A stretch of DNA of 64,000 bases. It comes from Lactarius indigo (lineage: Eukaryota > Basidiomycota > Agaricomycetes > Russulales > Russulaceae). The translations under genes were made by a program, and so were the position numbers. Numbering within the stretch: the stretch's first letter is position 1; each line of letters starts with the position of its first letter. Of this stretch, positions 1 to 64,000 are shown one piece after another. The notes beneath the pieces were generated by a model. It worked only from the letters and a program-made list of their open reading frames with translations. It ran no database searches and was not told the origin of the DNA. The DNA lies in contig JAFKAC010000044.1 in assembly GCA_025766275.1 (NCBI GenBank), forward strand, positions 248,001 through 312,000, written 5' to 3'.

Positions 1-810
1 TGTGCCTTTCCCTAGGTCTCTCCGTCTTACTTGTTTGCTCCACCTGTGGACCCAGAGGACATCCACTGGCGCATAAAGCACCTGGGCCATGCCCTCTGCA
101 TTCGATTCCTCATGGATCACGTTGATATCGTGCGTCGTGCCCGCCTTACTCTTACACATCCCACTCATCCTTTAGCTCTAGCTGGAAGACCAAGGCCCTA
201 TTCGAGAGCTGATGGGGGTCTACCTTCTCAACAGCGCGACCATCACTGTGGCCTGGATTCTCACCAATGATGGAACCACACGCCCACACTAGCCCTCGCA
301 AACACTCGCATACGCATGCAAAGAACTTACTCAAGACGAGGAAACCCAATACCTCGTTTCCTACAAGCAGTCTGAGCACCGCCCATCCATGCTAATCTGC
401 GAGTGCGTGTTCAAGACTCCAGGTGCAGTCTTATGTGTGGCTTTCACGAGCATCCTGCATCTGAACAGGGCGGGGTTCGAGATGTTCTGTGTGTCATTAC
501 TGCGCCCGGACCCCCACAGGTCTCTGACTCCGAGCCCCTGTCCCCAGTCTTTACTTCCCAAGCTCTATGCTTCCCCAGATTCGGCCTGAAAAAGTCGCCG
601 GGCCGAAGGACGCGTTCGAGCGGCCCTTCTGCATGGGCATGGCAGGTGAGGCGCCGCAACCAACCTCTCTACTGTCCCCGCGTGGCCCAGCAAAGGTGGC
701 AGCGTGAGTAGACGAATGGGAGTTGTCGTGAATGCCGTCTGGTGCTTCGAACTCGATTCCACCTTCCCCGTTTTCTAATCCTGTGGCGGCGCACGACGAT
801 GCAACTTCCA
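1..810 (+). pseudogene. Unknown gene U, remnant copy 1
   Basis: I do not recognise this gene. Readable plus-strand pieces at 31-270 and 389-589, and a piece near 600-660, share the layout of the segments at 7560-8045 and 53100-53545. Shared marks are a peptide block of the type F-E-(R/K)-P-F-x-M-G just before a G/A/P-rich tail, and surrounding nucleotides that align by eye. No single frame runs through the segment, so it is broken or has introns I cannot place. It opens each tandem block, ahead of MAD1 here and ahead of the GTPase gene in the other two copies. No function is proposed. Confidence 0.35.
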
Positions 811-999
811 TGCTCTGGCGCGAGCAGATGGGAACCCATCCTGGGACATCAATATCAACAAGGCAACAGCTCAGGGTGGGGTATGGTTAGCGCTTTTACC
901 CCTATCGACCTTGTAAGTTCATTCACGTCATATTCCAAATTCCTATTCCGTGTCGTCTCACCGACATCGATTCATCTTGGGAAGAAACAACAAGCCTAA

Positions 1000-1700
1000 C
1001 AGTATCATCTCAGTAGACACAAACAAGAAGATCCTTCGCAAGTATTCACCTCGCCATCGTCAAGCAGGATAGTGCACTCATATCGCACCAGTGTTGAACT
1101 CAAGAAACACAGAGGCACCCCGCCATTGCCCAACCTCCAGTTTCGCAGAGAAGAATAGCGACTTTGATGCCCCATCCATGCCGTGCCGTGGCCGTTCTGC
1201 CCATTCCACATCACAAGAAAATACGACAACGGCATCCTTGATGGCATCGAACCGATGCTGTCATCGTTTGCATGTCTATTAGCTTTCGCCGCGACGCACA
1301 GCGTCTCACCCGCTGTGGCAGAGATACACTCATTCAGGAGTGGAAAGACGAAGGTGCAGGAGGGGTCACAGACGTGATGCGAAAGGAAAGCAGTTCTGAT
1401 TGTGCTCAACACAATTGGTGCGTGTCGTCCGGCCGTCTCCAAACCCCTTCTCTCTCACTAATTCTCAGGTAGACCTGGTGCCGTGTGAGAATACTCAGGA
1501 ATACCTCAACGTGTCGCTTGCTCTTTCCGCGGAGTTGAACCAGCACGCAAACCTCTCCGGTATGCACCAGTGCGTCTCCACCCTCCTCCGGGTGTCCGGC
1601 CCGGACATCGGAGTCAGTCTCGTCGGCTTCTGTACCAGTCCGTCGGCCAAAGCAGTATCGCCACCACGTTCAAGCGCGTGAAGGTTGGCTTCTTTTTTTT
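1000..1700 (+). pseudogene. Broken gene segment containing a NUG1-like exon junction
   Basis: Several short plus-strand frames are open but none continues through. Near 1415-1480 an exon ends in a codon split by a GTGCGT donor and resumes after a TAG acceptor as D-L-V-P-C-E-N. This is the block that follows the G4 motif in NUG1/GNL3-family nucleolar GTPases and recurs in the remnants at 13.8, 19.5 and 59.4 kb. The protein text after it (about 1500-1650) does not match that family as I know it, so this may be a fusion made by rearrangement. It lies directly upstream of the truncated MAD1. Confidence 0.3.
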
Positions 1701-1725
1701 TAGTCACCCATTGAGAACGGCTATT

Positions 1726-3238
1726 ATGGAGACGCACATGGGAAGGTGTACTCCATGGCAACTCAGCTGGGACATCCTCGAGGCGGAGGTGCAGGCGGCG
1801 CGTGCGGAACGCGAGGCGTGGTGCGTTCTCATCTTCTCTCCCACCCTCCATTTTCTGGACCCTCTGACGCGGACTAGGGCCGCGCACACTGCGCCTCCAG
1901 AGACGCCCGCCGCGACTCCTGTCTCTATTACGCAGAGCCTTTCTGGGCTGCGCCTCGAGCATGCGCACCTACTCCAGGAACATGGCGCAGACCGTGCGGC
2001 GCTGCGACAGCGCGAGGCGGAACTCGCAGACGTGCAGGCGCGGGAGGTTGACGCGCGAGCAACGGCCGATGCGCTTCTGCAGGAGACGCGGGCTGCACAA
2101 GACCGCGCGGCGAGGGCCGAGCGCGCCGCTGCGCTTGCCGAGCGAGAGATTGGGTTCCTGCAGGCTCTTAATGTGCGTCTGGGCTGTGCATGGCAATCTC
2201 TCACATCCCTCATTTAGTGCTGACTACTTGATAGGCAAGCTATGCGAGCGAGGAGGCCGCACAGGGCACTGGCCATATCGACCAGGCGAAAGAACAACAC
2301 GTCAGAGAGCTCGAGGCGCTGGTGGGCGAGTACAAGGCTCGCATGCATGCGCTCGAAACTGAGATTCAAGAACTTGCCAAGCGGCCCGCTCTCAACCAAG
2401 GCACGGGCCTCCAAGCCCTGCGCGATGAACTCGCCAACGAGAAACGCGCATTGCAGGAGGCGCGTCGAGGTGCGTCGTCCTCATCCACCACATATTTCCC
2501 TTCCCTGATTCCCATCCTTCAGCGCTTGAAGAAAAGGAAGAGGAGGCCGAGAAGGACAGAGAAAAGATCGAGGAGCTCGAGCAGACGCTCTTCGACATGC
2601 GCGGCGAGATCGGCGCGGGACGCCACGTACCTCCGGGCGTGCGCGTGCTCTCTCTCTGCGAGAACCCCGCACAAAACTGGACCGATTTGCGACAGGCCGC
2701 GCTCGACCGACTCAAATCCGAAAACGCGGCGCTCCTCCAGCGCCTCTCCGCGCTCGACCATCACGTGCCCACCAACCCCACCAACACGGACACGAATGGC
2801 GAGGAGCAGCTGGTGCCGCGCGCAAGCTGGGCGGCGGTCTGCGAAGAAAAGGCGCAACTGGAGGCGGAACTCAAGCAGCGCGATAAGCGCATGCTGCGCC
2901 TGCGCCAGGTGTTCGCGGGCAAGACGGCCGAGTTCCGCGAGGCGCTCTCGGCGATCCTCGGCGTCAAGCTCGCGTTTTACGATAACGGACAGGTGCGCGT
3001 CACGTCGCAGTACGACCTCGGCGCCGCATTCATATTCCAGCCCGCGCCGAAGGACGGAGGTGGTGGAGGGGCACGCATGCAGCTCGTCGCGCAGGGCGAA
3101 GGCGGCCCACAGGAATTGCCGCAGTTAATGCGGAACTGGGTCGAGATCAAGCAGAGCATTCCGTGCTTCTTGGCGAGCGTCACGCTCGAGTGCTATGATA
3201 AGCGGAAGCGCGAGCAGCAAATGGGCGGTGGTGAGTGA
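1726..3238 (+). CDS. MAD1: Spindle checkpoint protein MAD1, C-terminal two thirds (N-terminus missing)
   Basis: Mad1 is a coiled-coil nuclear-envelope/kinetochore protein that recruits and presents Mad2 in the spindle assembly checkpoint. Four exons splice cleanly: introns 1821-1877, 2173-2234 and 2470-2522 have GTGCGT donors and TAG/CAG acceptors. The product is a long Glu/Arg/Ala coiled coil, then a Mad2-interaction-type motif R-V-L-S-L-x-x-N-P near 2640, then the Mad1 C-terminal fold (about 2895-3210) ending in the family's S-I-P-C-F-L-A-S-V-T block. About 400 residues are present against roughly 700 expected. The start at 1726 is only the first in-frame ATG; the copy at 62.2 kb shows that upstream exons once existed. 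The stop is at 3236-3238. It converges on the peroxiredoxin gene. Whether this is the working copy is uncertain. Confidence 0.72.
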
Positions 3239-3435
3239 ATGAGCGGTGATCCAGCTTTATTAGTTGTGCTTGTGCAATTTTTTGAAAAGACTTTCATTCA
3301 TTCGATGCCCGTATGACTCTGGCCGAGACGGAATTTCACCGCTCCTTTGAGACTACCCCAACGTCGAATCCCTGGGACCGACCAGCACGCGTGGATAATA
3401 AGTGAAGAGCAGATAGCAGATGGTATTATGTAGAC

Positions 3436-3441
3436 AATAAA
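3436..3441 (+). promoter_or_regulatory. AATAAA, possible MAD1 polyadenylation signal
   Basis: AATAAA lies about 200 bp after the MAD1 stop and before the end of the convergent peroxiredoxin gene. Weak evidence: the motif is short and fungal signals are loose. Confidence 0.3.
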
Positions 3442-3520
3442 AAGATGGTGCGTTTTGGAGGATTATAGCAAAGATCTACGCAGGCTGTCTATCGATTCGC
3501 TCTAAATTGTCAAGCATCGT

Positions 3521-4483
3521 TCACTCAGTATCCATCCGCGCACGCTTGGTCCCGTTCGCCTTGCCGTTCTCGTGCGCCCCGTTGGCGGCAGCAGCAGCAA
3601 AGTAATCGAGTTTCGCGAGAGGATCCGCGCGGATGGTCTTGCTCCCTTCCTTCCAGTCCGCGGGACACACCTCGCCGTGCGCGTCCTTCGATTTGCCGCG
3701 CAACGTCAGCACGCCGTCCGCCAACGACGAAGTAAAATAAAAAAACTTACGGTGAACTGGAACGCCTGCACGAGACGTAGCGCCTCGTCAACAGACCGAC
3801 CGACGGGCAGATCGTTCATCGTAATCTGCCTACGAGATAGGTAGTACCGTCAGCCATCGCCAATCCCACATAAGGAGAGGACCGCACCTGAGCACACCCT
3901 TGGGGTCGATCAGGTAGCTCGCACGGAACGCGATACCTTTGTCCTCAATCAGACACCCATACTCGCGCGCCACGCGCATGTTGCGGTCTGCGAGCAGCGG
4001 AATGCTCAGGTTGGGCCCGAGCCCGCCAGCGCTACGCGGTTGCTGCGCCCACGCGTGGTGGGAGTACTCCGAGTCGGTCGATATGGCTGCCACGCGTGCG
4101 CGTTATCAAGGAATCTATTCGTGACTTGGCTTAAAAGAAGGCGTACCGAGCACCGTCGTATTGAGGCGGGAAAATTCAGGGAGCGCGTCGTTGAACGCGA
4201 GAATTTCGGTAGGGCAGACAAAGGTGAAGTCACTATAGCCAGATGAAAAAAGAAGCGGGGTGAGTGGGAAAGAGGACGCGCAAGGATTTGAGGGACGTGC
4301 GCACAGAGGGTAGAACATCAGGATCACCCTGGGACGGGCAGGTCAGAAAAAGTGAGCTGAGAGAAACGCGTAAAATAGCTACCATTGGCCGAGGTAGTCC
4401 GCCAAGGATACCTCCTTGAAAGCACCATCTATGAAAGCAGTGACGCTAAACACCGGTGCGGGGCTCTGGATAGTGGGAGACAT
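3521..4483 (-). CDS. Typical 2-Cys peroxiredoxin, intact, six exons
   Basis: Thiol peroxidase that reduces hydrogen and alkyl peroxides using thioredoxin. The exons are 4383-4483, 4305-4328, 4147-4232, 3888-4086, 3751-3829 and 3521-3685. They total 654 nt, giving 217 aa plus stop, and all five introns are GT-AG and 54-72 nt long. The peroxidatic cysteine sits in F-V-C-P-T-E-I and the resolving cysteine in E-V-C-P. A GGLG motif and a C-terminal Y-F are both present; this pair is typical of hyperoxidation-sensitive enzymes. An Ala/Asn/Lys-rich tail of about 25 residues with a K-R-A-R stretch extends beyond the usual end, perhaps for nuclear targeting (inference). The start was chosen because M-S-P-T leads straight into the peroxiredoxin fold. 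A broken paralogue lies at 17.5-18.4 kb. Confidence 0.9.
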
Positions 4484-4538
4484 CTTGGTAGTCGGCAAAG
4501 AAGAAAAAGCGGGGAGCGTTCAAAGGTCGTCGTCTGAT

Positions 4539-4552
4539 TTATATATAATATG
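4539..4552 (-). promoter_or_regulatory. TATA box of the peroxiredoxin gene
   Basis: On the minus strand a TATATAA element sits about 60 bp upstream of the peroxiredoxin ATG. The broken copy has a related element near 18,490. Position and sequence fit a core promoter. Confidence 0.5.
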
Positions 4553-4869
4553 CCGATGGCGACGGGGTCCGGCGGCCGTGGCAATCCGCGACGCGTTTCT
4601 TTGGACTTGTTTGGATCCGCATCGAATAGGCAAGCGAATATCTATTTTGGCCATCCCGTCACTTACGACGCCACAGAGGCTTCGAGCAGACTGTATATCG
4701 GACCGCCTAACTGACGCACATAGGTTGACGTGTTGGCATGTCGGCACGTTAGCCTGAGCCTCTGGGGCGGAGTTGTCGTCTGTTCCTCCCCAGCTCCTCA
4801 TCCATGACGACCTCCTGACACGGCCAACTCATCTCTCTTGTTCTTAACACCATGACATAGGGTAGTCGA

Positions 4870-5660
4870 TTACGCCGTTTAACTCGACTTGTGGTCACTG
4901 GTGTTTCTCTACAATACCCCCAGGCCGACACTCCAACACCTCTCTCATTTACACCAACTCATTATGAGAAGGAAATAGTCAATTCGACAGTATCTCTTCT
5001 CAACCTCACAATCCTCACAAAAGCAACCAATCATACACTTCAGGTAAAGTTTGCACTCGATTTTCGTCTCTCAGGATAACGCCACTAACATTGAGACGGC
5101 GCAGAACTCAAATGATGTAGTCCTGGCGCATCTGCCTCATTGCAAGGTCCGCAGCACAGATGCTCCGTACGTCTGCTGTCTGTCCCCATCCATCTTACTC
5201 GCCGACCTTGCCACCACCTATCCATTCCGCCCGATATCCAACCAGGTGACCGACATCACGAAGATGCGATGATGGCGTTGAAAGCTGATGCTTTCATCGC
5301 TCTCTTGGCCAACGTCATCCACCATGTCGGAGCGAGTCTCTGTCGGGAGTAGGAGGATGAAAAGAGCAGTCACAGTGGGACTGCATCCTCCCGCTGCGCA
5401 GGGTTGTGACAGTGTCAACGTTGTGCTGCTTGTGCTTGATGCGCACAACCCGACCGGGGCCGTGCCAATTGGTCGAGGAGGAAGTGCGCTGGTGCGAGGT
5501 GGAGGACAAGCAACTCGTGTTCGTGTCCAACAAAAACCGGTGTGTAGCTGTCTGTCTCCATCCCCCCACCTTTTCTAAGATTTTTGGATAGTCGACTCTG
5601 ATGAAGTGGATGTACAAGCTACGGACCCTGAAGCAGATGAAGAGCGTCGTGAGAGGCCCT
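4870..5660 (+). pseudogene. NUG1/GNL3-like nucleolar GTPase remnant 1
   Basis: NUG1-type GTPases are circularly permuted G proteins that act in 60S ribosome assembly. Near 5420-5540, in two neighbouring frames, one can read V-L-L-V-L-D-A-H-N-P-T-G and then L-V-E-E-E-V-R with L-V-F-V-S-N-K-N. These correspond to the start of the G domain and the G4 (NKxD) region. The frame change between the blocks and the absence of a normal G1 P-loop show it is broken. The flank at 4680-5000 matches sequence at 15.9-16.2 kb and 61.8-62.0 kb. The family call rests mainly on the better copy at 19.4 kb. Confidence 0.4.
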
Positions 5661-5799
5661 AGAATGGATACGTCGCGCCGCCTCTAGGTGAGACGTTGGT
5701 CCTTACTAACAGGCTGACGAGGGAGCGAGGTAGGGCTGTTATCTGTTCTTCTACAACTCCCCATTCACGACGACATCTTGACACACCAACTCATGGCTC

Positions 5800-6640
5800 C
5801 CGTCCTCAAAAAGCCTCAAGCCTCAACACTCAATGATGTGGAGTAGCTGGTCAACTACGCCATTTAACTCAATCTGTGAGCACTGGTGTTCCTCTCAAAT
5901 ATCCCGGTGCTGGAGCCTTAACCCTTCTCACATGCTTCTTGTTCAAACCGCTTCACCGCGAGAAATTCGACAGCATTGTCCTCAGTCGACCTCATAACCC
6001 TCTCAATGGACTCGAGAAAAAAAACCAAGGCTAGCCTTCGAATGAAGATTATGCCCAATTTCGTTGCCCGGGCTCACAACTCAAAAGGATGCAAGTGTTC
6101 TCGATCTCAGAGTTTGCAGTGCACCAAAGCAGCGCACCCCATATATTTGTCTGCCCTCCGCCGCCCCTATCGATGCTTACAAGAAGCTGAGTATTTACTT
6201 GCCAGCCTGGCCACTAATCCATTCCGCTCAGTCTCCGCTACACGACACACCGCACGAAGACGTAACGACGGCGAGTAGCTGACGTAACTATCCACTATGC
6301 GCGACATCCTATCTGCTATTTCAGAGCAGGCATCTACTAGGAAAGGCTAGGACGAAGAAACAGCCGGAGCTGTAGCCTCTATACACCCTCACGCTACTCA
6401 ACGTCTCCGACAAGCCAGCCATCGTATTGCTCGTGCTTGACGCGCATGACTCGGTTAGGTGCCACGACCAGTTGGTCTAGGAAGTATGGTGATGTGAGGC
6501 TGGGGAGGGCAAGGGTTCGGTTCGTGGTCGTGCAACAACGAGATTGGTACGTGCCTTCTGCCTCCATACCCCTTCTCTCTCGAATTCTCGAATAGAGCTG
6601 GGGCGCAGATGGTCGCTTTGAGGCTACAAGGTTTGGTAGT
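5800..6640 (+). pseudogene. NUG1-like GTPase remnant 2
   Basis: This repeats the layout of the preceding remnant: the leader near 5845-6000, the L-D-A-x-D coding block near 6430-6500, and a GTACGT donor at about 6549 with a TAG acceptor near 6595. It is more decayed, with no frame open for more than about 100 codons. It belongs to the same repeated NUG1/F-box segment as 13.4, 18.9 and 58.8 kb. Confidence 0.35.
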
Positions 6641-6649
6641 ATCTGGTAG

Positions 6650-7375
6650 TGCGGTCGTCGTGTAGCGTGACATGGTTTCCTTGCACCTGTTCCGTGCGCC
6701 CAGCCACGCTAGTAGCAATTCAGCTGGAACGCATATCAGGCTGGCTCTGATGGATGCTAAAGGCTTTATTCTTTCGATGTGGTTTATCTCCCACCATCAC
6801 TGTGAACACCTTTGTGTGTATACGTGTGTTGTTTCCAATACCAACCCATCGCAAGACTGTAGGCCAGTGGTGCGATAGTTCCTGAGAATAAAGGTGAAGT
6901 GCGCTGCGATTCATGTTTGGGAGAGCTTAGATGAATATGAATTTGCGAGTTGTTTGATAAGTTATGTACATGATGAGAGTAACGTTATACATACGAACTT
7001 TATGGCGAAACTGTAGACAGTCATAGTAATGTGAGCATATCGTGAGGTATCAACAAAAAAAGGAGTGTGACTGTCTCGACAGCAGCCATATCGGAAATTC
7101 GCGCCCTTTGAAAAAAAAGTTCAAGTGTGGTGAATACTGTAAATGAGAGATAAAACATACACGCAAAGAAAATATCCAAAATAGAGAGAGAAGTAAAACA
7201 TGTCGCAGCCAGAGGTGTTTGTGTGCACAGCGCAAGACGCGGCCGGCTGCCTTGACAGCCCCAGTTGCCAGATAAACCGCAAGTGAGAAGCGCCCACATC
7301 TTCGGCAACAGCAAGTTGTATTATGATTGGGTAGTTTCACGTACATGGTCTTGTTGCTTGAGATATCGTCATCTC
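6650..7375. other. Decayed end of the NUG1/F-box segment
   Basis: No gene is visible. The stretch 6900-7340 aligns by eye with 14,370-14,860 and 59,830-60,300 (shared gagtttatgagttgctgag-type text, A-runs and a minus-strand splice-like tract), so it is the 3' part of the repeated segment with the F-box exons lost. Confidence 0.4.
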
Positions 7376-7559
7376 TACCCAGAATGCATCCACTGATGCA
7401 GGGAACTTCTGGGCCAGACCCATAGTACCCACATTCTACTCAACGTGCCAGTGCCTCGCATGACACTAACTAACTCTGATGCACCCCGCTCGTCCAACCC
7501 TCGGTCTGAACACGAAGGTCCCATTTAAGAGTCTGCTTTCTCGATAACATCACCGCCAT

Positions 7560-8045
7560 CATGGTCTCTTCATTAGCGACCCCAAACCAAATGACGGAAC
7601 CACATGTCTACAGCGCACGCACTGACACTTGAGTACACACAGAGAAGACGAGGAAGGCCAGTTTCTCACAGCGCCACCCACTCAAGCTGATCTGCAAGGG
7701 GGCGAACAAAACCTCAGATACATTCCTACCCATGGCACTCATGAACATCCTGTCCACTGACAAGATAGACTTCGACATGCCCAATTAGACACATGCCAAT
7801 TGGCCTCCCTTCTCCTGTCCTTTCTCCCACCCCACACCTCTGACAGGACACTCCAAGGACAGAGCTTCGGGGAAATCGCACAATCCAGTGCGGTGCATCT
7901 CACACGGCCTCCTGGTGCTGACCCGAAAAGGGTATCCAGGCTCGACCACAGGTTTGAGAAGCCCTTCCACATGGGTGCAGCCAGCGGCGCACCTCCCACC
8001 ACCACTGTGTGTTCTGTGTCTGTACCAACCTCTTTGACCGCCTAG
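7560..8045 (+). pseudogene. Unknown gene U, copy 2
   Basis: An unrecognised plus-strand coding segment, nearly the same as 53,100-53,545. The clearest part is an 81-residue frame at 7800-8045 ending in a block with F-E-K-P-F-H-M-G followed by A-S-G-A-P-P. The stop TAG at 7785 in the preceding frame and the short length point to a fragment. It lies tail-to-tail with GTPase gene copy A. Confidence 0.4.
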
Positions 8046-8225
8046 ACATGTGCACCCACAATAGTCATGACTACATGGACTAGTAATAGCAGGAGCTATA
8101 GAGGGGGGGACAGGTTAAATGGCGAGCGGACAAATGAATGGGGAATAATACAGTCTGGGATATCAAGTTTCATCGTACACATCATACATGGTCCAACTAC
8201 TAGTACATGATGCATAGACCATTTG

Positions 8226-8759
8226 ATAATACATACATCTATTTACCTTTCCTTGCGGTGTTCCTCCGACCCCAGTATGAAGACCAATGATCTCGTCTAC
8301 GTAAATGTGGTTTCGACCGAAGACTGAGACTGTACTAAAGGGTTGACTGGGTATTATCTTAACAAATATAAGAACAAACGAACCAAATCAGTGGCCATAA
8401 TAAAGGCTGCAAATGACTCGTCGGAATGCTCTCGAGAAGGTGCAGTAAGGTGTTGTCGAATCTTCAGGTCAATATTGGCCTTGCAATATTCAGCGTTCGC
8501 ACCGATTAAAACCGATTCAGGTGACTCATTTGAGAGAGATAGGAAAGTCGCATGCTTCAAGATGATGATAACCGCTTTGACAAAAGGTTAAATAGGCGCT
8601 AAAGATAATAACGTGAAATACCAAGGATAAAATGATAATCAACGGCAAGACCGGTGGCAGTAAGCTAAAAAGATAAAAATTATAATAAGCTAGGGGTAGA
8701 TGGGTGTCATAGAAAGAGAATACGTTTTGAATGGCGGGAAGTGACATCATGAACACTAC
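8226..8759 (-). CDS. C-terminal exons of GTPase gene A
   Basis: These are the exons that follow the array. The 36-nt exon (8724-8759) is joined across an intron to a short exon coding L-T-A-T-G-L-A-V-D-Y. A phase-1 intron of about 47 nt leads to a hydrophobic stretch and the block K-H-A-T-F-L-S-L-S-N-E-S-P-E-S, ending A-A-F-I-M-A-T-D-L near 8395. Copy B shows the same frame with few substitutions, which argues for past or present selection on the protein. The hydrophobic stretch of about 17 residues could be a membrane anchor (inference). Confidence 0.6.
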
Positions 8760-11700
8760 CTGACGGACCTGTGAGATTTTTTGGTTGGGGGAGCATACAA
8801 AGAGCACATACAACCTGGAGAACCAAAGGTGAATGGCGTTAGCAGACTAGAATGGGGAGCATGCACGCACGCGCTAGTTGATCAGGGACAAGTACGATCA
8901 ATGGCAGAGTCAAAGACAGGGATGATCAACATGCAAAAGATGCGGAAAGGCCAACAGAAACTCACATCCTGAGGATCCGAGGGCGAGAGCCATCAGCAGG
9001 TGCGATACACAGCGACATATGACAGCCACTCACCAACTGGACAGACGAGGACAGCCATCGTCAGCAGGCTCGAAACACAGCGACACACAGCAGCCACTCA
9101 CATCCTGGACAGACGAGGACAGCCATCGTCAGCAAGCTCGAAACACAGCGACACACAGCAGCCACTCACAGGCTGGACAGACGAGGACAGCCATCGTCAG
9201 CAGGCTCGAAACACAGCGACACACAGCAGCCACTCACCAACTGGACAGACGAGGACAGCCATCGTCAGCAAGCTCGAAACACAGCGAGCCACAGCAACCA
9301 CTCACATACTGGACAGACGAGGACAGCCATCGTCAGCAGGCTCGAAACACAGCAACACACAGCAGCCACTCACCAACTGGACAGACGAGGACAGCCATCG
9401 TCAGCAAGCTCGAAACACAGCGACACACAGCAGCCACTCACGAACTGGACAGACGAGGACAGCCATCGTCAGCAGGCTCGAAACACAGCGACACACAGCA
9501 GCTACTCACTCTCTGGACAGACGAGGACAGCCATCGTCAGCAGGCTCGAAACACAACGACACACAGCAGCCACTCACATTCTGAACAGACAAGGACAGCC
9601 ATCGTCAGCAAGCTCGAAACACAGCGACACACAGCAGCCACTCACGAACTGGACAGACGAGGACAGCCATCGTCAGCAAGCTCGAAACACAGCGACACAC
9701 AGTAGCCACTCACTTCCTGGACAGACGAGGACAGCCATCGTCAGCAAGCTCGAAACACAGCGACACACAGCAGCTACTCACTCTCTGGACAGACGAGGAC
9801 AGCCATCGTCAGCAGGCTCGAAACACAGCGACACACAGTAGCCACTCACTTCCTGGACAGACGAGGACAGCCATCGTCAGCAAGCTCGAAACACAGCGAC
9901 ACACAGCAGCTACTCACTCTCTGGACAGACGAGGACAGCCATGGTCAGCAAGCTCGAAACACAGCGACACACAGCAGCCACTCACCAACTGGACAGACGA
10001 GGACAGCCATCGTCAGCAGGCTCAAAACACAGCGACACACAGCAGCCACTCACGAACTGGACAGACGAGGATAGCCATCGTCAGCAAGCTCGAAACACAG
10101 CGACACACAGTAGCCACTCACTTCCTGGACAGACGAGGACAGCCATCGTCAGCAAGCTCGAAACACAGCGACACACAGCAGCTACTCACCAACTGGACAG
10201 ACGAGGACAGTCATCGTCAGCAGGCTCAAAACACAGCGAGCCACAGCAACCACTCACATCCTGGACAGACGAGGATAGCCATCGTCAGCAGGCTCGAAAC
10301 ACAGCAACACACAGCAGCCACTTACATCCTGGACAGACGAGGACAGCCATGGTCAGCAGGCTCGAAACACAGCGACACACAGCAGCCACTTACATCCTGG
10401 ACAGACGAGGACAGCCATCGTCAGCAAGCTCGAAACACAGCGACACACAGCAGCTACTCACTCTCTGGACAGACGAGGACAGCCATCGTCAGCAGGCTCG
10501 AAACACAACGACCCACAGCAGCCACTCACATTCTGAACAGACAAGGACAGCCATGGTCAGCAAGCTCGAAACACAGCGACACACAGCGGCCACTCACTTC
10601 CTGGACAGACGAGGATAGCCATCGTCAGCAGGCTCGAAACACAGCGACACACAGCAGCCACTCACTTCCTGGACAGACGAGGACAGCCATCGTCAGCAGG
10701 CTCGAAACACAGTGACACACAGCAGCCACTCACGAACTGGACAGACGAGGACAGCCATCGTCAGCAAGCTCGAAACACAGCAACACATAGCAGCCACTCA
10801 CCAACTGGACAGACGAGGACAGTCATCGTCAGCAAGCTCGAAACACAGCAACACATAGCAGCCACTCACATACTGGACAGACGAGGACAGCCATCGTCAG
10901 CAAGCTCGAACCACAGCGACACACAGCAGCCACTCACTCTCTGGACAGACGAGGACAGCCATCGTCAGCAGGCTCGAAACACAGCGACACACAGCAGCCA
11001 CTCACTTCCTGGACAGACGAGGACAGTCATCGTCAGCAGGCTCGAAACACAGCGAGCCACAGCAACCACTCACATCCTGGACAGACGAGGATAGCCATCG
11101 TCAGCAGGCTCGAATCACAGCGACACACAAGAGCCACTCACCAACTGGACAGACGAGGACAGCCATCGTCAGCAGGCCCGAAATGTGAGTAAGGGCTGAC
11201 ACTTACCGACTAGTAGTTAAGCGGCATCGAGGATCATGAATCCTTTACCACAATTTAATACTGTTAATACGTACCCAGATACGTGGAAACGACCTAAGAC
11301 ATTCCCGAATTATATATTCGACCTCGGTGCTATTAATATGCGAACGGACACTGCAACGCTTGTTATCATCGACGCTCACTTTGCCCCTTCAATTGGCGCA
11401 CTCACCGCTCCAAAGCTAGTTTAACATTCAATCCTAAGTTGCCCTTTTGCACTGCCAAAAGCATCAATCCGACGATGTCGTCATTCAATGCTGCAGCTGT
11501 CGTCTCAATAAGCTTATCGCAGCCCATACTTTGCTTGTGCATTTCTGCCCAAAACCGTTAGCACTAACTCCATATTTGCCTTTCAACCCACTTTCTAATC
11601 TCACGAATCTAATACCATCATCAAGTGCACGCAAGTAGTGCTCTTCAAATTGTTCTTCTGCCACATTAGACACGTTGTCATTTGGGCTTCCGAAATCCTC

Positions 11701-12940
11701 CACATGAATTTGGACATTTCGTAGGAACTGATCATATTTTGTAAACACGACAACGACAGGGACTGCAAACGATTTTTTTAATACAGTCACGAATGTCCGT
11801 GATGACGCACCATTCCCGTCAGGACAGATGTCCTTGAAAAACCTCAGATCGAGCTGTGGTCGTTGGTTGTCCATTGGGACACAGTACCTCAAAATAATAT
11901 GATCGTCAGCTGGCGTACTCGTGAATACTCGAGAGTCCAAACCATATTGCATGTAATCTGTTTCGCAGTCGCCTTTCTCCACACTTTCGTCGAATAAATC
12001 CCTGCAAAATCCGGAGTTCGTCTTCGCTACCAGACTCAATACCGCGAGAGTCATGGAAAATGTAGCCCTTATTATTAGAGAACACGAGTTCGTCGTCGAT
12101 CGTGTGCTCGCCTCGCTAACTCCATGTTTAGAGGCAAAGAAGAGAGGTAATTATTATCACTAACGTCCATGGACGGGTCGAGTCTGACCTGATCGGAAGT
12201 GAGATCACATTCACAGACAAAAGGGTTGGACTACGTACCTCCTCCCCCCCTCTATGAATGACAGGGCTCTCTGTAGTTTCACATGTTCTCTGCAGAATCG
12301 ATGTCTTCCCCGCATTTGCCCTTCCTATAATAAGTACTCGGAACTGGAATTCTGGAATTAGGCGACGGTGTTGCCGGATGACGGTGTTTGAGAAGGTGAG
12401 CCGAGGGCCAAGAACGCGAGTGGCACCTGTCACCTATAGGAGGAATTCAACGGCTTGCTGGCACCAGAGAACAACCAAAGACCCACGGGTTTAGGTTTCC
12501 CGTACACAAAAGTTACGGTAACATGACGGTTGCTATCTGTGAAGCCTCTCAGCGTGAGGTGGACTGTACTAGGAGAAAGAGATCCCCACCTTCCAGACGG
12601 ACGACCTTGGAGTCTCCGAGCATGTATGGCTCAAACTCAACCGAAATCTCAGCAACCTTTTTTTTGAAAAGCGCTCGCTGGATGGTCAACGTTGCACTGC
12701 TGTGGGTCCTAACATGGCTGTGCGAAAGAAATTAGCATTCGATGGTGAGGGAAAACACGACAGACATTTCTGGTTTCCAAAGAACAGGGACTCCGTTCTT
12801 GAATTTGTTAGACTTGTATTTGACACCGGCATTGTCCTTGAAAACGAGCTCGAGGTCGGATGTAGGACGTTTCTCAATAAAATCGACAGATATTTCTACG
12901 CAAACACCAACTCTGCTCAGAAGCTGCAGGAGAAATGGTG
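8239..12940 (-). CDS. P-loop GTPase with single-codon microexon linker, copy A
   Basis: A mushroom-type G protein on the minus strand. Upstream exons (about 12,500-12,940) look like a C2-type beta sandwich (inference). The G-domain exon from M at 12,433 carries G1 G-R-A-N-A-G-K-T-S. Later exons carry D-S-R-G (G3) and T-K-Y-D (G4), with short introns placed identically in copy B. The last ordinary upstream exon ends in F-P-R-I-W at 11,275 in phase 0. About 36 three-nt microexons follow (11,209 down to 8812), then a 36-nt exon (V-V-F-M-M-S-L-P-A-I-Q-N), then a hydrophobic exon (G-L-A-V-D-Y-H-F-I-L-A-V-I-I-I-L-K) and an exon with S-N-E-S-P-E-S through A-T-D-L. The 3' end is uncertain; one splice choice stops at 8239. 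Nucleotide switching or membrane binding is inferred from motifs only. Confidence 0.7.
8812..8814 (-). other. Microexon GTT downstream of array A
   Basis: Three bases between a TTCTCCAG acceptor (branch CTAAC, 56-nt intron) and a GTATGT donor. Copy B has TTT here (54,310-54,312) with the same flanking splice signals. Confidence 0.55.
8871..8873 (-). other. Microexon CGC downstream of array A
   Basis: Three bases between a CAACTAG acceptor and a GTGCGT donor. The upstream intron is 92 nt. In copy B the same position (54,369-54,371) is CCC with donor GTGTGT, so the exon changed while its splice sites stayed usable. Confidence 0.5.
8966..8968 (-). other. Microexon GAT, unit 0 of array A
   Basis: It lies 68 bp from the first regular slot with a 65-nt intron between. 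That intron is diverged (acceptor GATCCTCAG) but keeps GTGAGT donors on both sides. Copy B has the same GAT at 54,464-54,466. Confidence 0.55.
9034..11144 (-). repeat. Tandem array of 32 units, 68 bp: 65-nt intron plus 3-nt microexon (copy A)
   Basis: Slots recur at exactly 68-bp steps from 9034-9036 to 11,142-11,144. On the minus strand each unit reads GTGAGT donor, a TGCTGACG branch site with its A 24 nt before the acceptor, CTGTCCAG acceptor, then three variable bases and the next GTGAGT. The base before each slot is always the G of AG. The codons used are TTG, GAT, GAA, AGA, TTC, TAT, AAT and CCT, never a stop. In gene order the 32 codons read LDERYLFEENRDDDLE, then FLREREFNRFLYLPDL. Two units have GTAAGT instead of GTGAGT, and two have CTGTTCAG instead of CTGTCCAG; both remain good splice signals. 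Splicing itself is inferred. Confidence 0.85.
11207..11209 (-). other. First microexon (TCG) after the G-domain exons, copy A
   Basis: The exon ending F-P-R-I-W stops at 11,275. A 65-nt intron (11,210-11,274, donor GTACGT, acceptor CTTAACTACTAG) leads to TCG, then a GTAAGT donor opens the array. Copy B has TGG at 56,635-56,637 after another 65-nt intron. Confidence 0.6.
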
Positions 12941-13379
12941 AGACCTACATACCTTTCAAATCAACATATCTGTACGTGAGCCGGTCAGCCTATGTTTAAG
13001 TGGAAGCTGTTCGACTAACTGAGCTTGATCGTCCATATCAGTTACAGATCGCGGATTTGATTCCATCCCGAGATATAAGGAATTTGGTTTTCTAAGCTTG
13101 CGTGCTATGTAAAGAGCTCTGATGAAGCAAAGGTGGATGTAGGGGCGACGAATGGAAGTCAACAGACAGACACAAAAAAGCCGTGAGAGACACGCACGTG
13201 TGAACCCAGTGCACTCAGGAAGCGCCCGCCGTTCTATTCCCACTTTCTCATCTATGACAACCCGATAACCTGCCGGAACAGTCAACCCTCGGACGAGACC
13301 ACGTCGATTGGATTGACTTGTGGCCGTTGGAGTTTTTTGATATCAAAAGTTTATCATTACTCTCGCTCGCACTAATTCA

Positions 13380-14230
13380 TCAGAAACAGTCAGCTCGACA
13401 ATACCTCCCTCAATCGACCTTGTAACCGTCTCAACAACCCACGCAAAGCTTTAAAAGACAAATCAAGCCTACCCCTCAAAAGAAGTGAGGACCCAATTAT
13501 CTTCGTTTAGGACATCGGTCTGACTCAGAACTCGAAAAAGGACCCAGGTGCCCGCCTACCGACTTCTGGGTCAGCGATACAAAGAAAGCACCATCCTCTC
13601 TATCTTTCTCACCGACCTGACTACTGATCAGTTCTGCCCAGTCTCCGCCGCGTAATCCGCGTCTCGAAGACGCGAGGACGTCAAGCCCAGACTCTTGTCG
13701 CTCGTGTAGCTAGCGGCTTTCCCCTCCATGCGCGACATCCTATCTGCGTCGTCAGAGTTGGCACCTGCCAGGAGCGGCAAGATAAAGGAGCAGTTGTAGT
13801 AGTAGCTCCACTTCCACGAGCTTGCCACCTTATTGCTCGTACTTGACGCGGGCACGGTCCGGCGCAACTGGCCAGTCGAGGAGGACGTGCGTGGGCAAGA
13901 GGCGGAGTGAAAACAGTTCGATTCAGGCTTAACAAGATTGGTACGTGCCTTCCATATCCATGCCACTGCATCCCTTCTCTCTCGAATTCTCGGTGCCGCG
14001 CAATAATCCATGTACCTGCCTGAAGCTCCTCTGCCCCATGACGTTACGCTCCCGCCCCCCGACCCGGTACCAGCGCACTCCTCCGCTTTCACATGGTATA
14101 CTGGCAGAGCAGGGGTGCAGGCGGTCGCATCATATCAGCCGTATCCGTTGTCACTATTCGAACCGATTCCGATGGACGGCGGCCAGGTCGATCAGGTTGG
14201 GTAAAAAAATTTCGGTGCAATACAGCAACG
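13380..14230 (+). pseudogene. NUG1-like GTPase remnant 3
   Basis: Near 13,534 it reads N-S-K-K-D-P-G-A-R-L-P, like the conserved K-K-D-P-G motif ahead of the G domain in NUG1/GNL3 proteins. Near 13,840-13,940 come L-L-V-L-D-A and V-E-E-D-V-R, then a codon split by a GTACGT donor after the N-K-I-equivalent position. Stops and shifts break every frame. It is transcribed away from GTPase gene A. Confidence 0.5.
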
Positions 14231-14589
14231 TCTCAATGATCTGATCTATCTCCCACCATCGTAGGAAACATCGGTACGTGTGTGTGTCATTTTCTGATAC
14301 CTACTCGCTACAAGACCTTGTCATGCACTTGGTCACTATTGTGGAACAGAAGAGGAGCGGCACGCGCGCTTCGGGACAGTTTCGACGAGTTTATGAGTTG
14401 CTGAGTACATGTCGTGTGTTATGTACATGATGGGAGTGACGTGATCTATATGAGCTTTATGACGGAACTATAGACAGCTATAATGCGAAGATATCGGGCA
14501 GCAATCGTGCAGGATCAAAGAAAAGGAGGGTACCCGTCTGGATGGAGGACCCGAACCCTTCTCCATAAAAAAAAGGTCAAGTGTGGCGA

Positions 14590-15430
14590 TTCAATGAGAG
14601 AGAGATGTGCGCAAAGAAAGCATCCAATAAAATGAGAAGAAAAATGAGCATACATGAGTTCACTTCACGCGGATCAATTCACCCTGCTCGAGTTCCCAAT
14701 GCGCCCCCGATAGAAAGACGATGCAAAGTAATGCCGATCCCAGTGGAGGTCGAATCCACAGCGCGAGACGCGACGAACCTTCCTCCCCCTTGGCAGCATC
14801 AGTCGCCAGTGTATCCCGTAGGCGGAGGGTACGAGGCGCCTGGAAGTTCGGCAATAGCGATCCGACCTGCTTGTACAGCGCTTACAGTGAGACCTAGTAC
14901 TGATCAGTCAGACAGTCAGAGAAAGAGCCAAGGGGGGCAACAGACGCGCACTTCATCTGAAGTGCCATCGAGACTGCGCGCCTAATAATCGCCCGCACGT
15001 GCGCATGTCCACATCGGGCGCAAGCACAAGTACGGGATCCTTCAGTGCACCTCCGAGCGTGCCGAAAAGCACCGCGGGGCATAAGCCATCGTACAGCGTA
15101 CTGGAGATGCGTAGCGTTGCGCAGCGCAGCAGACGGCCAGGAGTGAGCGCGACCACGAGGTCGAGGCTGCTATCGAGCACGACAAGGCGCGGCGCGGTGG
15201 TGGCAGGCACATCCAGCGCTGCGCGGGGCAAGCCAACCCAACAAAATGGGGAAGCGCGAGGTGAGCAAGACGCGCACGCATGAGCGCGGCGAGAAATTCG
15301 TCGAAGAACGCATAGGGGAGCGTATCACGGTGTTGCGTGAGATGCGTGAGCGTAGTAGCGTACCCGGCCCGGCGGCAAGCAGCTCCGCGTTGAAGGCCTG
15401 GTACCTTCTCCGTTGTCCAAGAATATCTCC
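14590..15430 (-). pseudogene. F-box/LRR-like gene remnant, copy A
   Basis: Minus-strand text in two alternating frames reads F-L-A-A-L-x-R-A-R-L-A-H-L-A-L-P-H-F-V-G and L-Y-D-G-L-x-P-A-V-L-F-G-T-L-G-G-A-L-K-x-x-V-L-V-L-A-P-D-V-D. This has the leucine spacing of mushroom F-box/LRR-type proteins, which act as substrate adaptors for SCF ubiquitin ligases. No F-box itself is visible and the frame shifts inside the gene, so it is a fragment. The family call is tentative. Confidence 0.4.
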
Positions 15431-15530
15431 AGTGAATAATAGCGCTCACCGTTGTTTCACTTTTTGTCATCCTGGACTCAGACCTAGACCTCTGGAATTC
15501 GACGACAGGGTGGTTGTGTGATGGAAGCAA
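15430..15530 (-). pseudogene. Scrap of the GTPase first G-domain exon
   Basis: About 90 nt around V-V-E-F-Q-R-S-R-S-E-S aligns by nucleotides with the exon just before the P-loop of the GTPase genes (12,340-12,380; 57,780-57,830). The P-loop itself is gone. Confidence 0.4.
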
Positions 15531-16250
15531 GTTGACGATTGATTTATCCCGTCCTCGATCGATGATGGTTCACACAATCGATCGGGTCGCTTTCCTGATT
15601 TGACCCTGACCTGGCTGTGGTCCTGTCGTCAATATATTCGTGACGTCTCTAAGGTGGTTTTCTAGTACAAAATCTGACTGAGTTGATAGGAGTACTTGCT
15701 TACCTGTTCGTCCTACCATGACTTGCAGACCGTATTATTGGCTGGCTCAGCCTTTCCCCACTGCGTTAGATATCGTCGTCTCCATCGAGATTACACCCAC
15801 AGCTGCGTAGAATGTTTTGCCAGACATACAACCTTCGCGTTCTACTCATGTAGTGAAAACGGGGGAGGCCGTGAGAGACTTATACGTGAAAAATAGGCAG
15901 TAAGTTATATCGGACCGCCTCATGCCGTACAACTGACGTACAGGTTGAAGTCAGGTTGACGTGCGTTGACGCATTGACGCACCTCTCTGGCGCAGGTGTT
16001 GTCCGTTCCTCCACGGCTTTTCATTCCTGACGACATCCTGACACAGTCAACTCACACCTCTCTTGTTCTCAACACCACGACATAGGGTGATCGATTATGC
16101 CGTTTGGCTTGACATATGGTCACCTGCGTTTCTCTCAAATACCCCCAAATCGACATTTCAACCCCTTCTCCCTCATTTACACTAATTTGCCTTGGGAAGA
16201 AACAGTCAGCTCAACAGCAGGTTAACCTCCGTGACGTGTCTCTTTAGACC
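15531..16250. other. No gene seen; repeated leader sequence
   Basis: 15,531-15,900 shows nothing I can name. 15,905-16,250 is a copy of the stretch at 4690-4990 and 61,770-62,050, the leader ahead of the MAD1/NUG1 pieces. Confidence 0.4.
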
Positions 16251-16339
16251 TGTTTGGACGAACTCCATAGGCAAGCAAATACCCATATTAGGCACTTTAG
16301 AGTTAATGGGCCATGTTGGTGTCTCACTCCACTGACGAG

Positions 16340-17200
16340 CCTATGAAAGGCCCCTGATGGTCGTCCTCAACCTTAGTATTTGACAAGGTCTGATATGAGT
16401 GGCTCTCTTGGCCACCCATGTCCAGCTCGAAACCTGTCTCCCCGAGCACGATGCGATTGTTGAACGCCTGCACGACGATCTAACCATCAAGAAGCACACT
16501 CTACAATAGGCGCGCCAAGGTACGTCATCCCCACCCATGTGCGCCCCTTCCCTGATTCCTGTCCTTCAGCACTAGAAGAAGGGAAGGGGGAGAGGAGAGG
16601 ACAGAGCAGACCCTCTTTGACTTGCGTGGGGAGATTGGCGCAGGACGGCATGTGCCCTCCGGCGGCGCGTGCTCTTTCTCTGAGCGAACCATGCACAAAA
16701 CTGGACTGATCTACGACAGGCTGCGCTCGACCGGCTCAAATCAGAGAATACACCGCGCCTCCAGCACCTCTCCACGCTCGAAAATGCACCCACCAACTCC
16801 CAACCTGGACGCAAATGGCGAGGAGTAGCTGGTCCTGCGCGCGAGATAGACAGCGGTATGCGAGAAAAAGGTGGAGCTCAAGCAGCTCGACAAGCGCGTG
16901 CTCCCAGCTGCGACAGGTGTTCGCAGCCAAGACGGTTGAGTTTCGCAAGGTGCTCTCGGCGATCCTTGGTGTTAAGCTCGCATTCTACGATAATGGACCG
17001 GTGCGCAGTTCAACGTTGGTACCACGTTCGTATTCTAACCTGGTCCGAAGGACGGAGGTGGAGGAGAGGCACGCATGCAGGTGGCCCACAGGAGTTGCTG
17101 CAGCTCATGCGAAACTGGGTCGAGATTGAACAAAGCATTCCGTGCTTCTTGGTGAGCATCACGTTCGAGTGCTATGACAAGTGGAAGCGCAAGCAGTAAT
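16340..17200 (+). pseudogene. MAD1 pseudogene, copy 2 (internal deletion)
   Basis: The N-terminal block H-V-Q-L-E-T-x-L-P-E-H-D-A (about 16,410-16,450) runs straight into the block D-D-L-T-x-K-K-H-T-L-Q at 16,470-16,505. In the copy at 62-64 kb these blocks are about 1.2 kb apart, so the middle of the coiled coil is deleted. Downstream, the Mad1 C-terminal domain is readable (E-F-R/S-F-x-K-V-L-S-A-I-L-G-V-K-L, S-I-P-C-F-L) but crossed by TAG stops and frameshifts, and the Mad2-binding motif is lost. Confidence 0.7.
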
Positions 17201-17510
17201 AGGCAGTAGTGTGAGCAGCGAATGAACGAAGGATCCAAATTATTCAGGTGTGCTTTGTGAGTTTGTTCAAGATAAATGAGCTGTCATTCAACATTTGTTT
17301 GATTTTGTTGGGGTGAGATGGAACTTCGTTCCCTTGAGACGCTCCCTGCATCGATTCGCAGATACCGACGAGCACGCACGGATGGCAATTGGAGAGTAAA
17401 TAGCAGATAGTACTATGCAGGCGATAAAAAGATGATGTGCTTTTGGATCTTATGGCAATGATCTACACAAACTGTCTATCGATTCGCTCTAGATTGTCAG
17501 GTATCGTCGT

Positions 17511-18412
17511 TCACTGGGTGTCCATGGGTGCACGCTTGGTCCCATTCACCTTCCCATTCTCGAGCGCTCCATCAACAATGGCGGCGGCAAAGTAATCGAG
17601 TTTCGCAAGAGGATCCGCGCAGATGGTCTTGCTCCCTTCCTTCCAGTTTGTGTAACACACCTCGCCACGAGCGTCCTTTGAATTGCCACACCACATCAGC
17701 ACGCCAGCTACCAACAACGAAGAACATATATATGCTTACGGTGAACTGGAACTCCTGGACAAGAAGCAGCGCCTTGTCAATGGACCGTCCGACGGGCAGG
17801 TCGTTCGTCGTGATCTGCTTACTACAAGGCCGGCGGAACCATCAGCGCGTCAGCCATCACCAACCCCATGTGGAGAAAGAACTGTAGCTGAACACGCCCT
17901 TGGAACTGATCAGGTAGCTTGCGCAGAACGTGATCCCTTTGTCCTCAATCAGACACCCGTACTCGCACGCAACATCCATGTTATGATCTGCGAGAACTGG
18001 GATGCGCATGTCGGCCCTGAGCCCGCCAGTACTGCATGCTTGCTGCCCTCACGCATGGTGTGAGTACTCCGAGTCGGTCGATATGGCTGCCATGTGTACG
18101 CGTAATCAACAGGTCTATTCGTATTTGAGCACGCGAGAGGGCCTACCGAGTACCATAGTGCTGAAGCGAAAATATTCGGGGAGTGTGTCGTTGAACGCAA
18201 GAATGTCGGTTGGGCAGACAAAGGCAAAGTCACTACAGTCAGATGAAAAAAGGTGGGGCGAGTGTGAGAGAGGGTGTGCAAGGATTTTGGGACATGCATA
18301 CAGAGGGTAGAACATCATAATCACCTTGAGATGGACAGGTCAGAAAAGGGCGAGCTAGGAGAAACACGTAAATAGCTACTGGTGCAGCAGGGCTCTGGAT
18401 AGCGGGAGACAT
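17511..18412 (-). pseudogene. Peroxiredoxin pseudogene
   Basis: A paralogue of the intact gene at 3521-4483 in the same orientation after MAD1. The M-S-P start and the V-C-P block survive, but about 75 bp covering most of exon 1 (residues after S-P-A) are deleted. The resolving-cysteine block reads E-V-C-Y and many core residues are changed. The intron positions are still recognisable. Confidence 0.75.
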
Positions 18413-18829
18413 CTCGGTTACATCTCAGTACCGTAGTTAGTAGAGAAAAAAGCGGGGAGGTGTTCGAAGAGGTGGTCATCTAATTCACTGTATATATAAT
18501 ATCTGTATGAGAACTAGTCAGCCTATTCTTAAGTGGAAGCTGTTTGACTAACTGAGCTTGATCGTCCATATCAGTTGCAGATCGTGAATTCGATTCCATC
18601 CCAGGATATAAGGAATTTGGTTTTCTAAGCTCGGGTGTTGCGTGAAGAACTCCGATGAGGCAAAGACGGACGTAGGAGCAACGGATGGAGGTAGACAGAT
18701 GGAAGAAAGTCGTGAGATACACACGTGCGCACTGACTCGGAAGAAGCGCCGTTCTATTCCCACTTTCTCGTCCGTGAGAACCCGCCAAACTGCCTGGAAC
18801 CATCAACTCTCCGACACAGGGTAGTTGAC

Positions 18830-19760
18830 CATGTCTATTGGATCGACTTATTGGCCGGGGTTTCTTTTTGATAATAACCCAATCTTATTACTCTCGTTCA
18901 CACCAATTCATCAGAAACAGTCAGATCAACAAATCGACCTTGTCACCCTCTCAATAACCCGGGCAAAACTTCAAAAGTCAAACCAAGTTTGCCCCTTGAA
19001 TGAAGTAACTTCGTTTAGGACATCGGTCTGTCCTTGGGTTTGGCTCAGAACTCGGAAAGGACCAACCTGCCTACCCGACCTCATGGTGAGCAACTCAGAG
19101 AAAGAGTGCGCTATCCTCTCCACCTTTCTCGCCCACCTGGCCATTGACCTGTCCTGCTCAGTCTCCACCGCCTAACCCGCGTCACGAAGACTCTCGTCGC
19201 TCGTGTAGCTAGCGGCTTCAAGTTCTCCCTCCAGCGTCGCGATGTCCCATCTGCTGCGTCAGAGCCGGCGCCTTCCAGGAGCAGCAAGACGATGGAACAG
19301 CTCTAGTAGCAACTCTACACCTATGAGCTCACCACATGTTGCTTGTGCATGATGTGCACGGTATGGCTAGGTGCCGTAGTTTTCCAACTGAGGAGGACAT
19401 GGGCGGGCACGAGGTGGAGGGCGAGCGGTTTGGTTCCTGCTCAACAAGATCGGTACGTGTCTTCCGTCTCCATGCATCCTTTCTCTCTAGAATTCTTGGA
19501 TAGACCCAGTACCATGTGAGAATTTACATAGCTGGCTGAAGCTCCTCTACTCCATGACCTGAAATTTTCACTCCCGCTCTCCAGCCCTGTACCAGCGCAC
19601 TGCTCTGCCTTCTCATTGTGTACAAACTAGGCGGAGGGCGCAGGAGGTCGCATTATATAATCTGGAATGGGTATCTCACACACGCACTGTCGCTGTTTGA
19701 ACCGGTTCTGAAGGACGGTGGTCAACCCGATCAGATTTGGTAAAAACTGTTTTCAGAGCC
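18830..19760 (+). pseudogene. NUG1-like GTPase remnant 4 (best-preserved G4 region)
   Basis: An exon ends in N-K-I plus a split codon at the GTACGT donor near 19,453. After a TAG acceptor at about 19,504 it continues D-P-V-P-C-E-N-L-H-S-W-L-K-L-L. That is the G4 N-K-x-D motif followed by the V-P-x-E-N-x-x-x-W-L-K signature of NUG1/GNL3-type GTPases. A TGA follows within 20 codons and the upstream frame is broken, so it is a pseudogene. Confidence 0.55.
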
Positions 19761-20089
19761 CCACAGTAATGTCTCAATAACGTGGTCTACCTCCAACCAT
19801 CATCGAAAACATCACTGTGTGCCAATGTGTTATTTTCTAATATCCACTCTGCAAGACTTTGTCACGAATTTGATTATACCAAGGATAACGACTATTTTCA
19901 GACAGATGAAAAGCGAATCGCGTGACTTGGAGACTTGAGACACGTTAATGAGTTGCTGAGTATGTGACGTGTTTTATGGACATGTGGGGTGTAATGTGGT
20001 GTACGCTTTATGATGGAACTATAGACAGTGATTATGCAAGGCCATCTGGTAACAATCATGGAGGGATCAAAAAATGTATGAATGGAGAC

Positions 20090-20960
20090 ACGCGCCCTTA
20101 GAAAAAAAAAACATCCATGAATTTTAGTTCACGCATACCCACTGCCCACACTCGAGTTCCCAGTGCACTCCTGAAGGAAACACGATCCATTGCAATGATC
20201 CCAGTAGAGGTCGTGTCCACAGCGTGAGATGCTACGGACCTTCCTCCGCCTTGGCAGTCTTCGTTGTAAGGGTAGCCTGCAGACAGAGCCTTTGAAGAGC
20301 CTTCGCGTTCGGTGATAGTGACCCGACTTGCTTGTACAGCGCTCTCAGCGAGACCTAGTACCGATCAGTCGGTCAAGTGGTGCAGGGAGGGCATAGCCAG
20401 CGCATACCTCACCTGAAGTGCCATCGAGACTCAGCTCGAGCACCCTGAGGGCTGGACCCTTATTTCCCAGCGCCGCCAGCACATGCGCCATAGACATTGG
20501 GATAAGCACGAGTACAAGTTCCTTCGTGAGCCACCGAGCACAGCAAAAAACACTGCAGGGCCAAGGGTATCATATAGTGTGTTCGCGACTTGCAGTGGAC
20601 AGCAAGGAAAAAGTGCAGCAGGAAGGCTGGCGCTGCTATCGGGTACGGTGAGGCGTGTTGCAGCGGAGGGTGGGACGTCGTGCGCTGTGGGGGCATGCCG
20701 ATGAAGTGGGGCAGCACAAGGTGGGTAAGACACGCATGGGCAGGCACGGCAAGAAAGTTGTCGTCAAAGGGTGCATATTGAAGCACGTCGGCAAGTAGCG
20801 TCAGGTGGGCGAACCGCACCCGGCGCTGCAGAGAGCAGCTCCGTGTCGAAGGCTGCCAGCGCCAGTGCCAACAGCATGTGCATGGGGCGGAGCACTGGTG
20901 CCCGGACAAGTATGAAGGATGAGCCGTGCGTGGGTGGGTAGGTGTGCCAGCTAGCTGCGC
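20090..20960 (-). pseudogene. F-box/LRR-like remnant, copy C
   Basis: The same blocks as the copies at 15 and 60.5 kb (L-T-H-L-V-L-P-H-F-I-G, L-Y-D-T-L-x-P-A-V-F-F) in broken frames. Strongly decayed. Confidence 0.35.
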
Positions 20961-21662
20961 GCGTCGGCATCGTCAGCGGACAGCTTGAGCATGCAGAAGA
21001 GTGCAATCTCTGCAGCAGCGTTGAAGTGCTTTGAGGCATGGGCGAGGACAGGCAGCCATGAGAGTGGGACGTGCCCCAAGACGAATGAGAGCGGGATCGG
21101 CGCGCTATGGTGCACCTGTTGTCAGGCGGGCTGTGGGCTGAGGTGGACATTACGTTGCATTGGTGCAGGTACATGTGCAGACTCAGTTGGGAGTGCAAGG
21201 ATGTGTGTGACTTTGGTGTGAGTTGGGTATGGGTGCGGGGGTATGCATCTGGAAGGAGGACTGTGCATTTGGCAGGATGACTTGTGTCAGTATGCTGGGG
21301 GATATTTCGGGAATGCGCGAGAAGGAGTGCGAGTCAGGAGAGTCAGTGTGAGCCATGTCAAGCTCGGAGATAATGCTGGCACGTCACCCGAGGCCATGGG
21401 GAGGACGGTCATCTGGAGATGGAAGCAACAGTAAGTGGCTATGATAGAAGAGTAGGGCCCAGAGGAGGGGCGTCCTCCCCTGTGGAGGTAACACGGAAGC
21501 GAGATCTCATTCACCAGTGCAGGGATATTGAGATGAGGGACTAGGGCATCGAAGAGACCATGAACGGTGAGTTCATGAGACTAGGCGTATCCTCATATTG
21601 GGGTTTGATAATGCTTGAACCTGCACAAAAAAGGAGGCTTGGTGCAAGGAAGGGGAGCAGGG

Positions 21663-22428
21663 TGTCATGGACGCTGTATTTTTGCCTTATTTTTCCGTAT
21701 TTTTATGGATTTATTCGGCAGAGATCCAAGTCTCCAACGTTGCATCAAAGTCCTTATCATTAGATATGATAAGATGGTCAGTCACGTGATGCCAACATGT
21801 GCACCCACAAGCACGTGACCCTGGGATAGTAATATCCTTATCAGGAGTTACCTCTTTAGGTCACTTTCCACATTAGTATAGTAGGTTCTCATTGGACGAT
21901 AAGCAGGGAATGTTCTAGATAGTTCTAGACTACATTGTTATAGGGTTGTGACTCATAGATAAGGACACGTCACTATTCTGTCAGCGTTAATGACTGTGCA
22001 TCAGTCAGCACAATAGATAACACTATTATTAGACACGACACGTCAGCGTCTGACTCATTACTATTACACTTACCTTTAGTAATAAGGTTCTATAGTAATT
22101 CGAACTCAGCTGCAGCATAGTATATAAACCCTCATGTAGTGTCCTGAGTGGAACCAACTTGTCCTCTTGGTTCTCCACTCAGGTGCGTATTCACTTGTAC
22201 TTCCCTCACTCTTCACCAATGTTAACTTGTCCTCTTGGTTCTCCACTCAGCGTACCACTGTGTGATCACCTTGCCTTTGACCTTGAATAAAGGTCTCACA
22301 TGTGCATATACTCCGCAGTGACTGTACGTTCGGCGCGTGACTTGTCTCCGCGCTAGGCTCGAGTGTGTACCAGTTCAGTTCACTTACATTCTCTTGATCT
22401 AGTTGTCGTGATAAGTCATACCGCTACA
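21663..22428 (+). repeat. Gypsy 5' LTR
   Basis: 766 bp, TGTCAT...CTACA. A TATA box lies at 22,121-22,128. The predicted transcript start, about 35 bp on, coincides with a hairpin-loop sequence AACTTGTCCT (22,156-22,165), which is repeated at 22,224-22,233. Confidence 0.93.
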
Positions 22429-22430
22429 TT

Positions 22431-22440
22431 AGGACAAGTT
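22431..22440 (+). promoter_or_regulatory. Putative self-priming primer-binding site
   Basis: AGGACAAGTT, two bases after the 5' LTR, is the exact reverse complement of AACTTGTCCT at the predicted 5' end of the element's own RNA (22,156). This is the arrangement of self-primed elements such as Tf1. I saw no match to a tRNA end. Confidence 0.6.
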
Positions 22441-22943
22441 CCTTTCACACGCCCCTTTATCTTACCGGTGTTTTCCTTTCTTCCCTCTAGGTGGTTGACG
22501 ATCACAAGTCCCTTGTGTCACACACCTCATTCTTTGCCTGTGGACCTTCGTACGCAGAATCTGCGCTATCTTGGTACAACTCTATTGTCCGTAAAGTCGG
22601 CATAGATTGTGCTTGCCTATAGGCGTTCTATCTGGTCATCAGTAGAACATTTGGGTACTGCTTGCAGAACTGGTCACCACGCCAGATAAGCTGCAAGTGG
22701 AAGAGAAGCCTGCCAGGCCTAGCCTGCGACAGCTGTACGCGAAGTAAACAGAAAAGTTTGAGAGCACTTCAGCGTGAGAGGCAGCCAATAGGTCGAGGAG
22801 ACTGCGGCAGACAGCCTTGTGTTCTTGCACAAACCCATTACCCCATTCTTGAGTGTTCCGTTATCGCCGCAGCCTCGCGCAGTGTGAAACACCACTGTGT
22901 ATTGGTCTTGCTTGATCGGACTCTCCAATCACCTTCGACTTAG

Positions 22944-24995
22944 CGTTCCGCAGTTGTTGTAACACGTCGTCATATTACACCACCCCTCATTTTCAAACTG
23001 CCTCGCTTATTTGCGAACGTCCGTCAACGTCTTCGACGTCTCTTTAGGAGGAGACAGGAAACCATACTCCCTGTCCCAGCGCCCCCATCACCCCCACGTT
23101 CATATTTCACTCCAAACTCAGCCTCTGCTTCGGCATCGCTACACGTTCAGGGAGCAGGTCAATCGTCCTCTGACCCAATCCCTTCACCCCGATTTGCATC
23201 TCCAACTCCGACAGCAGTTTCGGAGGACTCTTACCAATCAGCACATTCCTCCTCCAACGAGACACTCGTTGACGACCCCTACGCACCCCCCGTTATCCAT
23301 CAGCAAGAAGTTTTTGCTGGTGAAGAAGTCCACTACATCTTCTCTCTAGAAGGAGAACCCCAGAACGACATGGAAGCATATGTCCGTGCTATCTATTACG
23401 ATAGAGAATTTCGCTTTGCCCTTCTAGAACTTTATGGCGTATCCGGCCTCGTTGCAGGCACTCCTTTCACCACTCCTCAGCTGATCGCATTCGCGGCAGC
23501 ACTCATTCCTCAACTTTCTCCTCCCCCATCCGTCCACTCCCACGATAGCTCCCAAAGGGAAACAGAGAGCAGCGCAAGCTCAAGCTCAGTATCCCACAGG
23601 AGTAACGTCCAAGTACAGAACGATCCTCTCTAATAAAGAAAAAGAGTGGATCAAGAACTTCGACGACTGGGACGACTTCGATGAAGACAAACAGCTTCGC
23701 CTTATCGAAGACAGAAGGGAGTTGATCAAAAAGTACGAGGAAAAAAAAAGACAAGACGAGTTAGATAGGATGTCCGCCGCTGCCACCGCTCCACCCACAC
23801 CAACAGCTCCTGCTCTGCCCCCAACTCTCAACGACTGCTTGCGCCTAATAAGCGACTTAGGCCAGGTAGTTGGCATACTTACACAAAAGGTCACGGACTT
23901 GACCACACAGGTTTCAGCAACCGCGGCCAAGCCCAGCCCCAAACACAAGGAAGTAGTGGCCCGTCCCAAAGCCTGGGATGGGAAAGGCAACTCTACAGAT
24001 GCCTGTCACTTCCTTGCTGCCTTCCATAATTGGGCAGGCTCACAGCAGGACGCTATGAACACCTGGGACCCGGCCCAGGGCATGTACTTCCGGGCAGAAG
24101 ACCGCTGGATTATGGTGGTTCTAATCTTATGGAGGGAGAAGCCAAGTCATGGGCTCTCCCTTACCTCGAACAACTTCAGCAAAACAATATCCCGTTTTCT
24201 GGCTCATGGGATGAATTCGTCAAAGAATTCAATAGATGATTCTCACCTCTCGACACCACGGAGACAGCGAGGGAGCAGCTGAAGAAGACAAAACAGGGCC
24301 GCGGATCGGTTGCAGAGTACCGATCCGTGTTCGAACAGTACTCTGGACAGACTGGATGGTCAAAAGCAGACCTCCACACCCGCTTCTACAACGGTCTCTC
24401 GGACCGCGTAAAAGATGCCTTAGCCTTGATGGACAAGGCCCATGTCGACTTCGATGACCTCAAGCAAGTCTCACAGTCGCTAGATCAGCGACTGAGACAG
24501 AGGGACTCGGAGAAGAAGGGCGGTTCGTCTAGCCAGTCGATCTTGCCTGCAGGCAAGCCGGCCGATCTGGACGCGATGCAAGTTGACGCATCACGCCAGC
24601 AGGGATCCGGCACAAGCAAGCCCGCATCTGGCGGAAAGACCCGGCAAGACTATCAAAAACACATGCAAGGCAAGTGTTACGGGTGTGGTTCTAAGGACCA
24701 CTCAAAGAAGGATGGAAAACACGAACAAGACATGTGCCACCATTGTCAAATGGTTGGACATAGGGCACCCGTCTGTATGCACAAATTCATGGGGAAACCT
24801 GCCAAAGCGAAAGCTGCGGCCAGTAGTGAGGAGACCCCTTCCCAACCTTCTTCCAGTCAGTCGGCGGCTTCCACCGCCCAATCAAGCACTCCCGCACCAC
24901 CCAAAGCCAATACGTCCCAGGCAGACGTGGCAAAGTTATTGGCGGCGCTCACAGCCCAACAAGAGCAAATTAACGCTCTTAAGGCGGCTTTTTAG
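22944..24995 (+). pseudogene. gag: Gypsy gag (frameshifted)
   Basis: Capsid/nucleocapsid polyprotein. A basic N-terminus (L-R-R-L-F-R-R-R) is followed by a Ser/Pro-rich region. The frame moves once near 23,490-23,540 and again near 24,115-24,130. A TGA at 24,237-24,239 interrupts E-F-N-R, where the family has Arg. The C-terminal part (24,240-24,995) is clean and carries a CX2CX4HX4C zinc knuckle (C-H-H-C-Q-M-V-G-H, about 24,735-24,780) preceded by a degenerate second knuckle. It ends with TAG at 24,993-24,995, overlapping the pol frame. Confidence 0.8.
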
Positions 24996-27310
24996 ATCCA
25001 GGGGTAGTCATAGCTGCGGACTCCCCCTGTAAAACAGATACGGTTGACTCGGCCTCATGTAGTTGTAAGATATGCCTACGATCTCGCCTCGTTTCGGACT
25101 CGGACCAATCTGTAATTCCTACGTACCATTTTGTTTCTGCCTGTAAAGTTGATAGTAGTGATGTCTCGGCTTCCTGTTCTGATTCTACATCTACATCTGC
25201 CTCGGAGATGAACAATAGTATTAGTGTTCCAATTGCTCCACAATTTGTAGCAGCGCCGCAAGTGATGACTTCTGATGCAGCGCTTTCCTCATGTATAATT
25301 CCCGAAACAAAAGATAGCAGATCTCATTTTCATATTTCTGTTGAATTACAAGGACGTCATCGTACTGTAAAAGTAGCAGCCATGGTAGACTCCGGGGCAA
25401 CTTTGTTGTTCCTGGACAAAAAGTACGCTGACCACCACAAGATGTTGCAGGTTCCGCTAGAGCATCCTATTACCCTCTATAACATAGATGGGACGCTCAA
25501 TGAAGCCGGCAGTATTACCCATAAAGTAACACTCGTCCTTAAAATTGGCCCTAGTGCAGAAAAGTTCGACTTTATGGTCACTTCACTAGGCCCAGAATGA
25601 GTAATATTGGGACTGCCTTGGCTTAGACACCAGAACCCACACATAGATTGGCAGGAAGGCACTATGCGTCTCAACTCCAGCGCTGAAATAGCCGCACCGG
25701 AGATAGAGATAGAGGTGACGCGCATTATGGCGAACTGAGTGGAACACCGCCGTCTCCTTGCGGAGAAAGTGCTGGACACAGTCTCTGATGAGGTCTTCTG
25801 TTTAGCAGGTTTCACATACTCTCAGCAGATTGCCGAGAAAGCGATAACCTCCAAACCTAAGAAAACCTTTGAAGAGATGGTCCCTGAGCACTATCGTGAC
25901 TTCGCAAAAGTCTTCTCTGAGGAAGAATCCCAGAGACTCCCTGAGCATCAGCCATGGGACCACGCCATTGACCTGGAACCAGGCGCAGTTAAGCACTGGA
26001 AGGTCAAGACATATCCCATGTCACCTAGTGAGCAAGTGGAACTGGATAAGTTCTTAGATGAACACATAGGGAAAGGATATTTAGTACCATCTAAGTCACC
26101 GATGGCATCTCCTGTGTTCTTCATAAAGAAAAAAGATGGCAAACTCTGTCTAGTCCAAGACTATCGGCGTCTTAATAAAATAACCATTAAGAACCGATAT
26201 CCACTTCCCCTCGCTGCAGATATTATCAATAGGCTTAAGGGAGCTCAATACTTCACCAAATTTGACGTTTGATGGGGATATCATAACATCCGCATCAAGG
26301 AAGGCGATGAATGGAAGGGTGCCATTGTCACCAATCGGGGTCTATATGAGCCAAAAGTCATGTATTTTGGCATGACTAATAGCCCTGCCACCTTCCAAGC
26401 CTTAATGAACGCCGTATTCGCTGATCTTATCGCACAAGGAGAGGTCGCTGTATATATGGATGACATCCTCATCTATAGCAATAACCTTAAACACCATCGC
26501 AAAATAGTACGTGAAGTGTTAATGCGGTTAGAGCAATACGACCTCTATCTCAAACCAGAGAAATGCGATTTTGAGAAGCAAGAAATGGAGTATCTTGGGA
26601 TGATCATCCGCCCTGGAGAAGTGCAGATGGACCCTGGCAAGGTCTCTGCAGTAAAGGAGTGGCCAACCCCGACTACGCTCAAAGAAGTAAGAGCATTCAT
26701 TGGGTTCGCTAATTTCTATAGAAGGTTCATCAAGGATTTCGCGGCTATAGCCCGCCCCCTTCATGACCTCACTAAGAAAGATACTCCTTGGACTTGGCAG
26801 TCTGAACAGCAGAAAGCTTTCGACTTGTTGAAGGAACGCTTCATACAAGAACCTATTCTTAAAGTGTACGACCCGAACCTCCCAACTAGAGTCGAAGTAG
26901 ATGCTTCAGGATTTGCAACTGGCGGTATTTTAACTCAGAAATACCCAGACGGTCTCTGGCACCCCATCGCATACCGCTCACAATCTATGAGCAAAGAAGA
27001 ATGCAATTATGAGATTTATGACAGAGAAATGCTCGGCTTAATTCGCGCCTTAGAGGATTGGAGACATTTCCTCGAAGGCATCTCTTTTGAAGTGATCACC
27101 GACCATAAGAATATGGAATGGTGGGCAACCATGAAAGACTTAAACAGACGTCAAGCCAGATGGGCATTATTCTTAAGTTGGTTTGCCTTTAAGATCACTT
27201 ATAAGAAAGGAGAATCCATGCAAGCTGATGCATTAAGTCGTTTCTCACGAGACCAAGTCTGAGATTCAGAAGACAACCACCAGGTTCAGGTGTTGAAACC
27301 TGAGCACTTC
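24983..27310 (+). pseudogene. pol: Gypsy pol 5' part: protease, reverse transcriptase, RNase H
   Basis: Minus-one frame relative to gag. The order is a Ser/Cys-rich linker, protease with V-D-S-G-A (about 25,385), reverse transcriptase with Y-M-D-D (about 26,455) and RNase H with V-E-V-D-A-S-G-F (about 26,893). TGA codons at 25,598, 25,736, 26,270 and 27,260 interrupt an otherwise continuous frame. The one at 26,270 falls in F-D-V-x-W-G-Y, where the family has Arg. The frame is cut at 27,311-27,315 by the copia insertion and resumes at 34,164. Confidence 0.88.
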
Positions 27311-27315
27311 CTCGC

Positions 27316-27857
27316 TGTTGAGACGCGACTGTTAAAGTCACATGTCTCGTGGGATCTGATTGAGTCAGCCCACATACTAAATACGGTATCTGTCCCTTAT
27401 GGACTTATGGACACTCCGGACTCATACGGACCGCTTTTGTTTATCTTTATTATTAGATCCATATATGGTTCTTATTGTTCTTTCTATTGTTAAGATACCG
27501 GTATTGTCTGCTTTAGGCAGCTATTGTTCTCTGCCATCCAATGGCATTTCTCCCTCTGGCGCACAGACCACCTGTATTGTGTTTGGGTCACCAGTGCGCA
27601 CAGACCACTATTAGCTAAGCGTCCTGTATATAAGGACTGCTGTTTTCGCCTCTACACTTCAGAGTTCCCTTCACCTCTGAAGTGTAAGTTCCTCTCTCTT
27701 TACCTCTCTTATTACCTTTACTCATAGGCGTTGCTTCTTTATAGTAACTTGTCCTACTAGGTATGCTGTTCTAATAGAGTTCCCTTCACCTCTGAAGTTA
27801 ACTTGTCCTACTAGCTGTTCAAGCTTATTCTTTGCTTGTTAGTTCTGCGCTTCAACA
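27316..27857 (+). repeat. Copia 5' LTR
   Basis: 542 bp with a TATATAAG box at 27,627-27,634. A perfect 10-bp stem (CACTTCAGAG, 27,655-27,664, with CTCTGAAGTG, 27,675-27,684) lies at the predicted RNA start. A GTAAGT and two AACTTGTCCTACTAG copies (27,746 and 27,800) follow. Confidence 0.93.
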
Positions 27858-27869
27858 GGTTATGGGCCC
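27858..27869 (+). promoter_or_regulatory. Copia primer-binding site, initiator-tRNA half type
   Basis: GGTTATGGGCCC directly after the LTR is complementary to the anticodon arm of initiator Met-tRNA (CAU anticodon in a GGGCCCAUAACC context). Copia-type elements prime from that cleaved tRNA half. Confidence 0.75.
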
Positions 27870-28863
27870 TGACGCCTAATAACTAACTTGCTTTATCAGA
27901 TCTACCTGTGTCATCTTGCTCTCTCAGCCGACCACACTTTTTTTGTCATCACCCACACTTTCAGTGAGCATCCTCTATCCTCTTTCGACACACTCTTCTT
28001 TCTCGTCCACCATGACCTTGGTCATGTGCCATTTTGGCTAGCCTCCTAAGGAGGTTCTCATGAGAGGTTCTATATAACCTCAAATTCCTCTGTGCGCACT
28101 ACCACATCTTCTTTACCCGGTTTTCGTCCGGAAGTGCTTTCATAGGCCAATAGGGGAAGACCCTTGCGGCTATAGGCCTCTCTAATGGTTGGGTGATACT
28201 CGGTTAATACCTGGGTCACTTTAAGGGGTGTGAAGGCCTGGTTAATAGTCAAACCCAGAAGTCCTTCCCTCTGATACAACTAGGAGACGCTACTTAGTAC
28301 TATACATAGTAGCTATGACTAGACCTCTGCTAGGAGAAGTATTCGCTCCCTCTGTGCAGGATTCGCTGCATAGCATGTATCACTAGTCTAGTTACTTAGT
28401 ACCAAGACCCTTAATGGTCTGTTCTAGAGACTCCACAGACGGAAGATTCAGTTGTTATGGGAGTTGATCCCTATCACTGTCTCTTGAACTCGCTGTTGGC
28501 TCCTCTCTAGGGTACTACCCTTTACTATAGATCCTTAGTAGCCCCAGCATCAAGGCTGTAAGGCTGAGGGATACAGAGACTTAGTAGTCCTTCGCCGGAC
28601 CAAAAGCTCCTATTCCGTCGAAGCCAACAAAGCTGTTGCATGACTATTACCCATAGTAACATTTGGGCTCTGTGGATCTTAGTATAAGGCAGCCATCAGT
28701 ACAATGATTCCACTATATAATTATATCCAAGTCGCACATACTTGAGGCATGACACCATATGTGTTATGGAGTATAGCGCTCCTATGGCTGGACAATTATC
28801 TTCTCTACCAAGATCTGAGCTGGTTCTGACTGCTCCTCGGAACCAGATACACAAACATCTCAA
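27870..28863 (+). other. Copia leader, about 1 kb, no gene seen
   Basis: A long untranslated leader between the primer site and the polyprotein ATG. It has no open frame of note on the plus strand. It is unusually long for a copia leader and may hold packaging signals or an intron. Confidence 0.5.
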
Positions 28864-31800
28864 ATGTCTTTCCATCTTGTCTTCCCTCCGTCCGTCACCC
28901 TCGCCAAGTTGGATGGCACCAACTGGCAGACTTGGTCTGCCACCTTTACCTCCCTCATGCTGATGAATGGGTGCAGCAGGCACCTTACACACGGTGCTCC
29001 TGCTTCAGTGCCCCAACATCCCCCTCTCGCAGCAGGTGCTGTGGGGCCCACTGGCCCTACAGATGAGGGACTCACCATCCTTGCCCTCTGGGCAAAACAA
29101 GAGGAGGTCATTACTGGCCTTTTATTTTTATCAGTGACAACGGAGGTCCTATCTGGTATTCACTCCTCCCACATCTTCCCAACTGTCCATGACAAGTTCG
29201 TGGAATTGGAGAACCTCTATGGTCAGGTTGGCTCTATGGCCACCTTCAATATTTGGGTGGGCTTGGCAAATACCAAGCTTCAGGAAGGTAGCCCCTTCCT
29301 GCCTCAGCTCCAAAAAATGCTGGATCTAAGGAACACCCTGGTGGAGCAAGGGATGCCCGTCTCGGACATGCAAATGTCCTTCATTCTTCTAGACGCGCTC
29401 CCCCCATCTTACAGTACCATAGCTGGCACCATCCTGGCCTCTGGCCCCCCCTCTAACCTCCAACCTCAGGACCTCATCAACAGGTTCATCAACGAGGAAT
29501 CTCGTCTCGCCGGTCCCGTGGCGTCCTATAACAAGGTCGCCCCCGTTAAGAAATCTTCGGCCCCTCACGCTCATGAGGTGCGGCCATCGGGCAGCTCCGT
29601 GTCTTCGGACATAATCTGCCATTACTGCAAAAAACCTGGCCATAAAAAGCCAGAATGTTACAAACTCAAACGGGACCAGGAGAATGCCAAGAAGGGGAAG
29701 GCAGGACAGCGGGCAAAAGCCGCCCAGAATACCACAGTAGAGGTGCCGGACTCACTTCCGGCAAACAGGTTAAATAGCATACCTGTACCAAAGAGCCGAC
29801 TATTTACTATAGTCAATGGCTCTGGCAAAATAGAGGAGGTACATGAAGTACCTCAGGTTTCCCTTTACACGATGGGTACACACAGTGCCCAGATTGCATC
29901 AAAATGGATGATGGACAGTGGGGCGTCAGCACACTTTACTCCTCACATAGAAGACTACGACACCTACACCCCTCACAAAGGTGTTGAAGTACTTCTAGGA
30001 GATAACTCCTTGCTAAGGAGTGTTGGTACTGGAACAGTAACAATCCACACCAACTTTGGGTATGACCTAAAAATCTCCAATGTGCTGCACCTACCTAATA
30101 CGCATTCGCGTATACTGTCCACCCCTGCCCTAACAGCTAAGGGGGCCATAGTAAGTTTTGATGCCACTACCTTTGCTATAAGGTATGATGGGAAAACCAT
30201 TGCGGAAGGACACAAGGCCTCAGGCCTATATTGGCTTGATGGGCATCATAAAGTAAATGCCCAAGCAACTGCATCTGCTAGCCTTGATGTCTGGCATCAG
30301 CGCATGGGACATATGTCCAAAGAAGCGCTCCAAAGATATGCTCCAAAGTCCGTAAAAGGACTTAACATAAATGAATCCCCTGAGGAAGAAGGTCCCTGTC
30401 ATGGGTGTGAACTTGGCAAGTCCACCCGCAAACCTTTTCCTCCTTCCCAGAAGCGTGCACAAGAATCCCTTGAACTTGTGCACAGTGACCTTGTTGGCCC
30501 ACTACAGAGTAACTCTATCCAGGGCAACAAATACTTTGCCACCTTCATAGATGACTTCTCAAAAGCTGCAGTTGTCATCCCTATGAAATCCAAAGACGAG
30601 TTTACGGGTGCCTTTCTACACTACAAGGCATGGGCTGAAAAACAACAAAATAAGCCCATTAAAACCCTACACTCAGATCGTGGTGGCGAATATGTCAACA
30701 ATGTCCTTAAAGACATTCTTCTGGAGGAAGGGATTGAGCATATGCTTACGATGCCTTATTCTCCACAACAGAACGGGAGAGCCGAGCGGTTTAACCGCAC
30801 TATCATGGAAAAAGGCACCAGCATGCTTCATCATGCTGGTCTTAGCCTTGGCTTTTGGGAACAAGCAGTTCAAACTGCAGTGCACATCTATAATCGCACT
30901 CCCACCCGTTCTAATGAGTGGAAAACTCCGCTGGAGCTCTGGGATGGTACAGTCCCAGATGTCTCTTACCTTAGAGTATTTGGCTGCAAAGCCTACTATC
31001 ATGTACCAGAACACAACCGGCGCAAATTAGATCCTAAATCAAAGGAAGCCGTGTTTGTGGGCTATGAACCCAATTCAAAGGGTTACAAACTCTGGGATAG
31101 ACATAGCCGGTGCTTCGTCTCTTCACGAGATGTTACATTTGACGAAGCTACCTTCCCATCCCTGAGTGACCTGACTAGTCACTCCAACCAACCAATCACT
31201 TCTCCCGTGTCCGGTGAACCTGCTAAAGGGGCTACTGTTGCCGGTGAGATATTCTTTGTAGTGCCTAGTCAGCCTACGCCAGCTGTTGCTCCTGCGGCAC
31301 CTCAGACACCAGTCTTTGTCTTACCACCTGTCCAGGTGCCCGCAGTACCAATACAACAGCCTAGCACACCCCCCAACACTTCTCCAAACCCCGCTGACCA
31401 GACAATATATCACACTCCTCCATCCCAAGCACCTGCTCCAACCACCCCAAGGCGCCCTCGCACTCGCTCGCAAGGGAGACCGCCTGTAGTAACTGCCCCA
31501 ATCCCTGCCCCCAACTTCAATAGGGACATCTCTCCTCCTAGGGAAACACCTAGATCTCCGAGGAATGGGCTAGTTACTTCACCCCCTTGCCCAAGGCGTG
31601 GGACCAGGGTACGATTCACAAATCCTCGCTACTACACAGAGGAGAACGATGAATTTGTACCTGGAAGTAGCAGACTGGGTATGATGGACTTGCTAAACGC
31701 TGCCGAGGTTCCTGGCTACAAGGACCCGCAGACATTTAAGCAAGCCATGGAGTCTGACCAAGCTGTCGATTGGCTTGAAGCGTGCCAGTATGAACTAGAC

Positions 31801-33267
31801 GCTCTCGACAAGCTTGATGTCTGGAGGCTTGAACCCCTTCCTGAAGGAAGGAAGGTGGTTAAGTGTAAATGGGTATTTAAAAAGAAAGCAGATGGACGCT
31901 TTTGTGCTAGGCTAGTGGCAAAAGGGTTCACCCAACTAGAGGGGGTGGACTTTGACGAAACCTTCTCCCCAGTTGCCCGCTTTGAGTCCTTGCGACTCCT
32001 TCTCGCGTTGGCTACGCTTGAAGACTGGCATATTCACCAGATGGATGTCAAATCGGCATTCCTTCATGGGGAACTGGAGGAAGAAATTTACATGGAGCAA
32101 CCAGTCGGTTTCGTCACAGCTGGCTCCGAGCACCTTGTGTGCCGGCTACAGAAGGCCCTCTATGGCCTGAAACAAGCTTCCCGCGCATGGAATGTGCAGT
32201 TCCATGGGGTCTTAGTCGACCTAGGCTTCACGCGGACGTACTCTGATGCAGGAGTATACGTGTATCATCTTCAAGAGGGGGGTGATACACTTTTCGTGAT
32301 CTTATATGTAGATGACATCACTATACTCGGAAGTTCCTTATCAAAGATCAATGATCTGAAGGCTTCTCTATCTAGCCGATATGAGATGACTGATCTGGGA
32401 GAGATTCAATCCTACCTCGGTGTTAACATCACCAGAGATCGTGCTAATCGCACCATGGAAATCAACCAGTCAGATTACATCCGCGATGTAGTGGAACGCT
32501 TTGGAATGTCTGATTCCAATCCAGTATATACCCCTCTTCCATCCGGCGCCGAGGCACACTTGATCAAGTACACAGATCAGGCCTCTACTTCTGAAATTAA
32601 GAAGTATCAACAGATTATTGGGTCTCTGCTATATGCACAGATTGGAAGCAGACCTGATATTTCCTTCGCTGTTGCGCGCCTTAGCCAATTTGCTTCCAAC
32701 CCCTCACCTCAGCATTTACGCCTAGCCAAGTATGTCCTAGCTTATCTAAATAGCACCAAGGACTACTCGTTACGCTATGCTGGAGGGAATGGCAATGGTG
32801 GTGAAGGCCTTCATGGCTACTGCGACGCTTCCTGGGGAGATCAGGAAGCAAAGCACTCCACCTCAGGTTTTGTCTACCTGCTTGCAAATGGAGCCATTTC
32901 CTGGTGTACCAGAAAGCAAAAGACAATTGCGCAGTCTACCACTGAGGCAGAGTACATGAGCCTCTCAGACGCCTCTAATCAGGCTCAGTGGTATGCCACC
33001 TTCCTTGGAGAACTGGGGTATGAGGTATCCTCCCCCATTCCTCTGCACTGTGACAATAAGGGTGCTGTGGACTTAGCTCTCAACCCTGTCACTGGGAGAC
33101 GTTCCAAACACATCCTGATCAAACACCATGTAGTCAGGGAGTACGTAGAAAACAAGGTCATACACCTGATACGTACACCCACAGGGGAAATGGTTGCAGA
33201 TGGACTCACTAAGTCACTGCCCAGAGAACCCTTTGAAAAAATGGTTGCTGATCTAGGAATGGTGTAA
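28864..33267 (+). CDS. gag-pol: Copia Gag-Pol polyprotein, 1467 aa, intact
   Basis: A single open frame. The gag N-terminus has L-D-G-T-N-W-x-x-W. A CX2CX4HX4C knuckle (C-H-Y-C-K-K-P-G-H, about residue 252) is followed by protease D-S-G-A-S-A-H (about 350). Integrase has an HHCC finger (about 478-515), catalytic Asp blocks (about 541 and 604) and P-Q-Q-N-G-R-A-E (about 635). Reverse transcriptase starts W-V-F-K-K-K and has Y-V-D-D (about 1149). RNase H has Y-C-D-A-S-W-G-D (about 1317) and T-E-A-E-Y. Length and order fit a complete Ty1/copia polyprotein. The ATG at 28,864 precedes the gag block directly. No key residue appears to be missing. Confidence 0.95.
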   Translation: MSFHLVFPPSVTLAKLDGTNWQTWSATFTSLMLMNGCSRHLTHGAPASVPQHPPLAAGAVGPTGPTDEGLTILALWAKQEEVITGLLFLSVTTEVLSGIHSSHIFPTVHDKFVELENLYGQVGSMATFNIWVGLANTKLQEGSPFLPQLQKMLDLRNTLVEQGMPVSDMQMSFILLDALPPSYSTIAGTILASGPPSNLQPQDLINRFINEESRLAGPVASYNKVAPVKKSSAPHAHEVRPSGSSVSSDIICHYCKKPGHKKPECYKLKRDQENAKKGKAGQRAKAAQNTTVEVPDSLPANRLNSIPVPKSRLFTIVNGSGKIEEVHEVPQVSLYTMGTHSAQIASKWMMDSGASAHFTPHIEDYDTYTPHKGVEVLLGDNSLLRSVGTGTVTIHTNFGYDLKISNVLHLPNTHSRILSTPALTAKGAIVSFDATTFAIRYDGKTIAEGHKASGLYWLDGHHKVNAQATASASLDVWHQRMGHMSKEALQRYAPKSVKGLNINESPEEEGPCHGCELGKSTRKPFPPSQKRAQESLELVHSDLVGPLQSNSIQGNKYFATFIDDFSKAAVVIPMKSKDEFTGAFLHYKAWAEKQQNKPIKTLHSDRGGEYVNNVLKDILLEEGIEHMLTMPYSPQQNGRAERFNRTIMEKGTSMLHHAGLSLGFWEQAVQTAVHIYNRTPTRSNEWKTPLELWDGTVPDVSYLRVFGCKAYYHVPEHNRRKLDPKSKEAVFVGYEPNSKGYKLWDRHSRCFVSSRDVTFDEATFPSLSDLTSHSNQPITSPVSGEPAKGATVAGEIFFVVPSQPTPAVAPAAPQTPVFVLPPVQVPAVPIQQPSTPPNTSPNPADQTIYHTPPSQAPAPTTPRRPRTRSQGRPPVVTAPIPAPNFNRDISPPRETPRSPRNGLVTSPPCPRRGTRVRFTNPRYYTEENDEFVPGSSRLGMMDLLNAAEVPGYKDPQTFKQAMESDQAVDWLEACQYELDALDKLDVWRLEPLPEGRKVVKCKWVFKKKADGRFCARLVAKGFTQLEGVDFDETFSPVARFESLRLLLALATLEDWHIHQMDVKSAFLHGELEEEIYMEQPVGFVTAGSEHLVCRLQKALYGLKQASRAWNVQFHGVLVDLGFTRTYSDAGVYVYHLQEGGDTLFVILYVDDITILGSSLSKINDLKASLSSRYEMTDLGEIQSYLGVNITRDRANRTMEINQSDYIRDVVERFGMSDSNPVYTPLPSGAEAHLIKYTDQASTSEIKKYQQIIGSLLYAQIGSRPDISFAVARLSQFASNPSPQHLRLAKYVLAYLNSTKDYSLRYAGGNGNGGEGLHGYCDASWGDQEAKHSTSGFVYLLANGAISWCTRKQKTIAQSTTEAEYMSLSDASNQAQWYATFLGELGYEVSSPIPLHCDNKGAVDLALNPVTGRRSKHILIKHHVVREYVENKVIHLIRTPTGEMVADGLTKSLPREPFEKMVADLGMV

Positions 33268-33616
33268 AGATGGGTTCTAGGACGTCGAACTGTTGTGTAT
33301 ACAAGCAACAGAACTCCTAGTTTAATAGCTAAGAAAAACCCTTCTTAGAGAACTGAAGAAGTTGGACCTGTTCCATCTTATCTCCCAGCTCACGGCTCTT
33401 CAAAAAGTAGTTCTTTAGAACTACATTATCCTCATAGAGCAGTGCATGAAGACCTCCAAAAAGTTGTCCTTTATCAGGACTTCTGCCTACATAGATTCTT
33501 TCTAACCAGAGAATCGAAACATTTCTCATAGTACAGTAAAGCAATAAAGTGTCCTGCCAAGGCACTTTCACTCAATGCTTGCACCACTCCTGTGGACTGT
33601 CTCTATCATGGAGGGA
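33268..33616 (+). other. Copia 3' untranslated region with purine tract
   Basis: No gene. A short polypurine tract GGAGGGA (33,610-33,616) abuts the 3' LTR, where plus-strand synthesis would start. Confidence 0.6.
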
Positions 33617-34158
33617 TGTTGAGACGCGACTGTTAAAGTCACATGTCTCGTGGGATCTGATTGAGTCAGCCCACATACTAAATACGGTATCTGTCCCTTA
33701 TGGACTTATGGACACTCCGGACTCATACGGACCGCTTTTGTTTATCTTTATTATTAGATCCATATATGGTTCTTATTGTTCTTTCTATTGTTAAGATACC
33801 GGTATTGTCTGCTTTAGGCAGCTATTGTTCTCTGCCATCCAATGGCATTTCTCCCTCTGGCGCACAGACCACCTGTATTGTGTTTGGGTCACCAGTGCGC
33901 ACAGACCACTATTAGCTAAGCGTCCTGTATATAAGGACTGCTGTTTTCGCCTCTACACTTCAGAGTTCCCTTCACCTCTGAAGTGTAAGTTCCTCTCTCT
34001 TTACCTCTCTTATTACCTTTACTCATAGGCGTTGCTTCTTTATAGTAACTTGTCCTACTAGGTATGCTGTTCTAATAGAGTTCCCTTCACCTCTGAAGTT
34101 AACTTGTCCTACTAGCTGTTCAAGCTTATTCTTTGCTTGTTAGTTCTGCGCTTCAACA
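33617..34158 (+). repeat. Copia 3' LTR
   Basis: 542 bp, the same as the 5' LTR as far as I can see by eye, followed by TSD ctcgc. Confidence 0.93.
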
Positions 34159-34163
34159 CTCGC

Positions 34164-35727
34164 TGCCGCTAAAGCGCACTTCGTCCCTGAAATAGACTCC
34201 CTAGGGAGCCACATTAAGCTCGCATCCATTAGAGAAGCCGAAGTTATAGAGGGTCTCAAAAGCATTTCTAAGACCGCTCCTAAAGCTCTCATGGATGGAG
34301 TCTTAATGTGGGAAGAAGAAGATGGTTTCATTTATCACCGGGGTAAACTATATGTCCCGAATGACCGTACCCTTCGAAGGGACGTGGTAAAATCCTGCCA
34401 CGACTCGGTCACCACCGGACACCCTGGAAAGAATGGAACCATAGAGCTAGTCAGTCGCTACTACTGGTGGCCACGCATGTCAGGATTTATCGCCTCATAC
34501 GTAGAAGGATGTGATTGATGCCAACAATATCGCAAAGATCTACACCCCAAAGCAACCATTCAGCCGCAAGAAGTACCTGAGGGACCATGGCAGATAGTTG
34601 GGATCGATCTAATCGGTCCCTTGCCCATGTCACGTGGAAAAGATATGATCTTAAACGTCGTAGATCATTATACCAAACAGATTCATCTGTTCCCAGTGAC
34701 ATCTCAGATTACGGCTGATGGGGTGGCATCCATCTACTTTGAACAAGTCTTCCCCCTGCACGGGATCCCTCGCAAAGTCATAAGCGATAGAGGACCCCAA
34801 TTCGCAGCGCGAAGCATGCGTGCCCTATACAAGCGACTTGGAATAGACGCAGGTCTAACTACAGCCTATCACCCTCAAGCTAATGGACAAGTGGAGCACA
34901 AAAATCAAGAAGTTGAAATATATTTGCGCATGTTCATTAGTAAGAGACAGGATGATTGGGCAGACCTGCTTCCTACAGCAGAATTCGTAGTCAATAGTAG
35001 ACTCAACTCAGCCACGGGTCATACACCCTTTGAGCTACTATACAGCTTTACGCTGGACTTCACCATCCCTGCTGGTAGGCCCACGGGTATTCCTCTGCTC
35101 GACAAGCGCCTTCAGCACTTAGTTTCTGCCCGTAAGGATGCAGAGGCGGCTCTACGCCTAAGTAAAAGGCGAATGCAGACAGATGTTGAACAAAGGACTA
35201 AGCCATACTCCTTTAATGTCGGGGATAAAGTCTGGTTGCAAGCTAAGCAAATAAAGATACATCAGCAGTCGTCCAAATTGGGACCTAAGCAACTGGGCCC
35301 ATTTGAAGTCACCAAAGTCATAAGTGACATCGACTACAAGCTTGCACTCCCCCCTGCATTATGGATCCATGATGTATTTCATGTAGACCGTCTCTCTCCT
35401 TACAAAGGAAACAAAGTCAATGGGCTCACGCCTCCACCACCCAATCCAGTAACGGTCGAGGGAGAAGAAGAATATGAAGTTGACCATATAAGAGATTCTA
35501 AACTCTTTGGTCGTACTCTTAAATACCTCGTCCGTTGGAAAGGATACGGTGAGGGTGAGGACACATGGGAACCAGCAAAAAACCTAGCACACGCCCCTGA
35601 TGCAGTTAAGGAATTCCATTCCTCAAATCCGGGCGCACCTAGAAAAATAGCGGCTCTCATTTATGCGTCCTTGCCTTGGCAAGCTCATCATGTGGATACA
35701 TTGGCCAACACGGACGTCGACCCTTAA
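34164..35727 (+). pseudogene. pol: Gypsy pol 3' part: integrase and chromodomain
   Basis: This continues the gypsy pol frame after the copia insertion. A zinc-binding HHCC region is interrupted by TGA at 34,516-34,518, between the two Cys of C-D-x-C. The catalytic core follows, with G-I-D-L-I-G-P, S-D-R-G-P-Q-F and H-P-Q-A-N-G-Q-V-E. A GPY-like module and a C-terminal chromodomain (L-K-Y-L-V-R-W-K-G-Y, about 35,520-35,580) complete it. Chromodomains in this clade steer integration towards marked chromatin. The stop is at 35,725-35,727. Confidence 0.9.
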
Positions 35728-35739
35728 GGAGGGGGGTGA
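35727..35739 (+). promoter_or_regulatory. Gypsy polypurine tract
   Basis: GGAGGGGGG plus three bases sits just before the 3' LTR, the usual plus-strand primer site of chromoviruses. Confidence 0.7.
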
Positions 35740-36505
35740 TGTCACGGATGCTGTATTTTTGCCTTATTTTTCCGTATTTTTATGGATTTATTCGGCAGAG
35801 ATCCAAGTCTCCAACGTTGCATCAAAGTCCTTATCATTAGATATGATAAGATGGTCAGTCACGTGATGCCAACATGTGCACCCACAAGCACGTGACCCTG
35901 GGATAGTAATATCCTTATCAGGAGTTACCTCTTTAGGTCACTTTCCACATTAGTATAGTAGGTTCTCATTGGACGATAAGCAGGGAATGTTCTAGATAGT
36001 TCTAGACTACATTGTTATAGGGTTGTGACTCATAGATAAGGACACGTCACTATTCTGTCAGCGTTAATGACTGTGCATCAGTCAGCACAATAGATAACAC
36101 TATTATTAGACACGACACGTCAGCGTCTGACTCATTACTATTACACTTACCTTTAGTAATAAGGTTCTATAGTAATTCGAACTCAGCTGCAGCATAGTAT
36201 ATAAACCCTCATGTAGTGTCCTAAGTGGAACCAACTTGTCCTCTTGGTTCTCCACTCAGGTGCGTATTCACTTGTACTTCCCTCACTCTTCACCAATGTT
36301 AACTTGTCCTCTTGGTTCTCCACTCAGCGTACCACTGTGTGATCACCTTGCCTTTGACCTTGAATAAAGGTCTCACGTGTGCATATACTCCGCAGTGACT
36401 GTATGTTCGGCGCGTGACTTGTCTCCGCGCTAGGCTCGAGTGTGTACCAGTTCAGTTCACTTACATTCTCTTGATCTAGTTGTCGCGATAAGTCATACCG
36501 CTACA
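35740..36505 (+). repeat. Gypsy 3' LTR
   Basis: 766 bp, TGTCAC...CTACA, six transitions from the 5' LTR, followed by caggg. Confidence 0.93.
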
Positions 36506-36566
36506 CAGGGGTCGTAGGGGGGAACAAGGCCGAGATCGGTGCCTTCCAAATGTCACTCTGATTGTT

Positions 36567-36720
36567 GGAAGGACCTGGTTACGTACCTCCTAGTTATATC
36601 CCTGATATATAATGGGGCTCTCTGTTGTATCACACACTCTTTTAGGATGTGTTTGCCCTTCGTGGACTCTGAACTGGATCTCTGGAATTCATCGAGGGGG
36701 AGCGACGGAAACATAATTGT
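36567..36720 (-). pseudogene. Scrap of the GTPase P-loop exon
   Basis: By nucleotides it follows 12,230-12,370 and 57,660-57,800: tacgtacctcct, ggggctctctgt, tttgcccttc, ctggaattc. The P-loop is destroyed. It shows that the gypsy element and the Helitron landed in, or beside, another decayed copy of the GTPase gene. Confidence 0.55.
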
Positions 36721-36747
36721 TGATCGATTTGATCCCAATCAATACAA

Positions 36748-37569
36748 TCTACTATAGTAAAACACCTCAGTCCTCGAAAAGGAAATGTTGTTTGTCAGCT
36801 GCTGACCAATAGTGTAATGACTAAGCGAAAACCCGCTGTGTTTTCAGTAGGGTGGCTAGCTTCTCAAAAAGGAATGTTGGTAAGCAAGTGCGCATTTCGT
36901 TGCATTTCAGAGATGTGGCTGGCTCTCTAAAAAAGGAAGTCAATTTGTAAGCAAAAGCGAACTTCACGAACACGAAATTTGCATCACTTTTGCCCCACCA
37001 AAGACTCTACATCACAAAAAAACACTTTCCTCAGCCTCAACAACACCCTTTTTTTTTGGACCTCTCTGCCCACCTCCTATCCCTCTATCCTTATCATCAA
37101 AGGTGTGTCTACATTATTAATATTGAAATATATTTTCTGATATGCTTTTCTGCCAGTTTTCAGCCCATTTTTTGTATGTTTCCTTGACACAACATGTTGC
37201 TAAATTTGCTGATTGAAATACTTTTAGGGGCTCCCTTTTGGCTTTCTCTGTGCTCAGGGGTGACTGTGCTGCCTTTCTTCAGTTGGCAGTTGAACCTTGG
37301 AGACTTTGTAGACCAAGGTGATGCTCAGTGAAGTCCTACCTCCCTGGCTTCCCTGTGAAAACAGGGTGTTTGCTGGTTGCTAAGGTCTTTTTAAGACCAG
37401 ACCTCTCTCTGGGCACAGTGTGCAGGGAGATTGGGTTGGTGGGGTGGTTTTTACCACAACTAAGTTACCTCCCCTTCCTTATTGGAAGTTGCTCCATTTT
37501 CAACTGCCGCTGCTTGCACCAATTTCACATAGTCTTTGGAGGATTTGGCTGTTTTATATTGGGGTTAGA
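36748..37569 (+). other. Helitron 5' non-coding region
   Basis: No gene. The first 100 bp recur at 42,775-42,880. Near 36,845-36,960 are loose repeats of a GGCTGGCTTC-type word with AAAAAGGAA. Confidence 0.6.
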
Positions 37570-40500
37570 ATGCCTGTTGCTCCTTCCTCTGCTCTTGGTC
37601 TTGGCTCTGGCTCTGGACTTGGTTCTGTTTCTACTTCTGCCCCTGCTGTCCCCCCCACTTCTGCTCCTGCTGTTTCCCCCACTTCTGCCCCTGCCATCCC
37701 CCCTGCTCCTCCTGCCATCCCCCCTGCTCCTCCTACCATCCCCCCTGCCCCTGCCCCTCTTTCTGAAGCTGCCATGCACGTCACTCCTCCTACATCCCCT
37801 CAGCGTAGTCAACATGCTGCACGCCAGCAAGAGCGTGATAGCCGTCAAATGGGCAGTCCTGAAAATTGTCATACACCAGTAGCTCCCACTCTTCCCAGGC
37901 CACCTACCTTAAATGGCCAAGAGTACCATCATTTACCAGCTGATTTAGCTGCCCAGCTGGCTCACATTCCTCCTCATCCTATGCCTCTAAGGCACCGCCC
38001 CCGTCGTCTTCATGGCTCTGCTGCTGCTTCATCTGTAAGCCTTTTTTTTAATTTTAAAAGTATTTGCTCTAACTACTTTCTAAAAATTAATTAGATGCTT
38101 CCACCAGCACCACCTCTTCTGCCCCCTGCTTCCATCTCTGCTTCTGTCTCTGCCCCTATCCCTGCCCCTGCCCCTGCTTTGGTTCCTGCTGCTGCTTCTG
38201 GCTCTAGCTCTATTGTTGCTCCTATTCCTCCCCCCTTTGTTGCCCCCCCTATTTTGCCTCCTGCTCAGTTAGCTGCTATACATGCTCTCCTTCCACCTAA
38301 TCGTCCAGCCAATCCCATACAACCTTTTCATGTAAGCATAAATTAATTTTTTCAACTTTTTAATATAAAATACTAATTATATATATAGCATCCACAACAG
38401 CCTCCTCTCATACTTCCTATTGCACGCCATCCTTTTGACCCTGCTTGGGATGTTCATAACCTTGGAGACCTTACCATTCAATGCTCTGATTGCAAGGCCC
38501 TTCACTGGTTAGCTGAGCGCCTTTCCAGATCCTCCATGCGCAATCCCAAGTTTGGCATGTGTTGTTATACTGGCAAGATCTCCCTTCCACCTCTTCAGCA
38601 ACCTCCTCCTGAGTTGTCCCATCTCTTGACATCCCAAGACCCAATTGGAAAGAACTTCCACCTGCACATTCGAAATTATAACAGTGCATTGGCCATGACT
38701 TCTGTGGGAAGAAAACTGGATGAGTCCATCAACCAGAGAGGTGGAGGGCCATATACATTTAGGCTTCATGGAGAGCTCATTCACAGAGCTGGGTCTCTTT
38801 TGCCACCAGATGGGGATCAAGTTGCTCCCATCTATGCTCAGCTCTACATTTATGACTCTGATGTAGCTCTCAATCATCGCATGGCAAATGCGTGGAACTC
38901 CAATCTGGATCAGTTTACACTGCGCACCCTTCAAGACATGCTGTATCGCTCCCATCCAGCAGTTCAGCTCTATAGGCAGGCATATAAATTAACCTCTGCT
39001 ATGCCTAGAGATCAGCAGTGCCAGATTTCACTTCACTTTGATCCATCATGTGACAGGCGGCGCTATCAGGCCCCAGATGCTTCTGTCAAGGAGATAGCAG
39101 TCATTTTGCCAGGTGATGGTGATCAGCCCACTGGTGCTCAAGATATCATCCTCTATTGCAAGCATGGTGCTCCCCTCCAGTGCATCTCTGATCTTCATCC
39201 CTTCTATCCCTCATTGTGCTATGTTCTCCTCTATCCCACTGGCCAGCTTGGTTGGTATCCCACCATTCTCTATCAGCATATACAAGAGGATGCTCCACCT
39301 GATAGAGGGCATAAACATGTCACCATGGCTGAATTTTATCACTATCGCCTCTTTATTCGCCCCCCAGATGTGGAGTCCAATCACCTCTTTCTCACTGGCA
39401 AGCTCTTACAGGAGTTTGTATGTGAAGTGTGGGCTGTCACTGAGCAAAACCGTCTTAGCTTCATCAGATTTAATCAGCGCAAGCTGCGTGTTAAGGTCTA
39501 CCAGGGCTTGGCAGATGCAGTAGCTGCTGATGCTGATACTGACTGGCATGAGCTGGGCACAAGGTTCATTCTCCCTTCCTCCTTCTCTGGCAGCACTTGC
39601 AACATGCAGCAACACTGTCAAGATGCCTATGCCATCAATCGCTACTATGGTGGAGGTGATCTTTTCATCACTATGACTGCCAACCCTGCCTGGCCTGAAA
39701 TTCAGTCTGCACTTTTACATGGCCAGACTCCCTCTGACCATCCTGACTTGGTGGTCCGTGCTTTTAAAGCCAAGCTTGAATCACTTATAAAGGACATCAA
39801 ACAAGGAGCACTGGGTCAGATCAATGCCTATCTCTACACCATTGAGTTCTAGAAGCGTGGCCTCCCTCATGCCCACATCATTGTCTTTCTTAAGCCTCAT
39901 GCCTCCCCAGAGGACATTGACAGCCTCATGTCCTCTGAGTTTCCTGAGGACAATGCTGAGCTGCTTGATCTCATCAAGAAGTTCATGGTTCATGGGCCTT
40001 GCGGAACTCAGAATTCCAATGCACCTTGCATGGTAAATGGGGTGTGCTCTAAGGGCTTTCCTAAGCGCTTTATGGAGGAGACCACTGTCACTGAAGACTC
40101 TTATGCTCGCACTAGGCGTCGCAATACTGGCCAGACTCATGAAGTCAGAGGAAAGCAGGTCAACAATCAGTGGGTTGTCTGCCACTCCAAGTATCTCATC
40201 TGGAAGTATCACTGCCACATCAACATAGAGTCAATTGCCTCTGTCAAAGCCATCAAGTACATCTACAAGTATGTGTACAAGGGCCATGACCGCATCACCA
40301 TGGAGTTTGGCACCTGCAGAGATGAGATCAGGCAATATCTGGATGCACGCTATGTTAGCAGCTGTGAAGCTCATTGGCGCCTCTATATGTTTGCTATGCA
40401 GGAGCATGATCCCACTGTCATTTGCCTTCAGGTTCACCCTCCCAATCACCAGCCTGTTGTGTTCAACCCTGAGCAAGATGGGAACCTCAATGATGTTCTA

Positions 40501-42621
40501 GATTCCCATGCTGACCATGACACCACCCTTACTGGTTGGTTCAAGGCCAATGCTCAGATAGAGGATGAAGAAATCCGCAGTCTTCTTTATCAGGATTTCC
40601 CCTCTAGAATGGTCTGGAACAAGTCAAAGCGCAAGTGGACTGTGAGGAAGGAGAATGACTTTGCTATAGGCAGGATGTACCATGCCCATCCCACTTCTGG
40701 AGAGCGCTTCCACCTTCGCCTTCTTCTCACCAAAGTCAGTGGTGCCACCTCCTTTGATGACCTCTACTCCTTTGAGGGTGTCCAGTATCATTCTTTCAGA
40801 GGTGCCTGTATTGCACGTGGCCTTTTGGATGATGACCAGGAGTGGCACCAATGCTTAGCAGAGGCAAGGCATATGCAAATAGGTCGCCAGCTGCGCCACT
40901 TATTTGTCACCATTTTGAAGGACTGCACTCCTGCAAACCCAAGGGAGTTATGGGACACCTTCTGGCCTGACATCTGTGATGACCTCAGATATCAACTTTG
41001 GCGTCATGCAAATATAGAAGAGCCATCTGATGTGCAGGTTCAGGACTATGGGCTCTATCTGATTGACAAGCTTCTTTCCCACTCTGGAAGGAGGCTTCAG
41101 GATTGGGATAGCATGCCACAGTTTGTTGAGAACTGGGGGGCCATCTTTGGGAATTGCCTTATCTTGGAGCAGCGTCAGTATGATCAAGAAGAACAGGCTC
41201 AGCTTGCAGCACAATGTCTTTCCAGTTTAAACCAGGACCAGCACACTGCCTTTGATAAGATAACCTCTGCCATCAGCACCAGCTCAGGGGAGATCTTCTT
41301 CCTCCATGGGCCAGGAGGTGCTGGGAAGACATACCTTTACAACACCCTCTGTTATCACCTTCGCTCTCAGAACAAGATTGTGCTCTGTGTAGCATCCTCT
41401 GGCATTGCTGCCCTTCTTCTCAAAGGTGGTCGCACTGCTCATTCCCGCTTCAAAATCCCCATCCCTTGCCATGAGTCTTCACTCTGCAGCATCCCAAAGA
41501 ACTCTGAACTGGCAGAGTTGATTTGTGCCACAGACTTGGTGATCTGGGATGAGGCCCCTATGCAGCATCGCCACATCATGGAGACAGTGGATCGGACACT
41601 CAAAGACATACGCAACTCTGAGAAGCCTTTTGGTGGCCTTACCTGTGTATTTGGTGGGGACTTCCAACAAATCCTACCAGTGGTTGTGCATGGCTCAAGG
41701 GGTCAGACTGTGGGTGCCTGCATCCAGCGCTCTATCCTATGGAGGAGCATTACCATTCTTCACCTTCGCCAAAATATGCGACTCAACACTAGCATTGAGG
41801 CTGAGCAGAACTTTGCCCAGTGGCAGCTAGAGGTGGGGCAGGGAAAACACACAGACCAAGGTGGCAACATCTCTCTGCCAGATCATTTCAAGTGCAGAGA
41901 AAATACTGTCAATTCACTCATTGACACCATCTATCCTGGGATCAGCACTCCCAACCTTCCCAACCAGTACTTCTCAGAGCGCACAATTCTCTCCAGTCTG
42001 AATGCTGATGTGGACAGCCTAAACAAGCATATCCTTGAAAAGTTCCCTGGGCAGGCCAAGGTGTTCCACAGTGCAGACTTTATTCCTACTTCTGATCAAA
42101 GTGGAGAAGATGATGTTATGCTCAACTATCCTGTTGAGTATCTGAATGAGATCAACTGCTCTGGACTTCCCCTTGCAAAACTGGAGCTGAAGGTTGGGTC
42201 TCCTGTGATGGTCCTGAGGAACTTAGATGCAGCTCATGGGGTATGCAATGGGAGCAGGGGGATCCTAACAAGATGTGGAAATAGGGTACTAGAGGTGCAA
42301 CTTCTGACTGGGGAACATGCAGGAGAGAAGGTCTTTATCCCAAGGATTGCCAATCAGCCAACAGAAGATCAGGTGGCATTCAAGTTTACAAGGAAACAAT
42401 TCCCTGTGCGGCTTTGCTTTGCAATGACAATTAATAAAGCACAAGGGCAATCTGTAAAGCATGTTGGGCTGGATCTGAGGACACCAGTGTTCACTCATGG
42501 GCAGTTCTATGTTGGGGTTTCAAGGGTGACATCAAGGGAGAACATTAAGGTGATTTGGGATGAGAATGTGAGAGAGGCTGTAACCAAAAATATTGTATAT
42601 AGTGAAGTGTTACTGAAGTGA
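37570..42621 (+). pseudogene. Helitron RepHel protein, three exons, one in-frame stop
   Basis: Rolling-circle replicase/helicase. Exons are 37,570-38,034, 38,095-38,331 and 38,389-42,621. Both introns are phase 0, GTAAGC...TAG, with a CTAAC branch site visible in the first. The N-terminus is Pro/Ala-rich. The Rep domain has the HUH motif H-A-H at about 39,868 and the Tyr pair in I-K-Y-I-Y-K-Y-V-Y-K-G (about 40,252). The PIF1-like helicase has G-P-G-G-A-G-K-T (about 41,308), D-E-A-P (about 41,548) and V-G-V-S-R (about 42,513). TAG at 39,850-39,852 replaces the Gln of E-F-Q-K-R-G-L-P-H-A-H, five residues before the HUH motif. This single change is the only lesion I see. Confidence 0.88.
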
Positions 42622-42745
42622 TACATGTAGATAAAGATACCAGATTGATACCAGTAGAGGCAGTACCAAATAGATAGAGATATGGGATTGAGTTTAGTAT
42701 GAAAGTGGGGGTTTGGGGGCGCAGCCCCCAACAAGCTGAAGCAAC

Positions 42746-42762
42746 CCGTGCTGTAGGCACGG
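42746..42762 (+). terminator. Helitron 3' terminal hairpin
   Basis: Stem CCGTGC / GCACGG with a 5-nt loop, inside a larger palindrome CAAGCT...AGCTTG that ends at the element border. Another perfect stem, TTGGGGGC / GCCCCCAA, lies 20 nt upstream. Such hairpins mark the rolling-circle stop in Helitrons. Confidence 0.7.
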
Positions 42763-42774
42763 TGCTGAAGCTTG

Positions 42775-43290
42775 TCTACTATAGTAAAACACCTCAGTCC
42801 TCGAAAAGGAAATATTGTTTGTCAGCTGCTGACCAATACTGTAGTGACTAAGCAAAAACCCGCTGTGTTTTCAGGGTGGCTGGCTTCCAACAAAAAAGGA
42901 AGGAGCCTTTGACTAAGCAAAAATGCGATGGCTGGCTTTCCACAAAGGAAATGACTCAAGCTTCTAAGGTGAAGGTTGAAACAAGCTATAAAACAGGCAG
43001 ATAAAACAGGCAGATAAAAAAAACACAAAAAATAAATACAAAAATTGGATTTCTGTGCTCACACTTGAAAGCTTGAACTTCCACACTCAACTTGGACTTA
43101 GTGATGTGCAAGGCTGGGCTAGGCTGGGCTCAAAAGTCTGCCAGTGGGCTTCAGCTATGCTGATGACTATTGCAAAATCTGGGAAGGAAGGAGTTAAAGG
43201 ACTGGCTCCAAGTTGGTCAGATCTGCCAACCTGGGGCCAGAAATCCAACTTGATGCTCATCTCAAATTTTGTGATGTGCTAGTGATGGGA
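42775..43290 (+). mobile_element. Second Helitron, 5' end only
   Basis: It starts with the same TCTACTATAG and about 100 bp of near-identical sequence as the Helitron it abuts, then diverges. I find no second 3' hairpin, so it is truncated or ends further on. No coding capacity is seen. Confidence 0.55.
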
Positions 43291-43400
43291 AAGTTCAGTT
43301 CAGTTCAGGGTGTTTGGCCGAACCCTTGAACTGAACCAAGGGTTCAGGTTCACATAGGTTCAGTTCAGTTCAGGAAGGGTCCGAACCCCGAACTGAACCC
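43290..43400. repeat. GTTCA-rich hairpin repeat
   Basis: Repeated GTTCAGTTCAGTTCAG words in both orientations, including a perfect stem AACCCTTG / CAAGGGTT. Non-coding. Confidence 0.5.
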
Positions 43401-43567
43401 AAAGGAGGAAAAATGAGCAGAAAAACATCTTTGTGCCTACTACTGGACCTTGCACTTGTGATATGTCACAAGGTGTCACACACATGTCAGCAGGATGTGT
43501 GCTGTTGTATATGGGTCCACAGTAATTTGGGACATGTTTCTCTTAATGGGCTAAATGTGTGTAACGC

Positions 43568-44087
43568 TGTCACGGCGTGAGCTCGACTAGAGCACGAGGC
43601 GGCGGTAACAACTTAGCGATACGACAGTCCTTCTGGCTTGAAGACGCGGAGGTCCAAGCGTACGTTGTGGTAAATACGCGGAGGTATACCGATAGGTCGA
43701 AGATCTAGGTCACGAGCGAAGTCGGACAACTATTCGAGACGAGAGCGAAGAGGAGTAGAGGGGACAACAAGTGACGATTCAAGAAGACCAAGATGGCGTA
43801 TCTTGGTCTTCACAAGACAGATTAAATACAGAATCAGCAGGCTTTCAAGCGCTGCTATGAGTCATCGTAAGTAAGCGTCCAACATGTCGCGTAAGTACCT
43901 CAAACCCTAGTACTACTAGTACTAGTATTCGTGGCGTTTGCCCTCAGTCAGCTATCAGTACCGTATCTCCTATCGTGCTACAGTATCACCGCACGTCGTA
44001 GATAAGTCCGTCACTAATATACCTTACAGCCGTAGTGACAACCGGTACAGTAAGGGTCCTCAGTGGTACAGGAGTCGAAACGTGACA
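43568..44087 (+). mobile_element. Solo-LTR-like element
   Basis: 520 bp beginning TGTCACG and ending CGTGACA, a perfect 7-bp inverted terminal repeat of LTR type. Inside are a TAAATA box near 43,825 and GTAAGT words. I see no target duplication (aacgc versus ccggt), so the flanks have changed or the end is misplaced. Confidence 0.5.
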
Positions 44088-44222
44088 CCGGTGATGCAAT
44101 AAACTCATAGCTGCCCAATCAGACGCTGCTAGGAGAAACACTGTGATGGCCTGTATTATATACCCACACTAGCTGCCAACAGAACCCGAACGCTCTGATA
44201 GGACAGTTGACAATATATCTGC

Positions 44223-45328
44223 ATGGGCCATGATTACAGACCTGCATATGTGCTCTGTACTGCCTCCCCCTGGATCTACTACCAGCTCTATTCCATGTCA
44301 ACATCCATGCTTGGTCTAACCAAAGATGAACAAACTCTTCACCACCATGCCACTATGCTCAAAAATGGGCTAGAAGCATACCGCACATGCACACACCAAG
44401 ATGAAATAAAGTGGAAGAATTTATTGAGAGCACGCTTGGTATCCTAGTGTGCTTTCCATCTGCTTCTACAAGCTAAGCTCAGATATTTCTAGAGAGAATT
44501 GATGAACTATTTTGTTGATGCAAATACAAGAAGTCCCACACCTCCCCGTGTTCACCCACTCCTATTGAGCCTTGCTTTGATGTTCAACAAGTCTGAAACC
44601 TCCCTGAACATGAGAGCTATCTCTAAGGATAATCCAAAGGTGTTAAGTAGCAACTATTATACTTCACCCAAAGATCTTCCACCGCTGGATATACATCTAC
44701 CTGGTCAAAATGGTATGGTACTGTTCTCTGATGTTCATGGGTCTCTACTTACATCGGCAGCTTCCTGTGGCAAATGTATAGTACCTAAGCTTCAAGAAGG
44801 TTCAGCGATGGTAAGCAATGTAGCAATGAGTATCCCATCAGCAGCTTCCATTCTGGAATCTATGGCACCTGAACCTCAAGACGATTCAACAGAGGTTGAC
44901 CATTCAATAGTCACTATTCCTAGCAATGGGAAGAAGCAGCAGTGTGCTGCTGGTGGCGGTCTTCGGAGTGAGTCCCATATTTTATCCCACAGATGCACTG
45001 AGAAATAAAATTGCTGCTGAAGAAATTGTCACAAGATTGGCAGAAAAACAGAAAGCTGCCAATGACTGTACTAAAGCAATCACCGGTACTATGCCAAAGA
45101 GACAAGATAATGGAAATGTAAGTGATTGGATTGAACCATAAAGCTGGCCCAAAGATCCAAGATCTATTATTCCTGCAGGTTCTACACGACACTCCAAATA
45201 CCTGTAGTTCAAAGGTAGCTAGGCTACGAGATAAAGCCAAGGGTAAGATGGCTAAGCACACAAACCCACCAAAGGGAGATGGGCCAAATGTCAGGGATGA
45301 GGGAAACAGTCCAAGAAAGTGTTTATAA
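44223..45328 (+). pseudogene. Unrecognised spliced gene in the Plavaka/KDZ region
   Basis: Open plus-strand segments at 44,223-44,447 and 44,499-44,940. An exon coding A-L-R-N-K-I-A-A-E-E-I-V-T-R-L-A-E-K (about 44,993-45,120) follows, then a GTAAGT...CTGCAG intron (45,119-45,178). The last exon is Lys/Ser-rich and ends with TAA near 45,328. The exon joins look natural but I recognise no domain. It may be transposon cargo or the start of a larger gene. Confidence 0.35.
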
Positions 45329-45461
45329 AGGACAAGCCTTCACCCCAAGAAGAGAACACCGATGAAAGCAGGGAGGAAGGCAAAGAGCCAGCAATCTCAT
45401 GTGTGTTCACTGAAGTTTACATCTGGTTTTACACTCATCATGCATACTGTCAGTTTGAGGT

Positions 45462-45680
45462 GAAGACAATGATAGTGTCGTCAGAGACCTAGAAAAAGAG
45501 GTCCAGGCTCTGAAAAGTAGATGTGAGGGGCAAGACAAGATGATTGAGGATCTGAAATCAAGATGTGAGACACATGAGAGGGTCCTCGAGATGCTTCGGC
45601 AGGAAATTGTGCAGCTTCATGACGGCCAGAAGACTCTAAATACCATGTATGATGGAAAGAGCTATGATCTCATGCCATAA
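45462..45680 (+). pseudogene. Coiled-coil exon
   Basis: One open frame without its own ATG reads V-R-D-L-E-K-E-V-Q-A-L-K-S-R-C, then a second near-repeat M-I-E-D-L-K-S-R-C, then V-L-E-M-L-R-Q-E-I. The heptads are clear. It ends with TAA and probably belongs to the preceding unknown gene. Confidence 0.4.
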
Positions 45681-45749
45681 CTATAGTTCAAGTAGACCCT
45701 GTGGCTATTGCGAGTGTAATCAGGTTCATCAGCATCAATCATACATGCC

Positions 45750-46440
45750 GATTATGGGCCCACATGAGATATATGTTCAGCAGCTGTCACCACCTGCTGT
45801 GGGCCATTACAAGCTAATCGGCAGTAGCACAAATGCCTTCCTATGGGCCCAGACATGTATATTGTCAGATACATGATAGGTTGAATTGGGCCAATGCGAG
45901 CTCATTGGCAGAATATACAAGTGGCCATCGTAGGCCAATACAAGCTAGTTGGCAGAATATACACATGGCTGTCATGGGCCCACACGATATATATGTTCGG
46001 CAGCTGTCGCCACCTGCTATGGGCCATCACAATATCATCAGCAACAGCACAAGCTTGGTCTTATGTGCGCATCGTTGGCCTACACAAAGCTTTTGTTCGG
46101 CAGCTTTCCTGCTTGCCCTGGGCCATTACAATTGCATTGGCAGCAGCAAATGCCAATCCTATGGGCCCATACATGTATATTGTCAATGACATTGCAATTT
46201 AATTCTGGGCCAATACAAGCTCATTGCCAGATACCCCCCCTTTGTCCTGGGCCTATACATGGACCTTGTGCAGTTTCCCTATATGTGTTTGGTTGGCCCA
46301 TACAATGCCTATACAGAATACATATTCATGGGCCCATACATCTATATGCACTTAAGTCACACAATGGGCCCACATGGGCTTTGCTGATGTGCTCGTGAAA
46401 TTGTCATGTGGGCTCTGCCAAGTACAATGACCCAAATCTG
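45750..46440. repeat. Cluster of TGGGCC-type repeats
   Basis: About 15 copies of TGGGCC(C/A)A(T/C)ACA-like words occur about 40-45 bp apart, with AGCTCATTGGCAG-like text between several. Non-coding. The spacing recalls the subterminal transposase-binding repeats of large DNA transposons. Confidence 0.55.
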
Positions 46441-46459
46441 TGTCATGGGCTCCACGGAC

Positions 46460-47460
46460 ACTAAATCAAAGTCAGCAAGACAAACATTAGCATAGTATGG
46501 TGTGGTTACAAAGTCAACTCACCTTTGACTGTTCCAATCAAGCATCACAGGGCATAGGAGCTCACTGGTGGTTGGGTGGTTGAACCCAAGAAGATGCCAC
46601 ATACCAGGGAAAGCATGTTCCCAGGTGATGCCAGGCCATTGCCCAATTGCACTGTGAATACCACTCACATCCACCTGCCATGCTCATTTACAGCCAATGT
46701 CAATCTATAAAGGTAAAATGAGTGAGGATCTAGAATAATGTTGCACTGACACGCACCACTTCATCCAGCTGCTTCATAAATTCAGGCCCAGCTTGGTCAC
46801 CGGCTCTCTCAAGCAGTCTGGCCATGGCTGGTGAAACTTTGACCAATAGACAAAACTTCTTGTATTGTTGGTTCTTGCTGACCATATATCATTAGCACAT
46901 TCAACAGACAGGGGTGAGGACACGTACAGGTCTATATGCATGAAGTCTTCATCGACTTCCAGGTTGCGTAACACACCTTGATCCAGTATACCATTGAACA
47001 TATCCCACATTTCTACACACTGCCCAAGGATTTTGCCTTTAGATTGCCAGTACTTTCAATGGATAATGGGTAAACCATTGGCCCTGTCACTTTTGGTGCT
47101 AGGGTCACAGGTAAGATTAGGTTGACAATGAATGAGGAAGCCGTACTCATGAAGAAGTACTTTCATCAGACTCAGACAAGTCATTGTCATTTGCAGGGCC
47201 TTGCCTCAGCCTTTTCCTGGTTGGTGTTTTGTCTTCCTCTGACTCAGCAGGTGGCGGTGCTGGAGAGAATCGTGGCTGAGGGAGTTGACAGTGAGGGCGG
47301 TTGTCATGGGCCCTCCTTCTTGACTTACTTGACAGACCAAGGGTATGGGACCATCTTCAACGCCCATTGGCGGACAGGTCTGGTAGTCTCTGTCCACAGG
47401 GAGGGGTTTGGTTAGACAACATAAAAATTTAGGACTCACAATCAGCAAGCCCACTTATAT
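46460..47460 (-). pseudogene. Unrecognised minus-strand gene remnant
   Basis: Minus-strand text with an acidic, basic-rich block (A-E-S-E-E-D-K-T-P-T-R-K-R-L-R, about 47,180-47,250) and a block M-W-D-M-F-N-G-I-L-D-Q-G-V-L-R-N (about 46,960-47,010), with frame changes between. No known domain is seen. It lies inside the Plavaka/KDZ region, opposite to the transposase. Confidence 0.3.
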
Positions 47461-47479
47461 ATGGACATTATGATATCAC

Positions 47480-48480
47480 TTAGCTGCATGGACCCAAACC
47501 ATGACTTTGAAAACTCACAGCACTATGGAAACCCGTGCATGTATCAGGTGGGACATAGCAGGAGAGGCTAGGATGTGAGCGTGTGAGCATGACAGCTGAG
47601 TTTGAGTGTCACGCTAGCCACAAACAAGCCTTGTTTGTTATTGCTGCATCACAACTCCGCATCACAACTCCGACACTACCAATTTTGGAATATCAAGTAC
47701 CCTTTTCCCGACTGTCTACTGGACTTCTTAGTGTGTCGCATATTCCAGCTATTCTTAAACCGATCACTAACACAGATCCTTATATTCTGATCTACTTTTT
47801 TCTAGGTATTTTACCAGGTGCTGGCTTCCCGCTTTAAACCACATCAAACCTTTTTTTATTCTAGGCTGCTGTGTAACACAAAACCATGGATAATCTGTTG
47901 ATGTTGTGCAGCAATGGGCGACTGCTTGGCTTCAGGTGAGTGCCTTGTGTATTTTCATAACTGGTACCTCGATCACTCACTCAGATCTGTCTTTATGGGT
48001 ATTTTACTGGGAAGTTTGGTCACTAGCAGATATTTTGCCGGGTGTGCTCTGGCTGGACTCAGAATTTCATGTTCGGCCATTATGGATGGCACGTCAAACA
48101 AACTGTGTGCACTCTGTTGGGTTTTTTGTGCGCTCACAGTTGGCTTGAGTGCAGGTAAGTTCACTTTTACTTTTACTTTGTATTGTTTGTCTAACTAGTT
48201 TTTCTTGATGCCACACTACTGCACAGGCATACTTGGATGACACTGCTGTTCCTCAACTCCCATTGCCAATCTACAAGTATCGTAGCCACCATATTTTGAC
48301 ACCAAATCAATATAACTCCCCTGCAATTTCTGTTGGCTGTCCATTTGATCACCATGACTGACCATTCAACTTTCAAAATACATGGTATATGAACCCCCCC
48401 TCCTTACACGTGTTAACCGTTCCTGCCTCTAGGTACCCCTAGCTGTCCCACCATGAATTGACTTCACAGCACCCCCAAAA
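47480..48480. other. No gene recognised
   Basis: Short plus-strand frames at 47,583-47,837 and 47,906-48,198 resemble nothing known to me. There are splice-like words but no coherent protein. Confidence 0.3.
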
Positions 48481-48489
48481 GCAGCCGAT

Positions 48490-51400
48490 GTGAAGCATGT
48501 GGACAGTTCTTCATACACAAAGCTAGCCTCACCAAACACCTCCACAACAACTGCACCGCCGCTCACAATTGCTCAAGAGAACTTTAGAAGAATGGCCCTT
48601 CTAACATCAAAAAACTCAGAGCGTTGCTTTCATACTCCTGAAAGCAAGTATGTGAGGAGGTTCTGCCTCATGCCAGTGATGGCCACAGACTACAGGCTGA
48701 GCAATCAGTTCCCCCCTCTGTGGATACTTGTGACTTTGAGTTGGCTCAGTTGGTACATATACTACTTGTCATTAATTCAGATCTGGCTGATACACATATT
48801 TCTTCCAGGATGTAGAGATTGGCAATGCTGTCTCTGTGTCAGCAGAGCCACTCTCTTCCTGACAGGTCCGCCAGCCAACCTGAAAAGTCCTAGAGAATGC
48901 CCCAGTCAAACCCCCATCATCTAGTGCTGCCAGCAACAATGGGCGATCATCTCCTATCAACGGCAACAACGGACATAAGTCCCTTATTGAGGATGTCCCC
49001 CACTTCACTTTTGAGCCTGCAAATTGGTTTGGTCTTGTACAAGAATACCAACAATCTATGGCCGTCCTCGTCTCTGAAGATACATGAAACCCCCTCACTG
49101 TGGACCCCTCCCTATCTTGTCCAAAACCTGACAGGGAAGTCTCTGACATCATCTACCCTTATCCGAATATTAGTTCATTTTTATTCAACCTCACCTGGAG
49201 GCGGATGCAGGGCATTGTCTCTTCCTCAGACTGGGCTTCCATGGTCAAAGTGCTCCTTGATGAACGCTTTGAGAGTAAGAAACTGGATGGTGTTGACTTT
49301 GCAGCAATCGAGAGAGCAATAGCTGTGGATATTTAGTCACCATGGGGCAGCAATGGATGGCGATGCAATACTATCTTCATTGAGGTCCCAACTGGAAAAA
49401 AACCAACAGCAGCTTCACACCACATGGAGGCAAATGCATGCGCACGCAGCCAACGATACAACAAGGTAGACCCCGATGGCGATCCCTTTCCTGCATACAA
49501 AGTCCCTGTCCACAACATCCGCACTCACTCTCTCATGCAAACCATGTTGAAAACTATTTAAGAGGGAAGAAATTCCATGGAGCTGCACTGGTATGGCCAC
49601 AAAGAAGTCTGGCAGCCACCCTATCATGATACACCCCCAGAGCATGTCTGGGGAGAGCTATACTCCTCTGACACATTCCTGGCTGCTGAACGCGACCTTA
49701 TTAGTGCCCATCTGGACTCAGTGCACCCTTGTGTCATAGCCACATTCATGATATGGTCCGACTCCACACATCTTGCACAATTCGGGCAAGCAAAGGCATG
49801 GCCAATTTATGCCTACTTTGGTAATCAGTCAAAGTATACTCAGTGCAAGCCTTCTACACATTCTGCTCAAGTGGTCAGTTATGTCCCTCCGGTGAGTGAT
49901 TGTTTACTTTTTTTTTTAAAAAAAACACTGAAACTGTTCAGCTCCCCGACTCCTTTGTGGAGGAGGTACAAAGTCATGGCATCTCACCAACACCAGTACT
50001 CCTTGCCCACTGTCGTCGTGAACTATTTCATGGGGTCTGGCAGCTCTTATTAGATGCTGAGTTCTGCAAAACTTATGAGCATGGTGTTACTGTTACCTGT
50101 GCTGACCGCGTTGTTCGTCAAGTCTTCCCCCAAATATTCACGTACTCAGCCAATTACCCTGAAAAGTATGTAGCACAATAACTCAAAGCAACATCCCCAT
50201 CATGACTCCAGATACACAGAGTCTTGATTGCAACAATCTGTGATATGGGACAGTGCCCATGTCTGCAGTGCATGATTAAGAAGGAAGACTTCCATGCTCT
50301 TGGAACAACAACTGACACAGACTCTCGTTGAACAAATATCAGACAGGACAATGAAACATTCCAAGCCACTGTACAAAAAGCACGTGATAACATCTACCAA
50401 AGGGGTTACACACTCAGCAGTGAGCCCAGTGTTGAGTGGCTCCTCAGAGAGCACTCTCTCATTCTGACATTGGTAAGTCATATTTTGGTGTGTAAGTGAT
50501 TTCAAGCTAATTTCTACTCTAGAACATATTTTCCCACTCACTCAAGGAGTTTGACTTCGACATCTTCCGTACACTTGTTGTTGATATCATGCACGAGTTC
50601 AAACTGGGGGTTTGGAAAGCCCTACTCACCCATCTAGTTAGGATTCTGTATTCATGTGGTGCGAATATTGTGCAGGAATTCAATCATCGGTGCATACTCT
50701 TTTTTTGACTGTGGCACTGCAGCACGTTCACCCCATAACAGCTTCCAGCAAATATCATCATTTGGTGCATCTACAATCCATCAATTCACACACAATGTCG
50801 CAGACATGAAGAAACTTGCTGCCCTGGATTTTGAGGACATCCTTCAGGTGAGCTTGGCTTGTGGTGTAACCCAGCATTGTTCTATCTACTCACATGGGAC
50901 ATGTTCCAGTGCTGCATCCCTTGCTTTGAAGGGTTACTGCCTGTGCCACACATCGACTCGGTTCTGAGTCTTCTATACCTCGCATCATATTGGCATTCCC
51001 TCGCCAAGCTGCAGATCCACATGGAGACAACCCTCAAGGTTCTTGATAATGTCACAGTGCTTTTTGCAAAAGCACTTCGCCACTTCATGGAGGTGACTTG
51101 CCCATGTTTCAACACAGTTGAGACCAACCGTGAGTACAACGCAAGACGCTGGGCAGCAGAACAGAGGATGTCTCACCAACATGCCAATGCTGTGCTCTCT
51201 GCCAGTGCCAGTAGGAAGTGGCCTAAGACCTTCAACCTATTGACATATAAGCTACATGCACTTGGGGACTATGTCAAAACTATCAAGATGTTCGGTACTA
51301 CTGACTCATACAGTACCCAGATTGTGCGCTTCAAAGGCCTTGTATGCGTTCAAAAAGCTACTAATGAAATTTCAATTTCATCCCAACAGGGTGAACTGGA

Positions 51401-52635
51401 GCATCACAACATCAAGAGACGATACATGCACACTAATAAGCAATGTTTTATTGACCAAATGATTAATAGAGATGTGGTTGGACAGGTCCACAAACAGATG
51501 AACGACGAAATGGTTGCGGCTGAAGCTGAGGCAGAGACCCCTTGTGTCAACCCTCATGCAAAGGACCTTCCCAGGAATTGGTATCATATTGCCCAGGATC
51601 AATCTAATAAATTGTACCTCCCACAGTTTCTCAACGAGCCCAAAAATGCCATTGAACCCACTTTTAAGGTAAGTACCAGGGTGCAGAATGAGAATGTATT
51701 CCAATACTAACTAGCTACACAAGGACTTTTATAACAGCCTGCTATCACACCTCCTAGCCCGTCATCTCCACCAGGTCACCATCAGCGACAAGCCCAAATA
51801 TACAAGTACAGAGCTTGCAAATGTGAAGATCCAGCACAACACAATTTTCTCGCATGCGACCATGATGTTCAACTACACGACATATGACATAACCCAAGAC
51901 CGCAACTCAATCAACTGCAACACATCACACCGTGATGTCATGCTAAGGGCTTGTGATGACACTCACCACCCCTTCTGGTATGCATGGGTTTTGGGTATAT
52001 ACCATGCAAACATATATTTCAGTCCAAATTTCAGTAGTCAACCAGAACGCATCGACTTCTTGTTCGTGCAATGGTTTGGATGTGAACCCAACTGGCAAGG
52101 GGGACCTGGGACCTGTAGACTGGACAGGATCGGCTGGGTTCCAGAAAACGATCCATCAGGTGCATTCGGCTTCCTCAATCCAGCACACATGATTCAAGCT
52201 TGCCATTTGATACCAGCATTTTCCTGCAGAAAAACAACACAGTTACTGTCACCATCCCAGGCATGGGACTTTGTGATGGGAGATTGGGTCAATTACTATG
52301 TCTCAAGGTACGTACAAACTTGAACTAATCCTTCAATATGTTTGCTAACGTATATACCACCCAGGTTCATAGATAGAGACATGATGATGCGATACCTTGG
52401 TTGGGGTATTGGTCACCACAAACCCCCTGATTTTGCTCATGAAGCAAATGTGCTTATTGCTTCGACATCTGACAGGGAACTCAACAACCCAGCAAACACC
52501 CAAACTGATCAAACAGAAATCAAAATCACCGAGGGGAATGAAATAGAGGATGGAGACCAATCAAGCGTTGGCTCAGACAGTGTGGATGATGCAAGTGTTC
52601 ACAGTGAACTTGATGTAGTCACGTATGACTACTGA
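48490..52635 (+). pseudogene. Plavaka/KDZ-like transposase, multi-exon, with four stops
   Basis: A mushroom DNA-transposon protein. It starts with a zinc finger C-E-A-C-G-Q-F-F...H-L-H. Later blocks are P-W-G-S-N-G-W, Y-P-E-K, C-P-C-L-Q-C, then V-V-D-I-M-H-E-F-K-L-G-V-W-K, F-N-L-L-T-Y-K-L-H-A-L-G-D-Y, G-E-L-E-H-H, N-Y-T-T-Y-D and F-I-D-R-D-M-M-M-R-Y at the C-terminus. The clean introns are 49,892-49,941, 50,166-50,219, 50,473-50,522, 50,848-50,909, 51,324-51,389, 51,669-51,723 and 52,308-52,364. In-frame stops at 49,085 (TGA), 49,334 (TAG), 49,559 (TAA) and 50,329 (TGA) are each one C-to-T change from a sense codon. The choice between Plavaka and KDZ is uncertain. Confidence 0.65.
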
Positions 52636-53100
52636 GTTTACATATTGAGTGTTGAATGCTGGGATGGACAAAAATGACAATACTGGGGTATGCAAGTATG
52701 CACTCAACAGTGTTCACACAAGCCTGAGAAGGTGGGATGGAGGCATAGTGTTGCCACCACCAGGCTTAGCCTGTATACGTCACAACAGTGCTATGATTCC
52801 ATTACAATTGACATTGCTGTGTACAAATGTTACAGGTGGAAAGAACATCACATATTGCGGCTGTGTATAATATATTGTGGTTGTGTCAGTTGTACGGAAC
52901 GAACACAGTAGTCATTAGGGTGCCATGGTGGAGCCCCAACCAGCGAGACCGGTCATAGGTGTTATGGTACGGATGAAATACTTGTGAGGTAACCCAGTTA
53001 TTATAGTGGTATCACGGCGCGAGTACAAAGATTGCACAGCTGTGAGGTCCGTCACGATCGACATAACACATTACACTGCGCTATGACACTCTCGAGAAAT
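52636..53100. other. Right border of the transposon region, no gene seen
   Basis: No coding region. A short LTR-like start (ATCACGGCGCGAG, about 53,014) resembles the beginning of the solo LTR at 43,568 in the same orientation. The duplicated host block resumes near 53,110. Confidence 0.3.
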
Positions 53101-53545
53101 TGGCGATGACATGCCTACAGCGCACGCACTAACTCTCGAGTACACACAGAGAAGACGAGGAAGGCCAGTTCCTCACAGCGTCACCCACTCAAGCTGATCT
53201 GCAAGCGGGTGAACAAAATTCCAGATACTTTCCTACCCACGGCACTCATGAACATCCTGTTGATTGACGACATAGACTTCGACATGCCCAATTAGACACA
53301 TGCCAACTGGCCTCCCTTCTCCTGTCCTTTCTCCCATCCCACACCTCTGACAGGATGCTCCAAGGACAGAACTTTGGGAAATTGCACAGTCCAGTGTGGT
53401 GCATCTCACACGGCCTCCTAGTGCTGACCCCGACAGGATATCCACACTCGACCACAGGTTCGAGAAGCCCTTCCACTTGGGTGCAACCAGCAGCGCACCT
53501 CCCGCCGCCACTGTGTGTTCTGTGTCTGCACCAACCTCTTTGACC
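53100..53545 (+). pseudogene. Unknown gene U, copy 3
   Basis: Near-identical to 7590-8045, including the R-F-E-K-P-F block near 53,460, but with extra frame changes. No function known. Confidence 0.4.
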
Positions 53546-53759
53546 GCCTAGACCTGTGCACCCACAATAGTCACATGGACTAGTGATAGCAGAAGTTGTA
53601 GAGGGGGGGACAGGTTAAATGGCGAGCGGACAAATGAATGGGGAAAAACACAGTCTGTGATATCGAGTTTCATCATACACATCATACATGGCCCAACTAC
53701 TAGTACGTGATGTGTGGACCATTCGATAATACACTGGCATACATCTATCTTTCCTTGCG

Positions 53760-56700
53760 GTGTTCCTCCGACCCCAGTATGAAGACCAATGATCTCGTCT
53801 ACGTAAATGTGGTTTCTACCAAAGGCTGAGACTGTACTAAAGGCTTGACTGGGTATTATCTTAACAAATATAAGAACAACGAACCAAATCAGTGGCCATG
53901 ATAAAGGCTGCAAATGACTCGTCGGAATGCTCTTGAGAAGGTGCAGTAAGGTGTTGTCGAATCTTTAGGTCAATATTTGCCTTGCAATATTCAGCGTTCG
54001 CACCGGTTAAAACCGATTCAGGTGACTCATTTGAGAGAGATAGGAAAGTCGCATGCTTCAAGATTAGGATAAGCGCTTTGACAAAAAGTTAAATAGGCAC
54101 TAAAGATAATAACATGAAATACCAAGGATCAAATGATAGTCGACGGCAAGACCGGTGACAGTAAGCTAAAAAGATAAAAATCATAAGCTAGGGGTAGATG
54201 AGTGTCATAGAAAGAGAACACATTTTGAATGGCGGGAAGTGACATCATCCACACTACCTGACGAACAAGTGAGATTTTCTGGTTGAGAGAGCATATAGAG
54301 AGCACATACAAACTGGAGAACTACAGGTGAATGTCATTAGAAGGCTGGAATGGGGAGCATGCACACACGGGCTAGTTGATCAGGGACGAGTACGATCAAT
54401 GGCAGAGTCAAAGACAGGGATGATCAACACACAAAATATGTGGAAAGGCCAACAGAAACTCACATCCTGAGGATCCGAGGGCGAGAGTCGTCGGCAGGCG
54501 CGATACACAGCGACATATGACAGATACTCACCAACTGGAGAGCCGAGGGCAGCCATCGTCAGCAGGCTTGAAACACAGCAACACACAGCAGCCACTAACT
54601 CTCTGGACAGACGAGAACAGCCGTCGTCAGCAAGCTCGACACAGTGACACACAGCAGCCACTCACATCCTGGACAGACGAGGACAGCCATCGTCAGCAGA
54701 CTCGACGCACAGCGACACACATAAGCCACTCACTCTCTGGACAGACGAGGATAGCCATCGTCAGCAGACTTGAAACATGGCGACACACAGCAGCCACTCA
54801 CCAACTGGACAGACGAGGACAGTCATCATCAGCAGCTCGAAACACAGTGACACACAGCAGCCACTCACATCCTGGACAGACGAGGACAGCCATCGTCAGC
54901 AGACTCGACGCACAGTGACACACAGCAGCCACTCACTCTCTGGACAGACGAGGATAGCCGTCGTCAGCAGACTCGAAACACAGCGACACACAGCAGCCAC
55001 TCACATCCTGGACAGACGAGGACAGCCACCATCAGCAGACACAAAAAACAGCGACACACAGCAGCCACTCACCAACTGGACAGACAAGGACAGCCATCGT
55101 CAGCAGACTCTAAACACAGCGACACACAGCAGCCACTCACCAACTGGACGGACGAGGACAGCCATCGTCAGCAGACTCGAAACACAGCGACTCACAGCAA
55201 CCACTCACATCCTGGACGGACGAGGACAGCCGTCGTCAGCAGGCTCGAAACACAGCAACACACAGCAACCACTCACGAACTGGATAGACGAGGACAGCCA
55301 TCGTCAGCAGACTTGAAACACAACAACACACAGCAGCCACTCACATCCTGGACAGACAAGGACAGCCACCGTCAGCAGGCTCGAAACACAGCGACACACA
55401 GCAGTCACTCACGAACTGGACAGACGAGGACAGCCACCGTCAGCAGACTCGAAGCACAGCGACACACAGCAGCCACTCACAGCCTGGACAGACGAGGACA
55501 GCCATCGTCAGCAGACTCGACGCACAGCAACACATAGCAGCCACTCACAGCCTGGACAGACGAGGACGGCCATCACCAGCAGACTCAAAACACAGCGACA
55601 CACAGCAGTCACTCACATACTGGACAGACGAGGACAGTCATCGTCAGCAGACTCGAAACACAGCAACACACAGCAGCCACTCACGAACTGGACAGACGAG
55701 GACAGCCATCATCAGCAGACTTGACACACAGCGACACACAGCAGCCACTCACATACTGGACAGACGAGGACAGCCATCATCAGCAGACTCGAAACACAGC
55801 GACACACGGCAGCCACTCACCAACTGGACAGACAAGGGCAGCCATTGTCAGCAGACTTGAAATACAGAGATACACAGCAGCCACTCACATTCTGGACAGA
55901 CGAGGACAGCCATCGTCAGCAGACTTGAAACACAGCGACACACAGCAGCCACTCACATCCTGGACAGACGAGGACAGCCACTGTCAGCAGACTTGAAACA
56001 CGGCGACACACAGCAGCCACTCACCAACTGGACGGACGAGGACAGCCATCGTCAGCAGACTCGAAACACAGCGACACACAGCAGCCACTCACATCCTGGA
56101 CAGACGAGGACAGCGATTGTCAGCAGGCGAGAAACACAGTGACACACAGCAGCCACTCACCAACTGGACAGACGAGGACAGTCATCATCAGCAGACTCGA
56201 AACACAGCGACACACAGCAGCCACTCACATTCTTGACAGACGAGGACAGTCATCGTCAGCAGACTCTAAACACAGCGACACACAGCAGCCACTCACCCAC
56301 TGGACAGACGAGGACAGCCATCATCAGCAGACTCGACACACAGCGACACACAGCAGCCACTCACATTCTGGACAGACGAGGACAGCCATCGTCAGCAGGC
56401 TCGACATACAGCGACACACAGCAGCCACTCACCAACTGGACGGACAAGGACAGCCATCGTCAGCAGACTCGACACACAACAACACACAGCAGCCACTCAC
56501 ATCCTGGACAGACAAGGACAGCCGTCGTCAGCAGATTTGAAGCACAGCGACACACAGCAGCCACTCACTTTCTGGACAGACGAGGTCAGCCGTCATCAGC
56601 AGGGTCGAAACTGTGAGTAGGGGCTGACACCCACCCACTAGTAGTTAAGCGGCATCAAGGAACATGAATCCTTTGCCATAATTTCAAAATATTGATACTT

Positions 56701-58380
56701 ACCCAGATGCGTGGAAACGACCTAAGACATTCCTGAATTATATCTTCGACCTTGGTGCTATTATGCGAACGGACACTGCAATGTTTGTTATCATTGACGC
56801 CTACTTTGCCCCTTCAATTGGCGCACTCACCGCTTCAAAGCTCTTTTAACACTCAATTCTAAGTTACCCCTTTGCACTGCCAAAAGCATCAATTCGACGA
56901 TGTCGTCATTCAATGCTGCAGCTGTCGTCTCAATAAGCTTATCGCAGCCCATATTTTGCTTGTGCATTTCTGCCCAAAACCGTTAGCAATTACTCCATAT
57001 TCGCCTTTCAACTCACTTTCTAATCGCACAAATCTAACACCATTATCAAGTGCACGCAAGTAGTGCTCTTCAAATTGTTTTTCTGCCACACCAGACACGT
57101 TATCATCTGGGCTTCTGAAATCCTCCATATGAATTTGGACATTTCGTAGGAATTGATCATATTTTGTAAACACAACAACGACAGGCACTGAAAACGATTT
57201 TTTTAATACAGTCACGAACGTCTGTAATGACAAACCCTTGGACAAACCATTCCCGTCAGGACAGATGTCCCTGAAAAACTTCAGATCGAGCTCTGGTCGT
57301 TGGTTGTCCATTGGGACACAGTACCTCAAAATAATATGATCGTCAGCTGGCGTAGTCGTGAACACTCGAGAGTCCAAACCATATCGCATGTAATCTGTTT
57401 CGCAGTTGCCTTTCTCCACACTTTCGTCGAATAAATCCCTGCAAAATCCCAAGTTCGTCTTCGCTACCAGACTCAATACCACGAGAGTCATGGAAAATGA
57501 AGCCCTTATTATTAGAGAACACGAGTTCATCATCGATCCTGTGCTCGCCTCGCTAACTCCATGTTTAGAGGCAAAGAAGAGAGGTAATACTATTATCACT
57601 TACGTCCATGGACGGGTCGAGTCTAACCTGATCGAAAGTGAGATCATGTTCACAGACGAAAATTTTGGACCACATACCTCCTCACTTCCTCGATGAATGA
57701 CTGGGCTCTCTGTAGTTTCACATATTCTCTGAAGAATCGATGTCTTCCCCGCATTTGCCCTTCCTATAATAAGTACTCGGAACTGGACTTCGGGAATTCG
57801 ACGACGGTGTTGCTGGATGACGGTATTTGAGAAGGTGGGCCGAGGGCCAAGAACGCGTGTGGCATCTGCCAACTATAGGAGGAATTGAACGGCTTGCTGG
57901 CACAAGAGAACAACCAAAGACCCACGGGTTTAGGTTTCCCGTACACAAAGGCTACGGTAATGCGACGGTCGCTATCTGTGAAGCCTCTCGGCATGAGGTG
58001 GACTGTACTAGGAGTAAGAAGTCTCCACCTTCCAGACGGGAAACCTTGGAGTCTCCGAGGTTGTATGGCTCAAACTGAACCGAAATCTCAGCAACGCTTT
58101 TTTTGAAAAGCGCTCGCTGGATGATGAATGTTGCACTGGTGTGGGTCCTAACATGGCTGTGCGAAGAAAATTAACATTCGATGGTGAGGGCAAATACGAC
58201 AGACATTTCAGGTTCCCAAAGAATAGGGACTCCGTTCTTGAATTTGTTAGACTTGTATTTGACACCGGCATCGTCCTTGAAAATGAGTTCGAGGTCGGAT
58301 GTAGGACGTTTCTCAATGAAATCGACAGATATTTCTATGCAAACATCAATTCTGCTCAGGAGCTGCAGGAGCAATGATGA
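53760..58380 (-). CDS. P-loop GTPase with single-codon microexon linker, copy B
   Basis: Paralogue of the gene at 8239-12,940, with the same exon borders. G domain from M at 57,872: G-R-A-N-A-G-K-T-S, D-S-R-G, T-K-Y-D. Small exons are joined through GTATGT, GTAAGT and GTTTGG donors, and the exon ending F-P-R-I-W stops at 56,703. Then come 35 three-nt microexons (56,637 to 54,310), the exon V-V-W-M-M-S-L-P-A-I-Q-N, the hydrophobic exon G-L-A-V-D-Y-H-L-I-L-A-L-I-L-I-L-K, and the S-N-E-S-P-E-S exon. C2-like exons lie at 58,100-58,380. The frame is kept through all readable exons. The true 3' end is unsettled: the last exon reads Q-A-F-S-T-V-S-A-F-G-R-N-H-I-Y in one splice choice. Confidence 0.7.
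54532..56571 (-). repeat. Tandem array of 31 intron-plus-microexon units (copy B)
   Basis: The same unit as array A. The minus-strand codons, in gene order, are KDLNWNLDLDNLYFYA, then AFDFDLLDRDLRDRL. Codons seen are TTG, GAT, TTC, AGA, AAT, TAT, GCT, TGG and AAA, with no stop. Unit length varies by 1-2 nt in places (for example 66 nt between 54,600 and 54,666), always inside the intron and never in the 3-nt exon. AG and GT borders are kept in all units. One donor is GTTAGT. The CTGA(C/T) branch word is lost in one unit (about 55,570). Confidence 0.85.
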
Positions 58381-58779
58381 GACCTATATACCTTTCAAAT
58401 TAACATATCTATACGTGAACCGGTCAGCCTATGCTTAAGTGGAACTGTTCGACTAACTGAGCTTGGTCGTCCATATCAGTTACAGATTGCGAATTCGATT
58501 CCGTCCCGAGATATATGGAATTTGGTTTCTAAGCTTGGGTGCGGTGTGATGAACTATGATGAAGTGAAGGTGGATGTAGGAGCGACGGATGGAAGTCAAC
58601 AGGCAGACACAAAAAAGCCGTGAGAGACACGCACGTGTGAACCCAGTGTACTCAGGAAGCGCCCGCCGTTCTATTCCCACTTTCTCATCTATGACAACCC
58701 GACGACCTGCCGGAACGGTCAACCCTCCGACGAGACCACGCCGATTGGATTGACCTATGGTCGTTGGAGTTTATTTTTA

Positions 58780-59640
58780 ATATCAAGAGTTTTTCATTAC
58801 TTTCGCTCACACTAATTCATCAGAAACAGTCAGCTCGACAATACCTCCCTCAATAGACCTTGTAGCCGTCTCAATAATCCACGCAAAGCTTTGAAAGACA
58901 AAATAAACCTACCCCTCAAATGAAGTAAGTACCCAATTATCTTCGTGTAGGACATCTGGCTCAGAACTCGAAACAGGACCCAGATGCCCGCCTACCGACC
59001 TCAAGGACAGCGATGCAAAGAAAGCACCATCCTCTCCATCATACTCACTGACCTAACTACTGATCAGTTCTTCCCAGTCTCCGCCGCGTGACCCGCGTGA
59101 CCAAGACGCGAGGACGTCAAGCCCAGACTCTTGTCGCTCGTGTAGCTAGCGGCTTTCCCCTCCTTGCGCGACATCCTATCTGCTGCGTCGGAGCTGGCGC
59201 TGCTAGGAGCGGCAAGACGAAGGACCAGTTGTAGCAGCAGCTCTCCATCCACGAACTCGCCACCATATTGCTCGTGCTTGACGCGCATGGTCCGGCGCAA
59301 TTGGCTAGTCGAGGAGGACTCGGACGTACGTGGGCACGAGGCAGAGGGAAAACAGTTCGGTTCGAGCTCAACAAGATTGGTACGTACCTTCCATCCCCAT
59401 GCCAGTGCATCCCGAATTCTCGGTGCAGCACGAGAATCCATATACCTGTCTGAAGCTCCTCCTCCCCCATGACCCTGACGCTACGCTCCCGCTCCCCGAC
59501 CCGGTACCAGCGCACTCCTCTGCTTTCACATGGTATACAGGCCGAGCAGAGGCGCAGACAGTTGTATTATATCGGCCGTATCCGTTGTCACAGTTCGAAC
59601 TGATTCCGATGGACGGCGGCCAAGTCGATTAGGTTGGGTA
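58780..59640 (+). pseudogene. NUG1-like GTPase remnant 5
   Basis: Same order as the copy at 13.4 kb: a leader, N-S-K-Q-D-P-type text near 58,965, then T-I-L-L-V-L-D-A-H-G-P-A-Q-L-A near 59,262. A block ending F-E-L-N-K-I precedes the GTACGT donor (about 59,380), and R-E-N-P-Y-T-C-L-K-L-L follows the acceptor. Frames are broken between blocks. Confidence 0.5.
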
Positions 59641-60059
59641 AAATTTATTTTCGGTGTCATACAGCACCGTCTCAATGATCTGATCTATCCCCCCCCCCAG
59701 CGTAGGAAACATCGGTATGTGCATATGTGTCATTTTCTGATACCTACTCGTCACAAGATCTTGTCATGAATTCGATTATACCGCACCGGGTTATTTTTGT
59801 CGGACAGAAGAGGAGCGGAACGTGCGATTCGGGACAGTTTCGACGAGTTTATGAGTTGCTGAGTACATGTCGTGTGTTATGTATACGATAGGAGTAACGT
59901 GATGTATATGAGCTTTACGACGGAACTATAGACTGCTATAATGCGAAGATATCGGGCAGGGATCGTGCAGGATCAACGAAAAGGAGAGTAGCCGTCTGAA
60001 TGGAAGACCCGAACCCTTCTCTCCATAGAAAAAGGTGAAGTCGTAATGAGTGTGGCGAT

Positions 60060-61080
60060 TGAATGAGAGATATGTGCGCAAAGAAAGCGTCCAAAAAGAG
60101 AAGAAAAATGACCATCCATGAGTTCACTTCACGCGTACCCATTCCCCATACACGAGCTCCCAATGGGCCCATGATGGAAAGACGACGCAAAGCCATGCCA
60201 GTCCTAGCGGAGGTCGTGTCCCTAGCGCCAGACGCGACGGATATTCCTCCACCTTGGCAGCTTCAGTCACCAGCGTAGCCCGTAGGCGGAGGGTACAAAG
60301 CGCCTGCAAGTTCGGCAATAACGATCCGACTTGCTTGTACAGCGCTTGCAGCGAGACCTAGTACTGATCAGCCAGAGAAAGAGACAAGGGGGGCAGTAGA
60401 CGCGCACCTCATCTGAATTGCCGTCGAGACTCAGCTCGAGCGCTTCAAGCCCCAGGCCGGTATTTCCCGGCGCGCCTAATAACCGCCCGTACGTGCGCAT
60501 GTCCACATCGGGCGCAAGCACGAGTACGAGCTCCTTCAGTGCGCCCCCGAGCGTGCCGAAAAGCGCCGTAGGGCGCAAGCCATCGTGCAGCATACTGGCG
60601 ATGCATAGTGTTGCGCGGCGCAGCCGACGGCCAGGAGTGAGCACGACCACGACGTCGGCGCTGCTATCGAGCACGGCAAGGCGCGGCGTGGCGGTGACGG
60701 CACATCCTGCGCTGCGCGGGGCAAGCCAACGAAATGGGGCAGCGCGAGGTGAGCAAGACGCGCACGCGCGAGGGCGGCGAGAAATTCGTTGAAGAACGCA
60801 TAGGGGAGCGTATCAGGGAGTCGCGTGAGATGTGTGAGCGTACCCGGCCTGGCGACAAGCAGCTCCACGTCGAAGGCCAGCAGCATCAGCGCCGATACCG
60901 CGCGCATAGAGCAGAGTGCCAGTGCTAGCGCGAGCACGAAGGACGGGCCGTGCGCGGGCGAGTAAGCACACAGTGCGAGGGTCGTCACGAGCATTGCGAG
61001 GTGCGGGGCCCCTGCTAGTCGTGCGACGCATGCGTCGGCTCGTGAGAGGATGGATCGAGAGTAGGGTAGGGCACAAGCTG
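60060..61080 (-). pseudogene. F-box/LRR-like remnant, copy B
   Basis: The best copy of this family here: one frame (60,267-60,674) reads L-A-V-L-D-S-S-A-D-V-V-V-V-L-T-P-G-R through A-L-K-E-L-V-L-V-L-A-P-D-V-D. Another frame (about 60,700-60,900) reads F-L-A-A-L-A-R-A-R-L-A-H-L-A-L-P-H-F-V-G. The frame change between them marks it as broken. Confidence 0.42.
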
Positions 61081-62060
61081 CGCTGCAGCGCTAAATTGCT
61101 TCAAGACGTGGGACAAGGACGGGCAGCTGCAAGCATGGGACGTGAGCCAAGACATATGAGAGCGGGATCGGAGGGCTCTGGCGCACCTACTGTCGGGTGA
61201 GTCGTGGGCTGCACGGTTCGAACATCTGTGGGGCGGTCACTGTGATGTCCTTGGGCAGTACGGGTGCAGGGGGCATGCGCGGAATTAGTCCAGGAGGACA
61301 GGAATGCAGGTGAGCTGAGTATGTGGGCGTGGGCGAGGCACGTTAGAAGGATGACCGGGCGCCGAGAGGGATGCCGTGATTTAGTAAGCCCGAGAAAATC
61401 TTGGACATATGCGGAAAAGAAGGTGAGACTGGCGAATCGGTACGGGCCATATCGAGCTCGGAGATAATGCTGGAATGTTGCCCGAGGCCGCTGGGAGGGC
61501 GGATATCCGCAGATGGAAGGATGGTGAGTGGGTAGGAGAGTGGGGCTACAAGACAGTGAGATGATGGGAAATGACATCCTTGGAGGAACAGTCTCCAGAG
61601 ATCGTGGATAGTGAGTGCATGAGACTGTGCACGCCCCTGATGTCGAGGTTTTGAGAATGCTTGAACCTGTGAGGAAAAGACGGTACGGTGGGAGGAAGCT
61701 GTGGGAGTCTTCAGGGGACTGGCAGGCTGGAAGCATCGTACTACACAATCATGCACTCATGCTTGAACGTTGAAGTCAGGTTGACGCCCGTTGACGCGTT
61801 GACGCGTGGACACGCCTCTGCCAGTGTGGCGGAGGTATTGTCCGTTCCTCTACGGCTTCTCATTCCTGACGACATCCTGACACAGTCAACTCACATCTCT
61901 TGTTCTCAACACCATGACATAGGGTGGTCAATTACGCCATTTGGCTCGACATATGCTCACCTGCATTTCTCTCAAATACCCCAGATCGATATTCCAACCC
62001 CTTCTCCCTCATCTACACCAATTTGCCTTGGGAAGAAATAGTCAGCTCAACTGCAGGTTA
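61081..62060. other. No gene recognised; repeated intergenic sequence
   Basis: 61,500-61,740 aligns with 21,360-21,657, the sequence into which the gypsy element inserted. 61,770-62,060 is the repeated leader also found at 15.9 and 4.7 kb. No coding region is supported. Confidence 0.4.
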
Positions 62061-62199
62061 CCTTCCGCAACACGTCTCTTTGGACCTGTTTGGATGAACA
62101 CCATAGGCGAGCAAATACCCATATTAGGCACTTTAGAGTTAATGGGCCATGTTGGTGTCTCACTCCACTGACGAGCTCATGAAAGGCTCCTGATGGTTG

Positions 62200-64000
62200 T
62201 CCTAAACCTTAGTATTTGACAAGGTCTGCAAAAATTGACTCCCTTGCTGCAGAAATCAAGCGTGGTTCGTCGTGGCCGTCCTATATGCCAGATCCCTGAC
62301 ACATTCCCCCAGGTACAGATCCACAACTCTCAACGGCCAAGAACAGTAGCGTGCTCGGGAACTGAATACCGCCCTCTCCCAAAAGGCTCTCGAACGCAAA
62401 CTTGCCGTCGCAGAGGCCACCCATGTCCAGCTCGAAACCCGTCTCCCCGAGCGCGATGCGACTGTTGAACGCTCGAAGCCGATCGTCAGTGGCTTGTCAA
62501 ATGCGAAAAAGAAGAGAGTGTGAGAAAAGAGCACGTTTCAAAAGAACGTGACGGCAAAAAGGTTCGTAGCCAAAACAAAGTGCTGCAAGTTGAGATTAAC
62601 GACTCGAACACAAAAGCAGATGAGGACGTCCATTCCTTATACTCGGAACTGCTCAAAGAGGACTACACAGATATCCAAATTACACTCGACGTGCTCTCGT
62701 ACTCCACATCCCAGAAGCTCGCCGTGCAAGCCGCGGAGCTCATCTCCTGCAAGTGCCAAGTCGGCTCCCTCTCTGCAGGGCTCCACGTCTTGCATGACGC
62801 AATGGTCGCACACAGTGCTGAGGCCCTGCGTCTGCAGTTCGCTCCTGACCCTTGGCGACCGTGCAGGCAGACTTTGCGCAGCACAACATAAAAGAGGCCA
62901 GCTGGGCCATGCTGCATGGCGAGCTCACACCCCAAGCGGAACACTCGTGGAAGCTGGAGGTGGCACATGCTCTCGCGATGGCAGAGCTGGGCTCCCTTTG
63001 CGCGCGCCACGCGGCCATCGAGGTGCTGCGCGGGCTGAACCATGCACTCGAGCGGTGGGCAGCGGGCGCGGATGACCTGTGCGAGACAGTGATGCGCCCC
63101 TTGAGGCGGATGTGCAGGCGGGCGGTGCGTGCTGAGTGCAAGGCATGGTACGTCCCCATCCATTCCTATTTCTGTACTCTCTGACGTGGACTTGGGCTGC
63201 GCACAATGCTGCTCCAGAGATGCACGCCACAATGCCAGTATCTATCACGCACGACCTGTCTGCGCTGCACCTCTGGCACAGACTCCTCCAGACGCACAGC
63301 GCGACTGTGTGCCGCTGCGCCAGCGCAGGATAGAAGTTCAGGCGTGGGAGGTCCACGTGCGGGCGATGTTTGATGCACTGCTACAGGAGACGCGGGAGGC
63401 AGAGGACCTCTCAACGAGGGCCAAGTGCGCTGCAACGCTTGCAGAGCGAGAGATCGGGTTGCTACAGTCGCTTAATGTGTGTCCACGGTGGCCATCTCTC
63501 GTTCTTTGATTCGCATTGACTACCTAATAGGTGAGCTACGCGAGCAAGGAGGTTGCTCAGGGCACTGGCCATGTCGACCAGGCGAAAGAAAAGCATGTCG
63601 GGGTGCTTGAAGCCTTGGTGAGTGAGTACAAGGCCCGTGTGCATGCACTCTGAAGCTGAGATCTAAGAGTTTGCGAAGTGGCCCACGCTGGCCTCCAAGC
63701 CCTGCACGACTACCTAACCAATGAGAAGCACGCTCTACAAGAGGCGCGCCAAGGTACGTCGTCCCAACCCATGTGCATCCCTCCCCTAATTCCCATCCTT
63801 AAGCGCTGGAAGAAGGGAAGAGGAAAAGAAGGACAGAGTAGCTCGAGCAGACGCTCTTTGACTTGCGCGGCGAGATTGGCGCTGGACCGTACGTGCCCTC
63901 CTGTGTGCGCGTCCTCTTTCTCTGCGCGACTCATGCGCAAAACTGGACCGATCTACGACAGGCTGCGCTCGACCGGCTCAAGTCCGAGAATGCGCCGCGC
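62200..64000 (+). pseudogene. MAD1 pseudogene, copy 3 (runs off the window)
   Basis: This copy keeps N-terminal coiled-coil exons absent from the copy at 1.7-3.2 kb, for example H-V-Q-L-E-T-R-L-P-E-R-D-A (about 62,425) and E-A-D-R-Q-W-L-V-K-C-E-K-E (about 62,475, one base out of frame). It continues with C-Q-V-G-S-L-S-A-G-L (about 62,757) and L-G-S-L-C-A-R-H-A-A-I-E-V-L-R (about 62,988). Frameshifts and stops are frequent. The Mad2-binding motif reads R-V-L-F-L-x-x-T-H near 63,907, with the N-P pair lost. The sequence ends before the C-terminal domain. Confidence 0.7.

Follow-up and report, generated by a model that had tools for sequence, protein, structure and literature searches.

Tandem arrays of predicted one-codon exons in a GTPase gene family of the fungus Lactarius indigo

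Two GTPase genes and their tandem arrays

The stretch of DNA analyzed (64,000 nucleotides of Lactarius indigo contig JAFKAC010000044.1, referred to as the window) hosts two paralogous genes, A and B, on the minus strand. Each is made up of seven exons in open frame, running from a P-loop exon to an exon ending in ...SFPRIW, and both match annotated proteins (Table 1). The seven introns of gene A located ahead of the core array measure 47-65 nt. Scanned against Pfam, the spliced part of gene A (283 aa) returned five weak families of the P-loop GTPase type, and neither a NACHT domain nor a repeat family; PF01926 (MMR_HSR1) scored 19 bits, below the curated cut-off of 21.9, and is carried by several relatives. 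The N-terminal part of the protein includes 118 aa free of any Pfam match. The ordinary exons of the two genes look to be under purifying selection, since dN between A and B (0.052) is well below dS (0.141; dN/dS 0.37, 257 codons in six exons). Both genes reside within a segmental duplication (window 12.3-14.5 kb and 57.7-59.9 kb), which by eye reaches well upstream of either. Elsewhere in the window, short repeats in tandem (37587-37752), C-rich, 12-24 nt in length and overlapping one another, perhaps belong to a proline-rich coding region.

In gene A the FPRIW exon is followed by a tandem array spanning positions 8812-11209 of the minus strand. It consists of 32 core slots at an exact spacing of 68 nt, from 11144-11142 down to 9036-9034, and of four flanking 3-nt slots, for a total of 36. 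Core slots are bracketed by CAG and GTGAG, the latter being replaced by GTAAG behind two of them. The intervening 65-nt introns have a mean pairwise identity of 94.6% (minimum 84.6%); 25 of 31 are distinct, and 10 pairs are identical. An earlier note on this DNA had described 3-nt slots with splice-like borders in 68-bp units, further 3-nt exons at 11,207, 8966, 8871 and 8812, an upstream exon ending in phase 0 and a predicted gain of about 36 codons. The slots, their number and the phase were borne out on re-reading, the frame of the seven exons being open up to FPRIW. Two of its terms need adjustment: the "32 exact 68-bp units" are exact in spacing, not in sequence (91% matches between units according to TRF), and the "identical" 65-nt introns are near-identical. 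A second array, found at 54310-56637, belongs to gene B. Straight translation of the repeat is ruled out in both arrays, the reading frames holding 27-29 stops in array A and 22-38 in array B.

Table 1. Exons and slots of genes A and B (positions in the window)
Feature	Position	Strand	Remarks
Gene A, P-loop exon (GRANAGKTS)	12239..12429	-	open frame, donor GTACGT; weak MMR_HSR1; 5' end provisional
Gene A, 24-nt exon VRLDPSMD	12165..12188	-	open frame; residues recur in P0001 and others
Gene A, exon RGEHTIDDEL...RLHAIW	11943..12115	-	open frame, annotated-protein match
Gene A, exon YCVPMDNQRP...	11811..11887	-	open frame, annotated-protein match
Gene A, exon VPVVVVFTKYD...	11592..11762	-	open frame, annotated-protein match
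Gene A, exon MHKQSMGCDKLIETTAAALNDD...	11406..11544	-	open frame, annotated-protein match
Gene A, final ordinary exon ahead of the array, ...SFPRIW, phase 0 end	11275..11350	-	FPxIW motif also in P0002, P0003, P0007
Array A, first 3-nt slot, TCG (Ser)	11207..11209	-	after 65-nt intron 11274-11210
Array A core, 32 one-codon slots, LDERYLFEENRDDDLEFLREREFNRFLYLPDL	9034..11144	-	exact 68-nt spacing
Array A, 3-nt slot GAT (Asp)	8966..8968	-	also 68 nt past the core
Array A, 3-nt slot CGC (Arg)	8871..8873	-	flank
Array A, 3-nt slot GTT (Val)	8812..8814	-	flank
Gene A, inferred 36-nt exon past the array, VVFMMSLPAIQN	8724..8759	-	SLPAIQN in P0121, SLSTIQN in P0080
Gene A, inferred exon LTATGLAVDYHFIL	8622..8664	-	roughly colinear with P0080
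Gene A, inferred C-terminal exon AVIIILKHATFLSLSNESPES...IMATDL	8384..8574	-	aligned to P0121; end uncertain
Gene B, seven exons laid out like gene A, ending ...SFPRIW	56703..57868	-	open frame
Gene B, first slot TGG, after an intron	56635..56637	-	read by eye
Array B core, 31 one-codon slots, KDLNWNLDLDNLYFYAAFDFDLLDRDLRDRL	54532..56571	-	spacings of 67 and 66 nt (two) are changes in introns, not in slots
Array B, end slots GAT (54466-54464), CCC (54371-54369), TTT (54312-54310)	54310..54466	-	flank

Arrays and predicted coding content of the slots across the genome

A pattern search of the L. indigo genome (90.3 Mb, 291 contigs) revealed many more copies, and array regions were then fetched piecewise. 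Slots were recognized by separate models for the two splice sites, slot length being left free between 0 and 40 nt. In the 28 array places read, some of which are cut by the edge of the fetched stretch, 879 slots were found, 877 of them 3 nt long; the remaining two, both at C36, measure 2 nt. Fully read arrays contain 12 to 58 recognized slots. The exact motif CAG-N3-GTGAGTGGCTG, counted genome-wide and hence free of fetching bias, occurs in 921 copies with N3, in none with N2 and in four with N4, and its reversed control gave no match genome-wide; chance splice-like motifs are thereby ruled out. Fetched GTPase loci account for 532 of the 921 copies, and among the first 100 matches listed one lone copy (C13) is located away from an array. 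Splicing signals are nearly always complete in the 709 introns analyzed: GTRAG is found in 689, CTRAY at the fixed position 38 in 664, and the terminal AG in 707.

Exons flanking the arrays were placed genome-wide. The 48 upstream and 48 downstream matches listed give 41 pairs, seven matches of each kind being unpaired. The partners are separated by 1.4-5.8 kb in all 41 loci, as measured by exon positions, with part of the gaps read through; besides the array, the gap includes the FPRIW exon and the short post-array exon. The shortest gap corresponds to the locus of the 12-slot array. Arrays were found in all of seven extra family copies fetched. The GTPase family is thus made up of at least 41 placed loci, genes A and B among them.

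Some loci deserve separate mention. The arrays at C231:195.5-200 kb, C231:395-398 kb and C223:163-166.7 kb share their first 16 recognized slots in translation, and are either recent duplicates or assembly haplotypes. The 47-slot array of a paralog at L059 (C218:509600-513600) gives a long, charged, coiled-coil-like peptide, NSREYEERMKEHELKKRSKQYMEEYLRQQMKEYLNQRLELSERVRSS, featuring a set of residues unlike those of the window arrays. A block of five recognized units at C223:276449-276721 and 277231 lies near a C-terminal exon lacking an upstream partner, and is perhaps a truncated family member.

The coding potential of the slots was evaluated in 25 non-redundant arrays (835 slots), the near-copies C231:395318, C223:163190 and C231:226853 having been dropped. 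When slots are read in phase 0, 43 codon types and not a single stop are found, against 96.9 stops expected from 2000 within-array positional shuffles (sd 6.8, minimum 73). When joined slots are read in the other phases, stops amount to 41 out of 810 codons in phase 1 and 122 out of 810 in phase 2, which disfavors both; the number of stop-free arrays falls from 25 of 25 (phase 0) to nine (phase 1) and two (phase 2). Of the three phases, it is phase 0, in register with the upstream exon, that is most open. The slots of the 921 genome-wide motif copies similarly include neither TAA nor TGA, and the five NAG slots found among them are all GAG, none TAG. Repeated codons weigh heavily in the test. 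Counting distinct codon types per array lowers the expected stops to 22.8, and collapsing repeats to the 43 codon types found genome-wide leaves just 2.2 (P = 0.07), so that the strength of the test rests on the many arrays.

Codon usage in the slots is strongly skewed. GAT outnumbers GAC 117 to 1, GAA outnumbers GAG 128 to 6, and AGA outnumbers AGG 138 to 1; AAA and CAA occur 15 and 10 times, AAG and CAG never. Phe codons are less skewed (66 TTC, 26 TTT). The ordinary exons of genes A and B, unlike the slots, mix synonymous codons, and NAG codons make up 44 of 565 codons in these exons versus six of 835 slots. An NAG slot located behind CAG would provide a second acceptor, with loss of the codon, and splicing would therefore select against NAG; the codon bias of the slots fits such a constraint.

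Slot diversity and proteins crossing the array site

Within arrays, slot columns surpass nearly all intron columns in variability. Columns were ranked in arrays offering ten or more exact 68-nt units (22 of 25). In each of these the three slot columns belong to the six most variable out of 68, and in 12 of the 22 they occupy precisely the first three ranks. Within-array pairs of units with identical downstream introns (65 of 65 bases) were collected from the 28 places, and the slot differs in 61% of the 167 pairs.

Variation between arrays was assessed in 10 chosen pairs, leaving aside aligned units whose introns differ at more than six positions. The arrays at C2:49072 and C231:103657 are recent duplicates with 38 units in alignment. 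Their introns differ at 0.4% and their slots at 13% of sites; seven of 38 slots changed, four of them at all three bases, and among the 32 pairs of units whose introns are identical, the slot differs in four. Other pairs show the same trend, such as C223:91649 and C223:181924 (introns 4.6%, slots 39%). Rapid slot change is not universal, because in an older trio (C223:142400, C36:113150, C223:1337) slots differ at 2-9% per site and introns at about 4%; here the array peptide looks kept rather than scrambled. Diversified pairs and conserved trio alike suit a translated segment that is sometimes diversified and sometimes conserved.

Proteins related to the family were searched for molecules crossing an array. 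Five of 120 proteins among the matches listed are encoded by JGI contigs of 1.1-3.0 kb (the longest measuring 3017 bases) in one frame across L. indigo intron sites, and are probably RNA-derived. One of them, P0080, is an unbroken 494-aa ORF in which FPYIW and SLSTIQN are separated by 63 residues and followed by the C-terminal part. In another, P0079, FPYIW-FFFN is followed by 21 residues that match a translation of the unit intron with a score of 64, compared with 39 for the best among 200 shuffles, and P0079 thus looks like the product of a molecule with an array intron retained. The same may hold, less clearly, for P0057, in which 11 residues precede VSGC plus four residues, a tail too short to be scored. 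The inserts of P0080 and P0079 could alternatively stem from ordinary longer exons or from a retrocopy; no retrocopy spanning a spliced array was found in L. indigo among the matches listed. Two annotated relatives, P0121 (L. quietus) and P0092, pass from the FPYLW/FPYIW exon to SLPAIQ in only 8 and 5 residues, respectively. Since the following exon supplies some five of these, there is room for no more than a few array codons in either protein, the pattern expected of an array that is absent or skipped.

Many other proteins stop in this region. Eight annotated L. indigo proteins among P0001-P0010 end at or ahead of the array, and the JGI entries P0035, P0057, P0071 and P0079 end near it. An FPxIW-like motif was detected in 58 of 122 proteins, 53 of which have a testable tail; the tail matches the unit intron in 17 and gives no match in 36. 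Matching tails were found in L. sanguifluus, L. vividus, L. hatsudake, L. hengduanensis, L. pseudohatsudake, L. tabidus and one JGI entry, the match in L. quietus being weak (35 against 33). Because 17 of 53 tails match the unit intron, arrays seem widespread in the genus Lactarius, with many gene models failing there.

Searching with the gene A array joined to the C-terminal part retrieved two proteins among 301 candidates, P0121 and P0122. In the latter, from L. indigo, the annotation joins the family C-terminal exon to a PF00578 protein unrelated to it, perhaps because a gene model went wrong next to an array. The only relative of the P0080 segment among 865 candidates was P0080 itself. In viral contigs the DNA pattern of the unit gave no match, and four stretches fit a P0080 pattern, none encoding a relative. 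The AlphaFold model of P0080 has a mean pLDDT of 61.6; the array segment (residues 283-345) is predicted as a mostly unstructured stretch between helices, and no surface was modelled for it because pLDDT there is mostly below 50. Foldseek returned six PDB matches with E values of 0.001 or lower; each of them is weak and involves a G domain, the nearest being G-alpha and EngB.

Proposed splicing of the arrays and relation to known systems

The earlier note had read array A as a series of one-codon microexons. This reading gains support from the length of the slots, the lack of stops, the open phase 0, the diversity of the slots, the intron signals and the 63 residues of P0080. We regard it as likely (probability about 0.85) that members of this GTPase family carry 3-nt exons spliced in series between near-identical introns, allowing codon-by-codon diversification and perhaps serving recognition. 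The 65-nt introns of L. indigo would be removed one by one, constitutively, by intron definition, and the joined slot codons would carry on in frame from the exon ahead of the array. Unequal crossing-over and gene conversion among units may exchange codons, near-identical introns making exchange possible anywhere in the array with no shift of frame, and selection would keep slots diverse while introns are homogenized. The array segment, predicted to be unstructured, might form a surface for recognition exposed on an intracellular GTPase. That the arrays work as a eukaryotic codon-cassette system, in which introns serve as recombination tracks and single amino acids of a recognition GTPase are swapped, gained or lost in frame, seems to us slightly favored over the opposite.

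Splicing may be less ordered than this. Any 5' site could be joined to any later 3' site, and a cloud of in-frame isoforms with different subsets of codons would result, diversity arising mainly at the RNA level. Such loose splicing is compatible with one-codon exons; splice sites are nearly alike, every skip is in frame, and P0079, less clearly P0057, resembles a product of array-intron retention. Yet short introns of fixed length would favor pairing of neighboring sites, and loose splicing alone leaves unexplained both the diversity of slots at the DNA level and the three-base changes between recent duplicates. We consider it rather unlikely.

Tandem repeats of 68 nt act like minisatellites, and the array might be a noncoding minisatellite within one large intron removed in a single step, splice-like motifs being merely part of the repeat. 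The short crossings of P0121 and P0092 agree with this. The intron, however, would be about 2.5 kb long, compared with 47-65 nt for the seven that precede the core array in gene A, and neither the constant slot length (877 of 879), the lack of stops (0 against 96.9) and the hypervariability of the slots, nor the 63 residues of P0080 would be accounted for, which makes this explanation improbable. We judge equally poor the chances that the array serves regulation or decay, in which case splicing fails there and the transcript ends or meets a premature stop, leaving a GTPase truncated near FPRIW. The proteins ending at, before or near the array would be its products, but a C-terminal exon is found at the 41 paired loci and in P0080, P0121 and P0092, and stop-free, variable slots are unexpected if nothing past the array is translated. 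Least probable is that coding slots owe their diversity to dedicated targeted mutagenesis or templated 3-nt replacement rather than to recombination and selection: changes of all three bases (TTG to GAT) between duplicates with 0.4% intron difference, slots differing in four of 32 identical-intron pairs, and the dominance of one codon for most amino acids may be invoked in its favor, but conversion would leave the same picture where the units involved have nearly identical introns.

One-codon exons spliced in series share features with several systems. Schistosome micro-exon genes and aphid bicycle genes produce variable proteins from many short exons, those of schistosomes mostly multiples of 3 nt. 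In both, exons exceed one codon in length, introns are not known to form a tandem repeat, and the proteins are secreted; here predicted exons are of one codon, introns form a tandem repeat, and the gene encodes a GTPase mostly from ordinary exons. TAL effectors also feature near-identical repeats with a tiny hypervariable position, which carries their specificity; they are bacterial, translated and devoid of introns, whereas the repeats described here are intron-like and reside in a fungus. Introner elements are near-identical introns dispersed over many genes, and in recursive splicing a 5' site is found close behind a 3' site. The arrays read here differ from introners in being tandem, at a single site of one gene family, with one codon between introns.

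At 3 nt in 877 of 879 cases, the slots fall within the length by which microexons are defined (at most 30 nt). Single microexons of 1-3 nt flanked by complete introns are described for mouse Ncam and Drosophila troponin T (PMC8042270) and for Fusarium CYP621A, the latter with a one-nucleotide exon (PMC12940212). A 3-nt exon between complete introns is what the arrays are predicted to have in common with them; the exons reported there are single, while up to 58 were recognized here in tandem, with near-identical introns and differing codons (PMC8042270, PMC12940212). Tandem arrays of one-codon exons were not found among the literature matches listed, which cover few subscription journals and preprints and report single exons of 1-3 nt only. 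The statement of the earlier note that no gene with tens of tandem 3-nt exons is known to have been described is in line with this result.

In the hnwd genes of Podospora anserina, which act in non-self recognition, a WD40 repeat homogenized by recombination has four selected codons per unit and is itself translated (PMC2873952). Both systems are fungal, and both rely on a homogenized tandem repeat with few diversifying positions per unit; in contrast to hnwd, the repeat is here intron-like except for one codon (PMC2873952). Gene A does not have the make-up of an hnwd-type NLR, which combines a NACHT or NB-ARC domain with translated WD40, ANK or TPR repeats, as neither NACHT nor a repeat family was found in the Pfam scan, and the repeat has stops in every frame. 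By likeness to the Podospora genes, a role in recognition may be envisaged for the array segment.

Should series of one-codon exons be spliced as predicted, genes of this family would come close to the minimum size of an exon, dozens of times in series, and would provide the means to test how a spliceosome keeps tens of near-identical splice sites paired in the right order. Exon shuffling would operate at the resolution of one amino acid, with introns as the recombination substrate of a diversity system. One-codon arrays would further account for the many annotated family members examined here that stop or stray at the array, and part of the Lactarius proteome would be absent from databases.
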